DNA of 64,000 bases. It comes from Halomonas meridiana. Lineage in GTDB: Bacteria > Pseudomonadota > Gammaproteobacteria > Pseudomonadales > Halomonadaceae. The translations under genes were made by a program, and so were the position numbers. The stretch covers positions 1,116,001-1,180,000 of the forward strand of contig NZ_CP024621.1 in assembly GCF_009846525.1 (NCBI RefSeq), given 5' to 3'. Of this stretch, positions 1 to 64,000 are shown one piece after another. A model generated the notes under the pieces. That model saw only the letters and a list, made by a program, of their open reading frames with translations. It searched no databases and was not told the origin of the DNA. Each line of letters starts with the position of its first letter. The first letter of the stretch is position 1.

Positions 1-519
<519 letters not shown>

Positions 520-539
520 TTCGCTAAGCAACAACCAAG

Positions 540-559
540 CGCCACCGTCAGGTGGCGCA
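540..559 (+). terminator. Hairpin after lpd, without T-tract
   Basis: A perfect 8-bp stem (GCGCCACC / GGTGGCGC) with a 4-base loop lies 20 bases after the lpd stop. No run of T follows, so it may be a processing or attenuation hairpin between lpd and sucC rather than a strong terminator. Confidence 0.4.
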
Positions 560-606
560 ACACTTTCAGCCCTGCACGGTAACTGTTAGGGAATTGAAAG
601 TACGGG

Positions 607-651
607 GATGATCAGTGCTTTGCAGGTAGTCTGTCGAGCCAGCTGATCATC
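607..651 (+). promoter_or_regulatory. Inverted repeat in the sucC leader
   Basis: Two perfect 9-base arms (GATGATCAG at 607-615 and CTGATCATC at 643-651) enclose a 27-base loop, 33 bases before the sucC start. The sucC start itself has only a weak Shine-Dalgarno. A structured leader RNA or a protein operator are both possible. Structured leaders upstream of sucC are known in pseudomonads; whether this one belongs to that class cannot be judged by eye. Confidence 0.3.
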
Positions 652-684
652 GTTCGAGTCACATGCAACCAATGGCATGAATCG

Positions 685-1851
685 ATGAACCTTCACGAGT
701 ATCAAGGCAAACAGCTGTTTGCTGATTATGGTCTGCCAGTGTCCAAAGGCTTTGCCGTGGACACTCCCGAAGAAGCAGTAGAAGCGTGCAAAAAAATCGG
801 CGGTGACATGTGGGTGGTTAAAGCCCAGGTTCACGCTGGTGGCCGCGGTAAAGCGGGCGGCGTTAAGCTGATTAAAGACCCGGCAGAAGCTAAAACCTTC
901 GCCGAGCAGTGGCTGGGTAAAAACCTGGTGACTTACCAGACTGACGAAAAAGGTCAGCCGGTTGCTAAAATTCTGGTAGAGACCTGCACCAACATCGCAG
1001 ACGAGCTCTACCTGGGTGCGGTTGTTGACCGTACTACCCGCCGTGTGGTCTTCATGGCCTCTACCGAAGGCGGTGTTGAGATTGAAACCGTCGCCGAAGA
1101 GACGCCGGAAAAGATCCTCAAAGCTGAAATCGATCCGCTGGTCGGCGCACAGCCCTACCAAGCTCGCGAGCTGGCCTTTGCGCTGGGCCTGGAAGGTGAT
1201 CAGGTGAAGCAGTTCACCAAGATTTTCCTGGGTCTGTCCAAGCTGTTCCACGACAAAGATCTGGCACTTCTTGAGATCAACCCGCTGGTCATCACTGACG
1301 AAGGCAACCTGCACTGCTTGGATGCCAAACTGGGCCTGGATAGCAACGCCCTGTACCGTCACCCGGACCTGCAGGCCATGCGCGATCCTTCCCAGGAAGA
1401 TCAGCGTGAAGCCGACGCGGCGAAGTGGGAACTTAACTACGTCGCCCTCGACGGTAACATTGGTTGCATGGTGAACGGCGCAGGCCTGGCCATGGGCACC
1501 ATGGACATCGTCAACCTGAGTGGCGGCAAACCCGCTAACTTCCTGGACGTTGGCGGCGGCGCGACCAAAGAGCGCGTCGCAGAAGCGTTCAAGATCATCC
1601 TGTCTGACGACAACGTGAAAGCCGTTCTGGTGAACATCTTCGGCGGCATCGTTCGTTGCGACATGATTGCTGAAGGCATCATCGGTGCCGTTGAGCAAGT
1701 GGGCGTTAACGTCCCGGTGGTCGTTCGTCTGGAAGGTAACAACGCTGAATTGGGCGCTGAAAAACTGGCGTCTAGCGGTCTGAACATCATCGCTGCTACC
1801 AGTCTGACCGACGCGGCTCAGCAGGTTGTAAAAGCAGCGGAGGGCAAGTAA
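685..1851 (+). CDS. sucC: Succinate-CoA ligase [ADP-forming] subunit beta
   Basis: The 388-residue protein matches the family length. It starts with [12 protein letters not shown], typical of SucC, has the ATP-grasp glycine-rich stretch [11 protein letters not shown] near residues 51-61, and the [10 protein letters not shown] segment near residue 315 that contacts the alpha subunit and phosphate. With SucD it converts succinyl-CoA to succinate with formation of ATP in the TCA cycle. The last base of the stop codon is the first base of sucD (TAATG), so the two subunits are translationally coupled. The upstream Shine-Dalgarno is weak and the leader contains an inverted repeat. Confidence 0.98.
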
Positions 1852-2723
1852 TGAGCATCCTGATCGATAAGAACACCAAGGTCATCTGCCAAGGTTTCAC
1901 CGGTGGCCAGGGCACGTTCCACTCCGAGCAGGCGATTGCCTATGGCACGCAAATGGTCGGTGGTGTTACGCCGGGCAAAGGCGGCCAGACGCACCTGGGC
2001 CTGCCTGTTTTCAACACCGTGAAAGAAGCGGTCGAGAAAACCGGCGCAGAAGCCAGCGTGATCTACGTACCGGCACCGTTCTGCAAAGACTCGATCCTTG
2101 AAGCTGCGAACGCTGGCATCAAGCTGATCGTGTGCATCACCGAAGGCATCGCGACCCTCGATATGCTCGACGCAAAAGTAAAATGCGACGAGCTGGGCGT
2201 ACGCCTGATCGGCCCGAACTGCCCGGGTGTGATCACTCCCGGTGAGTGCAAAATCGGTATCATGCCGGGTCACATCCACCAGCCGGGCCGCGTTGGTATC
2301 GTTTCCCGCTCTGGTACTCTGACCTATGAAGCCGTTAAGCAGACCACTGACCACGGTTTCGGTCAGTCTACCTGTGTCGGTATCGGCGGCGACCCGATTC
2401 CGGGTTCTAACTTCATCGACATCCTGGAGATGTTCGAGAAGGACCCGAAAACCGAAGCGATCGTGATGATCGGTGAAATCGGCGGCACCGCCGAAGAAGA
2501 AGCCGCGGCTTACATCAAGGCCAACGTTTCAAAGCCGGTGGTTTCCTACATTGCCGGTGTCACTGCACCTCCTGGCAAGCGTATGGGCCACGCGGGCGCC
2601 ATCATCTCTGGCGGTAAAGGTACTGCCGATGAGAAATTTGCGGCTCTTGAAGACGCCGGTGTGAAAACCGTTCGCTCTTTGGCGCAAATTGGCGACGCGC
2701 TGAAGGAAGTAACCGGCTGGTAA
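1851..2723 (+). CDS. sucD: Succinate-CoA ligase subunit alpha
   Basis: The 290-residue protein has the N-terminal CoA-binding Rossmann fold ([11 protein letters not shown] near residue 15), the GPNCPG motif around residue 122, and the phosphohistidine region RMGHAGAI with the active-site histidine at residue 247. This subunit carries the CoA site and the phosphorylated histidine of the SucCD ligase. It overlaps the sucC stop by one base and is followed by a clear intrinsic terminator, so it is the last gene of the lpd-sucCD transcription unit. Confidence 0.98.
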
Positions 2724-2749
2724 GCCGCGCATTTTCTTCGTGACGCTGA

Positions 2750-2776
2750 AAAGGGCACCTTCGGGTGCCCTTTTTG
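2750..2776 (+). terminator. Rho-independent terminator after sucD
   Basis: A perfect 9-bp stem (AAGGGCACC / GGTGCCCTT) with a TTCG tetraloop runs into a T-tract ending at 2775. It closes the lpd-sucCD operon 27 bases after the sucD stop. Confidence 0.9.
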
Positions 2777-2809
2777 CGTTTGAGGAGGTTAAGTCAAGCG
2801 GTGAGGTGG

Positions 2810-3856
2810 CTAGCGCTGACGCAGCATGCGCGCGCTGTAGAGCAGTAGCAGCGGCGCGCCAGCGGCAAGATACAAGTGGTAGCTAATCAGCCGCCAAACC
2901 AACACGGCGGCAGCGGCCTGCTCCCGGCCCATCAAGGGAAGCAACAGGCTTCCGACCCCCACTTCAGCCGCTCCTGCGCCGCCAGGCAGAAAGCTGAATT
3001 GGCTGGCGGCCATGGCCAGCATCTGAGTTAAAAACGTCCAGAGCCAGTCGGCATGCCCCCCGATGCCAATCACCGCTAGGTAAAGCAAGCTGTAGCGCAG
3101 CAGCCAGTGTAGGGTTGTGAGTGCCAGCATCGCTGCCAATGTGGCTTTGGGTAGCGCCAGCGTCATACGCAGCGCATGGCGACAGCGTAACAGCCGCCGG
3201 ACCAGCCAGCGCTTGCGGCTAGGGCGTAGCCAGGCCAGCCACTGGCGTCGAGTACGCAGCAGCTTGGGTAAGTACCCCATCATCAGCGAGACGCCCGCCG
3301 CTAGCAGCGCCAATCCCAGTAACGAGAGCTGAACCAGCCCCTGGTGTGGCCACTGGGCATCCCCGAAAACCGACATCGCCACCAAACCGCTCAGCATCAG
3401 CAGAAAGAACAGCAGGTCGCACCCCTGGTCGATGAGAAATACGGCGGTGCCTTTTGAGGGCGAAAATCCCCGCTGGGCAAGTAGTAACAGCAGAGTGGCC
3501 GGGCCGCCGCTACCGCCTGGCGTCGCGCAGAGCGCGCACTTCGCTGCCAGCTCGATGCCCAGCGCGCCCCTCTGCCCAAGCTGGCCAGCGCGGCCGTTCA
3601 GCATCAGGCGTAGCCGAGCAGCGTTCAAGTTCCAGCACAGCGCGGCCATGGCGATCATCAGGACCAGTAGGCCAATGGGAAACTGCGCCACATGCTCAAA
3701 CGCTTGGCTGCCCCCTGCAAGCGATGTGAGCACCAGCGGCGCTACCAGGGCAACCAGCAGTAGAACGCCGTGTAGCGGACGAAAGCGCAGCAGCCGTTGA
3801 GGTTTAGCGGCGGACGACACGGGCATCGGGCTGTTCGAGTCCGCATAGATCGACAT
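2810..3856 (-). CDS. UPF0104/AglD-like multi-pass membrane protein (flippase/LPG-synthase TM family)
   Basis: The 348-residue protein is very hydrophobic, with about eight predicted membrane segments, the first near residues 28-50. Its overall pattern, including the GGxGG and FLPGGAGAAEVG stretches, resembles the lysylphosphatidylglycerol-synthetase TM region (UPF0104), whose members lack the soluble aminoacyl-transfer domain and are thought to handle lipids or lipid-linked sugars in the inner membrane. It overlaps the 3' end of the upstream glycosyltransferase gene by 53 bases on the same strand, so the two are probably co-translated. The exact start is uncertain: a second ATG lies ten codons further in and neither has a clear Shine-Dalgarno. 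The substrate is unknown. Confidence 0.8.
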   Translation of the reverse strand: MSIYADSNSPMPVSSAAKPQRLLRFRPLHGVLLLVALVAPLVLTSLAGGSQAFEHVAQFPIGLLVLMIAMAALCWNLNAARLRLMLNGRAGQLGQRGALGIELAAKCALCATPGGSGGPATLLLLLAQRGFSPSKGTAVFLIDQGCDLLFFLLMLSGLVAMSVFGDAQWPHQGLVQLSLLGLALLAAGVSLMMGYLPKLLRTRRQWLAWLRPSRKRWLVRRLLRCRHALRMTLALPKATLAAMLALTTLHWLLRYSLLYLAVIGIGGHADWLWTFLTQMLAMAASQFSFLPGGAGAAEVGVGSLLLPLMGREQAAAAVLVWRLISYHLYLAAGAPLLLLYSARMLRQR

Positions 3857-4922
3857 AGTGCGTCAGCAGCGAGCCAATGACGCTGTCCCAGCTAAACTGG
3901 CGCTCCACAAAATGGCGCGCGTAGCGTCCGCTGGCGGCAATATCGTTGCTAAACAGCGCGGAGCAGGCGTCCGCCATCGCGTCCGGGTCAAGCGGCTGGC
4001 AAAGCACGCCCGCGCCCAGCGGCACGTTCTCGATCAGCGCGCCTGCCCGCGCGCCAATCACCGGCAGGCCGCTGGCCATCGCTTCCTGGGCCACCAGCCC
4101 AAAGGTTTCGCGGGTGCCCGCATGCAGCAGCGCATCGCTACTGGCAAGCGCGCGGGCCACTTCATGGCTACCGCAGCAGCGATTGACCACCGTGACATTG
4201 CTAGGTACTTGAGTCGGCATGCCCGGTCCCATTAGCAGCAGGTGGTAGTCGCTGCCAAGCGCCCGCATGGTGGCGAGTAGTACGTCGATATTCTTTTCTC
4301 GGGAAAAGCGGCCGACAAAGATCAGCAGCTTTTTATCCGCAGGAATACCCATGGCCGTACGGAACCCGGGGTCGCGCCGTGAAGGGTGAAACTGCTCTAA
4401 ATCAACCCCTAACGACTGCACGCGCACGTTGGGCACGCCCCACTCGGTGAGTCGGTTGGCCATCGCATGGCAGGGAGCCAGCACGCTATCAAAGCGCTGG
4501 TACAGGTCCACCACGTAGCGAATTAGCCGTTGGCGAACATGGCGGCCAAAACGGTCGCCCATCAAGTGGGGTAAATCGGAGTGGTAGAAACCCACCACCG
4601 GCACGCCCAAGCGCTGGCCAGCCTCCAGCGCTGCCCAAGCGGTAACGTAAGGGTCGCCTGCTTCGATTAACGTGGGGGAGAGGTCTACCAAGGCATCACG
4701 CCAAGGGCGGCGGCGCAGCGGGAATCGATAGCCTTGCCCAAGAGGCAGATGCAGCGCTGGTAGCGTGTGGTGGTCGCCCAAACTATCACGCTCAGCCCCT
4801 GGCACCAGCAGGCTGGTACGGAGGTTGGGTGTGCGCGAGAGGACGCGATGCTTGGCCTGTAAATAGGTGCGAACGCCGCCGCTTGCCGGGGCGTGGAACA
4901 TGGTCACATCGGCGATGTGCAA
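3804..4922 (-). CDS. Glycosyltransferase, GT4-type (GT-B fold)
   Basis: The 372-residue protein has the two GT-B halves: an N-terminal acceptor domain starting DVTMFHAPASGGVRTY, and a nucleotide-sugar domain with FVGRFSREKNIDVL near residue 200 and the EX7E-type region TRETFGLVAQEAMASG near residue 280. Such enzymes retain the anomeric configuration when moving a hexose from a nucleotide or GDP donor. The start is TTG at 4922, preceded by a strong GGAGG at about 6 bases, which supports it over an internal ATG. It precedes and overlaps a flippase-like membrane protein gene, suggesting a glycolipid that is made and then moved across the inner membrane; that role is inference. Confidence 0.88.
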   Translation of the reverse strand: MHIADVTMFHAPASGGVRTYLQAKHRVLSRTPNLRTSLLVPGAERDSLGDHHTLPALHLPLGQGYRFPLRRRPWRDALVDLSPTLIEAGDPYVTAWAALEAGQRLGVPVVGFYHSDLPHLMGDRFGRHVRQRLIRYVVDLYQRFDSVLAPCHAMANRLTEWGVPNVRVQSLGVDLEQFHPSRRDPGFRTAMGIPADKKLLIFVGRFSREKNIDVLLATMRALGSDYHLLLMGPGMPTQVPSNVTVVNRCCGSHEVARALASSDALLHAGTRETFGLVAQEAMASGLPVIGARAGALIENVPLGAGVLCQPLDPDAMADACSALFSNDIAASGRYARHFVERQFSWDSVIGSLLTHYVDLCGLEQPDARVVRR

Positions 4923-5012
4923 GGTAACCTCCGAGCCACATGAGTGTCATCGAATTACCTTAGGGTAGAAATAAGTCAGTTCTGCGACAACGTCACCGCG
5001 CGGCGGAAATAA

Positions 5013-5039
5013 AAACGCCACGGCATGGCCGTGGCGTTT
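5013..5039 (-). terminator. Rho-independent terminator of rnb
   Basis: A stem of at least 10 bp (ACGCCACGGC / GCCGTGGCGT) with a 3-base loop is followed on the minus strand by a run of T. It lies about 30 bases after the rnb stop. Confidence 0.85.
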
Positions 5040-5067
5040 AGCGCTTGCTGGCAAATGCCCCGTGGGT

Positions 5068-7008
5068 TTAGGCAGCGGGTTTGGCAACCAGCGAGCGCGT
5101 CTCTTCGCGGGCTTCCGTGAGCGATACGCGCAGGCTATCGCCCAGCTTGAAGCGCTCTTCGCCTTCGATCTGAATGCGGCCCTCTTTGTCATCGATGACC
5201 ACTTTATCGCGGTCGCTGTGCATCAAGGGGGCGGGCACGAACGCCGTCGCGCCGTTCTCGATCAGGCGAACCCGCATGCCGCCACGGTTGATCGCCATGA
5301 TCTCTGCGTCAAAGGTGTCCTGATTCTGCGCGGCTGGAGTCAGGTAGCGCACGTAGAGCCAATCTTTCACGTCGCGCTCGGCCATGCGGTTCAGGCGGCG
5401 GCGCTCGGTGAGCTGCTCGGTGAGCTGCTGGCTGGCTTCTGCCGGTGCCTGCTCGCCCTTCAGCACGCGCTTGATCAAGCGGTGATTGACCATATCGCCA
5501 TACTTACGAATCGGCGAGGTCCAGGTGGCGTAGGCGGGCAGCCCTAGGCCGAAGTGCGGGCCAGGCTGGGCTGACATGCTGGTGAAGCCCTGGAAACGGC
5601 GCAGGCGCGCATCCAGCCAAGCGTCGTCGCGGCTCTCAAGCGCACGCTTCAGCTCTTTATAGTGGGCAAGCTCGGTGAGCGCTTCCTGAGCCACTTCGAT
5701 GTCCTGAGTCGCCAGGAACTCTTGTGCCGCTTCGGCTTTTTCCGGCTCGAAAGCGCGGTGCACGTTGAAGATGCCGTGGCCGATATGGCTGGCCAGGAAG
5801 TCCGCACAGCAGGCGTTGGCAGCAATCATCGACTCTTCGATCATGCGGTTGGCAATGCGGCGGTCTTCGGTATGAATCCCCAGCACGTTGCCCGCTTCAT
5901 CCAGCTCGAACACGTAATCAGGACGATCTTTAAATACCAGCGCGTGCTCGTTACGCCACGCGGTACGGGCTTCGGTCAGCTCACGCAGGGCGTGTAGCTG
6001 CTCGGCAATAGTATCTGCCGGTGCCCAGTCGCCTTGGCCTTCAATCCAGTCAGAGACGCGCTCGTACACCAGCTTAGCGTGGGACTTCACGTTGGCCGCG
6101 AAGAAGCGGTAGTCGCCCAGGCTGCCGTCGGCGTTAATGTTCAGCGTGCAGGCTAGGGCAGGGCGCTCTTGGCCTTCCCACAGCGAGCAAAGATCATCCG
6201 CCAACTGCTCGGGCAGCATGGTCACGTTCTGGCCCGGCAGGTACACGGTAAATGCACGGACGCGGGCTTCCAGGTCAGCAGCGTGGCCCTCTTCCACATA
6301 AGCGGTGGGGTCGGCAATCGCCACGCTCAGTTGCCAGCCGCCTTCCGGGCGTGCCACTACGTGCAGCGCGTCATCCATATCGCGGGTTTTTTCACCGTCG
6401 ATCGTGAAGTACGGCTGCTCGGTGAGGTCTTCACGGGTGAGGCCTTCATCGTGCAGCGGCCAGTCGCTGCCGGCATCCGGGCACTCTTGCTCCAGCGCGT
6501 GGCGAGCAAGCGTCACGCGCCACGGCACGGCCGGGTTATCGGCTTTGGCCACTAGCTCATCAATCTGAGTGAAGAAGCCGCGGTCGTTCTCTTTTAGCGG
6601 GTGACGCACCAAACGCGCCACGACCCAATCGCCGTCGGCAATCGAGTCTTCATCCAGGCTGTTTTTGATGCGTGCTTTTAGAACGTTGCGAATCGAGGGG
6701 TGATCCGGCACCACCGCGAGGCGGCCTTCGCGCTTTTGCACGCGAGCAACGAAGCGGTCTAAACCGGCTTCAATAAGCTTTTCAGGCTCAACCGACTTTT
6801 TATCACCGTTCTCGTGAATCACGGCTTCCACACGGTCGCCGTGCAGGACCTGTTTCATGGCGGGGGGCGGCACGAAATAGGATTCGCCGCTATCAGTTTC
6901 AAGAAAACCAAAGCCTTTTTCTGTGGCTTTGATCACCCCTTCAGCGCGCGGGGTGGTTTCACGGATCTGTTGCTTGAGCTGGGCAAGCAGGGAGTTGTTT
7001 TGAAGCAT
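5068..7008 (-). CDS. rnb: Exoribonuclease II
   Basis: The protein of 646 residues from the chosen start matches E. coli RNase II in length. It begins MLQNNSLLAQLKQQI, has an N-terminal cold-shock domain (GVIKATEKGFGFLE), the central RNB domain with the catalytic acidic cluster in TRDMDDALHV near residue 210, and a C-terminal S1 domain. RNase II degrades single-stranded RNA processively from the 3' end and acts in mRNA turnover. The frame stays open to 7068, but the extra 20 residues do not look like the family and have no better ribosome site, so the ATG at 7008 is preferred. It is monocistronic, with its own terminator. Confidence 0.95.
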   Translation of the reverse strand: MLQNNSLLAQLKQQIRETTPRAEGVIKATEKGFGFLETDSGESYFVPPPAMKQVLHGDRVEAVIHENGDKKSVEPEKLIEAGLDRFVARVQKREGRLAVVPDHPSIRNVLKARIKNSLDEDSIADGDWVVARLVRHPLKENDRGFFTQIDELVAKADNPAVPWRVTLARHALEQECPDAGSDWPLHDEGLTREDLTEQPYFTIDGEKTRDMDDALHVVARPEGGWQLSVAIADPTAYVEEGHAADLEARVRAFTVYLPGQNVTMLPEQLADDLCSLWEGQERPALACTLNINADGSLGDYRFFAANVKSHAKLVYERVSDWIEGQGDWAPADTIAEQLHALRELTEARTAWRNEHALVFKDRPDYVFELDEAGNVLGIHTEDRRIANRMIEESMIAANACCADFLASHIGHGIFNVHRAFEPEKAEAAQEFLATQDIEVAQEALTELAHYKELKRALESRDDAWLDARLRRFQGFTSMSAQPGPHFGLGLPAYATWTSPIRKYGDMVNHRLIKRVLKGEQAPAEASQQLTEQLTERRRLNRMAERDVKDWLYVRYLTPAAQNQDTFDAEIMAINRGGMRVRLIENGATAFVPAPLMHSDRDKVVIDDKEGRIQIEGEERFKLGDSLRVSLTEAREETRSLVAKPAA

Positions 7009-7189
7009 GTGTTCAATCAGTTGGCGAGAGTAGGTTGCCACTATACGGATTCCCACTGGCCGCGCCAATCGTTGCCCCTGGGGAAGTGGCGATGGCGACG
7101 GCAGGTCAATGACTTACTTACGGTTGGCTGAATCGGTTAAGCTGAGCGAACTGCCACGCTAACCCTGCTAACGCACAAGGAGCGCTTTG

Positions 7190-7987
7190 ATGACCCCTCG
7201 CCTGATCGTTTCTGACCTGGACGGTACGTTGCTGGGCAGCGACCACCGGTTACATGACAGCACCGTGGAGGTGCTCCAAGAGTTGGTTCGGCAGGGGCAC
7301 CATTTGGCGCTGGCCTCTGGCCGCCACTACCACGATATGCGCGTCTTCCGCGATGAGCTGGGCGTGCCTGCTCACCTGATTAGCACCAACGGGGCTTACA
7401 CCCACGACCCGGACGATGGCTTGGTGAGCGCGTCGCACCTCAACCCGGATCACGCCCACACGCTGATTCATTTACCCCGGCCGCCCCAAGTGCGCCTCAG
7501 CCTTTACCGCGAAGCGGGCTGGCATGTGGAGGCCGAAGCGCCGCACTTGCTTTCATTACACGCCTCGACGGGCTTTCGCTATGAGGTCGTGCCACCGGAG
7601 CAGATGGACGCCAACGGCGTGGGTAAAGTGCTCTATTTAGGCGACCCGGACGCGCTCGCAGAATTGGAGGCTCAGGCCCAAGCGGCGCATGGCGATGGGC
7701 TCCACATTACCTACTCTACGGTGGACTCGCTAGAGATCATGGCGGGCGGGGTGAATAAAGGCGTGGCGCTAGCGGCGTTGCTGGAGTCGCTTGGGCTCAC
7801 CGCCGCCGACTGCCTGGCCTTTGGCGATAACCTCAACGACACCGAAATGCTCACCCTGGCAGGTGAGGCCCAGGTGATGGCCAACGCCCATCCGGCGCTG
7901 TTTGATCGCGTGCCAGACGCCCAGCGGATCGGCCACCACGGCGAAGCAGCGGTGGCGTTATTCCTTAAGCAGCGCTTTGGGCTTTAG
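7190..7987 (+). CDS. Cof-type HAD-IIB phosphatase
   Basis: The 265-residue protein carries the HAD motifs: I, VSDLDGTLL with two Asp at the N-terminus; III, NKGVALAALL; IV, FGDNLNDTEML near residue 212. The large cap inserted between motifs I and III is the type IIB form. These enzymes dephosphorylate small phosphorylated metabolites such as sugar phosphates or cofactors; the substrate cannot be told from sequence. The ATG at 7190 is preferred over the adjacent TTG because CAAGGAG lies about 8 bases before it. The gene is divergent from rnb. Confidence 0.92.
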   Translation: MTPRLIVSDLDGTLLGSDHRLHDSTVEVLQELVRQGHHLALASGRHYHDMRVFRDELGVPAHLISTNGAYTHDPDDGLVSASHLNPDHAHTLIHLPRPPQVRLSLYREAGWHVEAEAPHLLSLHASTGFRYEVVPPEQMDANGVGKVLYLGDPDALAELEAQAQAAHGDGLHITYSTVDSLEIMAGGVNKGVALAALLESLGLTAADCLAFGDNLNDTEMLTLAGEAQVMANAHPALFDRVPDAQRIGHHGEAAVALFLKQRFGL

Positions 7988-8103
7988 CATTTGTCGCTGT
8001 CATTTTCGCTCTGCCACCTTAGTCGATAGCCGCTTGCGGTAGGCGGAGCGCTCCACCATCATCTAGCCCTTAAAACGATAATAACTTAGGGGCGCTTTCC
8101 ACG

Positions 8104-8820
8104 ATGACAACCACGCCTGCGACCTTGATGGTGGTCGACGATGACCCGGAAATTCGCGAGCTGCTGGCGGATTACCTGGGGCGGCACGGTTACCACGTGC
8201 TGACCGCAGAGGGGGCGAATGCGCTCTACCAACAGCTTGCCGAACACACGCCGGATTTACTGATCGTCGATGTGATGATGCCGGGGGATGACGGTTTTAC
8301 CATCTGCCGTGAGCTCCGCAAAACCAACGACACCCCCATCATCATGCTCACCGCCAGCGCTGACGATACCGACCGTATCTTGGGGCTGGAATTAGGGGCC
8401 GACGACTATATCGGCAAACCCTTCAATCCCCGCGAGCTGCTTGCGCGCATTAAAGCGGTACTACGCCGCACGCGCCCGGCGGCCGCCCCTCATGAAGCGC
8501 GCTGGGTACGCTTTGGTGAGTGGCAGCTCGACCGAATGACGCGGGAATTAGTGGATCACACCGGTGAGCGCACCGCGCTTTCCGGGGCAGATTTTCAGCT
8601 GCTCCAGGTGTTTTTAGAGCGCCCCGCCCAGGTGATTACTCGCGATGATCTCTACACCCTGACCCGTGGCCGCGATGCGCCGCCGTTGGACCGCTCGATT
8701 GACGTGCACGTGTGTCGGCTACGTCAGCGGTTAGGTGAAGATGCCCAGCATTCACAGCTGATTCGTACCGTACGCGGGGCGGGCTACGTGCTCACGGCCA
8801 GGGTAGATGCGGCGTCGTGA
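8104..8820 (+). CDS. OmpR/PhoB-family response regulator, GltR-like
   Basis: The 238-residue protein has an N-terminal receiver domain with the acidic pocket around residues 12-14, the phosphoacceptor Asp56 (LLIVDVMMPG), and Lys105 in GKPFNPREL. A winged-helix DNA-binding domain occupies roughly residues 140-235, ending in RTVRGAGYVLT, typical of OmpR-type regulators. Its stop overlaps the start of the kinase gene (GTGA). The position directly upstream of a sugar ABC importer suggests it controls that operon, like GltR beside gts genes in Pseudomonas; the target is inferred. Confidence 0.93.
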   Translation: MTTTPATLMVVDDDPEIRELLADYLGRHGYHVLTAEGANALYQQLAEHTPDLLIVDVMMPGDDGFTICRELRKTNDTPIIMLTASADDTDRILGLELGADDYIGKPFNPRELLARIKAVLRRTRPAAAPHEARWVRFGEWQLDRMTRELVDHTGERTALSGADFQLLQVFLERPAQVITRDDLYTLTRGRDAPPLDRSIDVHVCRLRQRLGEDAQHSQLIRTVRGAGYVLTARVDAAS

Positions 8821-10298
8821 CGTCGTGGCGACGCTGGCTAAAACGACACTCGCACTGGCTGCCCGGCAGCCTGCGCGGGCGCTTCGTCATTATTATGATT
8901 GCCGGGGTGCTGGCCGCCCAGGTGGCGAGCTATACCATTTGGACCTCTCAGGTGCGCGCCAGCCAGCTCGAACAGCTCGATGAGCTCTCCAGCAACATGG
9001 CGTTTAGCATCGCCTCCACCATGAAATTCTTCCGTTCGCTGCCGGTGGACTATCGGCATATCGTGCTCGACCAGCTGCGCAGCATGGGCGGCACGCGCTT
9101 TTTTGTCAGCGTGAACGAGCGGCGTATTCCCGTGGCGGATATCGGCAGCGGCCTGGAAAAAGAGGTGGTGGTGAGCAACGTGCGCACCATTCTGACCCAG
9201 CAGCTCTCGATTGACGATGTGGTGGTGGAGTTCTCCCGCCCGGAAACCCTGCGGGTCTTCAATAATGAAGTGCTGCTTTACGACCTGCCGCCCCGCTGGG
9301 GCCAGCACAGCCTGTTAATGGAGCCCCTTTCGCCGCCCATTCTGGTGGTGCAGCTGGAGCTTGCTCCGGATACTTGGCTCTATGTCGCCACGCTGCTGGG
9401 CGTGCCGGATATTTTCAGCGGCTACCGATGGCTCTCAGAAGAGCGACTGCTAGCGGGCATCGTCGTGCTGCTCACCGTGCTGGCGCTGTCGCTATTGGGC
9501 ATCACCAGCGTGACGCGGCCGCTGGCAAGGCTCTCCCGGGCGGCACGTCAGCTCGGCGATGACCTGGACAGCCCGCCGCTGAGAGAGAGTGGCCCCAAGG
9601 AGGTAGCGGCCACCGCCGTAGCGTTTAACCGCATGCAGCGGCGTATTCGCGAGCAGGTGGAGGAGCGCGAGCGGCTCTTCTCTGCAATCTCCCACGACTT
9701 AAAAACGCCGATTACCCGCATGCGCTTACGGGCTGAAATGCTGGATGACCCGATTCAGCGTGAGCGCTTCTGCGCCTCGCTGGATGAGCTATCCGAGCTG
9801 GTCAAAGGCGCGCTCGCCTCGGTCAAGGGGTTAGATCTGCATGAAGAGCCGCAGCCAACGGATCTCAACGCGCTAACGACCGAGCTGGCCGAGGCGCTGC
9901 GCTTGCAGGGGGGCGAAGTGCAGGTGGCAGGGCAAGTGGCGCCACTAACGGTCAAACCGCTGGCGATGAAGCGCTGCCTGGCGAACCTATTAGAGAATGC
10001 GGTGTTTTACGGCCAGCGGGCGAGGGTAACGCTAGAAGAGCAGGCGGGCGTGGTGCGCCTACATATTCACGACAGTGGCCCTGGCATCCCTAAGGATCAG
10101 CTTGGCCGCGTGTTTTCACCCTTTGTACGCCTGGAGGTGTCCAGAAGCCGCCACACCGGTGGAAGCGGCCTGGGGCTAGGCATTGCCCGGCATATCGCCC
10201 GTGCCCATGGGGGCGATATTACCCTTGCTAATCACCCCGCAGGCGGCTTGTTGGCCACGCTAACGCTGCCTCGCCAATCAAGTGTTACAGACTTGTAA
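8817..10298 (+). CDS. Sensor histidine kinase, GtrS-like
   Basis: The 493-residue inner-membrane kinase starts with GTG inside the regulator's stop. It has one membrane segment near residues 22-43, a periplasmic domain to about residue 208, a second segment near 210-230, a HAMP linker, the phosphoacceptor His293 in SAISHDLKTP, the N box LLENAVFY near residue 391, and the ATP-lid motifs DSGPGIP and GSGLGLGIAR. All residues needed for autophosphorylation are visible. The periplasmic domain probably senses a sugar or sugar acid, given the importer immediately downstream; in Pseudomonas the equivalent kinase GtrS responds to ketogluconate, but the ligand here is not known. Confidence 0.93.
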   Translation: MTSWRRWLKRHSHWLPGSLRGRFVIIMIAGVLAAQVASYTIWTSQVRASQLEQLDELSSNMAFSIASTMKFFRSLPVDYRHIVLDQLRSMGGTRFFVSVNERRIPVADIGSGLEKEVVVSNVRTILTQQLSIDDVVVEFSRPETLRVFNNEVLLYDLPPRWGQHSLLMEPLSPPILVVQLELAPDTWLYVATLLGVPDIFSGYRWLSEERLLAGIVVLLTVLALSLLGITSVTRPLARLSRAARQLGDDLDSPPLRESGPKEVAATAVAFNRMQRRIREQVEERERLFSAISHDLKTPITRMRLRAEMLDDPIQRERFCASLDELSELVKGALASVKGLDLHEEPQPTDLNALTTELAEALRLQGGEVQVAGQVAPLTVKPLAMKRCLANLLENAVFYGQRARVTLEEQAGVVRLHIHDSGPGIPKDQLGRVFSPFVRLEVSRSRHTGGSGLGLGIARHIARAHGGDITLANHPAGGLLATLTLPRQSSVTDL

Positions 10299-10453
10299 TA
10301 CTATGCAGGACTCGGTAACTCCCGTTATGCGGCTCGCTGTCGTACTCTGCTAAAAGCCGTTTTACACCGCGTGTGTCACGGCATTACAACAGCGATAGCC
10401 GCCAAGCCTTTCAGGGCTGGTGTTCGCGATAACAACAATAGCAGGAGCTACCC

Positions 10454-11734
10454 ATGCTGATTAAGCAGTTGCCCACGTTTAAAAAATCCGCCCTCGCACT
10501 GGCCTTAGCGGCAGGCACCGCCATGGCCGCAGGCACTACCCAAGCAAGCGATGTCGAAGTACTCCACTGGTGGACATCCGGTGGTGAAGCCCGCGCGGCC
10601 AACGTCCTCAAAGAGCTACTCGAAGCCGAAGGTTACGGCTGGCAGGACTTTGCGGTGGCCGGTGGTGGCGGTGAAACAGCGATGACGGTGCTTAAATCCC
10701 GCGCCATGTCAGGTAACCCACCCTCCGCCGCGCAAATTAAAGGCCCGGAAATTCAGGAGTGGGGCGAGCTTGGCCTGCTGGGTGACTTAAATGAAGTGGC
10801 GGATGCCGAAGGCTGGAACGACCTGTTACCAGAGATTGTGGCCGATATTATGCGTTACGACGGCCAGTACGTAGCCGTGCCTGCGAACGTACACCGGGTT
10901 AACTGGCTGTGGGCCAACCCGGACGTGCTGGAAGCCGCTGGCGTAGAAATGCCCACCACCCTAGACGAGCTGTTTGCCGCCGGGGAAGCCATTCGTGAAG
11001 CGGGTTTTGTGCCGCTAGCCCACGGTGGCCAGTCCTGGCAGGACGCCACCGTGTTTGAAAGCGTGGTGCTGGGTAGCCAAGGCACTGAGTTCTATCAGCA
11101 GGCGCTGGTGGAGCTAGACCCGGAAGCCCTGGGCGGCGAACAGATGGTCGCCGCGCTGGAAGACTTCAAACGCCTGCGCGAGCTGATGGACGAAGGCATG
11201 CCGGGCCGTGATTGGAACATTGCCACCGCGATGGTGATTGAAGGCGTAGCGGGCTTCCAGTTGATGGGTGATTGGGCGAAGGGTGAGTTCACTGCTGCGG
11301 GCCTTACCGCCGGTGAGGACTACCTGTGCGCCGCCGCGCCGGGCACCGAAGACGCCTTTACCTTCAATATCGACAGCCTGGCGATGTTCCGCGTCACCGA
11401 TGATGCCGAGCGCGAAGCTCAGCACACGCTGGCGCGCTTGGTGTTAGAGCCCACCTTCCAGGAAGCCTTCAACCTTGCCAAAGGCTCTATTCCCGCGCGT
11501 CCTGACCTGGATATGAGCGAGTTCGACAGCTGTGCCCAGCAGTCGCTGGCGGACTTCCAACGCACCGCCGATGAAGGTGGCTTAGTGCCCAGCATGGCCC
11601 ACGGTATGGCCGTTCGCGCCGACGTTCAGGGGGCTATTTTTGACGTCGTCACTAACTACTTCAACGACGCCGATATGCCCGCCGAAGAAGCCGCCCAACG
11701 TATGGTTAGTGCCGCTGAAGCCGCTTCGTTTTAA
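10454..11734 (+). CDS. Sugar ABC transporter periplasmic binding protein, GtsA-like
   Basis: The 426-residue protein has a Sec signal peptide (Lys-rich start, hydrophobic stretch near residues 12-27, cleavage after about residue 32) followed by DVEVLHWWTSGGEARAA, typical of family-1 sugar binding proteins of the glucose/mannose type. It captures sugar in the periplasm and delivers it to the two permeases encoded just downstream. The start at 10454 has a GCAGGAG Shine-Dalgarno. A 101-base gap separates it from the first permease gene. Specificity (glucose or another hexose) is inferred from family resemblance and the adjacent two-component system. Confidence 0.9.
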   Translation: MLIKQLPTFKKSALALALAAGTAMAAGTTQASDVEVLHWWTSGGEARAANVLKELLEAEGYGWQDFAVAGGGGETAMTVLKSRAMSGNPPSAAQIKGPEIQEWGELGLLGDLNEVADAEGWNDLLPEIVADIMRYDGQYVAVPANVHRVNWLWANPDVLEAAGVEMPTTLDELFAAGEAIREAGFVPLAHGGQSWQDATVFESVVLGSQGTEFYQQALVELDPEALGGEQMVAALEDFKRLRELMDEGMPGRDWNIATAMVIEGVAGFQLMGDWAKGEFTAAGLTAGEDYLCAAAPGTEDAFTFNIDSLAMFRVTDDAEREAQHTLARLVLEPTFQEAFNLAKGSIPARPDLDMSEFDSCAQQSLADFQRTADEGGLVPSMAHGMAVRADVQGAIFDVVTNYFNDADMPAEEAAQRMVSAAEAASF

Positions 11735-11835
11735 ACGCGGCGCCATTCCGGCAACAGCGCGGAATAAGCGCTGAACGTACGTAACCAGCGCCGCCGCAAC
11801 GGCGGCGCTAGCGGTTGATTGGCGAGGAATTTCCC

Positions 11836-12750
11836 ATGAGCGAAACCACAACGCGCACCGCGTTGCGGCCAACGGTATCCGGTCGGCTGCAAGCCTGGCT
11901 GCCACGGCTAGTGCTGGCACCCTCGGTGGCGGTGTCTCTGTTTTTTGTTTACGGCTTTATGCTGTGGACCTTTGTTTTATCTCTCACCAGCTCACGCATG
12001 TTGCCAAGCTACGACTTCGTCGGGTTTGGCCAGTATGCGCGGCTGATGGCCAACGAGCGTTGGTGGGTCGCCTCCACTAACCTGATGATCTTTGGCGCGC
12101 TGTTTATCATTATCTGCCTCGTGCTGGGTGCGCTGCTGGCGATGCTGTTGGATCAAAAGATTCGTCAGGAGGGCGCGCTGCGCACGGTGTATCTCTACCC
12201 CATGGCACTGTCGTTCATCGTCACGGGGGTCGTGTGGAAGTGGCTGCTGAATCCGCAGCTAGGCATTCAGGCCATGGTGCGCAGCTGGGGCTTCGAGTCG
12301 TTCGAGTTCGACTGGATCGTTGATCCGGATATGGCGGTGTATACCCTGGTGATCGCCGCCGTCTGGCAGGCCTCTGGCTTCGTGATGGCGCTGTTTTTAG
12401 CCGGGCTGCGCGGTATTGACGACAGCATCGTCAAAGCTGCACAGCTCGATGGCGCAAGCCTACCGCGCATTTACTGGCGGGTGGTCATGCCCTGCCTCCG
12501 CCCGGTGGTGTTCAGCGCGGTGATGATTCTGGCCCATATTGCGATCAAGAGTTTTGACTTGGTAGTGGCCCTCACCGGCGGCGGGCCGGGTTACGCAACG
12601 GACTTACCCGCCACCTTTATGTACACCCACGCCTTTAACCGCGCGCAAATCGGCCTGGGCTCTGCCAGTGCCATGCTGATGCTCGGCGGTGTGCTGGCCA
12701 TCCTGATTCCTTACCTCTACTCCGAACTAAGGAGCCGCAAACATGGCTAA
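11836..12750 (+). CDS. Sugar ABC transporter permease, MalF/GtsB-like
   Basis: The protein of 304 residues has six predicted membrane segments and the EAA loop (VKAAQLDGASLPRIYWRVVMPCL) that docks onto the ATPase. ATG 11836 is chosen over the upstream TTG because GAGGAAT lies before it at a normal distance. Its 3' end overlaps gtsC by 8 bases. With GtsC it forms the membrane channel of the importer. Confidence 0.93.
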   Translation: MSETTTRTALRPTVSGRLQAWLPRLVLAPSVAVSLFFVYGFMLWTFVLSLTSSRMLPSYDFVGFGQYARLMANERWWVASTNLMIFGALFIIICLVLGALLAMLLDQKIRQEGALRTVYLYPMALSFIVTGVVWKWLLNPQLGIQAMVRSWGFESFEFDWIVDPDMAVYTLVIAAVWQASGFVMALFLAGLRGIDDSIVKAAQLDGASLPRIYWRVVMPCLRPVVFSAVMILAHIAIKSFDLVVALTGGGPGYATDLPATFMYTHAFNRAQIGLGSASAMLMLGGVLAILIPYLYSELRSRKHG

Positions 12751-13621
12751 TGTGATTCGTCGCCAAACGCCTGCGGCCAAGTTGTGGCGGGGCGTGCTGT
12801 ACGCGGTACTGATCATCGCCGCGCTGTTCTACGTTCTGCCGCTGGTGGTCATGTTGATGACTTCCATCAAACCGCTGAGCGAAATCAGCGCCGGTACGCT
12901 GCTGTCGTTACCGCAAAACCCAACGCTGGCCCCCTGGACAAAAGCCTGGGGCGAAGCCTGCACCGGCATGCGCTGCGAAGGCGTGGGCGGTTATTTCTGG
13001 AACTCCTTTGCTATCGTCATTCCTGCGGTGCTGATCTCCACCGCCGTAGGAGCGCTGAACGGCTACGCCCTGACCAAATGGCGCTTCAAAGGCTCCGAGC
13101 TGGTCTTCGCGCTGATGCTGTTTGGCTGCTTTATCCCGTTTCAGGTGGTGCTGCTGCCCATGGCACAAACCCTGGGCTGGCTGGGGCTTTCCAGCTCGCG
13201 GGCGGGGCTGATCCTGGTGCACGTGGTGTTTGGTATCGCCTTTACCACGCTGTTCTTCCGCAACTTCTACGTGGGCATTCCCAACGAGCTGGTGTCGGCG
13301 GCCAAGCTGGACGGTGCCGGATTCTTCCGTATTTTCTGGCGCATCCTGCTGCCGGTGTCCGCCCCTATCATCGTGGTCTCGGTGATTTGGCAGTTCACCC
13401 AAATCTGGAACGACTTCCTATTCGGCGTGGCGTTCTCGGCACACGACACCCAGCCGGTGACCGTGGCGCTCAATAATCTGGTGAACACCTCCACCGGCGT
13501 GCGCGAATACAACGTCGATATGGCCGCCGCCATGATTGCCGCACTGCCCACCCTGGTGGTGTACGTGCTGGCGGGTAAATACTTCGTGCGTGGGCTAACG
13601 GCAGGCTCCGTAAAGGGCTAA
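12743..13621 (+). CDS. Sugar ABC transporter permease, MalG/GtsC-like
   Basis: The 292-residue protein has six membrane segments, the EAA loop VSAAKLDGAGFFRIFWRILLP near residue 185, and the usual C-terminal tail KYFVRGLTAGSVKG of the MalG type. It overlaps the preceding permease gene by 8 bases, with AAGGAGC in the overlap as ribosome site. A segment with MRCEGVGGYFWNS near residues 72-84 precedes the conserved core, as in GtsC proteins. It is the second channel subunit of the sugar importer. Confidence 0.93.
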   Translation: MANVIRRQTPAAKLWRGVLYAVLIIAALFYVLPLVVMLMTSIKPLSEISAGTLLSLPQNPTLAPWTKAWGEACTGMRCEGVGGYFWNSFAIVIPAVLISTAVGALNGYALTKWRFKGSELVFALMLFGCFIPFQVVLLPMAQTLGWLGLSSSRAGLILVHVVFGIAFTTLFFRNFYVGIPNELVSAAKLDGAGFFRIFWRILLPVSAPIIVVSVIWQFTQIWNDFLFGVAFSAHDTQPVTVALNNLVNTSTGVREYNVDMAAAMIAALPTLVVYVLAGKYFVRGLTAGSVKG

Positions 13622-13653
13622 TAACAACTAGGTGCATGGCAGTCCCAGGTAGA

Positions 13654-13750
13654 GGTCAGCATCTCCCCGTAGCGGGGGTCTTTCGCCAGGACGGCGAAAG
13701 TAGCGCCCAGGGAAGGGTTTACAGCGCCCCCGCCAAGGGGTGATCTGACC
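13654..13750 (+). repeat. Multi-hairpin palindromic intergenic element (REP-like)
   Basis: A 97-bp element between the permease and ATPase genes is bounded by the inverted termini GGTCAG (13654-13659) and CTGACC (13745-13750). Inside are a perfect hairpin CTTTCGCC-AGGAC-GGCGAAAG (13680-13700), a CCCCG/CGGGG hairpin (13665-13677), two direct copies of AGCGCCC (13702 and 13723), and a CCCC/GGGG hairpin near 13727-13740. The organisation and the CCAGGGAAGGGTTTACAGCG-type core resemble the interspersed palindromic repeats seen in intergenic regions of related gammaproteobacteria. No second copy lies in this window. It could be a REP/MITE remnant or an RNA structure lowering or stabilising part of the operon message. 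Confidence 0.6.
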
Positions 13751-13797
13751 GGTGCCAATGCGTGTCTTGCCAGCTCCCTTAGAACAGGATTTTGATA

Positions 13798-14919
13798 ATG
13801 GCAGCGTTAGAGATTCACAACGTACGCAAAGAGTTTGGCAGCGAGCGGGTGCTGAAAGATGTCAGCATCTCCATCGATTCCGGCGAGTTTTTGATTCTGG
13901 TGGGGCCATCCGGCTGTGGTAAATCCACGCTGATGAACGCCATCGCAGGCCTTGAACCGGTCACCAGCGGCAATATCTATATCGACGGCGAAGACGTCAC
14001 CTGGCGCACCCCCGCCGAGCGCGATATTGCCATGGTGTTCCAGTCTTACGCCCTGTACCCCAGCATGACCGTACGCCAAAACATCAGCTTCGGCCTAGAG
14101 ATGCGCAAAGTGCCCAAGGCCGAGCGGGAAGCCGCCGTGGAGCGGGTGGCCGATCTGCTGCAGATTTCCCACCTGTTAGAACGCAAGCCCGCCCAGCTCT
14201 CCGGCGGCCAGCGCCAGCGGGTGGCCATGGGCCGCGCCTTAGCGCGGGAGCCTAAGGTCTACCTGTTCGACGAGCCGCTCTCAAACCTGGACGCCAAGCT
14301 GCGCGTGGATATGCGCACCGAGATTAAAAAGCTCCACCAACGTTTAGGCACCACCATCGTCTACGTTACCCACGACCAAGTAGAGGCCATGACCCTAGCG
14401 GACTGCATCGCGGTGATGCGTGATGGCCATATTCTGCAGTTAGGCAGCCCTGATGAGGTCTATAACAACCCGGTGGATATGTTCGTAGCGGGTTTTATGG
14501 GTTCACCGTCGATGAACTTCATCCGCGCTACGCTGGAAGCCGACGGCGATGGCTATGCACTGCGCATTGCCACCCCCGATGAAGCCGACCTGCTGCTGCC
14601 GTGGCCAGCGGCCCGCCATACGGCAGGGCTAGTGGAGCAGCTCGACAAGCCGGTGATTCTCGGCCTGCGGCCTGAACATTTCAGCGAAGAGGATGTGCGG
14701 CTCAGCGAGCAGGCCGAAGGCACGCTGCTGGAAGCCAAGGTGAGCGTGGTGGAGCCGACCGGTGCCGATATTCTGCTGCGCCTGCCGTTAGGGGAGCAGG
14801 AGATTACCGCGCGGGTCGGGCCGAAGTGTGAGGTGTCGCCCGGTGAGCGCTTGGCGCTGAGGGTCGATATGTCCCGGGCGGTGCTGTTCGATGCTGAAAC
14901 CGAGCAGCGGCTGGCTTGA
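13798..14919 (+). CDS. Sugar ABC transporter ATP-binding protein, MalK/UgpC-type
   Basis: The 373-residue protein has Walker A GPSGCGKST near residue 38, the Q loop FQSYALYPSM, signature LSGGQRQRVAMGRAL near residue 134, Walker B VYLFDEPLSNLDA and the switch His in YVTHDQVEAMTLAD. The C-terminal 130 residues form the regulatory TOBE/OB domain of MalK-type ATPases. It energises the importer and could also power related porters. ATG 13798 follows an AGGAT ribosome site; the upstream in-frame TTG is less likely. It is separated from the permeases by the palindromic element, so its expression may be tuned separately. Confidence 0.93.
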   Translation: MAALEIHNVRKEFGSERVLKDVSISIDSGEFLILVGPSGCGKSTLMNAIAGLEPVTSGNIYIDGEDVTWRTPAERDIAMVFQSYALYPSMTVRQNISFGLEMRKVPKAEREAAVERVADLLQISHLLERKPAQLSGGQRQRVAMGRALAREPKVYLFDEPLSNLDAKLRVDMRTEIKKLHQRLGTTIVYVTHDQVEAMTLADCIAVMRDGHILQLGSPDEVYNNPVDMFVAGFMGSPSMNFIRATLEADGDGYALRIATPDEADLLLPWPAARHTAGLVEQLDKPVILGLRPEHFSEEDVRLSEQAEGTLLEAKVSVVEPTGADILLRLPLGEQEITARVGPKCEVSPGERLALRVDMSRAVLFDAETEQRLA

Positions 14920-14941
14920 GCCGCTGGGTGAGCGAGCGGTA

Positions 14942-15979
14942 TTAATCGCTGTTGCGTGCGGCGGGGGCGGGCTCTTTATCAAGCCGCTTGATCTGCCGCC
15001 AGAGGTCCTGGCGAAGGTCTGCCAATTTGGGCTGCTCTTCGGGTGTAAACGCTACCGGGCGGCACAGCCGCTGCGCGCGCAGGCCCAGGCGGGCGCTCAG
15101 CAGCCCCGTCGCTAAGCCCTGGCCGGCTCTTGCTGAAAGGCGGCCTGCCAAATCCAGCGAGAGCATGTCCATGCTGGCATCGGTAGCCAGTTCACTGGCG
15201 CCTGCAAACGCCATGTTGTGCAGCACGTGGCGAAATAGCCGCAGGCGGCTGGCGTAGCCAAGTTCCAGGCCGTACAGGCGGCTCAACCGATCCACCATGG
15301 CAAGGCTGCGCCACGCCACCAGCGCCATATCCACCAGAGTTAGCGGGGAAACTGCCACCATGATGGCGGTTTCCCCCGACATGCGCGTAATCAATCGCTG
15401 AGCTTCCCGGTCACGGGGGGCTAGCAGGTGGTAGCGCAGCAGGGTTTGAATCTCTTCACCGCTATGGTGCGGCTGGCACGCTCGCTGAAAGGCCAGCCAG
15501 TGCGGGTCGTCGTTGCTCAGTGCAAGCTGCTGTTTTAATTGAACGGCCATCGCCTGGGCCTGCTGGCTGGAGCGCTGGGGAAGCTCGGCTAGGTTGGCCC
15601 GTAGCTGATCGTGCCGCTTTAAGCGCCGCAAACGGCCCAGCTCCTTGAGAAGCGATATGCCGCCCAAGCCAATCAGGCTAATCCCAAACAGCTGCCACGC
15701 CATCGCCATCCAATGGGACTGGGACAGCGCGTCAGGAATGCCGGTTGCAAGCTCTACCGTGCCGAGTGTGGCACCGCCTGCCAAGGTGAACATCAGCCCC
15801 CAGCGACGCTTGCGGGGCGCGCCAAGGGTCTCTTCCGGCAACGCTTTGAGTTCGGCTTGGGTCGCCAGCGGCTGGTGCGATTCAGTCGCTGCAAAGCGTT
15901 CGTGCTGGCGCAGGGTTTCCTGGGTAGGTTCGGGCGGCGCTTCGGTGTGGAAGTCGCGGCGGGGCTGAGGGTTGCTCAT
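14942..15979 (-). CDS. ycjF: YcjF-family (UPF0283/DUF697) inner membrane protein
   Basis: The 345-residue protein has a charged N-terminal stretch, two membrane segments near residues 85-105 and 115-135, and a C-terminal DUF697 domain with LTLVDMALVAWRSLAMVDRLS. This is the layout of the TIGR01620/UPF0283 family. Members are encoded next to the YcjX GTPase and in E. coli belong to the phage-shock/heat-shock regulated group, but their biochemical role is not established. The start overlaps the ycjX stop (ATGA), so translation is coupled. Confidence 0.9.
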   Translation of the reverse strand: MSNPQPRRDFHTEAPPEPTQETLRQHERFAATESHQPLATQAELKALPEETLGAPRKRRWGLMFTLAGGATLGTVELATGIPDALSQSHWMAMAWQLFGISLIGLGGISLLKELGRLRRLKRHDQLRANLAELPQRSSQQAQAMAVQLKQQLALSNDDPHWLAFQRACQPHHSGEEIQTLLRYHLLAPRDREAQRLITRMSGETAIMVAVSPLTLVDMALVAWRSLAMVDRLSRLYGLELGYASRLRLFRHVLHNMAFAGASELATDASMDMLSLDLAGRLSARAGQGLATGLLSARLGLRAQRLCRPVAFTPEEQPKLADLRQDLWRQIKRLDKEPAPAARNSD

Positions 15980-17364
15980 GTCAGTTTGTCTCCAATCAGC
16001 CAGTCAATCGCGGCGTCCATACGAATGTGGGGCAGTGCCTCGCTATCGGCGGGCATCGGGCGGAAGCTGGGGAAATCAAACCCTTGCTGCTGCCAAAAAT
16101 CGGCTTTGGGCAGGCGGCTGGGCACATCGCCGGGGTACACCAGCACGTCTTCGCCTTCTAGCGTGGTGCCTTTCAGCGCTGGCGTTCGCTTGCCATCATG
16201 CAGCACTTCGCGGGCCTCGGTGGCGCGAATGGCCGCCAGCGACAGCGCTTTCACCGGGATATCGGCAAAGCGTAAGTCTTTCAATGGCTCCGCCAGCAGC
16301 GCTTCTAACAGCTGCACCACGTGGGTGTGTTGGTCGGGCGTCACGTGGTCCGCTTTGGTGGCGGCAATGGCGAGGCGGTCAATTTTGGGAGCGAACAGGC
16401 GGGTCAACAGGCTGCGCTTGCCGTAATCAAAGCTCTTCATCAGCTGTTGCAGCGCGCGGGAAAGATCCTCAAAGCGCTCCGGCCCGGCGTTGAGCGCGCC
16501 CAGCACGTCCACCAGTACAATCTGGCGGTCAAAGCGGCGGAAGTGGTCGCGGTAGAAGGGGCGAACTACCTGCTGCTGATAGTAGCGAAAACGCGCCGCC
16601 AGGGTGGCGTAGAGGCTCGATTCGGGCAGGGCGTCGAGGGTTTCTTTGGGCGTATCTAATCCGGGCAGCGGGAAGAATTGCAGCACCGGTGCGCCATCCA
16701 GCTCGCCGGGCAGCAAAAAACGCCCCGGCTGCAGGTCAGAGAAGCCCGCCTGCTTGGCGCGACGCAGGCCCAATGCGTAGGCCTCGGCCAGCGTGGCGAG
16801 CTGCGCTTCATCGGCTTCTGCGGTGGGGTCTAGCTGCTCTGCCTCGGCCAGCCATTCGCTAAACAGTGCCCGGCGGTGTGGGCCTTCGTGCTGAGCTTGG
16901 CTCTGGCTCCAGCTGTAGAAGTCGTGCTGCAGTAGCGGCAAATCCAGCAGCCATTCGCCGGGGTAGTCGAACAGATCCAGCGTCAGGTGAGCGATATCCG
17001 GCGTAAACCAGCCCTGTTGGGCAGGGCGGTAGCGCAGCTGTAAACGCAGCTCGCTAATGCCGCGGGTGGGCTCGGGCCAGCGCGGCGGTACGTCTCTCAG
17101 CGAGGCCATGCCGGGGTCATAGGGGAAACGTGGCACGCCTAAGTCCGGCTGATTTAAACGCTGCGCGCCTAGCAGGCGGCCTTCACGGGCAACCGGTAGC
17201 AGGTCTAACTGTGCTTCTACGCCCGCATGGCGTAGTTGGTTCACCAGCGAGGTTAAAAACGCCGTTTTACCCGCTTGCGAAAGGCCCGTTACCGCCAGCC
17301 GCAGCTGCCGGTCTCGGCTTCGCTCTAACATGTTGCTCAATTCGCGGCTTAACGGCTGGCGCAT
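15976..17364 (-). CDS. ycjX: YcjX-family P-loop GTP-binding protein
   Basis: The 462-residue protein has a P-loop GLSQAGKTAFLTSL near residue 27 and the family hallmarks LFDYPGEWLLDL and QIVLVDVLGALNAG. YcjX/DUF463 proteins are GTPases of stress-related function that associate with YcjF at the membrane. A GGAAG ribosome site lies about 7 bases before ATG 17364. It overlaps ycjF by 4 bases and lies 49 bases after a small membrane-protein gene, suggesting a single minus-strand transcript from yeaD to ycjF. Confidence 0.92.
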   Translation of the reverse strand: MRQPLSRELSNMLERSRDRQLRLAVTGLSQAGKTAFLTSLVNQLRHAGVEAQLDLLPVAREGRLLGAQRLNQPDLGVPRFPYDPGMASLRDVPPRWPEPTRGISELRLQLRYRPAQQGWFTPDIAHLTLDLFDYPGEWLLDLPLLQHDFYSWSQSQAQHEGPHRRALFSEWLAEAEQLDPTAEADEAQLATLAEAYALGLRRAKQAGFSDLQPGRFLLPGELDGAPVLQFFPLPGLDTPKETLDALPESSLYATLAARFRYYQQQVVRPFYRDHFRRFDRQIVLVDVLGALNAGPERFEDLSRALQQLMKSFDYGKRSLLTRLFAPKIDRLAIAATKADHVTPDQHTHVVQLLEALLAEPLKDLRFADIPVKALSLAAIRATEAREVLHDGKRTPALKGTTLEGEDVLVYPGDVPSRLPKADFWQQQGFDFPSFRPMPADSEALPHIRMDAAIDWLIGDKLT

Positions 17365-17413
17365 CCTGTCGCTTCCTTCATCGGGTGGGGCATCTTGGCA
17401 AGGTAGTCGAGCG

Positions 17414-17605
17414 TTAACGCTGCCACATCAAGACAAGCTGGGAGAGCATGGGCAGGGTCGCAATGATAAAACCGACGACCGCGAGGCTATAGCCGGGCCA
17501 GCGGCGCTGCATTTTTTGTGCAAGCGTTAAGCCAACCAAGCACACCACCATACCGATCAGGTTAAAGGCAAGCGTGGCTGCTTCCAGCCATTGCTGTGGA
17601 TCCAT
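17414..17605 (-). CDS. Small two-TM membrane protein, function unknown
   Basis: The 63-residue protein has two hydrophobic helices (about residues 11-29 and 40-60) separated by a basic loop (QKMQRRWPG). The start ATG is preceded by AAGGAG at a good distance, which supports a real gene. It sits between yeaD and ycjX in the same direction with short gaps. I do not recognise the family; a role with the YcjX/YcjF pair at the membrane is only a guess from position. Confidence 0.65.
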   Translation of the reverse strand: MDPQQWLEAATLAFNLIGMVVCLVGLTLAQKMQRRWPGYSLAVVGFIIATLPMLSQLVLMWQR

Positions 17606-17663
17606 CGTCGCTCCTTGGGGGTATCAATGGCTTGATCATAGCAAAGCCTCAATGAACCGATCA

Positions 17664-18532
17664 TTAACCGCGGCTTATTGTCGTCCCTAGCAGGTGCTGT
17701 GCCCCGGGTACCAACCAAACGGGGTCAAGGCGCGTATTGGCGGCCTCGACGCACAAAAAGTGTTTGGCGGCGTCGGCGGGCGTGTCGCTGGGCAGGCCGC
17801 TATCCGGGTGCCAGACCACCGTGGAGTCGCTGGACTGCTTGCCGATGCGCAGTGTGCGCTGACCGTCGTTGAGCAGCACCGCTTCATTGGTGTGATAAAT
17901 ACGGTCGACGGGGCCACGAATCGCCAGCGTGCCCTGTTGCTCAGATTCCGCAAAGTCACGCAGCTTATCCAAATAGCGCGCACCCGCGAGGCCCTCTAAG
18001 CGGCATTGATGCGTCTCATTAACGGCCAGGTAGGTATGCAGTGCGCCGCTGGTTTTGATCGGGGCATCACCAATGTTTTCGCTGATGATCTCAACGTTTA
18101 GCCGCTGGGCGTTGGCTTGAATGACCACACGGGCGGTGAGCTGGCTATGTAAGCGCTCTTCCGGTGACAGGTGCACTTCGATGCCTTCGGCGTGGTCGTC
18201 AACGGCGTCCAGACGCCACATGGCGTGGCGGGCAAGCCCATGGAAGGGGCCGTTACGCTCAGGGCTCTCATCGGCGTAGCGCTCGTCGGCAAACCAGGGC
18301 CAGCAGAGCGGGATGCCGCCACGGATCGCGCCCGGCAGCGCCTGCGGCGTTGGCGTCACCCACAGCCAGCCGGTGTCGTCTGCTGGCTGGAAGTGCAGCA
18401 CTTGAGCGCCCTGTAGGCTGATCGCCATTTCCCCCAGGCCATGTTGAAGAGCGCGACGTCACGGCCTTCCCAATGGGCCCGTTGATGGCCATCAACGTGG
18501 CTAAGTAGCTGTTTAAGGGAGTCGGGAATCAT
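17664..18532 (-). CDS. yeaD: D-hexose-6-phosphate mutarotase (YeaD), apparent single-base frameshift near the N-terminus
   Basis: Residues downstream of 18428 in the minus direction (AISLQGAQVLHFQP, IRGGIPLCWPWFADE, PFHGLARHAMW, HTYLAVNE) match aldose-1-epimerase-like YeaD, which interconverts anomers of glucose-6-phosphate and related sugars. The clean frame from ATG 18428 gives 254 residues and lacks the family N-terminus. That missing part is present in another frame: an ATG at 18532 with an AAGGA ribosome site begins MIPDSLKQLLSHVDG and runs to NMAWG before losing frame in a run of five C at 18431-18435 (plus strand). One extra C would join the two parts as NMAWGEMAIS and give 289 residues, the usual YeaD length. 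Either a sequencing error or a real recent mutation; coordinates here span both parts. Confidence 0.82.
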
Positions 18533-18661
18533 AAGGGAATCCTTGTGGGCAAAGGCAACAAATGGGCAGAACAGTAGCGCCGTGTGCTATGGTAGGACAA
18601 GCATAGGTGGAAGAATAGTTTGAAGGTAAAACCCCAAGCTGAGTGAAACCAAGGAGGTAGT

Positions 18662-18904
18662 ATGGGCTTTATTGCGTGGTTAATCATTGGTGGTTTAGCT
18701 GGCTGGATCGCTGGCAACATCATGCGTGGCGGCGGTTTTGGCGTACTCGGTAACATCGGTGTGGGGGTGGTCGGCGCCCTCGTAGGTGGCTTCCTGTTTA
18801 GTCTGCTGGGGCTGCAGGCGGGCGGCTTCATCGGTTCGCTGGTGACGGCGACCGTGGGGGCGGTGGTCTTGTTATGGGTGATCAGTAAAGTCAAAAGCGC
18901 TTAG
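18662..18904 (+). CDS. GlsB/YeaQ/YmgE-family small membrane protein
   Basis: The 80-residue protein is almost entirely hydrophobic, with three short glycine-rich membrane segments, starting MGFIAWLIIGGLAGWIAG and containing GFGVLGNIGVGVVGALVGG. This is the transglycosylase-associated (YeaQ/YmgE/GlsB) family, usually induced by envelope or general stress. AAGGAGG lies 6 bases before the ATG. It is a single-gene unit followed by its own terminator. Confidence 0.93.
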   Translation: MGFIAWLIIGGLAGWIAGNIMRGGGFGVLGNIGVGVVGALVGGFLFSLLGLQAGGFIGSLVTATVGAVVLLWVISKVKSA

Positions 18905-18928
18905 CGCTTCTCCCCCTAAGTGGTACCC

Positions 18929-18965
18929 GCTGCCCGGCCTTTGTGCCGGGCAGCGCTGTTTTGTG
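18929..18965 (+). terminator. Terminator after the YeaQ-family gene
   Basis: A 10-bp perfect stem (GCTGCCCGGC / GCCGGGCAGC) with a 6-base loop is followed by GCTGTTTTGT. The T-run is interrupted but fits an intrinsic terminator. Confidence 0.75.
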
Positions 18966-19087
18966 CGGCTGCTATCGGTCTTGGCAATAGTTTCCGTTAC
19001 ACTATGCGTCTTTGGGCAGCCTTATCAGGCTGCTTTATTTTGTACGGTTTTCATTGATCGCTTTCTGCTTCTTGTTCGAGGTGTCTT

Positions 19088-21553
19088 TTGGTCGACGCAC
19101 TAAATACCTGGTGGGCCCAACAGCTGGTGCTGTGTGACTGGGCTTTTACACCGCACCCACTGGCGGTGGATGCGGTAGCGGCTGAACAGCGCTTGCTGCA
19201 GCTGGGTATTGCCGATCGTGGCGCGTTGGCGGATCAGCTGTTTTTTTCACTGGGCGCACCGTCAGGCAGTGCCGATCAGCTGCTGGGTGCGCTGGAGTGG
19301 GCCGCTCTGGCGGGCGCGGCGGGCTGGTTGAGCCAAGCGCAGGCGACGAACTGGGCACACCATCTCATACGACGCATCACGTCGGACTACAGCGATCAGC
19401 GAGCGTGGCTGTCGGATCTACGTCGCGCGCTGGGGGCCAAAGGTTGGGAAACCGGTGCCGACGACCGCTTCATCGACGCTTGCCAAGCGCTGTCCAACCT
19501 GGAGAGCGAGGGGGAGGGGGTGACCTGGCAGTCGCTGGATGCCGCGCTTGCCCAGCGCGACGCTCCCACATCGCTATGGCCGCAGCCCGCCGAAGCGCAG
19601 CCTTGGCGGCTAGGTGCTCTGTTTCGCCCCCTGGTGTGCTATCCGGCCAGCGCTGCCGACTGGCCCGACGCCACTCAGTGGTTGGAGCGTATCTGGCAGA
19701 TTTACGACCGTGAGCAGCTACTGGAAGTGATGCTCTGGCTAAGCGCTCAAGGTGAACGTCAGCGCTGGGATATCGAAGCCCGCGAGCTTCTGACCATGGA
19801 TCACGCGCAGCGTCAAGAGTGGCAGCGGGGGGCAGTAAACGATGCTCCCTACGCACCGGTGCTCACGACGTTCGTCAATCAGGGCGAGCCGTTGGAGTGG
19901 GCCGCCTGGGACTGGCTGCGGCTAGTGGAGCTCGCCTGGGCCGGTGCCTGCTGTGGCTGGCTAAGCCAGGCGGAAGCGGACGACCTAGCGGCCCATGCGG
20001 CTGATCTCGTGGGGCGCCGTTACCACGACTGGCACGCAGTGCTGAAAGCCTACCTGCGCGGGCAAAGCCTCTTCGAGGGCGTCGATCGGCGGGGGATGAC
20101 ACCCAGCGCCCGCCACAAGCTGTTAATGCACGCTGCCCATAGTCCCTGGAAGCACTCGCTGGCTGCACTTTTGGACGAGCCGACGCGGCAAGCCTCGCGT
20201 ACGCGTATCAAGGCCTGGCGCAACACGGCTCACCATTGGCTGCTCGCCCTGGCTGGCGTACGCGAGCCGGATGTCATGCTGCGTCAACTCAATCCCTCGG
20301 CCCCGATAGCCGAGCAGCGCCGCGCGGATGCCGCTGTTTACCTTCAGGATTCGCTTGGCCTGCATGCGGATGAAGGTCACCAGGTGCTGGCGCGCTACTG
20401 GCTTCCTGCTCAGGCGCACCACCTCAACCAGCTCGCGGCAGATGCTGTGCATGGCGTACTGCCTCCATCGCAAACGCGCTTTGGCCAGCCCACGCCTGAT
20501 GAGCTAAAACAGCGTAACGCGGTGAAAGGAGTCAGTCGTCACGCCGCCACGATTCACATGGCCGAGAAGTTTGCGTTCTACCTGCACATGGCGCTCGACA
20601 GCGGCCTGTTCGAGCGCGAACCGCTCATGCAGCACGCCAGCGCTCTGCGAAGCTGCCTGTGCCGTTTTTATGCCACGCCCAAGCGCCTGCTAGAGGCCTG
20701 GTTTGCCTGGGAGAGCTGCCTGCCCGAGCCCGAGCATGACTCGTTGATCAATGAAATCGCGTGGCATCTGGAAGACCCAGGCAGCCTGTTCCATTGGTTG
20801 GATTGGCGCCCCGATGCTTGGTGCGAGCCGGGTGAGCGGCCAACGTTGACTCACTTCACGGCGATGTCGCTGGTAGGGCCGCTGAACAGCGCGGTGTGGA
20901 GCGAGCCGCAGTTGGAAAGTCCGCGCGAGTGCGCCGACATTCGCGAATGGGTCGAGAGCCACTACCACCTGACCAGTGCCGACGACATGCAGGAATTTTT
21001 GACCTTCATGTTGGAAGCTGGGGACCGTCAGGAATATCAGATCAACTACGCGCCCTATACGCTGAACCCGGAGCGGTTGGCGGCGGAAATCGCCATATTG
21101 GAGTCCGGCGACTGCGGCGAAGAGGAGCGTCACCACTTGCTGCGTCTGCGCCGAGTGAGCACCAACGAAGATGGTTGTAATGACGTTGACATGGCCGCCT
21201 GGGATATTGCCCAACTCGTGGATCTTGCCATTGCGGCACGGCAGCTAGGTTGGCTCGACAAGCCAGCGTTTGCGAACGTGCTCGACCGCGCCTACCAGTT
21301 GGCGGCAGACCACTACGCTGGTTGGCAGGAGTATGCGGCAGGCATGTACGCCGGCTTCTCGTTTTTCATGGGCGAAACGCCTGAGCGAGAGAGTTTCTTG
21401 GCCGGGTTTCGTCAAGCGCTGGTGGCGTGGCTGTGCGGTGCGCCGGTGCTTGCCGGCCCCTGGGCGAGCCTGGATTTTCCCGGCAACAAGCCGCGCCATT
21501 TCGCGCCGCTGCATATCGATACGTTGCCCGGGGATCAGCGAATCTTACATTAG
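19088..21553 (+). CDS. Large protein with three DUF1266-like segments
   Basis: The 821-residue soluble protein has no signal peptide or membrane segment. It is rich in Trp, Ala and His. Three segments share a pattern: a Trp/Leu-rich helix, then GWLSQAQA or GWLDK, a helix, and a Tyr-x-x-W element. They lie near residues 66-118, 276-330 and 706-765; the last two also share an upstream block of the DUF1266 type (as in E. coli YbeR/YbeU). A family member normally has one such domain of about 200 residues, so this appears to be a tandem or fused form. The start is TTG with GAGG upstream. Function unknown; no partner gene is evident. Confidence 0.75.
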   Translation: MVDALNTWWAQQLVLCDWAFTPHPLAVDAVAAEQRLLQLGIADRGALADQLFFSLGAPSGSADQLLGALEWAALAGAAGWLSQAQATNWAHHLIRRITSDYSDQRAWLSDLRRALGAKGWETGADDRFIDACQALSNLESEGEGVTWQSLDAALAQRDAPTSLWPQPAEAQPWRLGALFRPLVCYPASAADWPDATQWLERIWQIYDREQLLEVMLWLSAQGERQRWDIEARELLTMDHAQRQEWQRGAVNDAPYAPVLTTFVNQGEPLEWAAWDWLRLVELAWAGACCGWLSQAEADDLAAHAADLVGRRYHDWHAVLKAYLRGQSLFEGVDRRGMTPSARHKLLMHAAHSPWKHSLAALLDEPTRQASRTRIKAWRNTAHHWLLALAGVREPDVMLRQLNPSAPIAEQRRADAAVYLQDSLGLHADEGHQVLARYWLPAQAHHLNQLAADAVHGVLPPSQTRFGQPTPDELKQRNAVKGVSRHAATIHMAEKFAFYLHMALDSGLFEREPLMQHASALRSCLCRFYATPKRLLEAWFAWESCLPEPEHDSLINEIAWHLEDPGSLFHWLDWRPDAWCEPGERPTLTHFTAMSLVGPLNSAVWSEPQLESPRECADIREWVESHYHLTSADDMQEFLTFMLEAGDRQEYQINYAPYTLNPERLAAEIAILESGDCGEEERHHLLRLRRVSTNEDGCNDVDMAAWDIAQLVDLAIAARQLGWLDKPAFANVLDRAYQLAADHYAGWQEYAAGMYAGFSFFMGETPERESFLAGFRQALVAWLCGAPVLAGPWASLDFPGNKPRHFAPLHIDTLPGDQRILH

Positions 21554-21659
21554 ACTCGCCAAGCATAGGATAACTGGCTTATAGTCCAGAGTTTGTAAAA
21601 AATGAGTTTTCTCATGCTTGGGTCTTTTCCATTTTTCATTCTGTCACGAGGTTAATCGC

Positions 21660-22295
21660 ATGGTTGCGTCGCCACACCCCGCTGTGACCGCTGTCCGTGT
21701 TGTGAGTGTTTGTGTCGTCGTTGCTTTGTTAGCTGGCTGTGCAGGCTCCGCCTCGCGCCAGGGCATGGAAGCCCCCGAGGATTATTTCTCGATGTCGCTT
21801 CCGGGCATGGAGGGAGCCGATCCTAAAATGTCGCCCGTTGACCCGATTGATGCGCATCTTCGCAGTTTGCAGACGCCACCACCAACAGTGGTGCGCCAAG
21901 CGCTGTTAGAGCAGCACCAGCGGTGGGCGGGAACGCCTTATCGCATTGGTGGCACCACCGAACGTGGTATCGACTGCTCGGCCCTGGTCAGAAACGTGTT
22001 CCGCGATACCTTTGATGTTGAGCTACCCCGTTCTACCTACGATCAAGTGCATGAGGGACGCCCGATCGACCGCCAAGAGCTGCAGGCGGGCGATCTGGTC
22101 TTCTTCCGCCCACCCGGACGCTACAACCATGTGGGCATTTACGTCGGAAATGGCTATTTCCTCCATGCGTCCACGTCGAAAGGCGTGATTATTTCCAGCT
22201 TGGACAATAGCTATTGGCGGCGCTATTACTGGCAGTCGCGTCGTGCCTTGGAGCCGACCAACCTTGCCCAGCTAAGCAGTCGCTTCCTGCCGTAA
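21660..22295 (+). CDS. NlpC/P60-family lipoprotein peptidase (Spr/MepS-like)
   Basis: The 211-residue precursor has a lipoprotein signal with lipobox LAGC, lipidated at Cys27. A linker leads to the NlpC/P60 domain: catalytic Cys106 in GIDCSALVRNVF, then the His regions YNHVGIYVGNGYFLHAST. Such enzymes cut peptide cross-links in peptidoglycan and are needed for wall growth. ATG 21660 follows ACGAGGT at a normal distance; an upstream ATG in the same frame (21618) would bury the signal peptide. The residue after Cys27 is Ala, so outer-membrane sorting is likely. Confidence 0.92.
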   Translation: MVASPHPAVTAVRVVSVCVVVALLAGCAGSASRQGMEAPEDYFSMSLPGMEGADPKMSPVDPIDAHLRSLQTPPPTVVRQALLEQHQRWAGTPYRIGGTTERGIDCSALVRNVFRDTFDVELPRSTYDQVHEGRPIDRQELQAGDLVFFRPPGRYNHVGIYVGNGYFLHASTSKGVIISSLDNSYWRRYYWQSRRALEPTNLAQLSSRFLP

Positions 22296-22332
22296 ATGCG
22301 CGCTGGCGGCGTCGGTTACTGTTGGAAAGGAC

Positions 22333-23514
22333 ATGATTGAAGCAAAAACGCGCGCCTGGTGGCGCGCGACGGCGGCTCTATGTTTAGGGTCGTTCCTGGT
22401 ATTCATCAATCTGTACGTGCCACAACCGTTGTTGCCGGGCCTCAAAGAGACCTACGGGGTGTCGACACTGGGCGTCAGTTTGCTGATGTCGGTGTCGACC
22501 CTTTCGTTGGCCCTGGCACTGCTGGTGTTTGGACCGCTCTCCGATGCGATTGGCCGTGAAGGCATCATGCGCATCACCCTTCTTTTGGCCGGCGGGCTGT
22601 CGCTTGCCCTAGCCTTTGCACCGACCTTCGAAAGTTTACTGGTACTGCGTTTGCTGCAGGGTTTCGTGCTTGGCGGCTTGCCCGCCGTGGCGATTGCCTG
22701 GATGGGCGACGAGTTCGATAAAACCGCCTTGCTGAGCGCCGTGGGGCTCTACATCGGCGCCAACTCACTAGGCGGGATCAGCGGGCGTATCGTGGGCGGT
22801 GGGGCAGCGGCGATCGGTGGGCCGACGGCGGCGTTTCTCGCGGTAGGGGCCATGACGGTCGTCGGCTGTGTGCTCTTTTGGCGGTTGCTACCCAATAGCC
22901 AAGCCTTCGTGCCTAAACGCTTTCACCTGCGCGATGCAGTGACGGATCTGTTGGGGCATCTGCGTTCCCCCGTGCTGCTCGCTGCCTATTGTTTGGGCGG
23001 TATCAACTTCCTGATTTTTATCAATCAATATAGCTACATCACCTTTCGATTGGCGGAGGCGCCGTATCAACTGGCGGCGAGCGGCCTGGGACTGATCTTT
23101 CTCACCTACCTAGGCGGTACCTTTGGCTCGACAGTGTCAGGCAAGTTGGCAGGGCGCTTTTCCCCCGCCAGCTGCATGAGTGCGGGCATCGTGATTCTCA
23201 TGCTAGGCACCGCCATTACTCTGGCGGACTCGCTGGCGCTCATCATTCTCGGTTTGACCATTAACGCTTTCGGCTTTTTCATGGCCCACTCGTTGGCGTC
23301 TAGCTGGGTGGGGCGCTATGCCCGAGGGGCGCGAGGCAGCGCCTCGGCGCTCTATTTGGTGTTTTACTACCTGGGGGCGAGCATTGGCGGTTTCTGGCTA
23401 GAGCCGTTCTGGCGTTGGTCGCAGTGGCAGGGGGTGGCCATCGGCTCATGGCTGCTGCTGAGCGTTACTCTGTTGATCTGTCTGGGGTTATGGCGCTTCG
23501 AGCGTCGTGCCTAA
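22333..23514 (+). CDS. MFS transporter (YnfM-like drug/metabolite exporter)
   Basis: The 393-residue protein has twelve predicted membrane segments. The N-terminal half shows FINLYVPQPLLPGL and the loop-2/3 motif FGPLSDAIGREGIM, the MFS signature GxLsDrxGrr. The pattern resembles the YnfM/YgaY group, proton-driven exporters of drugs or amino acids; the substrate is not known. A GGAAAGGA ribosome site precedes ATG 22333. Its last 27 bases overlap, tail to tail, the end of the nickel transporter ATPase gene on the other strand. Confidence 0.88.
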   Translation: MIEAKTRAWWRATAALCLGSFLVFINLYVPQPLLPGLKETYGVSTLGVSLLMSVSTLSLALALLVFGPLSDAIGREGIMRITLLLAGGLSLALAFAPTFESLLVLRLLQGFVLGGLPAVAIAWMGDEFDKTALLSAVGLYIGANSLGGISGRIVGGGAAAIGGPTAAFLAVGAMTVVGCVLFWRLLPNSQAFVPKRFHLRDAVTDLLGHLRSPVLLAAYCLGGINFLIFINQYSYITFRLAEAPYQLAASGLGLIFLTYLGGTFGSTVSGKLAGRFSPASCMSAGIVILMLGTAITLADSLALIILGLTINAFGFFMAHSLASSWVGRYARGARGSASALYLVFYYLGASIGGFWLEPFWRWSQWQGVAIGSWLLLSVTLLICLGLWRFERRA

Positions 23515-24114
23515 TCGGCCGTGGGCCAAGTGGTAGCGCCGGTGGCATAGCCGGTCGAGCAGCGCTGCATCATGACTGATGACGATGATGCCAAGGGCAT
23601 GGCGCTTGGCGTATCCGTCGAGTGCTTGCCAGAGCGTTAGCTGGGAGATGGGATCCAGCATGGTGGATATTTCATCGGCCACCACGTAACGCACGCCAGG
23701 GGCGAGGGCGCGCAGCACGCACACGCGCTGTAGCTGCCCGCCCGAGAGAGCATTGGGAAAGCGTGTCAGCCATTCGGGCTCGATGCCAAATGCCGCCATC
23801 AGGTCACTGGGCGGCGTCCAGGCTTCTTTGAGGATTTGACCGACCCGCCAGCGCGGATTGACCGCCAGCTCCGGCGATTGCGGCAGCCACTGCACCGGGC
23901 GTAGCCCACGTCTGGGCAGCGGCGAGCCATCTACCCACACGCTGCCTTGATGGGGCGTGAGCTGGCCTGCCAACAGCTTGCCCAGCGTCGATTTCCCTGC
24001 GCCTGAGTCGCCGCTGAGTCCGAGCCACTCTCCAGGGGCCAGGTGTAGCGAGACCTTCTCCAGTAGCGGCTGGCGTGGCGAAAAGTGAAACGATAGCTGA
24101 TGGGCGTCAAGCAA
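23488..24114 (-). CDS. nikE: Nickel ABC transporter ATP-binding protein, NikE-like
   Basis: The protein of about 208 residues has Walker A GDSGAGKSTLGKLL, signature LSGGQLQRVCVLRAL, Walker B YVVADEISTMLD and a switch His in IVISHD, all near the expected spacing for peptide/nickel ATPases. The frame is open back to 24201, but the extra 29 residues only translate the end of nikD out of frame. A TTG at 24114 preceded by GGAG at 7 bases is the best start, giving an 8-base overlap with the nikD stop. The tail common in NikE is short. Last gene of the nik operon. Confidence 0.82.
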   Translation of the reverse strand: MLDAHQLSFHFSPRQPLLEKVSLHLAPGEWLGLSGDSGAGKSTLGKLLAGQLTPHQGSVWVDGSPLPRRGLRPVQWLPQSPELAVNPRWRVGQILKEAWTPPSDLMAAFGIEPEWLTRFPNALSGGQLQRVCVLRALAPGVRYVVADEISTMLDPISQLTLWQALDGYAKRHALGIIVISHDAALLDRLCHRRYHLAHGRLGTTLEAP

Positions 24115-24928
24115 GCGTTGGCTCCATGGGCTGAGGTGGGGAGGCGTATGTGGTGAACGCGTTATCCGGTAGCGCCTGCCAGAGTGCCCGAGCATAGTCA
24201 TTCGTCAGCTGTTCGCCCTGGCCTTGGAAAGCCTGCGCAGGTGCGGTTTCCAGCGCTTGGCCTTGGCGCATAACGGTGACCTTATCAGCCACGGTGAGCG
24301 CATGGCGCAGGTCGTGGGTAATTAGCAGCACCGTTTTGTCTTCTCGCGCCAACGCCTTGAGCGCTGCCAGCACACGATCGCGCTGGATGGGGTCCAGACC
24401 CACGCTGGGTTCATCGGCAATCACCAAGCGTGCGCTGCCCGCCTGGGCCATGGCGATGAGCACTCGGCGCGCCATGCCGCCTGATAGCTCGTGGGGGTAG
24501 TGAGTCGCCGCGTGGTCGAGCTGGTAGCGGCGCAGTAGCCCATCGGCGCGCTGCTGAGCGTCAGGGCGACTGAGCCCTGCTCGTTGGGCCGCCCAGCGCA
24601 CCTGATGCTGGCTGCGGGCGAGCGGGTCAAGCGCGTTCAACGACTGAGGAATGAGCGCCAACTGATGGCCTCGCAGCCGTTTCTGGCGGGTCGGTGTCAG
24701 TTTCTCCCCCTGGAAGAACACGTCGCCGGTGACCCGTGCCGGTTGGGGCAGAAGCCCTAAAATGGCGTAGGCCAATAGGCTTTTCCCTGCCCCGGAGGCC
24801 CCCACGACAGCATGCACGTCGCCCGTTTGTAAGTGGAGTGACAGTGAGTCAATGCAGGAGGTCCACTCTCGCCGCCACCAGCGTGGGTAGTGAGGCAGCT
24901 GCACGGTCAGACGGTCGATGGTCAACAT
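24107..24928 (-). CDS. nikD: Nickel ABC transporter ATP-binding protein, NikD-like
   Basis: The 273-residue protein begins MLTIDRLTVQLPHYPRWW, has Walker A GASGAGKSLLAYAIL, the signature LSGGMARRVLIAMA, Walker B LVIADEPSVGLD and switch His in LLITHDLRHALTVAD. It pairs with NikE as the ATPase of a five-component nickel importer. The ATG at 24928 follows AAGGAGTTTGCC and sits 23 bases after nikC; the open frame to 25045 runs into nikC and is not used. Family resemblance alone would allow a dipeptide role; the NikR operator makes nickel far more likely. Confidence 0.88.
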   Translation of the reverse strand: MLTIDRLTVQLPHYPRWWRREWTSCIDSLSLHLQTGDVHAVVGASGAGKSLLAYAILGLLPQPARVTGDVFFQGEKLTPTRQKRLRGHQLALIPQSLNALDPLARSQHQVRWAAQRAGLSRPDAQQRADGLLRRYQLDHAATHYPHELSGGMARRVLIAMAQAGSARLVIADEPSVGLDPIQRDRVLAALKALAREDKTVLLITHDLRHALTVADKVTVMRQGQALETAPAQAFQGQGEQLTNDYARALWQALPDNAFTTYASPPQPMEPTLA

Positions 24929-24951
24929 GGCAAACTCCTTGGTCACAATCG

Positions 24952-25755
24952 CTAGCGCGCTAGCACTTCGCGCAGCATCGAGGCGAAGCGTCCAATCGCC
25001 AACACCATGAGCAGTAACCCCAGCCCTGGAAATACCCCCAGCCACCAGTAGCCGCCGGTCAGGTAGCGCATCGCGTCTGCGAGTAAAACGCCGATGGCGG
25101 GTTGCGTCGGGTCGAGGCCGACGCCTAAAAAGGTCAGGGCGGCCTCGTGCAAAATGGCGTGGGGAAAGAGGAGAAGCGCGCCCACGAGGCAGTGGGGTAG
25201 CACATGAGGCAGCAAATGACGGCTGATGATGAACCCTTGACCTTTACCCAGCCCCCGGGAGATGGCCACGTAGGGTGCATGGTGAACGTGGCGTAGCTCG
25301 GCTCTGAGTACGCGGGCAAGGCTCGGCCAGTGGGTCAGCGCCACGGCGATGATGACCGCCTCCGTGCCGCCGCCCAGCGCAAAGGCAATCAGTAGCAGTA
25401 GCAGCAGGTGTGGCACGCTCAATAGCGTATCGATCAGCAGGCTCACTAACGCATCCAGCAGGGGGGACAGCATGGCAAGACTGGCGAGACTCAACGCAAC
25501 CAGCGTGCCCAGCAAGGCAGCGCTCAACCCTACCTGAAAACTCAAGGCAAGCCCCGCCAGGGTTCGCGCCCAAACCTCACGCCCGAGGGCATCGGTGCCT
25601 AGCCAGTGCTCGGGGCTGGGTGGCAGCAGTCGCGCCGCGAACTGCATCCGTGTCGGGCTATCCCCGAGCCAAGCGGTGCTGCCAAGTAGCAGTAGGGCGA
25701 GCAGGGCCAGTAAAGCGGCATAGCCTGCCGCGATCAAACGCGGCTTGCTACTCAT
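24952..25755 (-). CDS. nikC: Nickel ABC transporter permease, NikC-like
   Basis: The 267-residue protein has an N-terminal membrane anchor, then the HWLGTDALGREVWART motif typical of DppC/NikC permeases, and five further membrane segments with the EAA-type loop near ISRGLGKGQGFIISRHLLPHVL. It overlaps the nikB stop by 8 bases. With NikB it makes the channel for Ni2+ or Ni-chelate passage across the inner membrane. Confidence 0.88.
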   Translation of the reverse strand: MSSKPRLIAAGYAALLALLALLLLGSTAWLGDSPTRMQFAARLLPPSPEHWLGTDALGREVWARTLAGLALSFQVGLSAALLGTLVALSLASLAMLSPLLDALVSLLIDTLLSVPHLLLLLLIAFALGGGTEAVIIAVALTHWPSLARVLRAELRHVHHAPYVAISRGLGKGQGFIISRHLLPHVLPHCLVGALLLFPHAILHEAALTFLGVGLDPTQPAIGVLLADAMRYLTGGYWWLGVFPGLGLLLMVLAIGRFASMLREVLAR

Positions 25756-26734
25756 TGGTATGGCTCCGCCGAGTCCGCGGGTCGGTCAATCGAGAGAGCC
25801 CATCGGCCGCCAGATTCCCTACGCTGACGAAGAGGGCGGTGAAAAGCGATATGGCGAGCAGCAGCGGCACGTCGCTGCGTAATCCTGCCGCGACGGTGGC
25901 TTGCCCAAGACCTGGGTAAGCAAAGACATGTTCGACCAAGAGCGAACCGCCAAACAGTTCGCCCAGTGAAGCAAACGCCAGAGTAATCGCGGGAAGGCTG
26001 GCGTGGCGCAGGCCGTGGCGCCAGGCGATATCGACACGGCTAGCGCCTTGGGCAAAGGCGTGAAGGGCAGTGTCTGAACGCATGAACGCCACCATCTTGG
26101 CGCGCGTGTGAAGAGTGAGGGTCGCGACACCTAATAGTGCCAGCGTAAGGGTAGGCAGCAGCAAGTGATGAAGGCGTGTGAGTAGCGTGACCTCTTGACT
26201 CAGCACGCCGGTTGGCCCTGCGCAGCAGGTAGGCGTCCACCCCAGCGTGACCGAAAAAAGCAGCAGTGCCAGCATGGCAAGCCAAAACGTGGGTGTCGAC
26301 GCGGTGAGGTAGGCGTAGCCGCTAATCAGACGATCCAGCCAGGAGCCCTCGTTGCTCCCAGCCGCGATGCCGAGCAAGATGCCCAACGCAAGAGAGAGCA
26401 GCCAAGCGCCACCCAGCAGGAGAAACGAGCGATGAACGCGTTGGCCGATGACATCGCTGACCGGCTGATGGTAGATATGACTCCAGCCCAGCTCACCGCT
26501 AAGCAACTGCTGCAGCCAGTGGCGAAACTGCACGGCTGGTGAGGCGTCAAACCCCCAGCGCTCGGCAATCAGCGCCCGCTGTTCTGGGCTGACCTGAGCC
26601 ATTTGTGGGCCCAGGTAGGCATCCACCGGGTCGATGGGGGAAAGCATCATCAACCCAAACGACACTGCGGCCACGCACAGCAGAACGAGCATCAGCCGCA
26701 GAAGGCGGTGTGCGAGCCATACCGCTAATCGCAC
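25748..26734 (-). CDS. nikB: Nickel ABC transporter permease, NikB-like
   Basis: The protein of 328 residues has an N-terminal membrane helix (LLRLMLVLLCVAAVSFGLMML), the large loop with SPIDPVDAYLG, and then five membrane segments with the permease loop GASRVDIAWRHGLRHASLP. This is the DppB/NikB layout. The frame is open to 26905, but residues before GTG 26734 translate the nikA end out of frame, so GTG 26734 is chosen; it overlaps the nikA stop by 10 bases, consistent with translational coupling. The Shine-Dalgarno is weak. Confidence 0.86.
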   Translation of the reverse strand: MRLAVWLAHRLLRLMLVLLCVAAVSFGLMMLSPIDPVDAYLGPQMAQVSPEQRALIAERWGFDASPAVQFRHWLQQLLSGELGWSHIYHQPVSDVIGQRVHRSFLLLGGAWLLSLALGILLGIAAGSNEGSWLDRLISGYAYLTASTPTFWLAMLALLLFSVTLGWTPTCCAGPTGVLSQEVTLLTRLHHLLLPTLTLALLGVATLTLHTRAKMVAFMRSDTALHAFAQGASRVDIAWRHGLRHASLPAITLAFASLGELFGGSLLVEHVFAYPGLGQATVAAGLRSDVPLLLAISLFTALFVSVGNLAADGLSRLTDPRTRRSHTNE

Positions 26735-28308
26735 GTCCAGCGCCACTCGAGCAGATTGGCGGTCACCGGCCAGCCGTGGCCGTGCGGGGCAACGCCCAGG
26801 TCGCCAAGGTCCAGGCAGCGGTTGGTGGCGTACACGTGAGCGAGATTGACCATCCACGCCCAGCTCGTGTCGCCCTGTACGCCATAGCCCGTAGTGCCGT
26901 CCCACTGGGCCGCTTGCCAGTGCCGGTAGGCGTCTTCGGCGCTAGCCGCCGCTTGGGCTGCCTCCAGGTGTTGGTCGACCGTCTCATTAGCGTAGTAGCC
27001 ACTGTTATAGAAGCCGACCCCGGCGTGAGCACTGTGAAAGAGGTAGTACACCTCCTGAGGGCTTTGGCTGCCAAAACCAAACACGATGGCATCTTGATGG
27101 AGGGCTTCCCGTTGAATTTCGTCCCAGTGGCGGCCGGTGGGCTGCATCTCGATGCCGAGCGGCCGCACCATCTCGGCACTCACCTGAGCGAGCTGTTGGC
27201 GGGTGGTGTCGCTGCTGGGATAGGTAAGACGAAAGCGGGCCGGTTGGCCGTTTTTATAACGTAGCCCGTCGTCCTGTTTGCGCTTCCAACCCGCCTCGTC
27301 CAGTAGGGCGTTCGCGCGGGCTAGGTTAGGGGTGGCGAGTTGCTCATCCCCATGACTCCAGGGTAGGCCATCAGCAGGGCCAAACGCAGGTCGCCCAAAG
27401 CCGTTCAGCGCTACGTCCACAAGCGTTTCCCGATCGAGTGCGAGATTGATCGCTTGGCGAATGGCGAGGTCGGACGTGACGTCATTCCCCATCGGGGCGC
27501 CGTTGGTGGCGTGCTGGCCCTCGTCTGGTTGCATGGGAAACAGAATGCCTCGGTTATCGACACTCTCCATGATGACCCGCCGCATCGGATCGGGAATGTT
27601 CTCAGCCAGAGCCGGGGGGATGGCGGCCAGGTCGACCTGACCCGCGTGGGCGGCGCTGAGCGTCGCAGCTTCATCGGTGAAGAGGAACACTAGCCGCTCG
27701 AAGATCGGCGCAGGGCCGTAAAAATAGGGGTTGCGCTCTACGATCAGTTGCTCACCCTCCTGCCACTCGACTAACCGGTAAGGGCCCGATCCCAGCGGCT
27801 GTCTGCCGTACCCGTCGTCATAGCCATTGTCTCGCTCGGCGTGGGGAACGATTCCCAGCGTCATCAACTGGTCGATAAACGTAATGCGCGGTGCCTTGAG
27901 AGTCAGTTCGACGGTATTGCCATCTACGGCCCGGGCGCTCGCTAAGGCGCTGAGATCGGCTCTGCCGCCTGCTTTGGCGGCGGCACTAAACGTGAAGGCA
28001 ACGTCCTCTGCGGTTAGCGGCGTGTTATCGGAAAACCGGGCATCCGTGCGTAGCGTGAGCCGCCAGGTCAAATGATCGTCCGACAGCGACCATGTCGCGG
28101 CGAGTCCTGGCTGGGGCGTTAAATCCGGCCCTCGGTTGAGCAGGGTGGATTGAAAGAGCGGGTTACCGTACTGGCCCCAGCCGAGCAGTGGGTCGAACCC
28201 CTGCTCCGGTTCGCCGCCTATGGCGAGCACTAACTGGTCTTTGGCCCACGCTGGCGTGCTTAGTGCTACGCATGTGGCCGCCAGAGCCAGTATGATAGTG
28301 CGACGCAT
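26725..28308 (-). CDS. nikA: Nickel ABC transporter periplasmic binding protein, NikA-like
   Basis: The 527-residue precursor has a Sec signal (MRRTIILALAATCVALSTPAWA, cleaved after about residue 22) followed by a family-5 solute-binding domain, with ATWSLSDDHLTWRLTLR and FSDNTPLTAEDVAFTF near residues 70-110. Family 5 includes dipeptide, oligopeptide and nickel binders. The assignment to nickel comes mainly from the NikR operator directly upstream and the divergent nikR gene; no Ni ligand residue was assigned by eye. AAGGTG lies 6 bases before the ATG. Confidence 0.85.
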   Translation of the reverse strand: MRRTIILALAATCVALSTPAWAKDQLVLAIGGEPEQGFDPLLGWGQYGNPLFQSTLLNRGPDLTPQPGLAATWSLSDDHLTWRLTLRTDARFSDNTPLTAEDVAFTFSAAAKAGGRADLSALASARAVDGNTVELTLKAPRITFIDQLMTLGIVPHAERDNGYDDGYGRQPLGSGPYRLVEWQEGEQLIVERNPYFYGPAPIFERLVFLFTDEAATLSAAHAGQVDLAAIPPALAENIPDPMRRVIMESVDNRGILFPMQPDEGQHATNGAPMGNDVTSDLAIRQAINLALDRETLVDVALNGFGRPAFGPADGLPWSHGDEQLATPNLARANALLDEAGWKRKQDDGLRYKNGQPARFRLTYPSSDTTRQQLAQVSAEMVRPLGIEMQPTGRHWDEIQREALHQDAIVFGFGSQSPQEVYYLFHSAHAGVGFYNSGYYANETVDQHLEAAQAAASAEDAYRHWQAAQWDGTTGYGVQGDTSWAWMVNLAHVYATNRCLDLGDLGVAPHGHGWPVTANLLEWRWTCD

Positions 28309-28323
28309 GAGTCACCTTTTAGG

Positions 28324-28363
28324 CTGTTAGTATGATGTTTTCACAATAACATCATACTAACAG
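28324..28363. promoter_or_regulatory. NikR operator between nikA and nikR
   Basis: A perfect inverted repeat with 16-base arms (CTGTTAGTATGATGTT and its complement) and an 8-base spacer lies 15 bases before the nikA start and about 50 before nikR. It contains GTATGA at 28330-28335 and TCATAC at 28352-28357 with exactly 16 bases between, the known NikR recognition pattern. Nickel-loaded NikR should bind here and repress nikABCDE, and possibly its own gene. Confidence 0.93.
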
Positions 28364-28412
28364 CGCTGGAAGTTGCGGCGATGCACCATGAGAGACCGGC
28401 GAAGGAGAGGGT

Positions 28413-28814
28413 ATGCAGCGGGTAACGGTAACGCTGGATGAGGAGCTGTTAGGCGAGGTCGATGCGTTGATGGCGCTGCGCGGCTATCAAAATCGCTCAG
28501 AGGCGATTCGTGATCTCACGCGCAGTGGGTTGACGCAGGCCAAAGAGCAGGTTGCGCCCGAAGCCCCGTGCATGGGCGCGCTGGTGTATGTATACGACCA
28601 CGCGGCGCGGGATCTTTCCAAACGGTTGACCCGCCACTCCCACGATCACCACGACTTAACGCTCTCGACGCTGCATGTGCACATCAACCACGATAGCTGC
28701 CTGGAAGTGGCACTATTGAAGGGGCAGGGGAGCGCACTAAAGCAGTTTTCCGATGAAGTGACGTCATCGCGTAGCGTACGCTACGGTCAGCTCGTGCTGA
28801 TTCCGAACGACTAG
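28413..28814 (+). CDS. nikR: Nickel-responsive transcriptional repressor
   Basis: The 133-residue protein has an N-terminal ribbon-helix-helix DNA-binding domain (QRVTVTLDEELL, then YQNRSEAIRDL) and a C-terminal ACT-like domain. The four high-affinity Ni ligands known from E. coli NikR (H76, H87, H89, C95) are matched by His77, His88, His90 and Cys96. A strong AAGGAGAGGG site precedes the ATG. It is divergent from nikABCDE across a perfect NikR palindrome and convergent with slyD. Confidence 0.97.
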   Translation: MQRVTVTLDEELLGEVDALMALRGYQNRSEAIRDLTRSGLTQAKEQVAPEAPCMGALVYVYDHAARDLSKRLTRHSHDHHDLTLSTLHVHINHDSCLEVALLKGQGSALKQFSDEVTSSRSVRYGQLVLIPND

Positions 28815-28828
28815 CACCCTATCGCCCA

Positions 28829-28857
28829 CAAAAAAGGGCGGCCCAGTGGCCGCCCCT
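28829..28857 (-). terminator. Terminator between nikR and slyD
   Basis: An 8-bp perfect stem (GGGCGGCC / GGCCGCCC) lies between the convergent genes. On the minus strand it runs into seven T, so it ends slyD; on the plus strand it may also help end nikR. Confidence 0.85.
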
Positions 28858-28874
28858 TGATCGCTTCGAGCTGT

Positions 28875-29357
28875 TTAGTGCTCGACGCCACCTTCGCCGT
28901 GCACGTGGCCGTGCTCGACTTCTTCCTGGCTTGCTTCACGAACGGTCGCGATCTCAACGTCAAAGTTGAGGTGCTGACCCGCCAGCGGATGGTTGCCATC
29001 TACAACGACGGTGTCGCCTTCGACTTTCTTGACGGTAACCATCAACGGGCCGCCTTGAGTTTGCGCTTGGAACTGCATGCCCGGCTCGATGCTCTCGACG
29101 CCTTGGAACGCATCGCGCGGCACTTCTTGCATCAGCTGTTCCTGAACTTCGCCGTAACCCTCTTCCGGGGCAACTTTGACGTTCAGTTTGTCGCCAGCAG
29201 CGCGGCCTTCAAGCTCTTTTTCCAAGCCCGGGATGATGTTGCCCGCGCCGTGGAGATACGTCAGAGGCTCGCGGCCTTCGGAACTGTCTAGCACCTCACC
29301 TGCATCGTTGGTCAGGGTGTAGTGGAACGCGACAACCGAGTTTTGCGCAATTTGCAT
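28875..29357 (-). CDS. slyD: FKBP-type peptidyl-prolyl isomerase with metal-binding tail
   Basis: The 160-residue protein has the FKBP core (VVAFHYTLTNDAGEVLDSS, YLHGAGNIIPGLEKELEG) with the inserted chaperone flap near residues 70-130, and a short His-rich C-terminus (EHGHVHGEGGVEH). SlyD/SlpA proteins are cytoplasmic prolyl isomerases and chaperones; SlyD proteins with His-rich tails bind nickel and help mature Ni enzymes. The tail here is shorter than in E. coli, so nickel binding is probable but not certain. Its position beside nikR supports a nickel link. Confidence 0.92.
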   Translation of the reverse strand: MQIAQNSVVAFHYTLTNDAGEVLDSSEGREPLTYLHGAGNIIPGLEKELEGRAAGDKLNVKVAPEEGYGEVQEQLMQEVPRDAFQGVESIEPGMQFQAQTQGGPLMVTVKKVEGDTVVVDGNHPLAGQHLNFDVEIATVREASQEEVEHGHVHGEGGVEH

Positions 29358-29533
29358 TGATTAACCTTTCGGTGAGTGCATGTCCCAACATGGTAACGCG
29401 TGTGGAGCGGCTTGTCAGGGGGTAAGCGGGGTTTTTCCACCCCCACGCCTTTAGCGCTATTGCGCCTGGGGGTGTGCAGGGATACCCTACATCCATCATT
29501 TTTTCACCTGCCATACACTCACTGGAGTCCGTT

Positions 29534-29812
29534 ATGACCATCTTCTTGATTTGGGTTGTCGCCTTCGTGCTGATTGCATATTTTGCCAACAAGCGTTGGG
29601 AAAGCGGCGTTAGCCAGGGGCTGGACAAAATGCTGCCCGAGGTATTGAAAAGCCACGGTGATAACCGTTACCTGTGGGTCGCTGCATTGGCCGTGCTGGG
29701 TGCGACGACGCTGATTCGCCCGGTGGACGTGCTGCTGGTAGCGATTTTGCTGGCCGTGATTGGCTTGATCATCGTAAAACTCGCCAACTGGGCAAGCAGC
29801 ATGGCGCACTGA
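29534..29812 (+). CDS. Small membrane protein, function unknown
   Basis: The 92-residue protein begins MTIFLIWVVAFVLIAYFANKRWE, one membrane helix, followed by a short amphipathic region and two further hydrophobic stretches (about residues 47-62 and 64-82). ATG 29534 is preceded by CTGGAGT. The frame extends to 29474 but that part looks non-coding. I do not recognise a named family; it is likely an inner-membrane protein. Confidence 0.7.
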   Translation: MTIFLIWVVAFVLIAYFANKRWESGVSQGLDKMLPEVLKSHGDNRYLWVAALAVLGATTLIRPVDVLLVAILLAVIGLIIVKLANWASSMAH

Positions 29813-29863
29813 GTGGTCATGCCCTAGACGTTCTTTGCCTAGACGTGCGTTGATTGATACCTA

Positions 29864-29902
29864 ACGACAGCAGCCCGGCCAACTTGGCCGGGCTGCTGTC
29901 GT
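29864..29902. terminator. Strong convergent hairpin
   Basis: A perfect 17-bp inverted repeat (ACGACAGCAGCCCGGCC and complement) with a 5-base loop lies between a plus-strand and a minus-strand gene. The T-run is short on both sides (GTTT), but the stem length and position suggest bidirectional termination. Confidence 0.7.
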
Positions 29903-29976
29903 TTGACGAGCCATCGCTTTAAGTGCTTGCGTATGGTCTGCCAGGGCACGCTGCTGGGTAGGCGCGCCCGATCTGT

Positions 29977-30444
29977 TTAGTAAGGGGCTACGCTTAGGTT
30001 GGCACCGCTGCCAATCAAGCGAACCCGCTGGCCTGCCTGGAACTGGCGGTCGGCGCTCTGCACGACGACGACATCCGTGCCGTCGTCACGACGGATTTCC
30101 ATCTCCAGCGCGTTAACGCGGTTAGCGCGGTCTTCTGCAGCAGTACCAGCAACTGCGCCGCCCAGCGCACCCGCCACGGTCGCGAGCTGGCGACCAGAGC
30201 CACCGCCGATTTGGCTACCCAGCAAACCGCCGATGACGGCGCCACCGCCACCGCCCAGCAGGTTGCCAGTACGGCTATCGGCTTGAATTTGGACGGGGCG
30301 GACGGCCACGATGGTGCCATAGCTGACGCTTTGCCCCGTTTGCGCTTGGTTACCACGGTAGACATCGCCTGAGTAGGGTGCGGTGTTGGCGCAACCAGCC
30401 AGTGTCAGAATGCTCAATGCGGCAACGGGTAGTAAACGTTTCAT
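29977..30444 (-). CDS. Glycine-zipper 2TM outer-membrane lipoprotein (SlyB/Pcp-like)
   Basis: The 155-residue precursor has lipobox LAGC with lipidated Cys18, then a short linker, and a glycine-zipper region (GGGGGAVIGGLLGSQIGGGSG, residues about 66-86, then GALGGAVAG) that inserts into a membrane. The C-terminus is a small beta-rich domain. Such lipoproteins contribute to outer-membrane integrity under stress. A GGAGG ribosome site is clear. Monocistronic. Confidence 0.9.
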   Translation of the reverse strand: MKRLLPVAALSILTLAGCANTAPYSGDVYRGNQAQTGQSVSYGTIVAVRPVQIQADSRTGNLLGGGGGAVIGGLLGSQIGGGSGRQLATVAGALGGAVAGTAAEDRANRVNALEMEIRRDDGTDVVVVQSADRQFQAGQRVRLIGSGANLSVAPY

Positions 30445-30639
30445 TAAAACCTCCAGTGGGTATCAGCGTCGATGGCGGTTAACCGATCGCAAAACGTTGC
30501 ATACATCTCGTTTTAGAACAGCGTTCGTTAAAAGATAACGGAAACGTACAGCTTTGACCAGCCATCCCAAGAAAAGGTCACAAAGTAGAGTGTAGACAGG
30601 CATTAAGAAAGCAGTGTGCAAAAAATTTGCAGCGGGGCG

Positions 30640-30673
30640 GTCGCAAAGAAAACAGGAGGCCGAAGCCTCCTGT
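30640..30673 (-). terminator. Rho-independent terminator of aceA
   Basis: A 9-bp stem (ACAGGAGGC / GCCTCCTGT) with a CGAA/TTCG loop is followed on the minus strand by TTTCTTTGC. It lies 20 bases past the aceA stop. Confidence 0.85.
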
Positions 30674-30692
30674 GGGTCATGCAAAGAGAGGG

Positions 30693-32291
30693 TTAACCAA
30701 ACTGGTTCATGGTGTTGTCTTTACCGCCCGCTTTCAGCGCGGCATCGCCGTGGAAGAACTCTTTATGGTCGTCGCCGATGTTGGAACCTGCCATGTCCTG
30801 GTGTTTGACGGTGGCGATACCCTGGCGAATCTCTTGGCGCTGCACGCCTGCGACGTAAGCCAGCATGCCTTCATCACCGAAGTAGCCCTTGGCCAGGTTG
30901 TCGGTCGACAGGGCCGCCGTGTGGTAGGTGGGCAGCGTGATCAAGTGGTGGAAGATACCGGCTTCACGGGCACCGTCGCGCTGGAAGTTGCGCGTCCACT
31001 CGTCGGCGAGCTGGCCAAGTTCGGTGTTGTCGTACTCGACGCTCATCAGCTTGTCGCGCTGGTAAGCCGACACGTCCTTGCCTTCTTTCTCCCAGGCATC
31101 GAAGACCTGCTGGCGGAAGTTCAGCGTCCAGTTGAAAGAGGGCGAGTTGTTGTACACCAGCTTGGCATCCGGCACCACCTCGCGGATACGGTTCACCATG
31201 CTGGCGATTTGGCCAACGTGGGGCTTTTCGGTCTCGATCCAAAGCAGGTCGGCACCGTTTTGCAGGCTGGTGATGCAGTCCAGCACCACACGATCTTCGC
31301 CAGTGCCCGGTTTGAACTGGTAGAGGCCGGAGGCCAGGCGCTTGGGCTTGACCAGCTTGCCGTTTTGCTTGATGACCACATCGCCGTTATTGATATCCGC
31401 TGCGTTGTCGATCACATCCCCATCCAGGAAACTGTTGTACTGATCGCCCAAGTCGCCCGGCTCGTGGGTCACGGCGATCTTCTGAGTCAGGCCTGCGCCG
31501 AGCGAGTCGGTGCGAGCGACGATGACGCCATCTTCTACGCCCAGCTCCAGGAAGGCGTAACGCACCGCGTTGATTTTCGCTAGGAAGTCTTCATGGGGCA
31601 CGGTGACTTTGCCGTCTTGGTGGCCGCACTGTTTTTCGTCGGAGACCTGGTTTTCAAGCTGGATACAGCAGGCACCTGCTTGAATGAATTTTTTGGCCAG
31701 TAGGTAGGTCGCCTCGGCGTTACCGAACCCGGCATCGATATCGGCGATGATCGGCACGATATGCGTTTCGTAGTTATCGATCTTATGGATCAGTGCTTGC
31801 TCTTTTGCGCTGTCACCGGCGGCCTTCGCTTCATCGAGAGCGCGGAACAGATGGTTGAGCTCCCACGCGTCGGCTTGTTTCAAGAAGGTGTACAGCTCTT
31901 CGATCAGGTTGGCGACCGAGGTTTTCTCGTGCATGGACTGGTCTGGCAGCGGGCCGAACTCGGAGCGCAGCGCGGCCACCATCCAGCCGGAGAGGTAGAG
32001 GTAGCGACGCTTGGTGGTACCGAAATGCTTCTTGATAGAGATCAGCTTTTGTTGGCCGATAAAGCCGTGCCAGCATCCCAGTGATTGCGTGTACTGGGAG
32101 GTGTCGGCATCGTAGGCGGCCATGTCGTCGCGCATGATCTTAGCCGTGTAGCGGGCGATGTCCAAGCCGGTGTGGAAGCGGTTTTGGGCACGCATACGGG
32201 CAGCGTATTCCGGTTTGATGGCTGACCATTTGCCGCCTTGGGCTTCGCGAAGTTGGGCCATCGCTTTGATATCGTCGAGCAGTCCTGACAT
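30693..32291 (-). CDS. aceA: Isocitrate lyase
   Basis: The 532-residue protein matches the long Pseudomonas-type isocitrate lyase. It has the catalytic loop EKQCGHQDGK with the active-site Cys222, and the Mg-binding ADIDAGFGNAEATY region near residue 180. It splits isocitrate to glyoxylate and succinate, the first step of the glyoxylate shunt needed for growth on acetate or fatty acids. GGAGGA precedes the ATG at 8 bases. No malate synthase gene is nearby. The isocitrate dehydrogenase that competes for the same substrate is encoded 7 kb to the right. Confidence 0.97.
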   Translation of the reverse strand: MSGLLDDIKAMAQLREAQGGKWSAIKPEYAARMRAQNRFHTGLDIARYTAKIMRDDMAAYDADTSQYTQSLGCWHGFIGQQKLISIKKHFGTTKRRYLYLSGWMVAALRSEFGPLPDQSMHEKTSVANLIEELYTFLKQADAWELNHLFRALDEAKAAGDSAKEQALIHKIDNYETHIVPIIADIDAGFGNAEATYLLAKKFIQAGACCIQLENQVSDEKQCGHQDGKVTVPHEDFLAKINAVRYAFLELGVEDGVIVARTDSLGAGLTQKIAVTHEPGDLGDQYNSFLDGDVIDNAADINNGDVVIKQNGKLVKPKRLASGLYQFKPGTGEDRVVLDCITSLQNGADLLWIETEKPHVGQIASMVNRIREVVPDAKLVYNNSPSFNWTLNFRQQVFDAWEKEGKDVSAYQRDKLMSVEYDNTELGQLADEWTRNFQRDGAREAGIFHHLITLPTYHTAALSTDNLAKGYFGDEGMLAYVAGVQRQEIRQGIATVKHQDMAGSNIGDDHKEFFHGDAALKAGGKDNTMNQFG

Positions 32292-32631
32292 GAGCTGATT
32301 CCTCCAGGGTTATCGTCATTCGCACGTTAGCTTGTTCTTATGCTGCACCTGCGAGATAGACTCCAGCATTGTTCAATTTCGCGGTGCTGTCTCTACACCA
32401 ATCGTCTCTCAGCAAAACGTCGCGGTGAGGCGCTTCGCTTTGCACAGCGTTCATGTCTCCGAAGAGAAACTCATTAACGCTGCAGTGCAATAACTATCGA
32501 CTAGCCGAGGGGATCCAACAATTGTCACTTGGGGGCACACGGCGTTGTAGTCCGACGACAGCGACTACGCCAAACGCCCTGTTTGTGTAGTCGTTTTTCG
32601 TCAGTGGTGGGTCATGGACGTGACCGTAGGC
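32292..32631. other. Upstream region of aceA
   Basis: About 340 bases without a supportable gene. It must contain the aceA promoter but no clear -10/-35 pair was found. GTAGTC occurs at 32547 and 32587 and its complement GACTAC at 32563, giving an inverted pair with a 10-base spacer and a direct pair 40 bases apart; this could be an operator. The aceA Shine-Dalgarno (GGAGGA) lies at the left edge. Confidence 0.35.
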
Positions 32632-32662
32632 ATAAAAAAAGCGCCACACGTGGTGGCGCTTT
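32632..32662 (-). terminator. Terminator after the GNAT gene
   Basis: A 7-bp perfect stem (GCGCCAC / GTGGCGC) with a 5-base loop runs on the minus strand into seven T. It ends the minus-strand roxA-GNAT transcript. Confidence 0.85.
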
Positions 32663-32679
32663 CATCAATCAAAGACGCG

Positions 32680-33105
32680 TTACAAGGCCAACATCATCTC
32701 ACGATGGGGAATGCCTGCATCCATGAACACATCGCCATGGGCCACGAAGCCGAGCCGCTCGTAAAAAGCGAGGGCATGAAGTTGGGCGCTCAGCACCGCC
32801 TGGGTGTGGCCAGCGTCGCGGGCCGCGTGAATAGCCGCCTGCATGAGCTGATAGCCAATGCCTGTGCCGCGGGCGCGGCTCAGTACCGCCACTCGACCAA
32901 TATGGCCGTCGGGCAGGAGGCGAGCGGTGCCGACCGGTTCCCCTTGCAGCATCGCGAGAAAATGCAGGCATGCCGAGTCAAGGCCATCCCACTCCTCCTC
33001 TTGAGGCACCTGCTGTTCATCGATGAAGACGACTCGGCGAATCAGCGAGGCGGGTTCCCCCAGCGATTCCCAGTCGCCGCTTGTCACGGTGACCGTTCCT
33101 ACCAT
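32680..33105 (-). CDS. GNAT-family N-acetyltransferase (ElaA/YjcF-like)
   Basis: The 141-residue protein has the acetyl-CoA binding core GRVAVLSRARGTGIGYQLMQAA near residues 69-90, preceded by VGTARLLPDG and VVFIDEQQVPQEEEWDG. It is the small single-domain GNAT type with unknown substrate. It starts 3 bases after roxA ends, with its GAGGAG ribosome site inside the last codons of roxA, so the two are coupled. A role on a ribosomal or small-molecule amine is possible but untested. Confidence 0.9.
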   Translation of the reverse strand: MVGTVTVTSGDWESLGEPASLIRRVVFIDEQQVPQEEEWDGLDSACLHFLAMLQGEPVGTARLLPDGHIGRVAVLSRARGTGIGYQLMQAAIHAARDAGHTQAVLSAQLHALAFYERLGFVAHGDVFMDAGIPHREMMLAL

Positions 33106-33108
33106 GGG

Positions 33109-34290
33109 TTACTCCTCGTCGTCGCCTTCACCCATGAAACCCAGGCTGCCGCTATTGATCAGCTGGGTAATCAGGGCCGCGGCGCCGTCGATATCCAGCA
33201 CGTCCGCGTACATCGGTGTGGCGTCGGCAAGGCGTTTGGCGAGGGGTTCTGAGCAGGCGTGCCCATCGCCATCGACGAACAGCGTGGTGCCAGAAGCATC
33301 GCTACGCCAGGCAAAACGAGACCCTGGCATGTGGAAGAGCGGTTCGCCGTCTTGTAGTTGAGCAACAAGGTCGGCTTCGCTCATTGGCGTTTCGAGGGGC
33401 ACGACTTGATCGATATATTTGGGCTGCGTCATCACTCTGCCAAACCACTGGGCTACCTGTTCGGGGTTGTCCAGCGTCTTCAGAATGAATTGACGCATGC
33501 GCTCGACAGCGGCATCGTCCAGCTCGCCCACTTCCTCGGTGGGTGTCATACCGGCATCGCTGTAACGCTGGGAATCCGACATCTGCTCGCCGACGTAATC
33601 GGCATACGACGTGATCGCTTCGTCTGCCGAAGGGGCGCGGAAGCCGACCGAGATGGTCATGCAGTCGTCGGTTTGGCTGACGCCATGGTGGGCCCAGCCG
33701 GGGGGAAGGTAGAGCATGTCGCCGGGTGCCAGGGTCCAGTCCGAATCCGCTTCGATGTCGAACGTCTCGAGAATGCGCAGGTCGATGCCCTGAATGATCG
33801 GCGCGTTGTCCGGCTGCTTGCCGCCCAGCTGCCAGCGGCGGTGGCCGCTAGCCTGCAGGAGGAAGACGTCGTACTGGTCGATATGTGGACCGACACTGCC
33901 ACCGGGGGGAGCGTAGCTCACCATGATGTCGTCCAGACGCCAGCGGGGCAGGAAATCGAACTCGTCCATCAGCGCAGCAATGGAAGGCACGTAGTGGTCG
34001 ACTGCCTGCACCAAGAGGCTCCAGTGACCTTCAGGCAAACGCTCGAAGGTTGCGTCATCGAACGGCCCGTGTGATACCTGCCAAGGGCCGTCGGGACCCT
34101 TCTCCTCGACCAGTCGCGCTTCGACACCGGGCTCGCAGGCAAGGCCTGCCAACTCATCGGGGTCGATGGGGCTGACGAAATCGGGGATAGCGCCACGAAT
34201 CAGCAGTGGCTTCTGCTGCCAGTAGTTGGCCAAGAAGTCTGCAGGCGTTAAATCGCCCAGCAGGGTGAGTGGCTTATCGTGATGACTCAT
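33109..34290 (-). CDS. roxA: Ribosomal protein uL16 arginine 3-hydroxylase (JmjC cupin oxygenase)
   Basis: The 393-residue protein has a cupin/JmjC domain with iron ligands His136 and Asp138 in GPHIDQYD, and a third ligand at His201 in LPPGWAHHGVS, then a winged-helix C-terminal region. This is the layout of YcfD/RoxA, a 2-oxoglutarate- and Fe(II)-dependent oxygenase that hydroxylates an arginine of L16. It begins 50 bases from purB on the same strand. The neighbours purB and the GNAT gene are commonly adjacent in related genomes. Confidence 0.93.
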   Translation of the reverse strand: MSHHDKPLTLLGDLTPADFLANYWQQKPLLIRGAIPDFVSPIDPDELAGLACEPGVEARLVEEKGPDGPWQVSHGPFDDATFERLPEGHWSLLVQAVDHYVPSIAALMDEFDFLPRWRLDDIMVSYAPPGGSVGPHIDQYDVFLLQASGHRRWQLGGKQPDNAPIIQGIDLRILETFDIEADSDWTLAPGDMLYLPPGWAHHGVSQTDDCMTISVGFRAPSADEAITSYADYVGEQMSDSQRYSDAGMTPTEEVGELDDAAVERMRQFILKTLDNPEQVAQWFGRVMTQPKYIDQVVPLETPMSEADLVAQLQDGEPLFHMPGSRFAWRSDASGTTLFVDGDGHACSEPLAKRLADATPMYADVLDIDGAAALITQLINSGSLGFMGEGDDEE

Positions 34291-34340
34291 GGCGTTATCC
34301 TAGTTCAAGTGAGCGCTACGTCAGTGTCGCAGGGCGTCGT

Positions 34341-36416
<2,076 letters not shown>

Positions 36417-36420
<4 letters not shown>

Positions 36421-37574
36421 GCGGCGGCCTCCGTAACCTTCCAGGTGGCGCGGATAACGCCGCCGCCTAAGCAGATGTCGTTATCGTAAAGCACCAGCGA
36501 CTGGCCGGGCGTGACCGCCCACTGTGGATCGTCGAACACGATTTCCACACTGCCGTCCGGCTGGGCAGTCATCTCGCAGGGGCAGTCGCTTTGGCGGTAG
36601 CGGGTCTTGGCGGTAAAGCGGCCTTGCTGAACCGGCGGCTTGCCAGCGACCCAGTCCATGGGCTCGGTGGCTAGGGCGTCGGTGTATAGCAAAGGGTGAT
36701 GCTTGCCCTGCACCACGATCAATACGTTACGGTCGAGGTCTTTTGCCGCCACGTACCAAGGCTCTTCGGAGTAGTTAGCCAAACCGCCGATGCCTAACCC
36801 TTGGCGTTGGCCTAGGGTGTAGTACATCAAGCCCATGTGCTGGCCGATCACATCGCCCTCGGGGGTCTCGATGGTACCTGGCTGAGCCGGTAGGTACTGC
36901 TGTAGGAAGTCGCGGAAACGACGCTCACCGATGAAACAGATACCGGTGGAGTCCTTTTTCTTCGCGGTGACGAGGTCGTGCTGCTCGGCCAGCGCGCGTA
37001 CTTCCGGCTTTTCCAGTTCGCCCACTGGGAACAGCGTGCGGGCAATGGCCGCTTCCGGTACGGCGTGCAGGAAGTAGCTTTGGTCTTTGTTGCCGTCCAG
37101 GCCTTTCAACAGGCGAGGGTGACCGTCGCGGATGCCTTGGCGCACGTAGTGACCGGTGGCGATTTTATCGGCACCCAGCATCTCGGCATACTCCAAGAAG
37201 ACCTTGAACTTGATCTCCCGGTTGCAAAGGATATCCGGGTTTGGCGTACGGCCTGCCTTGTACTCCGCTAGAAAATGCTCGAAAACGTTGTCCCAATATT
37301 CGGCGGCGAAGTTGGCGGTATGAAGCTTGATGCCCAGCTTGGCGCACACGGCTTCCGCGTCGGCCAAATCCTCTTTGGCCGTGCAGTATTCGGTGCCGTC
37401 GTCTTCATCCCAGTTTTTCATAAACAGGCCTTCGACGTCGTACCCCTGCTGGAGCAGAAGGAGCGCCGATACGGAGGAGTCGACGCCGCCCGACATGCCG
37501 ACGATGACCTTGCCGGTGGCAGCGCTGCGGGTGTCTGACGCATCCTGGGTGGCTGTGCCATGGGTGGATGTCAT
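36417..37574 (-). CDS. mnmA: tRNA-specific 2-thiouridylase
   Basis: The 385-residue protein has the PP-loop [15 protein letters not shown] near residue 26, [11 protein letters not shown], and the two catalytic cysteines in [12 protein letters not shown] and [10 protein letters not shown]. It installs the 2-thio group at U34 of tRNAs for Lys, Glu and Gln. Two ATGs are possible; the one at 37574 has GAGG at 6 bases, the other at 37580 has the site too close, so 37574 is preferred. It is coupled to hflD by a 4-base overlap. Confidence 0.96.
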
Positions 37575-37647
37575 GAGCATCCTCGGTTGAAGTGGTGTGC
37601 AATTGGGCGGCGATTATACACGATGGGGGCTCGATGCTTCGAGTGCT

Positions 37648-38118
37648 TCACTCCTTGATCACGCCAAGCGGGTAGCGGTGGCCGTTTAGCGCGTCGTCGA
37701 TACGTTGGAGAACCAGCGGGCTTCGCAGCCGTTGGGCGCCGTCCAACATGGCAATCTCCTCTCGTGTCAGCCAGTGGGTCGCGACGATGGCCGGGTCGAT
37801 AGCCGAGCTAAGGCGCTGGTTGGGCAAGGCAACGAAACCGTGACTATGGAAGGTCGTACCGGTCGGCGTGTGAAAGACGTACAGCCCCAGATAGCCGGTC
37901 AAGGTGATCTGCCAAGCGGTCTCTTCCATGACTTCACGGTGAACGGCGGCCACTGGGCCTTCCCCACGTTCGACGTGTCCGGCAGGCTGATTGAACAGCG
38001 TGTGTGGGCCACCTTTATCCTCTTCTACCATCAGAAAGCGCCCCTGCTGCTCAATCACGCAGGCAACGGTGCTGTGAATGATGGGGCGGGCAACGTCCGT
38101 TTGGGCGACGCGGCTCAT
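37648..38118 (-). CDS. nudJ: NUDIX hydrolase (NudJ-like phosphatase)
   Basis: The 156-residue protein has the Nudix box GHVERGEGPVAAVHREVMEET near residues 47-67 with all the Glu ligands for Mg; the usual glycine after EExG is Ala (EETAW), a variant seen in this group. NudJ hydrolyses thiamine and nucleoside pyrophosphates. Its start overlaps the rluE stop (ATGA) and it is followed 73 bases later by mnmA. Confidence 0.9.
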   Translation of the reverse strand: MSRVAQTDVARPIIHSTVACVIEQQGRFLMVEEDKGGPHTLFNQPAGHVERGEGPVAAVHREVMEETAWQITLTGYLGLYVFHTPTGTTFHSHGFVALPNQRLSSAIDPAIVATHWLTREEIAMLDGAQRLRSPLVLQRIDDALNGHRYPLGVIKE

Positions 38119-38786
38119 TTGCGTCCCCCTTTTGGTGTTGCGTTTCTCTTCGTGCTGCGCTTGGCGCTCTTGTCAGCGCCTTTGCGGGTGTTGAGTGGCT
38201 GTTGTTGCCTAGTGCGGGGCTTGGTCGCGTGGGTCGGCCGTGGAGCATGTAGCGTCTCTTTGCGCCACTCCCCGGGAGCGAGATCACCCAATTGCCAGGG
38301 GCCAATCGCGGCACGTATCAGGCGCAGCGTGGGAAAGCCAACGTGGGCGGTCATGCGGCGCACTTGGCGATTGCGCCCCTCGCTAATGGTGAGTTCCAGC
38401 CAGCTGGTCACAGGATGGCGTTTGGGGTCGATGGCTGGATCGCGCTCAGCCACGTTAGGGGGCGACATACGCCGAGCTTTGGCAGGCAGGGTAGGGCCAT
38501 CTTTTAAGGTAACGCCTGAGGCGAGTGCACGAATGGCTTCGTCGGTAATGTCGCCTTCGAGCTGTACCCAATAGGTTTTCGGCTGTTTATGACGTGGATG
38601 GGCGATACGGTGGATCAGACTGCCGTCATCACTCAGTAATAAAAGCCCCTCGGAGTCGAAGTCGAGGCGTCCGGCCGCGTAAACGCCCGGCGCATCGAGA
38701 ACGTCGGCCAGGGTGGCTCGGCCTTGGCTGTCAGTAAACTGGGAAAGCATGCGGTAGGGTTTATGCAGTAAATATAGGGTGCTCAT
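38115..38786 (-). CDS. rluE: 23S rRNA pseudouridine synthase, RluE-like
   Basis: The protein of 223 residues is close to E. coli RluE (217). It has the RsuA-family catalytic segment YAAGRLDFDSEGLLLLSDDG with the active Asp, and LTISEGRNRQVRRMTAHVGFPTLRLIR near residue 155, but no N-terminal S4 domain, as in RluE. It makes pseudouridine in 23S rRNA (U2457 in E. coli). ATG 38786 is preferred to the upstream in-frame TTG at 38834, which would add 16 unrelated residues. The C-terminus is a basic Lys/Arg/Thr-rich tail, likely RNA-contacting. Confidence 0.92.
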   Translation of the reverse strand: MSTLYLLHKPYRMLSQFTDSQGRATLADVLDAPGVYAAGRLDFDSEGLLLLSDDGSLIHRIAHPRHKQPKTYWVQLEGDITDEAIRALASGVTLKDGPTLPAKARRMSPPNVAERDPAIDPKRHPVTSWLELTISEGRNRQVRRMTAHVGFPTLRLIRAAIGPWQLGDLAPGEWRKETLHAPRPTHATKPRTRQQQPLNTRKGADKSAKRSTKRNATPKGGRK

Positions 38787-38863
38787 CGTCTCACGAACGG
38801 TCTCAAGATCTAGAGGTGGAGGATTTGTCGACAATCGCTCATGCGGTTAAAGTGCAGCGCTGG

Positions 38864-38869
38864 TATAAT
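38864..38869 (+). promoter_or_regulatory. Candidate -10 element upstream of icd
   Basis: A consensus TATAAT preceded by TGG lies about 207 bases before the icd start. No good -35 box stands at 17 bases, so this is only a candidate; it would give a long 5' leader. Confidence 0.3.
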
Positions 38870-39028
38870 CTGGCGCAGCTGTTTGAGATGACCCGGCAGC
38901 ACAACGATGCTCACCGTATCATCCGTCGTCATCGTTACCGCAGTAACCACCGAGTGACCATAGGGGCAGCGCATACAGGATGCTCCAAACGCTTCGCGGC
39001 AAGGCCTATCGTCGTATGAGCCGCGTAG

Positions 39029-41311
<2,283 letters not shown>

Positions 41312-41350
41312 GTCGCCCCGCGTTTAGCCACGCGCTGTGCGCGGCTCGAC

Positions 41351-41382
41351 CCCCTGCCTGCTTTGCGGGCAGGGGTTTTTTG
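41351..41382 (+). terminator. Rho-independent terminator of icd
   Basis: An 8-bp stem (CCCCTGCC / GGCAGGGG) is followed by six T and then GTTT. It lies 40 bases after the icd stop. Confidence 0.92.
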
Positions 41383-41548
41383 TTTAGCCCAGTGTGATAA
41401 TTTTGAGTTTTTCATGAACCCTTGTTGATGGCGCGCGTCTTATACAGAAGGTTATAGTGTGTACAACTGAACCACGCGTCTAGCGTCTTCAGACGACCTG
41501 CGTGTCAGACATCGCCCGTCAGCCGAGAGAAGATGATCCTTGCTGCTT

Positions 41549-41920
41549 ATGCGTACTACAGAAAGCCCCCTCGTGGCGGCCACGTTACAGGCAGGCATGA
41601 CGCGCCCTGGCATGCCCGAGCATGATGATGACTTGGCAGTACAGTCTGCCGAGCCCACATTGGCGCAGCCGCCGCTTTACAAAGTGGTCTTGCATAACGA
41701 CGACTACACCCCCATGGAGTTCGTCGTTGAAGTACTGCAAGGCTTTTTCAATATGGACAGTGAAAAAGCAGTGCAGGTCATGCTGGCCGTACACACTCAG
41801 GGAAAAGCCACGTGCGGCATTTTTACCCGGGATATTGCTGAAACCAAGAGTTATCAAGTGAATGAGTATGCCCGTGAGTGCGAGCACCCGTTGATGAGCG
41901 ATATCGAAGCGGCGGACTGA
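41549..41920 (+). CDS. clpS: ATP-dependent Clp protease adaptor
   Basis: The core region [21 protein letters not shown] and the downstream [20 protein letters not shown] are the ClpS N-degron binding fold, with the Asn-Asp-Asp pocket visible. ClpS delivers proteins with N-terminal Leu, Phe, Tyr or Trp to ClpAP. The start is uncertain: ATG 41549 gives 123 residues; ATG 41597 gives 107, close to E. coli (106), and neither has a good Shine-Dalgarno. clpA follows 153 bases later, the normal order. Confidence 0.95.
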
Positions 41921-42073
41921 CCGAATCGATGTGAGCTGCGTTGAAAAAAAGTAGTGAAGGGGCTTGCAACCACGCCATTTGTACCCGATGTTGAAAGTGC
42001 CGGTCGATTAAACTGATCCGACGCAAGCCCTAGGTGGCGATATGCCCTAGGTAGTAGCGAAAAGGGGACTGCC

Positions 42074-44350
42074 ATGCTGAGCAAAGAACTTGAACTGACC
42101 CTGAACACGGCCTTCACCGTGGCTCGCTCAAAGCGCCACGAATTCATGACCGTTGAGCACCTGCTTCTGGCGCTGCTGGACAATGCTTCTGCGGTGGATG
42201 TGCTGAAGGCGTGCGGGGCAAACCTCGACAAGCTGCGGTCCGATCTGCAGGATTTCATTAACTCGACCACACCGCTGATCCCCGAGGGTCAGGGTGATCG
42301 TGAAACACAGCCGACGCTGGGCTTCCAACGCGTGCTTCAGCGTGCGGTGTTCCATGTGCAATCGTCAGGTAAGAGCGAAGTCACTGGCGCTAACGTCTTA
42401 GTGGCGATTTTCTCTGAGCAAGAGAGTCAAGCGGTCTATTTCCTGAAGCAGCAGAGTGTGGCGCGGGTCGATGCGGTGAACTACATCGCTCACGGCATCT
42501 CGAAAGTCTCCGGTCATGGCCCGTCGCCGTCTCCCTCGTCTCAAGAGAACGACGATGCGGAAGAGGGCAGCGCCGAAGGGGCTGCGCATCCGCTCACCGG
42601 CTATGCTACTAACCTCAACGAGCAGGCGCGCCAAGGTAAAATCGACCCGCTGATTGGTCGTGATCACGAGCTCGAGCGGGTGGTGCAGATTTTGGCCCGT
42701 CGCCGTAAAAACAATCCGCTGCTCGTGGGTGAGGCCGGTGTCGGTAAAACCGCCATCGCCGAAGGATTGGCCAAGCGCATCGTCGAAGAAGACGTGCCGG
42801 AAGTCATCGCCGATGCAGTCGTCTACTCCCTCGATATGGGTGCACTGCTGGCGGGCACCAAGTACCGCGGCGACTTCGAGAAGCGTCTCAAGAGCCTGTT
42901 GAGCGAGCTGCGCAAGCAGCCCAATGCCGTCCTGTTCATCGATGAGATTCACACGGTGATTGGTGCAGGCGCTGCCTCGGGTGGCGTGATGGATGCGTCC
43001 AATCTGCTGAAACCGCTGCTCTCCTCAGGCGAGCTGCGCTGCATTGGTTCGACCACGTTCCAGGAGTTTCGCGGTATCTTCGAAAAAGATCGTGCTCTGG
43101 CGCGCCGTTTCCAAAAGGTCGACGTGTTGGCGCCGTCCGTGGAAGACACCATCAAGATTCTCAAAGGGCTACGTTCGCGCTTCGAGGAGCACCACGAACT
43201 GAAGTACACCGATGGCGCTCTGGAAAGTGCGGCGCGTCTGGCAGATCGCTACATCAATGATCGTTTCTTGCCTGACAAAGCGATCGATGTGATTGACGAA
43301 GCGGGCGCGCATCAGCGGATGCTGCCTCCAGAAGTGCGTGCAAACACGATCGACGTGGAGCAGGTGGAAGCCGTCGTGGCCTCCATTGCGCGGATTCCGC
43401 CGAAGAGTGTTTCTAGCTCGGATCGTAAGCAGCTCGAGAAGCTGGACCGCGATCTGAAAATGCTGGTGTTTGGACAGGATGAAGCCATCGACTCACTGTC
43501 GGCGGCCATCAAGCTCTCGCGCGCAGGGCTGAAGTCTCCTGATAAACCCGTCGGCAGCTTCCTGTTTGCTGGCCCGACTGGGGTGGGTAAAACGGAAGTG
43601 GCCAAGCAGCTGGCGCATATCATGGGTATCGAGTTGGTGCGCTTCGATATGTCGGAGTACATGGAGCGTCACACCGTATCGCGGTTGATCGGTGCTCCTC
43701 CTGGCTATGTGGGGTACGATCAAGGCGGTCTGCTGACCGAAGCGATCACCAAGCAGCCTCACTGCGTATTGCTTCTTGATGAGATCGAAAAAGCGCACCC
43801 AGAGGTCTTCAACCTGTTGCTGCAGGTCATGGACCATGGGCGTCTGACGGATAACAACGGCCGCGAGGCAGACTTCCGCCACGTAATTCTGATCATGACC
43901 TCGAACGCCGGGGCCGAGCAGGCGTCGCGTCGCTCCATCGGCTTCCAGAGCCAGGATCATTCGACGGATGCGATGGAAGTGATTCGTCGGACATTCTCGC
44001 CCGAATTCCGCAACCGCTTGGACGGTATTATCCAGTTCCATGCCTTGCCCACCACGGTGGTGCGCAACGTCGTCGACAAGTTCCTTATCGAGCTACAGGC
44101 GCAGCTGGACGAGAAGCGCGTACAGCTGGACGTAGACGACACCGCGCGGGATTGGCTGGCAGAGAAAGGTTATGACCCGGATATGGGTGCAAGGCCGATG
44201 GCTCGCTTGATCCAAGAGAAGCTCAAGAAGCCACTTGCAGAAATGATTCTGTTCGGGGAGCTGGCCGAGCACGGCGGTATCGTGCATGTCAGCTTGGAAG
44301 AGGGAGAGCTTCGCCTCTCGACAGAGTCGGAGATGGCAGATGCGCCCTGA
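42074..44350 (+). CDS. clpA: ATP-dependent Clp protease ATP-binding subunit
   Basis: The 758-residue protein has the Clp N-domain (residues 1-140), two AAA+ modules with Walker A GEAGVGKT near residue 220 and GPTGVGKT near residue 501, and the ClpP-binding loop with IGF in RRSIGFQSQ near residue 622. It unfolds substrates for ClpP and takes N-degron substrates from ClpS. AAAGGGGA precedes the ATG. clpP is not in the window, as usual. Confidence 0.98.
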
Positions 44351-44388
44351 AAAGGGCGCTAAGATGACCGACAAGCAGTAACGCACAG

Positions 44389-44418
44389 CGCCCTGTCTTC
44401 GACGGGGCGTTGTCGTTT
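44389..44418 (+). terminator. Terminator after clpA
   Basis: A 9-bp stem with one G-U pair (CGCCCTGTC / GACGGGGCG) and a 3-base loop is followed by TTGTCGTTT. A second short hairpin (GCGCCC/GGGCGC, 44342-44359) spans the clpA stop codon. Confidence 0.65.
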
Positions 44419-44503
44419 CCAGGGAGCGGCGCCGTAATTACGCGGTACGAATAGCCGTGGGGCGTGTCTGCGAGCAGACGTTGCTTGAGGGCACTAGCAA
44501 GGC

Positions 44504-44722
44504 TTAGCGCGAGCGGTAAACGATACGGCCTTTGGACAGATCGTAGGGCGTCAACTCTACCTTGACCTTGTCGCCAGTCAGAATGCGGATGTAGTTTTTA
44601 CGCATTTTGCCAGAGATGTGAGCCGTCACGACATGGCCGTTTTCCAGCTCAACCCGGAACATGGTGTTGGGAAGGGTATCAACAATAACGCCTTCCATTT
44701 CAATATGATCTTCGCGTGCCAT
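44504..44722 (-). CDS. infA: Translation initiation factor IF-1
   Basis: The 72-residue protein is a full-length S1-fold IF-1 ([35 protein letters not shown]). It binds the 30S A site during initiation. It is transcribed toward clpA, convergent, and is separated from the upstream bpt gene on the same strand by 138 bases. The placement between clpA and the transferase genes is common in gammaproteobacteria. Confidence 0.98.
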
Positions 44723-44860
44723 ATAGGCAGATCCTCACTTATTTTACATCGTGGATAGTCGAATGAGTGTTTCCGACGGCGTCGACACAAACCAGCACGC
44801 CTAAGAAACAGCGCTATATTGTGCCGTAAGCCTGCCGTCAAGGCAAAAAAGCTGGCCAGA

Positions 44861-45595
44861 TTAGCGCATCAACGGTCGCCAATGACGCCCGTCCAGCAGC
44901 TCGATAGGCGAAAACGCCTGCTTGTAACGCATCTTGCGGCACTCTTCGATCCAGTAACCGAGATAAAGATGCGGCAACCGTTTCTCTTGGCACAGTTCGA
45001 TCAGCTTTAAAATCGCCAAGGTGCCAAAGGAGCGCCTCTCCAGGGCTTCGTCCACTTTGAAAAACGTATAAATGGCCGATAGCCCGTGCTCGAGCTGATC
45101 GAAGGCTGCCACCGCTACCAACTCGCCTTCCAGGTACATTTCCAGCAGATGCGCATACGGCTCTTCTAGCGTCAAGAACGTTCGATATTGATCGCGGCTA
45201 GGCGGAAACATGTCGCCGTCGGCGTGTCGCTGTCGAATGTAGTCGGCGTAGAGGGCATAGTGCGCTGCATCGAAACGCGCTGGGATGACGCGGGTCTCGA
45301 TATCGGCGTTGCGCCGCCAGACTTTTCGCTGGGTGCGATTGGCGCGGAAGTCATTGACCGGAATCCGCACCGATCGACAAGCGTTGCATCCCTCGCAGTG
45401 GGGGCGGTATAAGTGGCGTCCGCTGCGTCGAAAGCCCAGTAGCGACAACGAATCGTACACCCCAGGCACGGGCGACTCCTGAGGGTCGAGAAACAGCGTG
45501 GTTGCCTCTTTGCCTGGCAGATAGCTGCAGGCGTGAGGAACGGTTAGGAAGAAGCGCAAATCCCGCACGGGGCGGCGAGGAGCGTTACTACTCAC
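44861..45595 (-). CDS. bpt: Aspartate/glutamate leucyltransferase
   Basis: The 244-residue protein has the N-terminal region CSYLPGKEATTLFLDP and HCEGCNACRSVRIPV, and the C-terminal GYWIEECRKMRYKQAFSPIE of the ATE/Bpt family. Bpt moves Leu from Leu-tRNA to N-terminal Asp or Glu, creating an N-degron that ClpS recognises. The gene follows aat by 28 bases, so both transferases are probably co-transcribed. The annotation as arginyltransferase, often used for this family, is less likely in bacteria. Confidence 0.93.
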   Translation of the reverse strand: MSSNAPRRPVRDLRFFLTVPHACSYLPGKEATTLFLDPQESPVPGVYDSLSLLGFRRSGRHLYRPHCEGCNACRSVRIPVNDFRANRTQRKVWRRNADIETRVIPARFDAAHYALYADYIRQRHADGDMFPPSRDQYRTFLTLEEPYAHLLEMYLEGELVAVAAFDQLEHGLSAIYTFFKVDEALERRSFGTLAILKLIELCQEKRLPHLYLGYWIEECRKMRYKQAFSPIELLDGRHWRPLMR

Positions 45596-45623
45596 GGCTT
45601 GCCTCCTTGGTCATGAACGGCAG

Positions 45624-46376
45624 TCACTCTGTTGCTGCGGTGCCTGATGCAATCGCGGCGAGCCACGGCGAGTCGGGGACGCTCGGCACTTGATCCGCAG
45701 CGCTGGCCAAGCAAAATGCTTTGTCTGGCAACCACTCTTCAAGATAGTTGATGAACGTACTGCGGGCGACTGTCGTTGCGCCCAGGCTGGCCAGGTGCGG
45801 CGTGTGCATTTGGCAGTCGATCAGCTTGCCGCCATGGGTGTGCATGGCGCTTGCCAAATGGGCCAAAGCAATTTTAGAGGCGTCGGGCTGGCGTGAAAAC
45901 ATCGACTCGCCGAAAAATACTGGTCCCATCGCCAAGCCATAGAGCCCGCCCACCAACTGGCCGCCGTGGTGGACTTCGACGCTGTGGGCAATGCCCAACG
46001 CATGTAGACGCTGGTAGGCGTGGCGCATCTCTGGATGGATCCAGGTGCCAGGCGCGTCTTTGCGCGGGGCGGCGCAGCCTTCGATCACTTGCGTGAAGTG
46101 TTGATTCAGCGTCACGTGAAAGCCACCATGTCGCAGCCGTTTAGCTAGGCTGCGGCGTCGTTTAAACTGTGCAGGCAGCAGGATCATGCGCGGATCTGGG
46201 CTCCACCATAAAATGGGGTCATCGTCGCTATACCAAGGAAATATCCCTTTTCGGTAAGCGTCTACCAGCCAGGCTGGTGTAAGCTCTCCACCGGCAGCCA
46301 GCAGGCCGTTAGGGTTATCCAACGCCCGCTCGGTGGAAGGAAAAGTGGGGTGTGGCGATGAGAGCCAAGGTAGCAT
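45624..46376 (-). CDS. aat: Leucyl/phenylalanyl-tRNA-protein transferase
   Basis: The 250-residue protein has the Aat features NPNGLLAAGGELTPAWLVDAYRKGIFPWY and WWSPDPRM near residues 22-65, and GGQLVGGLYGLAMGPVFFGESMFSR in the catalytic GNAT-like domain. It adds Leu or Phe to N-terminal Lys or Arg of proteins, marking them for ClpS-ClpAP. CAGGAGC precedes the ATG. It heads the aat-bpt pair and is divergent from ftsK. Confidence 0.97.
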   Translation of the reverse strand: MLPWLSSPHPTFPSTERALDNPNGLLAAGGELTPAWLVDAYRKGIFPWYSDDDPILWWSPDPRMILLPAQFKRRRSLAKRLRHGGFHVTLNQHFTQVIEGCAAPRKDAPGTWIHPEMRHAYQRLHALGIAHSVEVHHGGQLVGGLYGLAMGPVFFGESMFSRQPDASKIALAHLASAMHTHGGKLIDCQMHTPHLASLGATTVARSTFINYLEEWLPDKAFCLASAADQVPSVPDSPWLAAIASGTAATE

Positions 46377-46493
46377 CGCTTGCTCCTGTTGCTAGTGGCG
46401 TCCGTCGAAGCGCTGTGACGGCGGAAGGATGCTCGGTATGATGCAAACTCGCAAGTGGATTAAAGACACCGTGTGGTGTAAAGGGAGAATCGC

Positions 46494-49400
46494 TTGAAAG
46501 TAAATAAGGCGGTAGACAAGCGAACGCAGCGGCAGTCGCGTCAGTCACCATCGAGTTCTCAATCATCGACGCGGGTCAATGCCGCGAAGGACAAGGCGCG
46601 CCGTTTTGGCCTGCGCCTGCAGGGCTCCGCCCGTGAAGGGGTGGTGGTCGTCATGCTGGCGCTGTGCGTCTTCTTGTTATTAGCGCTGTTTAGTTATCAC
46701 CCTGCCGACCCTGGCTGGTCGTATCAAGGTCCGGAAACCGAGGTGCGCAATTGGATGGGGCCGGTCGGAGCTTGGCTGGCCGATGTGCTTTATTCGCTGC
46801 TCGGAGCGAGCGCGCTCTGGTGGCCGGGCATGTTTGGTTACGCCGCCTGGTGGCTAATGCGCTCACGCCAGGTGCGCTTCGAATTAGACCCCGTGGCGAT
46901 TGCCGTGCGGGCGGGTGGCCTTGTGCTGCTGATGTTCGGCACGACCATGTTGGGCGCCTTGCACTTTTATCACCCCGATAGCATTTTGCCCTATGCCTCC
47001 GGCGGTATCCTGGGAGAGGGGCTCGTGGGCACCTTGAAACCCCTCGTCAGTAGCGGCGGCGTGGGCCTGATCGCGGCAGCGCTCATCCTGATTGGGTTTC
47101 CGCTGTTTAGTGGCATGTCGTGGCTACAGATTGCCGATGAAGTCGGTCGTAAGCTTTGCCGTATCGGCGGTTGGTTTGGCGAGCGTCGTGCCAAGCGGCG
47201 CGAAAAGCGTGCCGAACGTGCTGCCGTGCGTGCAGCGGCCAAGGCGGCGTCCAACAAAGTGAAGCAGCGCTCCTGGGCAGAGCCGAGCGATACGAGTACT
47301 GACCCTGTCGATGAAGAGGTCGATGAGGAGAAAGCGACAGTCGCTCCGCGCATCCGTGAAGCCCCCGAGCCACCCGTGCGTGCTGCCGTGAGTGAGCGTT
47401 CACCAGCCGGTCGTCGTGAGCGCCGTGAGCCGAGCTTCACGGCACCCGCCGAAGAGGAAGAGGCGTCGTCGGTCACCGATACGTCGATTCCTTGGGAAGC
47501 GGCTGCTGTGCTGAGCGAGCGTTACGCACCGCCCCCTCCCGCTGCTGCCGTATCTCAAGACCCCGAGCCGGAGACAGCGCCTGCTCCGAAGGTGACGCCA
47601 GAGAAAGACGCGCCCGACGAGCCGATCATGCCGCTCTCCGCGCGCACACCGGAGGACGTCGAGGAGCCTGCTCCAGAGCCAACGCCCTCTATCGCCGATA
47701 CTGAGGTACCGCTCGAAGCGTCCGAGGCATCCTCGCCAAACGCACAGGCGTTTGCGACCAAGCCCGTGGGTGAGCCAGAGCCTGCAGTACATCAGAAAGA
47801 GAGTGAGTACTCACCTCTAAACGCCAGCGAGGAGCAGGCAAGCGACGTCTATGCCCCGACCGTGCCGTTGCGCGCAACTCGCGATGAACACGACGAGCAA
47901 GAGTCATCTGTACCCATCGCGCCGGGGACGGTGACGCGTCGTTCGGAACCAGAGCCAGAACCAGAACCCCGCACGCTGCGCAGTGAGGCGCATCCACCTG
48001 CCTATCAGGCGTCTCCCATGTCAGCGGAGCCGCGCCGAGAGCGTGTGCCTGAGGTAGTGCCCGAGCCGGTGTGGGAGGACGATGACGAGGAGCTCCCGAT
48101 CCGTCCGGCCACCGCTCCGCAGGCTGCGGCCAGCGCCCGGCATGAACCCACGTTCTCGACCGACTCGGTGGACGAGGAGGCCGATAACGGTCCCACCCTC
48201 TGGACCGTCGAACACCTGCAGAGCCAGCGTCCGGCCTTTGAAACGCTGCCAGAGCCCGAGGGGGATGTGCCCAGTTTGCAGCTACTTACGCCACCGGAGC
48301 CGCATCAGCCGAACTATACCGACGAGCAGCTTGCCGACATGGCCGAGCTACTGGAAGTACGGTTACGGGAGTACGGCGTCAAAGCCGAGGTAGTGGATAC
48401 CTGGCCCGGCCCGGTCATTACCCGCTTCGAAATCAAACCGGCTGCTGGGGTAAAAGTCTCCAAAATCAGTAATTTGGCGAAAGATCTTGCGCGCTCGCTG
48501 ATGGTGAAGAGCGTTCGCGTGGTCGAGGTCATTCCCGGTCGGCCCACGGTGGGCATCGAGATCCCTAACCCGCACCGTGCCATGATTCGACTGCGCGAAG
48601 TGATCGACTCGGACCGCTACCAGCAGGAGAGCTCGCCGCTCACGATGGCGCTTGGCCAGGATATCGGCGGAGGCCCGGTGGTCGCGAACTTGGGCAAAAT
48701 GCCCCATCTGCTGGTGGCCGGTACGACCGGTTCGGGGAAATCGGTGGGCGTCAACGCGATGCTGATCTCTATGCTGCTCAAGGCCAAGCCCGACGAGCTC
48801 AAGTTGATCATGGTCGATCCCAAGATGCTGGAGCTGTCGGTGTATGACGGCATACCGCACTTGCTGGCTCCGGTCGTCACCGATATGAAAGAGGCCGCCA
48901 ACAGCCTGCGCTGGTGCGTGGCCGAGATGGAGCGCCGTTACAAGCTGATGGCTGCCATGGGTGTGCGCAACATCGCCGGATTCAACGCGCGCCTCGATGA
49001 AGCTGAGCGCGCGGGTGCCCAGGTCGCCGACCCGTTGTGGGAGCCGCAGCCTTGGGAGATGCACCAAACACCGCCGGTGCTGGAAAAGCTGCCCTACATC
49101 GTGGTGGTCATCGATGAGTTTGCCGATATGTTCATGATCGTCGGCAAAAAGGTCGAAGAGCTCATCGCGCGACTGGCACAGAAAGCGCGGGCCGCCGGTA
49201 TCCATCTGATTCTGGCCACCCAGCGCCCCTCGGTGGATGTGGTGACCGGTCTGATCAAGGCGAACATTCCGTCACGGATGGCGTTCCAGGTCTCCTCACG
49301 GATCGATTCGCGCACCATTCTCGATCAGGGCGGTGCCGAAAGCCTGTTGGGTCATGGCGATATGCTCTACTTGCCCGCGGGCTCCGGTCCGCCGAATCGT

Positions 49401-49763
49401 GTCCATGGTGCCTTCGTGGACGACGATGAAGTCCACCGGGTGGTCGATGACTGGAAACGTCGCGGTGAGCCGGAGTACATCGAAGAGATTCTCTCCGGCG
49501 GCGTATCTGCCGATGCGCTAACCGGGCTCGAAGCGGAAGGCGTCGACGGTGACGATGCCGAACAAGATGCCCTCTACGATGAAGCGGTGCAGTTCGTTAC
49601 CGAGACCCGCAAGGCGTCCATTTCCGCCGTACAGCGGCGCTTTAAGATCGGCTATAACCGCGCGGCGCGGTTAGTCGAAGCCATGGAGGGCGCGGGTGTG
49701 GTCTCTTCCATGGGAACCAACGGTGCCCGCGAGGTGCTGGCGCCGCCACCGGTGGGCCACTGA
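46494..49763 (+). CDS. ftsK: DNA translocase FtsK
   Basis: The 1,089-residue protein has four N-terminal membrane segments (about residues 50-210), a long acidic and Pro-rich linker (about 210-600), the RecA-like motor with Walker [13 protein letters not shown] near residue 741, [13 protein letters not shown] near 865, and the C-terminal gamma winged helix from about residue 1028 that reads KOPS sites. It anchors at the septum and pumps DNA to resolve chromosome dimers with XerCD. The start is TTG with GGGAGA upstream; an ATG is not available nearby. Confidence 0.96.
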
Positions 49764-49799
49764 GCGTGACCACACCAACCATGCAACAAGCGTGAAAGT

Positions 49800-49831
49800 C
49801 GCGCCGCTGGTGAAACCCCGCGGCGCGTTTC
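49800..49831 (+). terminator. Hairpin between ftsK and lolA
   Basis: A perfect 8-bp stem (CGCGCCGC / GCGGCGCG) is followed by only TTT. It may partly terminate or process the ftsK-lolA message. Confidence 0.45.
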
Positions 49832-49911
49832 GCGTCTGAGGGGCATAGGGAGCTTTTTTACGCTCTTTGCCTCGTCCGCTATTCGGCAATGATTGCCTAG
49901 GGAGAAAGAAC

Positions 49912-50568
49912 ATGCGCGAACCCTCTAACCGCCGCTCACCGGCCTTGGCACTGGCAGCCAGTGCGCTCGGTCTGACCTTTGCTGCCCCCATGGCAGCCTG
50001 GGCCAATGAAGCTGCAGAACGGCTCACCGAACGCCTAGATCCGCTGGAAAACTACCATGCCACCTTCGAACAGCAGATTCTCGATGGAGGCGGTGATCGT
50101 TTGCAGAGCGCGCGTGGGGAAATGTGGCTGTCGCGTCCCGGCATGTTGCGCTGGGAAGTCGAGGCGCCCTATTCACAAACCGTGGTTTCCGACGGTGAGG
50201 ACGTTTATCTCTACGACCCCGACCTGGAGCAGGTGACGGTACAGGCGATGGATGACCGGGTCACCCACACGCCCGCGCTGCTGCTATCAGGCAGTGCCGA
50301 CGAGCTGACCGAAAGCTACGATGTGTTCTACGAGCAGCAGGATGGCGACGATGTCTTTACCTTGATGCCTACGCTGGCAGATACGCTGTTTGAAGAGCTC
50401 AGTATGGTGTTCGACGGCGATACCCTCACCGAGCTGTGGATGATGGACAGCACCGGTCAGCGCACCGCCATTACCTTTAGCGACATTACTCGCAACGGTA
50501 ATATCGACCGCGAACTGTTCGATTTCCAAATTCCGGAAGGCACGGACGTTATTCGCGAAGAGATGTAG
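49912..50568 (+). CDS. lolA: Outer-membrane lipoprotein carrier protein
   Basis: The 218-residue precursor has a Sec signal ending in AWA near residue 32, then a mature domain beginning NEAAERLTERLDPLENYHATFEQQ, with WLSRPGMLRWEVEAPYSQTVVSDG typical of LolA. It ferries lipoproteins from LolCDE across the periplasm to LolB. ATG 49912 is preceded by AGGGAGA; the upstream ATG (49867) would put 15 extra residues before the signal. It follows ftsK, the conserved order, with rarA convergent. Confidence 0.95.
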   Translation: MREPSNRRSPALALAASALGLTFAAPMAAWANEAAERLTERLDPLENYHATFEQQILDGGGDRLQSARGEMWLSRPGMLRWEVEAPYSQTVVSDGEDVYLYDPDLEQVTVQAMDDRVTHTPALLLSGSADELTESYDVFYEQQDGDDVFTLMPTLADTLFEELSMVFDGDTLTELWMMDSTGQRTAITFSDITRNGNIDRELFDFQIPEGTDVIREEM

Positions 50569-50632
50569 AGAGCGAGTCCGTAGAGAAGGGCGGGCGTGTT
50601 CAGCCCCGCCTGTGATGTGACGATCGGGCGCT

Positions 50633-51958
50633 CTATGGCGCTCGATCTGCTTCCTGGTCGCGCTCTTCCCGCCACGCCATGATCTCTGCGAAGCGTTTCT
50701 CCTGTCCAAATGCGCTCGGCTCGTAGAAGCGTGCGTTGGGCACGTCTTCCGGCCAGCAGTTGTGGGCGCAGCCTGCTGGATAACCGTTCGGCTCGTTATG
50801 GGCGTAACGGTAGCCCTCACCATGACCCAGCTGCTCCATCAATTTGGTGGGCGCATTACGCAAGTAGGTGGGCACCTCTACCTGCGGCTGCTGTTGCACG
50901 AACTGCTGGGCGCTCTTCCAGGCGCGGTCGATGCGGTTGCTTTTGGGAGCCACCGCTAAATGAATGGCCGCGTGAGCAATCGCCCGCTGGCCTTCATAAT
51001 CACCTAGCCTTAAATAGGCATCCCAGGCAGCGATGACCAACGGCAGCGCGCGCGGGTCGGCATTGCCGACGTCTTCGGAGGCAATGGCGGTCAAACGCCG
51101 CACGATGTCCAGCGGGTCACCACCGCCCTGAATGAAGCGTGCCATATAGAGAAGCGCAGCATCGGGGCGGGAGGAGCGAATCGATTTATGAATCGCCGAT
51201 AGCAGGTCGTAATAGGCATCGCCCTGTTTATCGAACGCGCTGGATTGATGGCCCACTACATCCGCCAGCACCGCTTTGCGCAGCACGTCACGCCCATTCT
51301 GCCGTTCGGTGAAGTCACAGGCGGTTTCAAGCAGCCCCAGGGCGCGCCGGGCATCCCCCGCGCTGGCGTGTGCCAATGCTGCCAATACGCCGGGCTCCAC
51401 CTCGATGGCCCGTTTGCCCAGCCCGCGCTGCGTGTCGGCAAGCGCTTGCTCCATCACCTCGATCAGCTCTTGCGGTGTCAAGGATTTCAGCACGTAGACG
51501 CGCGCTCTGGAGAGCAGCGCCGAATTCACCTCGAACGAGGGGTTTTCGGTGGTGGCACCAATCAGCGTTAACAAGCCGGACTCTACGTGAGGCAGCAGCG
51601 CATCCTGCTGGCTCTTGTTCAAACGGTGAATCTCATCTAAAAAGAGAAGCGTGGGCGCGGTGCGCTGGCGTGCGCGCTCCACCACCGAACGAATCTCTTT
51701 GACGCCAGCCATTACCGCACTTAGGTGCTCGAGATGGGCGTCGGACGCCCGTGCCAACAGCTCTGCAAGGGTGGTCTTACCAACGCCGGGTGGGCCCCAC
51801 AAAATCATCGAGCGCACTACCCCCGACTCGGCCATACGGCGCAGCGGCTTGTCTGGCCCAACGAGTGCCTGCTGGCCGATGTAGTCATCCAGGGTCAACG
51901 GGCGCATGCGATAGGCTAGCGGGGCCTCGTCCCCGGGGGTTGCATCAAAAAGATCCAT
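50633..51958 (-). CDS. rarA: Replication-associated recombination protein A
   Basis: The 441-residue protein has an AAA+ domain with Walker A GPPGVGKTTLAELL near residue 47 and Walker B LLFLDEIHRLNKSQQ, followed by the RarA/WRNIP1 tetramerisation region. It acts at stalled replication forks and is related to clamp-loader subunits. ATG 51958 has GGAAG before it and starts MDLFDATPGDEAPLAYRMRP like family members; the open frame to 52006 adds 16 unlikely residues. It is convergent with lolA. Confidence 0.96.
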   Translation of the reverse strand: MDLFDATPGDEAPLAYRMRPLTLDDYIGQQALVGPDKPLRRMAESGVVRSMILWGPPGVGKTTLAELLARASDAHLEHLSAVMAGVKEIRSVVERARQRTAPTLLFLDEIHRLNKSQQDALLPHVESGLLTLIGATTENPSFEVNSALLSRARVYVLKSLTPQELIEVMEQALADTQRGLGKRAIEVEPGVLAALAHASAGDARRALGLLETACDFTERQNGRDVLRKAVLADVVGHQSSAFDKQGDAYYDLLSAIHKSIRSSRPDAALLYMARFIQGGGDPLDIVRRLTAIASEDVGNADPRALPLVIAAWDAYLRLGDYEGQRAIAHAAIHLAVAPKSNRIDRAWKSAQQFVQQQPQVEVPTYLRNAPTKLMEQLGHGEGYRYAHNEPNGYPAGCAHNCWPEDVPNARFYEPSAFGQEKRFAEIMAWREERDQEADRAP

Positions 51959-52201
51959 ATAAACTTCCGTTGTAAATCGAGACGTTGAACGACCAACGCT
52001 TAACAAGTGTCTGTGGTAAATAGCGTAACGTCAGGCTACCTTTTGGCATAACCGTGAATAAGCGCCCGTCCTGTGTGGATCAATCTAGAGGCGCATGGCA
52101 AGGATTAACGCTAGTGTAGTAGAACCCAGCTCATGATCGCGTGCCTATTGCTTTTGTAGGGAGAGAGCAGCAGGCATGACACTTACGAAGGAGACGGCAC
52201 G

Positions 52202-52747
52202 ATGTTAAACCAACTGCGTCTAGATCATGCCAACATGGCGCGAATGCTCCATGTGCTGCAGCTAAAGCATAAAACCTTGGCCAGCGGTGAGCGGCCTGAC
52301 TTCCAATTGATGCGCGAAGTCGTGGACTACATTCTGTCCTACATGGATGGTTTTGCAACGCCGCTGGAGCGGATCTGTGTCGAGCGGCTGCAGGTTCAGG
52401 CTCCGGAACACCTGCCTCTGATGGAGCAGATGGCCAGCGATTATCGTGAGCTCAAGCCCCGTTTGATGCGCCTTTCCCATGATATCGACATGATTCTCAT
52501 GGATAACATTCTGCCGATGGATCGCTTTGCCGAAGATCTCAAGGCGTACCTGGACGCGCATCGCGGCTATCTTCGCCACGAGCGTGAAGGGCTTTTCCCG
52601 CTGATCGACAAACACTTCAGCGAAGAGGACATGGAAGAGCTTCGTCAGGCCCTGCCGGACGGTGCCGAAAAAGAGCTGGAGCGGCTTCAGCTTGCCTACC
52701 CTGAGCTATACGCCGAGCTGTGCGGGGCTGATGTGCCCGCGCTGTAA
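52202..52747 (+). CDS. Hemerythrin HHE-domain protein
   Basis: The 181-residue all-helical protein has the spaced His/Glu pattern of hemerythrin-like HHE domains: LDHANMARMLHVLQLKH near residue 8-24, YMDGFATPLERICVERL, and RGYLRHEREGLFPLIDKHFSEED near residue 120-142. Such proteins hold a di-iron site and deal with oxygen, nitric oxide or iron-sulfur repair. The typical first motif is partly altered, so metal binding is likely but not proven. GAAGGAG precedes the ATG. Confidence 0.88.
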   Translation: MLNQLRLDHANMARMLHVLQLKHKTLASGERPDFQLMREVVDYILSYMDGFATPLERICVERLQVQAPEHLPLMEQMASDYRELKPRLMRLSHDIDMILMDNILPMDRFAEDLKAYLDAHRGYLRHEREGLFPLIDKHFSEEDMEELRQALPDGAEKELERLQLAYPELYAELCGADVPAL

Positions 52748-52777
52748 GTGCGATCCCATGTGAATCCTTCTGTGCCG

Positions 52778-52809
52778 AACGGGGCGTGTTAAACTAGCGC
52801 CCCGTTTTT
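52778..52809 (+). terminator. Rho-independent terminator after the hemerythrin-like gene
   Basis: An 8-bp perfect stem (ACGGGGCG / CGCCCCGT) with an 11-base loop runs into five T. Lies 30 bases past the stop. Confidence 0.88.
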
Positions 52810-52907
52810 ATGGGCGGCTGACACGTTACGCCAACGCGTGACGTGACTGGCCATGGGGCGTTGCGTAGCGCTGGGATTTAACAATGCGGATGGGCAGGTG
52901 AGGGGTA

Positions 52908-53720
52908 ATGTCAGGGCCAATACTGATTTTTGATTCCGGCGTGGGCGGGCTGTCCGTTGCCCATGCGCTGCGCCAGCACTATCCCTCGGCTGCCCTTTGC
53001 TACGCCTGCGATAACGCTTGGCTTCCTTACGGGCTGCGTGACGACACGACGCTAGCCGAGCGCATCATCACGGTATGCCAAGCGGCGGTAACAGCCTGCC
53101 AGGCTAGCGTGCTTGTCGTGGCGTGTAATACCGCCAGCACCCTCGCTTTGGAGGGGCTGCGCCAAGCGCTTTCGATTCCAGTGATTGGCACCGTACCGGC
53201 GATCAAACCGGCGGCGCAATTGAGTGCCACGCGGCATATCGGTTTACTGGCCACGACGGCCACGGTGAATCGCCCCTATACCCAAGGGTTGATCGATAGC
53301 TTCGCCAGCGATTGCCGCGTCACCAAAATAGCGGCAGATGCCCTGGTAACGGAAGCCGAAGCGTGGCTAGCGGGCGTGCCTCTCGACATGTCGCGTGTGC
53401 AGCAGGCGCTGACGCCCCTATGGCAAGCCACCAAGGCGCACCCCGCGCTGGATACCGTGGTGCTGGGCTGCACCCATTTTCCGCTACTGCAGCCGCAGTT
53501 GGTCACGCTGGCCCCGGTGCCGATTACCTGGGTCGATTCCGGCGATGCCATTGCCCGCCGGGTCGGGCAAGTTGCCACCACGCTGGTCAGCAGCGCCCAC
53601 GATGGTCGCTGCTACACGACAGCGCCCGCTACCGCGTTGACCGATGGCTTCGCCCGCTACGGCTTTCAGCCACCACGGCTGCTGGCGCTGCCCGATGCCC
53701 GTGAGGCTGTCGACCAGTAA
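52908..53720 (+). CDS. murI: Glutamate racemase
   Basis: The 270-residue protein has FDSGVGGLSV at residue 8, the first catalytic Cys in VVACNTASTLAL and the second in VLGCTHFPLLQ near residue 187. It supplies D-glutamate for peptidoglycan. The start ATG follows GTGAGGGGTA. trmA starts 43 bases downstream. Confidence 0.95.
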   Translation: MSGPILIFDSGVGGLSVAHALRQHYPSAALCYACDNAWLPYGLRDDTTLAERIITVCQAAVTACQASVLVVACNTASTLALEGLRQALSIPVIGTVPAIKPAAQLSATRHIGLLATTATVNRPYTQGLIDSFASDCRVTKIAADALVTEAEAWLAGVPLDMSRVQQALTPLWQATKAHPALDTVVLGCTHFPLLQPQLVTLAPVPITWVDSGDAIARRVGQVATTLVSSAHDGRCYTTAPATALTDGFARYGFQPPRLLALPDAREAVDQ

Positions 53721-53762
53721 AGCGCCTTTTTAGACGTTCACCATGAGTAATGAGGAGCCACC

Positions 53763-54872
53763 TTGGCGATCCCGACTGTAGATCCAGCACGCTACGACGA
53801 GCAGCTGGCCGAAAAGCAAGCCTACGTGGCCAGCACCTTCGCCGCGTTCGATACACCTGAACTGGAGGTGTACCCCTCGCCGCCCAGCCACTATCGCCAG
53901 CGCTGCGAGTTCCGTATTTGGCATGAAGAGGATGACCTGTTCTATGCCATGTTCGAGGTCGACCCGGAGAACCCCAAGAACAAACGCGTCGTGCGCCTCG
54001 ATCAGTTTCCAGTCGCCAGCGCCCAGATCAACGCGCTGATGCCCAAGCTACGTGAGGCATGCCTGGCCAGCGACGAACTGCGCCGCCGTCTGTTTCAGGT
54101 GGAGTTTCTCACCACGCTGTCCGGCCAAGCGCTGGTGACATTGATTTATCACCGCCCGCTGGGGGAGGCCTGGGAGGCAGAAGCGCGTGCCCTGGAGAAA
54201 GCGCTGGATATCATGATCATTGGCCGCTCCCGCAAGCAGCGTCTGGTACTGACCCAGGATCACGTATGGGAGCGGCTCACGGTGGATGGCCGCACGCTGC
54301 ACTACCAGCAGGTAGAAAACAGCTTTACCCAGCCCAATGCCCACATTTGCCAAACCATGCTGAGCTGGGCCAAAGAGGTGACGCAAGGTCGCCAAGCAGA
54401 GGATCTGGTGGAGCTCTACTGCGGCAACGGCAACTTCACGATTGCTCTGGCCGACAATTTCCGCCGCGTACTGGCGACTGAAATCTCGCGCACCTCGGTG
54501 GCTAGCGCCAACGTCAATCTCGAGGCCAACGGCGTGACCAATGCCCACGTAGCGCGCATGTCGGCGGAAGAGTTTGCGCTGGCGTTGAAGGGCGAGAAGA
54601 CCGGCCGCCGCGTGGCCGACATGGCCCTCGACGAGTACGACTTCACGACTGTGCTGGTCGATCCACCCCGAGCGGGGCTGGATGAGCAGAGCTGCCATCA
54701 AATCAGCGAATACGCGCAAATCGTCTATATTTCATGCAACCCGGTCACACTGGCCGAGAACTTAGCGCTGCTGACCAAGACCCACGACATCGAGCGATTC
54801 GCGCTATTTGACCAGTTTCCGTTTACCCACCACTGTGAATGTGGCGTGCTGCTCACTCGACGCGCGTCTTGA
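53763..54872 (+). CDS. trmA: tRNA (uracil-5-)-methyltransferase
   Basis: The 369-residue protein has the SAM-binding motif LVELYCGNGNFTIAL near residue 218, LVDPPRAGLDEQ, and the catalytic Cys325 in YISCNPVTLAENL, with a C-terminal general base region FDQFPFTHHCECG. It methylates U54 in tRNA. The start is TTG at 53763 preceded by GAGGAG at about 6 bases; the second residue onward matches TrmA N-termini. Confidence 0.97.
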   Translation: MAIPTVDPARYDEQLAEKQAYVASTFAAFDTPELEVYPSPPSHYRQRCEFRIWHEEDDLFYAMFEVDPENPKNKRVVRLDQFPVASAQINALMPKLREACLASDELRRRLFQVEFLTTLSGQALVTLIYHRPLGEAWEAEARALEKALDIMIIGRSRKQRLVLTQDHVWERLTVDGRTLHYQQVENSFTQPNAHICQTMLSWAKEVTQGRQAEDLVELYCGNGNFTIALADNFRRVLATEISRTSVASANVNLEANGVTNAHVARMSAEEFALALKGEKTGRRVADMALDEYDFTTVLVDPPRAGLDEQSCHQISEYAQIVYISCNPVTLAENLALLTKTHDIERFALFDQFPFTHHCECGVLLTRRAS

Positions 54873-55065
54873 ACAAACGCACATGAGCGGCGAGGAACTT
54901 GTCAATAGTGCTTATGATGCACAAGCGGCATACACCATGAATAACCTGTCAGATGGTTAGGGTGGCGATGATGGGTAGCGTAAGCTAACGGGTAGTGTGG
55001 CCTAAAGGCCTATTGTCCTTCGTTTTTTTGGCCTAAGTAGTGGCCCCAGGCAGTCGAGGTGATGG

Positions 55066-58000
55066 ATGCATTACGTTGCGATCGAAGAGAGTCGGCGGGA
55101 TCTTTTAAAGCAGCTACAAGAGCGCTTGGAAGCGCGACTGGAGCCAGCGCGGGCGGCCGACATCGAAGCCTTTGCGCGCCACTTTTATGCCACGGTGCCG
55201 GTAGAAGACTTGGTCGACCGTCGCTTGGACGATCTGTACGGTGCGACGCTGTCCATCTGGCAATTTCTCCAGCACCATGATCCGAAAAGCCCTAAAGTCC
55301 GTATCTTCAATCCGGATTTCGAAGAGCACGGCTGGCAGTCTACCCACACCTTCGTGGCGGTGCTGCATGAAGACATGCCGTTTTTGGTCGACTCCGTGCG
55401 CATCGAACTCAACCGTCGCGGCCTAACGGTACACGCCATTCAAAACGCCGTGTTCGCTGTGGCCCGTGATAGCCAGCATCAGCTGAAGGCGCTCACCTCT
55501 CCCAAAGATGAGAATGCACCGGACGCCCGTGAATCGCTGATCGTCATCGAAGTTGATCGCCACACCGATGCCGAGTCTCTGGCAAAAATCGAGCGTAACC
55601 TGCAAGAAGTCCTACGGGACGTGCGTACCGCCGTGGGCGATTTCGATGCCATGTGCGGTCAAATCACCTCCGCCATTCAAGAGCTGGAAAAAAACTGCCC
55701 GCCGCAGATCGACCCGGACGACCATGAAGAGGCCATCGCTTTCCTGGAGTGGTTGCTGAAAGATAACTTCACCTTCCTGGGCTACGATGAGTACCTGCTG
55801 GAAGGCAACGAGCTGCAGCGTGATCCCAACAGCGTGCTGGGTGTGTTCCGGTTGGACCAGCCGCGCTACCGTGAGCGTATCCGCACCGAAGAGGGCATCG
55901 ATGAGCACGATGACTATGTGCTGGTGCCGCAGCTGCTCTCGTTCGCTAAAAGTGCCCACCACTCCCGCGTGCATCGGCCAACGTACCCGGACTACATCAC
56001 CGTCGACCGCTACGACGATGACGGCAACGTGATCGGTGAGCGTCGCTTCTTTGGCTTGTTCACCGCCACGGTGTACAACGAGTCGCCGCGCAATATTCCG
56101 TTGCTACGCCGCAAACTCAAGGCCGTGATGGATATCGCGGGCTTCAACCCCCAGGGCCACAACGGCAAACAGCTCTTGCAGGTGCTGGAAGTCTACCCAC
56201 GAGACGATCTGTTCCAGATCAGCACCGAATCCTTGGCCAGCACGGCGCTGGGTATTCTCAACATTCGCGAGCGCCGTCAGGTGCGGCTATTCATCCGCGC
56301 CGATGTCAGCGGTAAGTTCTACTCCTGCTTGGTGTTCGTGCCGCGCGACGTCTTCTCGACCGACCTTCGCCAGCGCATTCAGGGCATGCTGTGCGATGAG
56401 CTCGACGCCCACTTTGGCGACTTCAACACCTATTTATCCGAGTCGGTGCTGGCGCGTATCCAACTGATCCTGCGCTTCAACGGCGATGCCCCGAGCCAAT
56501 ACGATCTCAAACGTCTGGAGAGTAAAGTCGCTCGCTTAGCCCGCAGCTGGCGCGATGACCTGCAGGCGGCGATGATCGAAGGCTTCGGTGAAGAGCGTGC
56601 GAACCACCTAATCGATCAGTTCCACGATGCGTTCTCCGCCAGCTATCGGGAAGATTTCAACGCTCGCACGGCCGTGTTCGATGTCCAGCACCTGCTGAAT
56701 CTGGATAACGGCGACGATCTCTCGCTCTCGCTTTATCGCCCGCTGGAAGAGCAGGCGGGCGGCATGAACCTGAAGTTGTTCCACCGCGAATCGCAAATTC
56801 CGCTCTCTGACGTGCTGCCAATGATGGAAAATCTGGGGCTGCGCGTGATTGGCGAGCGCCCCTACGATATCAATGCCCCACAGCAGCGCTACTGGATTCA
56901 CGATTTCGAGCTGGAGCATAGCCGTGAAGGCGTCAATCTCAGCGAAATGCGCGATACCTTCAGCGAAGCGTTCAAGCGTATTTGGGCAGGCGAGGCCGAT
57001 AACGACGCCTTCAACCGCCTGATCATCGGCGCTGGGCTGGACTGGCGCGAAGTGGCCATGCTGCGCGGCTACGCCCGCTACCTGAAGCAGATTCGCTTCG
57101 GTATGTCGCAAGACTACATTGCCGCAACGCTGGCCAACTATCCGGCCATTACCCAGACCCTGGTAGAGCTGTTCCGCTTGCGTTTCGACCCGGCCCTGCA
57201 GTCCAGCAGTGTCGATGATTGCCTTGCGCGACTCAACGAGCACCTGGAAGGCGTTGCCAGTCTCAACGACGACCAACTGCTGCGCCGCTTCATGGAGTTG
57301 ATTCAAGCGACGCTGCGCACCAACTACTACCAGACCACCGACGATGGCCGCTACAAGGATTACATTGCCTACAAGCTAGAGCCATCGAAAGTCACTGGGA
57401 TGCCCAAGCCGCGTCCGGCGTTCGAGATCTTCGTCTGCTCGCCGCGGGTCGAAGGCGTTCACCTGCGCGGTGGTAAAGTGGCGCGGGGTGGCCTGCGCTG
57501 GTCGGACCGTCTTGAAGATTTCCGGACCGAAGTGCTAGGCCTCGTGAAAGCGCAGCAGGTGAAAAACGCAGTCATCGTGCCCGTCGGCGCGAAGGGCGGT
57601 TTCGTATGCAAGCGCATGCCGGAAAACGCCGACCGCGAAACCCAGCAAAAGGAGGGGATCGCCTGCTACCAAATCTTCATTCGCGCGCTGTTAGACGTCA
57701 CCGACAACCTCGTAGGTGGCGAGGTAGTGCCGCCGCAAAACGTCGTGCGTCACGATGATGACGATACCTACTTGGTGGTTGCTGCCGATAAAGGCACCGC
57801 GACCTTCTCCGATATCGCCAACGCGATTTCGGTGGAGTACGGTCACTGGCTAGGCGACGCCTTTGCTTCCGGTGGTGCCAACGGCTACGACCACAAGAAG
57901 ATGGCGATCACGGCTCGTGGGGCGTGGGAATCCGTGAAGCGCCACTTCAAGAACCTGGGCGTGAATACCCAAGAAGATCTGTTTACCGTGGTGGGTATCG

Positions 58001-59889
58001 GAGACATGGCGGGGGACGTGTTCGGTAACGGCATGCTGCTCTCCGACAAGATCCAACTGGTGGGCGCCTTCAACCATCTGCACATCTTCGTCGACCCGAA
58101 CCCGGATGCCGCAGCGGCCTTTGCCGAGCGTAAGCGCCTGTTCGATCTGCCGCGCTCCAGCTGGGAAGATTACAGCAGCGAACTGATCTCCCAAGGGGGC
58201 GGCGTATTCAGCCGCAGCGCCAAGTCGATCACCATCACGCCGGAAATGCAGCAAGCGTTTGGGATCGAAGACGCTCGCCTGTCGCCCAACGACCTGATTC
58301 GCGCCATGCTCAAAGCGAAGGTCGATCTGATTTGGAACGGCGGTATCGGTACTTACGTGAAGAGTTCTGAAGAGACCGATGCAGACGTGGGCGACAAAGC
58401 CAACGATGCGCTGCGTATCAACGGTAAAGAATTGAACTGCCGCGTGGTCGGCGAGGGCGGTAACCTGGGTCTGACCCAGCGTGGCCGGATGGAAGCCGCC
58501 GCCAACGGGGTACGCGTCTACACCGACTTTATCGACAACGCGGGCGGCGTGAACTGCTCGGATCACGAGGTCAACATCAAAATCTTGATCGATGAAGTGG
58601 TCAAGCGTGGCGATATGACCGACAAGCAGCGTAACCAGCTGCTGGCCGACATGACCGAAGAGGTCGCCGACCTGGTGATTCTGGATAACTACCGCCAGAC
58701 CCAGGCGCTGGACCTGTCGGAGATCTTGTCTCACCAGGGCATGGGGCCGTACCGTCGCTTCATCAGCGAGCTGGAGTCCGCCGGTCAAATCGACCGCGAG
58801 CTGGAGTTCCTGCCCGCCGATGACGTGCTCAAAGAGCGCGCCAGCAACAATCAGGGCATGCGCTTACCGGAACTGTCGGTGCTGATCTCCTACGCCAAGA
58901 GCACCCTGAAGGGCGACTTGATCAACTCCGACGTGCCGGACGACCTCTATATCCATCGTCACCTGGAGCGTCTCTTCCCGGCCGTGCTCACCGAGCGTTA
59001 TCAGAGCGAGATGTACGATCACCGTCTGAAGCGTGAAATCGTCGCCACGCAGGTGGCCAACGATCTCGTCGATCACATGGGCATCGTCTTCGTACGCCGC
59101 TTGATGGACTCGACGGGCGCTGGCCGCGCCGATATCGCCCGCGCGTACGTGGTGGCTCGCGACGCCTTCAACCTGCCGTCACTGTGGGCGCAGATCGAAG
59201 CGTTGGATAACCAAGTGCCGAGCCGTGTGCAGTACTCCATGATGCTGGACCTGATGCGTATGATCCGCCGCGCTACGCGCTGGTTCCTGCGTCAGCATCT
59301 GGGGCTCTCGACCCAGGACACCATCGAGTACTTCGGTCCGCGCTTGGCGCAGTTGCAGGAGGGCATCGGCGAGCTGCTCAGCGGCGAAGAGCAGGCCGTA
59401 TGGCGTCAGCGCTGCGACGAGCTGCAAGCAGCCGGCGTGCCGGAAGCACTGGCCGCTACGGTGGCCGCCGCGCCCAGCCTCTACGCTGGTCTGGGCATCA
59501 TTCAGGCCGCACGGATCACCAACGAGAAACCCCAGCGGGTGGCCGAGGTGTTCTACGAAATCGGCAGCCGCCTAGAGCTACCTTGGATGATCCAACAGGT
59601 CACGCATCTGGAAGTTCGCGACGCCTGGCAGGCCCAGGCGCGGGAAACCTTCCGCGACGACATTGACCGCCAGCAGCTGGCGCTGACCACCAGCGTCCTG
59701 AAGTTGGAGGCGGGCAGCCGCGATACCCAAGAGCGAGTAGCCCAGTGGCTAGAGCAGCATGCCGAGCTACACCGTCGCTGGTGCCGCTTGATCGACGAAG
59801 TGCGCGGTGGCAGTGAAGGTGGATTCGCACTGTTTGCCGTGGCCGTGCGTGAGTTGGTCGACCTCGCCGAGAGCGACAGCGAAGCGTAA
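55066..59889 (+). CDS. gdhB: NAD-specific glutamate dehydrogenase, large type
   Basis: The 1,607-residue length is that of the 180-kDa bacterial NAD-GDH class. N-terminal regulatory ACT-like segments occupy roughly the first 700 residues; the catalytic core has [29 protein letters not shown] and [12 protein letters not shown] near residues 805-850, then [18 protein letters not shown] and the Rossmann region [15 protein letters not shown]. It deaminates glutamate to 2-oxoglutarate, feeding the TCA cycle. The start has GAGG 8 bases upstream. It stands alone with its own terminator. Confidence 0.97.
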   Translation: [1607 protein letters not shown]

Positions 59890-59928
59890 GCCGCAACGCG
59901 TACTCAGCGACTCGCTGTACGCTCGTGG

Positions 59929-59966
59929 AAAAGCCGCGCCCTGGTAGACCAAGGCGCGGCTTTTTT
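59929..59966 (+). terminator. Rho-independent terminator after gdhB
   Basis: A stem of at least 12 bp (AAAAGCCGCGCC / GGCGCGGCTTTT) with a 12-base loop ends in six T. Confidence 0.92.
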
Positions 59967-60043
59967 CATCCTGCGAAGCCCGGGCGATGTGAGCTATACT
60001 GCGCCCGCTCGCATGTCGCCCACCGCTTAGGAGAGTCTTGCCG

Positions 60044-61060
60044 ATGTACCCAATTGCCCGCTCGCTGCTGTTTCGCCTGGACCCCGAAACCACCCATGGC
60101 ATGGCGCTGAACGCGCTCGACGCTTTGCACAAAGTGGGCGGTATTCAGCGGCTGTATGGTGAGCCGGTGAGTGACCCTATCGAACTCATGGGGTTACGTT
60201 TTCCTAATCGGGTCGGGCTGGCGGCCGGGCTGGACAAGAACGCCGACCATCTCGATGCGCTGGGCGAGCTGGGGTTTGGTTTTGTGGAAGTGGGCACCGT
60301 GACGCCCAAAGCCCAACCGGGCAACCCGAAACCACGCCTGTTTCGGCTGGCTGGGCATGAGGCGATCATCAACCGCTTCGGGTTCAACAACAAAGGGGTG
60401 GCGCATCTCGTTGCCCAGGTCAAAAAGCGCCACTACAACGGCATTGTCGGTATCAACATCGGTAAGAATCTGACGACATCGGTAGAGCATGCCTTGGATG
60501 ATTACCTGCTGTGCCTCGACGCCGTTCATGGCGCGGCGGACTACATTGCGGTGAATATCTCGTCACCCAATACGCCGGGGCTACGCACGCTGCAGTTTGG
60601 CGAACAGTTAGACGCGCTGCTGGGGCCGATTCGTGAGAAAAGCCGAGAGCTGAACGGCCAAGCAGGCCGAAACGTGCCGCTGCTGGTAAAAATCGCACCG
60701 GACATGAGCGAAGAGGAAGTCGCGCTGGTGGCTGGCAGCATTGCGCGCAACGAGCTGGACGGCGTGATTGCGACCAATACCACCGTCTCCCGTGACGCCG
60801 TGCAGGACGACCCTCAAGCCCAAGAGGCTGGGGGACTTTCGGGTAAGCCGGTGTTCGAGGCATCCAATACGGTCATCCGTTTGCTGCGCGCACATCTGCC
60901 GATGCTGCCGATCATTGGCGTAGGCGGTATCGATAGCGGCGAGGCGGCCAGGGCGAAAATAGCCGCGGGAGCGGATGTCGTACAACTCTACTCAGGGCTG
61001 ATCTACCAAGGGCCTGGTCTGGTGAGGCAGTGTGTCGAGGCGCTAAAGCAGCAGGGCTAA
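60044..61060 (+). CDS. pyrD: Dihydroorotate dehydrogenase (quinone), class 2
   Basis: The 338-residue protein has an N-terminal membrane-associating helix (YPIARSLLFRLDPETTH), FPNRVGLAAGLDKN, the active-site serine in YIAVNISSPNTPGLR near residue 170, and IGVGGIDSGEAARAKIAAGADVVQLYSG for FMN phosphate. It oxidises dihydroorotate to orotate, passing electrons to quinone, in pyrimidine synthesis. ATG 60044 follows AGGAGA; the TTG two codons upstream is less likely. Confidence 0.96.
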   Translation: MYPIARSLLFRLDPETTHGMALNALDALHKVGGIQRLYGEPVSDPIELMGLRFPNRVGLAAGLDKNADHLDALGELGFGFVEVGTVTPKAQPGNPKPRLFRLAGHEAIINRFGFNNKGVAHLVAQVKKRHYNGIVGINIGKNLTTSVEHALDDYLLCLDAVHGAADYIAVNISSPNTPGLRTLQFGEQLDALLGPIREKSRELNGQAGRNVPLLVKIAPDMSEEEVALVAGSIARNELDGVIATNTTVSRDAVQDDPQAQEAGGLSGKPVFEASNTVIRLLRAHLPMLPIIGVGGIDSGEAARAKIAAGADVVQLYSGLIYQGPGLVRQCVEALKQQG

Positions 61061-61095
61061 CACCGCAGTGTTGAGAGGATACGTGGTGTTGAGAC

Positions 61096-61125
61096 GATAA
61101 AAAGCCCGCTTGGTAGCGGGCTCCG
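61096..61125 (-). terminator. Rho-independent terminator of rmf
   Basis: An 8-bp stem (AGCCCGCT / AGCGGGCT) with a 4-base loop runs on the minus strand into five T. It lies about 35 bases after the rmf stop and also follows pyrD on the other strand. Confidence 0.85.
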
Positions 61126-61155
61126 TCTCCAATGTTTGGGTAAAAGGTAAATAAA

Positions 61156-61365
61156 CTAGGTCATGACCATGGGGTTTTTGTGAATGCCGGAAACGCCGAT
61201 CATTCCATCCCACTGGTCGCCGCGACCTTCACGCCAACCGCTCATCCAATACTCGCGTAAATTGACATCTTGACTGGGACAATCATCACGGGAGCGACCC
61301 GTAATGCCCGCTTTGTAGCCGTGAACATAAGCCCGTTGGAAGCGATCACGTTTTTGTCGTTTCAT
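61156..61365 (-). CDS. rmf: Ribosome modulation factor
   Basis: The 69-residue basic protein (MKRQKRDRFQRAYVHGYKAG, CPSQDVNLREYWMSGWREGR) is a clear Rmf. It binds the 30S subunit in stationary phase and promotes 100S ribosome dimers. AGAGGTTAGCC lies before the ATG. It is divergent from rlmL across a long intergenic region. The C-terminus (GIHKNPMVMT) is a few residues longer than in E. coli. Confidence 0.96.
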   Translation of the reverse strand: MKRQKRDRFQRAYVHGYKAGITGRSRDDCPSQDVNLREYWMSGWREGRGDQWDGMIGVSGIHKNPMVMT

Positions 61366-61753
61366 TGGCTAACCTCTTTGCATGAAAGCCTTTGATAAGA
61401 AGCAGTGCGTAAGGCAACGTAGTAACAGCAGGCCCGCAGGCGCGCTTTACCAGGATTGCCAACTCCACTTCGAGAGGTGACTTCAAGTTCAAGAGCGAGC
61501 TGCTGCCTCAGCGCTAATGCCTAGCACTCACGTGCTGAACGGGCGAAGCGGCAAGCTCAGACAAGCCATGGGTCGTTATCGGCGTTTTGAAACAGACACG
61601 ATAGAGACCCTGACAAGCAACGCATGCGTTTTTAGTAGCTACCCTCTTATTGTTAGACCATGATGGGGTCACTTGTCGACCATCAAATTGTCATAAGACA
61701 TACATTCATTTGCCATATATAGGAATATCGCGCGGTTACGCGCGGCGATCATC
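61366..61753. other. Intergenic region between rmf and rlmL
   Basis: About 388 bases with no supportable gene. It should hold divergent promoters for rmf and rlmL. A weak TATATA lies at 61714, 40 bases before rlmL, with no good -35. Small inverted repeats AGCAC/GTGCT and CGCGCG/CGCGCG are visible. Otherwise I see nothing. Confidence 0.4.
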
Positions 61754-63964
61754 ATGACCGAGCTGAGCCAAACTGCCCCTCTTAATCTCCTGGCGACCTG
61801 CCCCAAAGGCATCGAAGGCCTGCTGGCGGATGAACTGTCGGCCCTGGGCGCCGAACTGGGTAAAACCACTGTGGCGGGGGTCTATTTTTCTGCCGATCAA
61901 GCCACTGCCTACCGGGTTTGTTTATGGTCCCGCCTAGCGAACCGCGTGATTCTGCTATTGGCGCGTGAAGCGATGATAGAGACCGCCGAGCAGGTGCGCG
62001 ACGTGGTTGCGCGCATCGCCTGGAGCCAGCATCTTGCCCCCGGCAAGACCCTGGCCGTGGATTTTCATGGCCGCAGCGACCATATTCGCCACACGCGCTT
62101 CGGCGCACAAACGGTGAAAGATGGCGTGGTGGATGCGCTGCAGCTGGCCGGTCAAGAACGGCCCAATGTCGATACCAAAACCCCCGACCTGCGTATTTAC
62201 GCCCACCTGCACCGGGCCAATCTGAGCCTGGGGATTGATCTCTCTGGCGAGAGCCTGCACCGCCGTGGCTACCGCCGCGATGTGGGCCACGCGCCGCTTA
62301 AAGAGAACCTAGCGGCAGCGCTGCTGGTGCGGGCCGGCTGGCCGGAGCGGGCCAAAGCGGGCGAGCCATTGATCGATCCGCTATGTGGGGCAGGAACGCT
62401 GCTGATCGAAGCGGCGCTGATGGCGGCTGACCAAGCCCCTAACCTGAACCGCGAGCGGTTTGGCTTTCACGGCTGGGCAGGCCATCAAGACGCTGTGTGG
62501 AGTGAGTTAAAACGCGAAGCCGAAGCACGCGCCTCCATTGGCCGAAAACGCTGCAAAACGGAACTGTTGGGCTTCGATCAAAGCCCGGCAGCACTGACTG
62601 CCGCCAAGTCTAATGCCATGCGGGCGGGCATTCCGGCGTTAATTACGCTCCATGGTCAGAGTCTGGCTCAACTGAGCCGACCAGACACCCTGACCGCCGA
62701 GCAGGGGCTAATGATCACCAACCCGCCCTACGGCGAGCGCTTGGGCGAGCTGCCGGAACTGGTGCGGCTCTATGCCCAACTAGGTGAAAAAGCCAAAGCA
62801 CTGTTCCCAGGCTGGACGCTGGCGCTGTTTACCGGCAACCCGGATCTTGGCCACCGCTTAGGCCTGCGTGCCCATAAACAGTACGCACTGAAAAACGGCG
62901 CGCTGGATGCCAAACTGCTGTTAATGGAGATTGGCAGCTCCCGCCCTGCGCCTGAGAAGAGCGGTGAGCCGACAGACGCGGGCGTAGCGCCTCAGGCAAG
63001 CCGTACGGTAAAACCGGCGGTGTCGGAAAATGCGCAGATGTTTGCCAATCGTCTGGCGAAAAACCAGAAACGGCTAAAAAAGTGGCTGAAGCAGAGCGGT
63101 GAGACCTGCTACCGCATTTATGATGCCGATATGCCGGAGTACGCGCTGGCGGTGGATCGTTACGGCGACCGCGTACATGTGCAGGAGTACGCCGCGCCCA
63201 GCTCTATTAATCCGGCGCAGGCGCAAAAACGGCTGTTCGATGCCCTGGACGTGCTGCCTGAGGCGCTGGGTGTCGACCCCAGTAAGATTTACGTCAAGCG
63301 CCGCGAGCGGCAAACCGGTGCGGCCCAGTACCAAAAGCGCGATGCCAGCGGCGAGCGTTTTGAAGTGCAGGAGGGTAGCGCACGACTATGGGTCAACCTG
63401 CGCGATTACTTGGATACCGGCCTGTTTCTAGATCACCGTCCGGTACGCCGGATGCTCGGCGAGATGGCCAGCGGCAAGCGCTTTCTCAACTTATTCTGCT
63501 ATACCGCGACGGCCACTGTGCAAGCCGCGCTAGGCGGGGCCAGCGACAGCGTTAGCGTGGATATGTCCAACACCTACTTGGAGTGGGCGCGGGACAACTT
63601 TGCGCTCAATAAGCTTGACCCTAGGCTTCACCGCGTGGTGCGGGATGACTGCTTCCGCTGGCTGGAAACCGCCAACGCGCAGTTTGATCTGATCTTTATG
63701 GACCCGCCGACCTTCTCGAACTCGAAGAAGATGCGCGACACGCTGGATGTTCAGCGCGACCATCCGCGTTTGGTGGAACTGGCCATGGCACGCCTGGCCC
63801 CCGGCGGTACGCTGGTGTTCTCCAACAACCAGCGGCGCTTTAAGCTGGATGAAGCGCTAAGCGAGCGCTACGCGGTAGAGGAGATCACCACGCGCACCTT
63901 CGACCCGGATTTCCAGCGGCGCACCAACCTGCACCACGTGTTTTTGCTGCGCCACTCTTCATGA
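61754..63964 (+). CDS. rlmL: Bifunctional 23S rRNA methyltransferase RlmKL
   Basis: The 736-residue protein has an N-terminal THUMP domain (residues about 50-155), a first methyltransferase with DPLCGAGTLLIEAAL near 208 and the catalytic NPPYGERLG near 324 (RlmL, m2G2445), and a second with FLNLFCYTATATVQAALGG near residue 577 and IFMDPPTFSNSKK near 650 (RlmK, m7G2069). Both functions in one chain are usual in gammaproteobacteria. The ATG has a weak ribosome site. No gene follows before the window end. Confidence 0.97.
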   Translation: MTELSQTAPLNLLATCPKGIEGLLADELSALGAELGKTTVAGVYFSADQATAYRVCLWSRLANRVILLLAREAMIETAEQVRDVVARIAWSQHLAPGKTLAVDFHGRSDHIRHTRFGAQTVKDGVVDALQLAGQERPNVDTKTPDLRIYAHLHRANLSLGIDLSGESLHRRGYRRDVGHAPLKENLAAALLVRAGWPERAKAGEPLIDPLCGAGTLLIEAALMAADQAPNLNRERFGFHGWAGHQDAVWSELKREAEARASIGRKRCKTELLGFDQSPAALTAAKSNAMRAGIPALITLHGQSLAQLSRPDTLTAEQGLMITNPPYGERLGELPELVRLYAQLGEKAKALFPGWTLALFTGNPDLGHRLGLRAHKQYALKNGALDAKLLLMEIGSSRPAPEKSGEPTDAGVAPQASRTVKPAVSENAQMFANRLAKNQKRLKKWLKQSGETCYRIYDADMPEYALAVDRYGDRVHVQEYAAPSSINPAQAQKRLFDALDVLPEALGVDPSKIYVKRRERQTGAAQYQKRDASGERFEVQEGSARLWVNLRDYLDTGLFLDHRPVRRMLGEMASGKRFLNLFCYTATATVQAALGGASDSVSVDMSNTYLEWARDNFALNKLDPRLHRVVRDDCFRWLETANAQFDLIFMDPPTFSNSKKMRDTLDVQRDHPRLVELAMARLAPGGTLVFSNNQRRFKLDEALSERYAVEEITTRTFDPDFQRRTNLHHVFLLRHSS

Positions 63965-64000
63965 GCCACTCCTCCTGAGCCGATAAAGAGCAAGGGCGAT

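What the first reader, a model, noticed from the sequence alone, without database searches (positions are those of the whole stretch)
13654..13750. Multi-hairpin palindromic element inside the sugar-importer operon
A 97-bp unit with inverted ends (GGTCAG...CTGACC), a perfect 8-bp hairpin, alternative C4/G4 pairings and direct AGCGCCC repeats separates the permease genes from the ATPase gene. It explains a 176-base gap in an otherwise tight operon. It resembles interspersed REP-like elements; in place it could stop exonucleases and set different levels for binding protein/permeases and ATPase.
Basis: partly seen in the sequence, partly recalled or inferred. Interest (0 to 1): 0.5.

Follow-up and report, generated by a model that had tools for sequence, protein, structure and literature searches.

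The report
Scattered hairpin repeat with twin GGA loops
The structure between the sugar-importer genes is one copy of a scattered, insertable hairpin repeat whose two loop tips resemble landing sites for a common bacterial RNA-binding regulator; what it does and what moves it are not yet known.

Summary
In detail: 13654-13750 is a 97-nt nested hairpin (RNA fold z -4.6). It is not single-copy. A covariance model finds 8 copies at E<=1e-4 in this genome and copies in 76 of 82 genus genomes, own included, up to 40 each. The permease-ATPase gap was read in 52 of them: 26 carry the element, core forward in 14 and flipped in 12; 26 do not. It is an insertion of about 156 nt. Distant relatives occur in 36 of 274 sampled Gammaproteobacteria, own included. 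Isolated stem mismatches on the GGA strand are G.T 71 times, A.C 17 times, so that strand seems selected as a folded single strand. It is not the REP of the RAYT genes, not an Rfam family, not a terminator. The loops resemble CsrA/RsmA sites, but flipping and unbiased gene orientation argue against a fixed role in this mRNA. Mobiliser and function are inferred.

The parts
13633..13788 (+). stretch inserted relative to empty sites of congeners (about 156 nt; ends ambiguous by a few bases because of TAGG/CAGG-like direct repeats)
   Evidence: gap 179 nt here against 23 nt in L160 and L164 and 22-23 nt in L023, L024, L025, L027, stop codon counted
13654..13750 (+). 97-nt element with GGTCAG/CTGACC ends; GGA strand = + strand = sense to the operon
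   Evidence: R1 98.1 bits at 13667-13741
13654..13678 (+). left arm of the element (GGTCAG end, C4 and G5 tracts)
   Evidence: pairs with 13727-13750; its sequence differs between sites and clades but stays complementary
13727..13750 (+). right arm of the element
13680..13700 (+). hairpin 1, stem CTTTCGCC/GGCGAAAG, loop AGGAC (GGA 13689-13691)
   Evidence: stem covaries in the class-wide alignment
13706..13717 (+). hairpin 2, CCC-AGGGAA-GGG (GGA 13711-13713, 22 nt after the first GGA)
   Evidence: covaries
13718..13726 (+). TTTACAGCG after hairpin 2 (TTYACRGCG in most relatives)
13633..13653 (+). left outer flank, part of the insertion; weakly complementary to the right flank
13751..13785 (+). 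right outer flank, part of the insertion
13786..13789 (+). AGGA, likely ribosome-binding site of the ATPase gene, kept after the insertion
   Evidence: sequence; AGGA lies at the same place in empty sites such as L160 and L164
12743..13621 (+). upstream gene: sugar ABC permease (nearest NCBIfam models GlcU, UgpE, MalG, below their cut-offs)
13798..14919 (+). downstream gene: sugar ABC ATPase (UgpC model above its cut-off; MalK-like)

Best explanation
The 97-nt unit is one copy of a low-copy, dispersed, insertable palindromic repeat family of Vreelandella/Halomonas-type bacteria, itself a branch of a superfamily spread through the Gammaproteobacteria. Shown by the sequences: multiple copies, filled and empty sites at a gene junction, compensatory evolution, the core in both orientations between the same flanks, and a G.T over A.C excess that marks the GGA strand as a folded single strand. 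Inferred: it spreads through a step in which the GGA strand is single (ssDNA or RNA) and is recognised by its paired GGA loops; the enzyme is unknown. In this operon it most likely sits as a tolerated insertion. The ribosome-binding site of the ATPase gene survives at the right edge. The insertion parts the permease stop codon from the ATPase start by 176 nt instead of about 20, which should uncouple their translation, and it puts a very stable hairpin into the mRNA, which may protect the upstream 3' end from decay.
For: Copies: 8 in the own genome at E<=1e-4, 76 of 82 genus genomes, 36 of 274 class genomes, own included each time. Insertion: 26 of 52 genus genomes filled, 26 not; six named relatives with 22-41 nt gaps among 33 of the 80 fetched loci read; R1 finds an element in 1 of all 80. 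At least 13 changes among empty, forward and flipped on the operon tree (tree, 15 open forks of 49). Second slot behind a gltD-like gene (named by eye): of 30 loci read (78 of 82 genomes matched) 10 hold a clear element, 9 forward and 1 reversed, with several arm sequences, and others hold plain hairpins or other repeats. Covariation in 36 caps of the class: 96.8% of cells paired (shuffled mean 72.1), 127 cells with changes on both sides (39.0), score 0.637 (0.164), 0 of 500 shuffles for each. G.T against A.C on the GGA strand 71:17 after removing duplicates, p 5e-9; outer arms alone 53:13. GGA in the loop of 38 of 39 second hairpins of the nested module, a hairpin outside the search pattern.
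Against: No mobiliser was found: by eye, ordinary genes lie between the inverted pairs that I could read (output cut, no family search). Target duplications are not clear for this family (TAGG-like repeats only). The one same-family and two same-order genomes listed in the class search had no match, so the class-wide kinship is patchy and could partly be convergence. Two of the five covariation measures are weak: pairs with a change on both sides 10 against 8.1 (8 of 500), further pair types 25 against 24.1 (216 of 500); rows were found with a model of this structure. Exchange of the operon among congeners could mimic gains and losses. The G.T bias could be partly mutational. Direction relative to replication is only weakly biased (79:52, p 0.023, copies not independent). 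No transcript data at all.
Confidence: 0.6

Rival explanations
1. The cap is a double binding site for the CsrA/RsmA regulator. When the GGA strand is transcribed, one CsrA dimer bridges the two loops; scattered copies act as local switches or together as a sink for CsrA, and here would tie the sugar importer to carbon-storage control.
For: Loops read C-A-N-G-G-A-N-G in 81 of 102 class copies for both hairpins. The exact SELEX consensus RUACARGGAUGU, as quoted in PMC3856055 (passages), occurs in 6 of 36 A3 rows and 13 of 102 class copies. The same passages say that sites lie in hairpin loops and mention sites at least 18 nt apart; here 22-24 nt in most copies. G.T bias is stronger where the upstream gene would make the GGA strand the message: 37:3 against 25:12 in antisense settings, Fisher p 0.009 (looser gene calls). 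A Halomonas CsrA 86% identical to that of E. coli is listed in PMC12889724 (passages).
Against: The window copy does not hold the exact consensus and its first loop is AGGAC, without the N. In 12 of 26 filled operons the core is flipped, so the message shows the complement of GGA. Across the class sense and antisense placements are equal (20 and 25, p 0.55; a looser count gave 21 and 41). The long form puts two GGA hairpins on the opposite strand. No sigma-70-like promoter at 13500-13900.
Confidence: 0.3
2. It is a REP/REPIN mobilised by the RAYT transposase of the genome.
For: Dispersed palindromes with GTAG in the genus copies; a RAYT gene is in the genome.
Against: No element within the fetched flanks of 29 PF01797-type loci, own RAYT included; 9 of these tested against NCBIfam, all 9 RAYTs; most lie by eye among other repeats. 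The own RAYT frame ends early relative to its near relatives. GTAG is not conserved in the class-wide caps. Length 97 nt and few copies, where REPs are recalled as 20-40 nt with high copy number.
Confidence: 0.05
3. A non-autonomous MITE moved by a DDE transposase (for example IS66-like), whose centre carries the cap.
For: In one distant genome (G133) three of seven copies lie between GTARCTACTC and GAGTAGTTAC ends flanked by 8-nt direct repeats ACAATTTT, CTTTCAAT and TGATTTAT (by eye); IS66-type ends and 8-nt duplications are recalled, not looked up.
Against: In the genus the outer arms are not one fixed terminal repeat but vary with compensation; no comparable duplication at the operon site beyond TAGG. 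No search for such transposases was made.
Confidence: 0.15
4. A fixed, operon-specific mRNA stabiliser or attenuator that sets importer stoichiometry.
For: Strong hairpin between permease and ATPase genes; another cap lies in the same gap of Zobellella denitrificans (L039 6242-6319, 41.4 bits, the only hit in 80 operon loci).
Against: Absent in 26 of 52 genus genomes and flipped in 12 of the other 26; same family at many unrelated sites.
Confidence: 0.1

Closest known systems
REP / REPIN elements with RAYT
   Same: dispersed intergenic palindromes, strand-specific fold, sites behind genes
   Different: longer (97-130 nt, two to four hairpins), low copy, arms free in sequence, GGA loops as the constant part, not found beside the RAYT genes of the genus
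ERIC / BIME-type repeats of enterobacteria (recalled)
   Same: about 100-130 nt imperfect palindromes, intergenic, either orientation
   Different: no direct comparison was run; twin GGA caps not known to me there
CsrA/RsmA-titrating RNAs (CsrB, RsmY, RsmZ)
   Same: repeated hairpins with GGA loops; RsmY is in the low-score Rfam list at 11.9 bits against a cut-off of 57, E 0.77, which is chance level
   Different: not one sRNA gene with a promoter but scattered copies near other genes, in both orientations
MITEs
   Same: non-coding, inverted ends, empty and filled sites
   Different: ends not fixed across copies in the genus; no parent transposase found

Membership tests
REP/REPIN (RAYT-associated) | RAYT gene present in the genome | tested here: met
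   L379, NF047646 183.4 bits; not reached by PF01797 at E 0.001, 18.3 bits at E 0.0055
REP/REPIN (RAYT-associated) | same repeat flanks the RAYT gene | tested here: not met
   R1 finds nothing at E<=0.1 in L379, 18 RAYT-like loci and 10 IS200-type loci; other repeats seen by eye
REP/REPIN (RAYT-associated) | GTAG or CGTC foot at one end of a 20-40 nt palindrome (recalled; abstract of PMC3733652 in listing) | tested here: not met
   GTAG inside genus copies, not conserved in class-wide caps; length 97 nt
MITE | terminal inverted repeats shared by copies | tested here: inconclusive
   GGTCGG/CCGACC-like ends common in the genus but arms covary
MITE | target-site duplication | tested here: inconclusive
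   TAGG-like repeats at the operon site; 8-nt repeats in three of seven G133 copies
CsrA/RsmA-binding RNA | GGA in hairpin loops with ANGGA context | tested here: met
   loop invariance in A3 is circular because its rows were chosen by a loop pattern; window loop 1 is AGGA, loop 2 AGGGA
CsrA/RsmA-binding RNA | exact SELEX consensus | tested here: not met
   window no; 13 of 102 class copies yes
CsrA/RsmA-binding RNA | binds CsrA in vitro or in vivo | not testable with these tools
   needs gel shift or CLIP-seq
CsrA/RsmA-binding RNA | GGA strand is the transcribed strand | tested here: inconclusive
   sense in the window; flipped in 12 of 26 operons; 20 sense, 25 antisense in class loci
intrinsic terminator | G+C stem followed by a T run | tested here: not met
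   none at 13500-13900
known Rfam family | score above gathering threshold | tested here: not met
   window 0, 20 class loci 0

The most novel reading that the evidence does not exclude
A class-wide superfamily of mobile hairpins has made a CsrA/RsmA-type site its constant part: twin GGA loops are kept while everything else drifts, so that genomes carry a movable, multi-copy set of CsrA docking sites (and possibly a CsrA-linked way of spreading), nested in each other (twin caps inserted at NGG^A of another cap) and able to flip on or off by inversion between their arms.
Probability: 0.2. Interest if true: 0.85.

Novelty: new variant of a known kind. Interest (0 to 1): 0.6.

Why it matters
Dispersed palindromes are common, but here the constant part is a pair of protein-recognisable loops rather than ends or arms, it seems to be under strand-specific selection, it occurs in both orientations in place, and related caps are scattered over a class of bacteria without a match in Rfam or in the open-access papers searched. 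If the loops bind CsrA, these elements would be a movable layer of a global regulon; if they do not, they point to an unknown single-strand mobility system. Either is directly testable.

Tried and rejected
Pfam PF01797 in the own genome gave nothing at E 0.001, which would have wrongly said 'no RAYT'; the looser search and NCBIfam showed one. The idea that pairs of inverted copies frame a transposase was dropped: by eye the genes between them look ordinary, with ccdAB-like frames in one case (output cut, not tested against families). The idea that the nested module is a free, independently jumping unit was weakened: in all 39 cases read it lies, reversed, where the apex of hairpin 1 would be, judged by eye from the 12 nt before it (in L110, L229, L289 and L405 the arm is unusual), and in G031 21 of 25 module hits lie inside R1 elements, so it is mainly a long subfamily. 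A first, looser gene-context count suggested antisense bias (41 to 21); with stricter gene calls it vanished (25 to 20, 40 of 102 loci set aside). Viral contigs: 0 exact matches to one class-type pattern. Phage records: none. Plasmids: only Halomonas sp. PA16-9, 11 places in one 1.83-Mb record with one annotated feature. Strings of the cap in papers: 39 papers, the 15 listed unrelated by title. PMC9788540 (passages) describes two CsrA-related sRNAs of Alcanivorax, not this repeat. PMC3733652 on GTAG/CGTC repeats: a search of its text found none of five genus or order names. The Rfam low-score list is chance level.

Caveats on counts: R1 was built from four copies and rewards GGA loops and these stems, so loop invariance and pairing in its hits are partly circular; A3 rows were chosen by a loop pattern that 81 of 102 class copies fit, at most two per genome. 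Evidence not chosen by loops: the two loci reached through flanking genes and the second hairpin of the nested module. In some searches two class copies (L260, L325) were dropped by the parser; 150 were used. Transversion mismatches (75) were left out of the G.T/A.C comparison.

Full report
What is there. It folds far better than shuffles as RNA or DNA on the + strand and as RNA on the - strand. There is no terminator-like or sigma-70-like promoter site around it and no Rfam match in the window; the low-score list is chance level.

It is a repeat. A 131-nt DNA query finds five further clear copies or part copies in the own genome (L002-L006). A covariance model, R1, from four copies finds 8 at E<=1e-4 there and copies in 76 of 82 genomes of the genus, own included, 1 to 40 each. 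In the window itself there is one; the next match has 13 bits. The permease is 95-96% identical to named Vreelandella/Halomonas proteins, hence the group name used here.

It is an insertion. In six named relatives the same gap is 22-41 nt (33 of the 80 fetched loci were read), and R1 finds an element in 1 of the 80. In the 52 genus genomes whose permease 3' end matched (82 searched), 26 carry the element and 26 do not. Empty: TAATAACAACTAGGATTTTCATT-ATG (L160, L164); filled: TAATAACAACTAGG-[insert]-AGGATTTT...ATG. The AGGA before the ATPase start survives. Besides the 97 nt, 21 and about 35 nt of further, weakly complementary flank came in. On a tree of the neighbouring coding sequence at least 13 changes of state (empty, forward, flipped) are needed; that tree has 15 open forks of 49 inner branches, and exchange between species may add to the number. 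A second slot, behind a gltD-like gene (named by eye), shows the same: of 30 loci read (78 of 82 genomes matched) ten hold a clear element, nine forward and one reversed, with several arm sequences, one holds a degenerate one, and the rest plain hairpins, other repeats or other sequence (by eye).

It occurs in both orientations in place. At the operon the core is forward in 14 and reversed in 12 of 26 filled genomes, and between some of these the outer flanks are the same, for example G041 forward and G028 reversed. In the distant genome G148 three of ten copies have the core reversed relative to their outer flanks. Inversion between the arms is the simplest reading.

It is wide but patchy. 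R1 hits 36 of 274 sampled genomes of the class (33 of 222 genera, own included), several with more than ten copies. The one same-family and two same-order genomes listed had none. The distant copies share no arm sequence with the window. Common to them is a cap: hairpin 1, a linker ending AGC, hairpin 2, then mostly TTYACRGCG. Both loops read CANGGANG in 81 of 102 copies; the two GGA lie 22-24 nt apart in most. In 36 caps the stems covary: 96.8% of cells paired against 72.1 shuffled, 127 cells with changes on both sides against 39.0, score 0.637 against 0.164, none of 500 shuffles as high; but pairs with a change on both sides (10 of 14 against 8.1, 8 of 500) and further pair types (25 against 24.1, 216 of 500) separate little. 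Zobellella denitrificans has a member in the very same operon gap (L039, 41.4 bits, the only hit in 80 operon loci).

Which strand matters. In stems, isolated mismatches on the GGA strand are G.T 71 times and A.C 17 times (duplicates removed, 150 copies used; outer arms, mostly outside the model, 53 to 13). With strand-symmetric mutation and selection on double-stranded DNA the two should be equal. So the GGA strand seems to be kept as a folded single strand, RNA or ssDNA. The bias is stronger where the upstream gene would transcribe that strand (37:3) than in antisense settings (25:12; Fisher p 0.009; gene calls of the looser kind). Mere transcription-linked mutation should have reversed the bias in the antisense class.

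What the loops are. They resemble the CsrA/RsmA consensus RUACARGGAUGU (PMC3856055, passages). The exact consensus is in 13 of 102 class copies and not in the window copy. A check not tied to a loop search supports GGA loops as the thing conserved: the long form carries a nested module in the apex of hairpin 1, inserted between GG and A of its loop where the short form is at hand for comparison (for example L142 and L144), and reversed in all 39 cases read; its second hairpin was in no search pattern, yet has GGA in the loop in 38 of 39. At the operon, reached through the permease, the second loop keeps A and GGA in all 25 copies that still have both hairpins (L169 has lost part) while the N, the next base and the stem vary (by eye). 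Against a role in the host message: the flips, the equal numbers of sense and antisense placements (20 and 25), and the module on the other strand. I give CsrA binding with consequence about 0.3.

What moves it. Unknown. R1 finds no element near the own RAYT (L379), 18 RAYT-like loci of the genus and 10 IS200-type loci; nine of the RAYT-like proteins were tested and all nine pass the NCBIfam RAYT cut-off. PF01797 matches at E 0.001 occur in 33 of 82 genomes, elements in 76; PF01797 misses some RAYTs, so this comparison is weak. Orientation to replication is nearly even (79:52, 131 copies in five genomes). No copies in phage records and none by one exact pattern in viral contigs. In G133 three of seven copies sit in a larger unit with fixed ends and 8-nt direct repeats, so a DDE transposase may carry them there.

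Function here. Inferred: the insertion takes the ATPase start from about 20 to 176 nt behind the permease stop, which should end translational coupling, and adds a hairpin of about -55 kcal/mol that could slow 3' exonucleases, as is recalled for the malE-malF REP of E. coli. That half of the genus genomes read lack it and 12 of 26 have it reversed says that the operon does not need it in one form.

Literature. Ten searches brought no description of this element in the open-access library held; subscription papers are mostly absent from it, and only listings were seen for nearly all hits. For PMC3856055, PMC12889724 and PMC9788540 I saw passages; for PMC3733652 that a search of its text for five names found none, and the start of its abstract in a listing.

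Noticed in passing
window 11738-11814: The gap between the binding-protein gene and the first permease gene holds another hairpin (AGCGCCGCCG-caa-CGGCGGCGCT); R1 scores this stretch only 13 bits (E 0.39).
   Followed up: no
L379 (G000:C1:2507976-2508299, +): RAYT transposase gene of the own genome; its open frame (149 codons) stops earlier than in near relatives (173-218), so it may be inactive; a different repeat (GTAGCGCGGCGTAACGAA...) follows it.
   Followed up: partly
L365, L366, L368, L370, L373, L378: Several distinct RAYT/REP pairs in the genus (for example GTAGGAGGCC...TTGGGCGA-type repeats), some with repeat arrays around the gene.
   Followed up: partly
L312, L313, L316 (genome G133): Caps inside larger elements with ends GTARCTACTC/GAGTAGTTAC and 8-nt direct repeats ACAATTTT, CTTTCAAT, TGATTTAT.
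   Followed up: partly
L039 6242-6319 (Zobellella denitrificans): A member of the superfamily in the same permease-ATPase gap of a distant bacterium, reversed strand.
   Followed up: partly
G148 loci L243, L279, L297-L304: Elements made of palindromes within palindromes, inner core in either orientation.
   Followed up: partly
G004:C31:42716-43274: A partial PF01797 (IS200-type) match lies about 225 nt behind the element copy at the gltD-like slot in G004.
   Followed up: no
NZ_CP040452.1 (Halomonas sp. PA16-9), L410: 1.83-Mb 'plasmid' record with 11 element places and one annotated feature; its size suggests a chromosome part or chromid.
   Followed up: no
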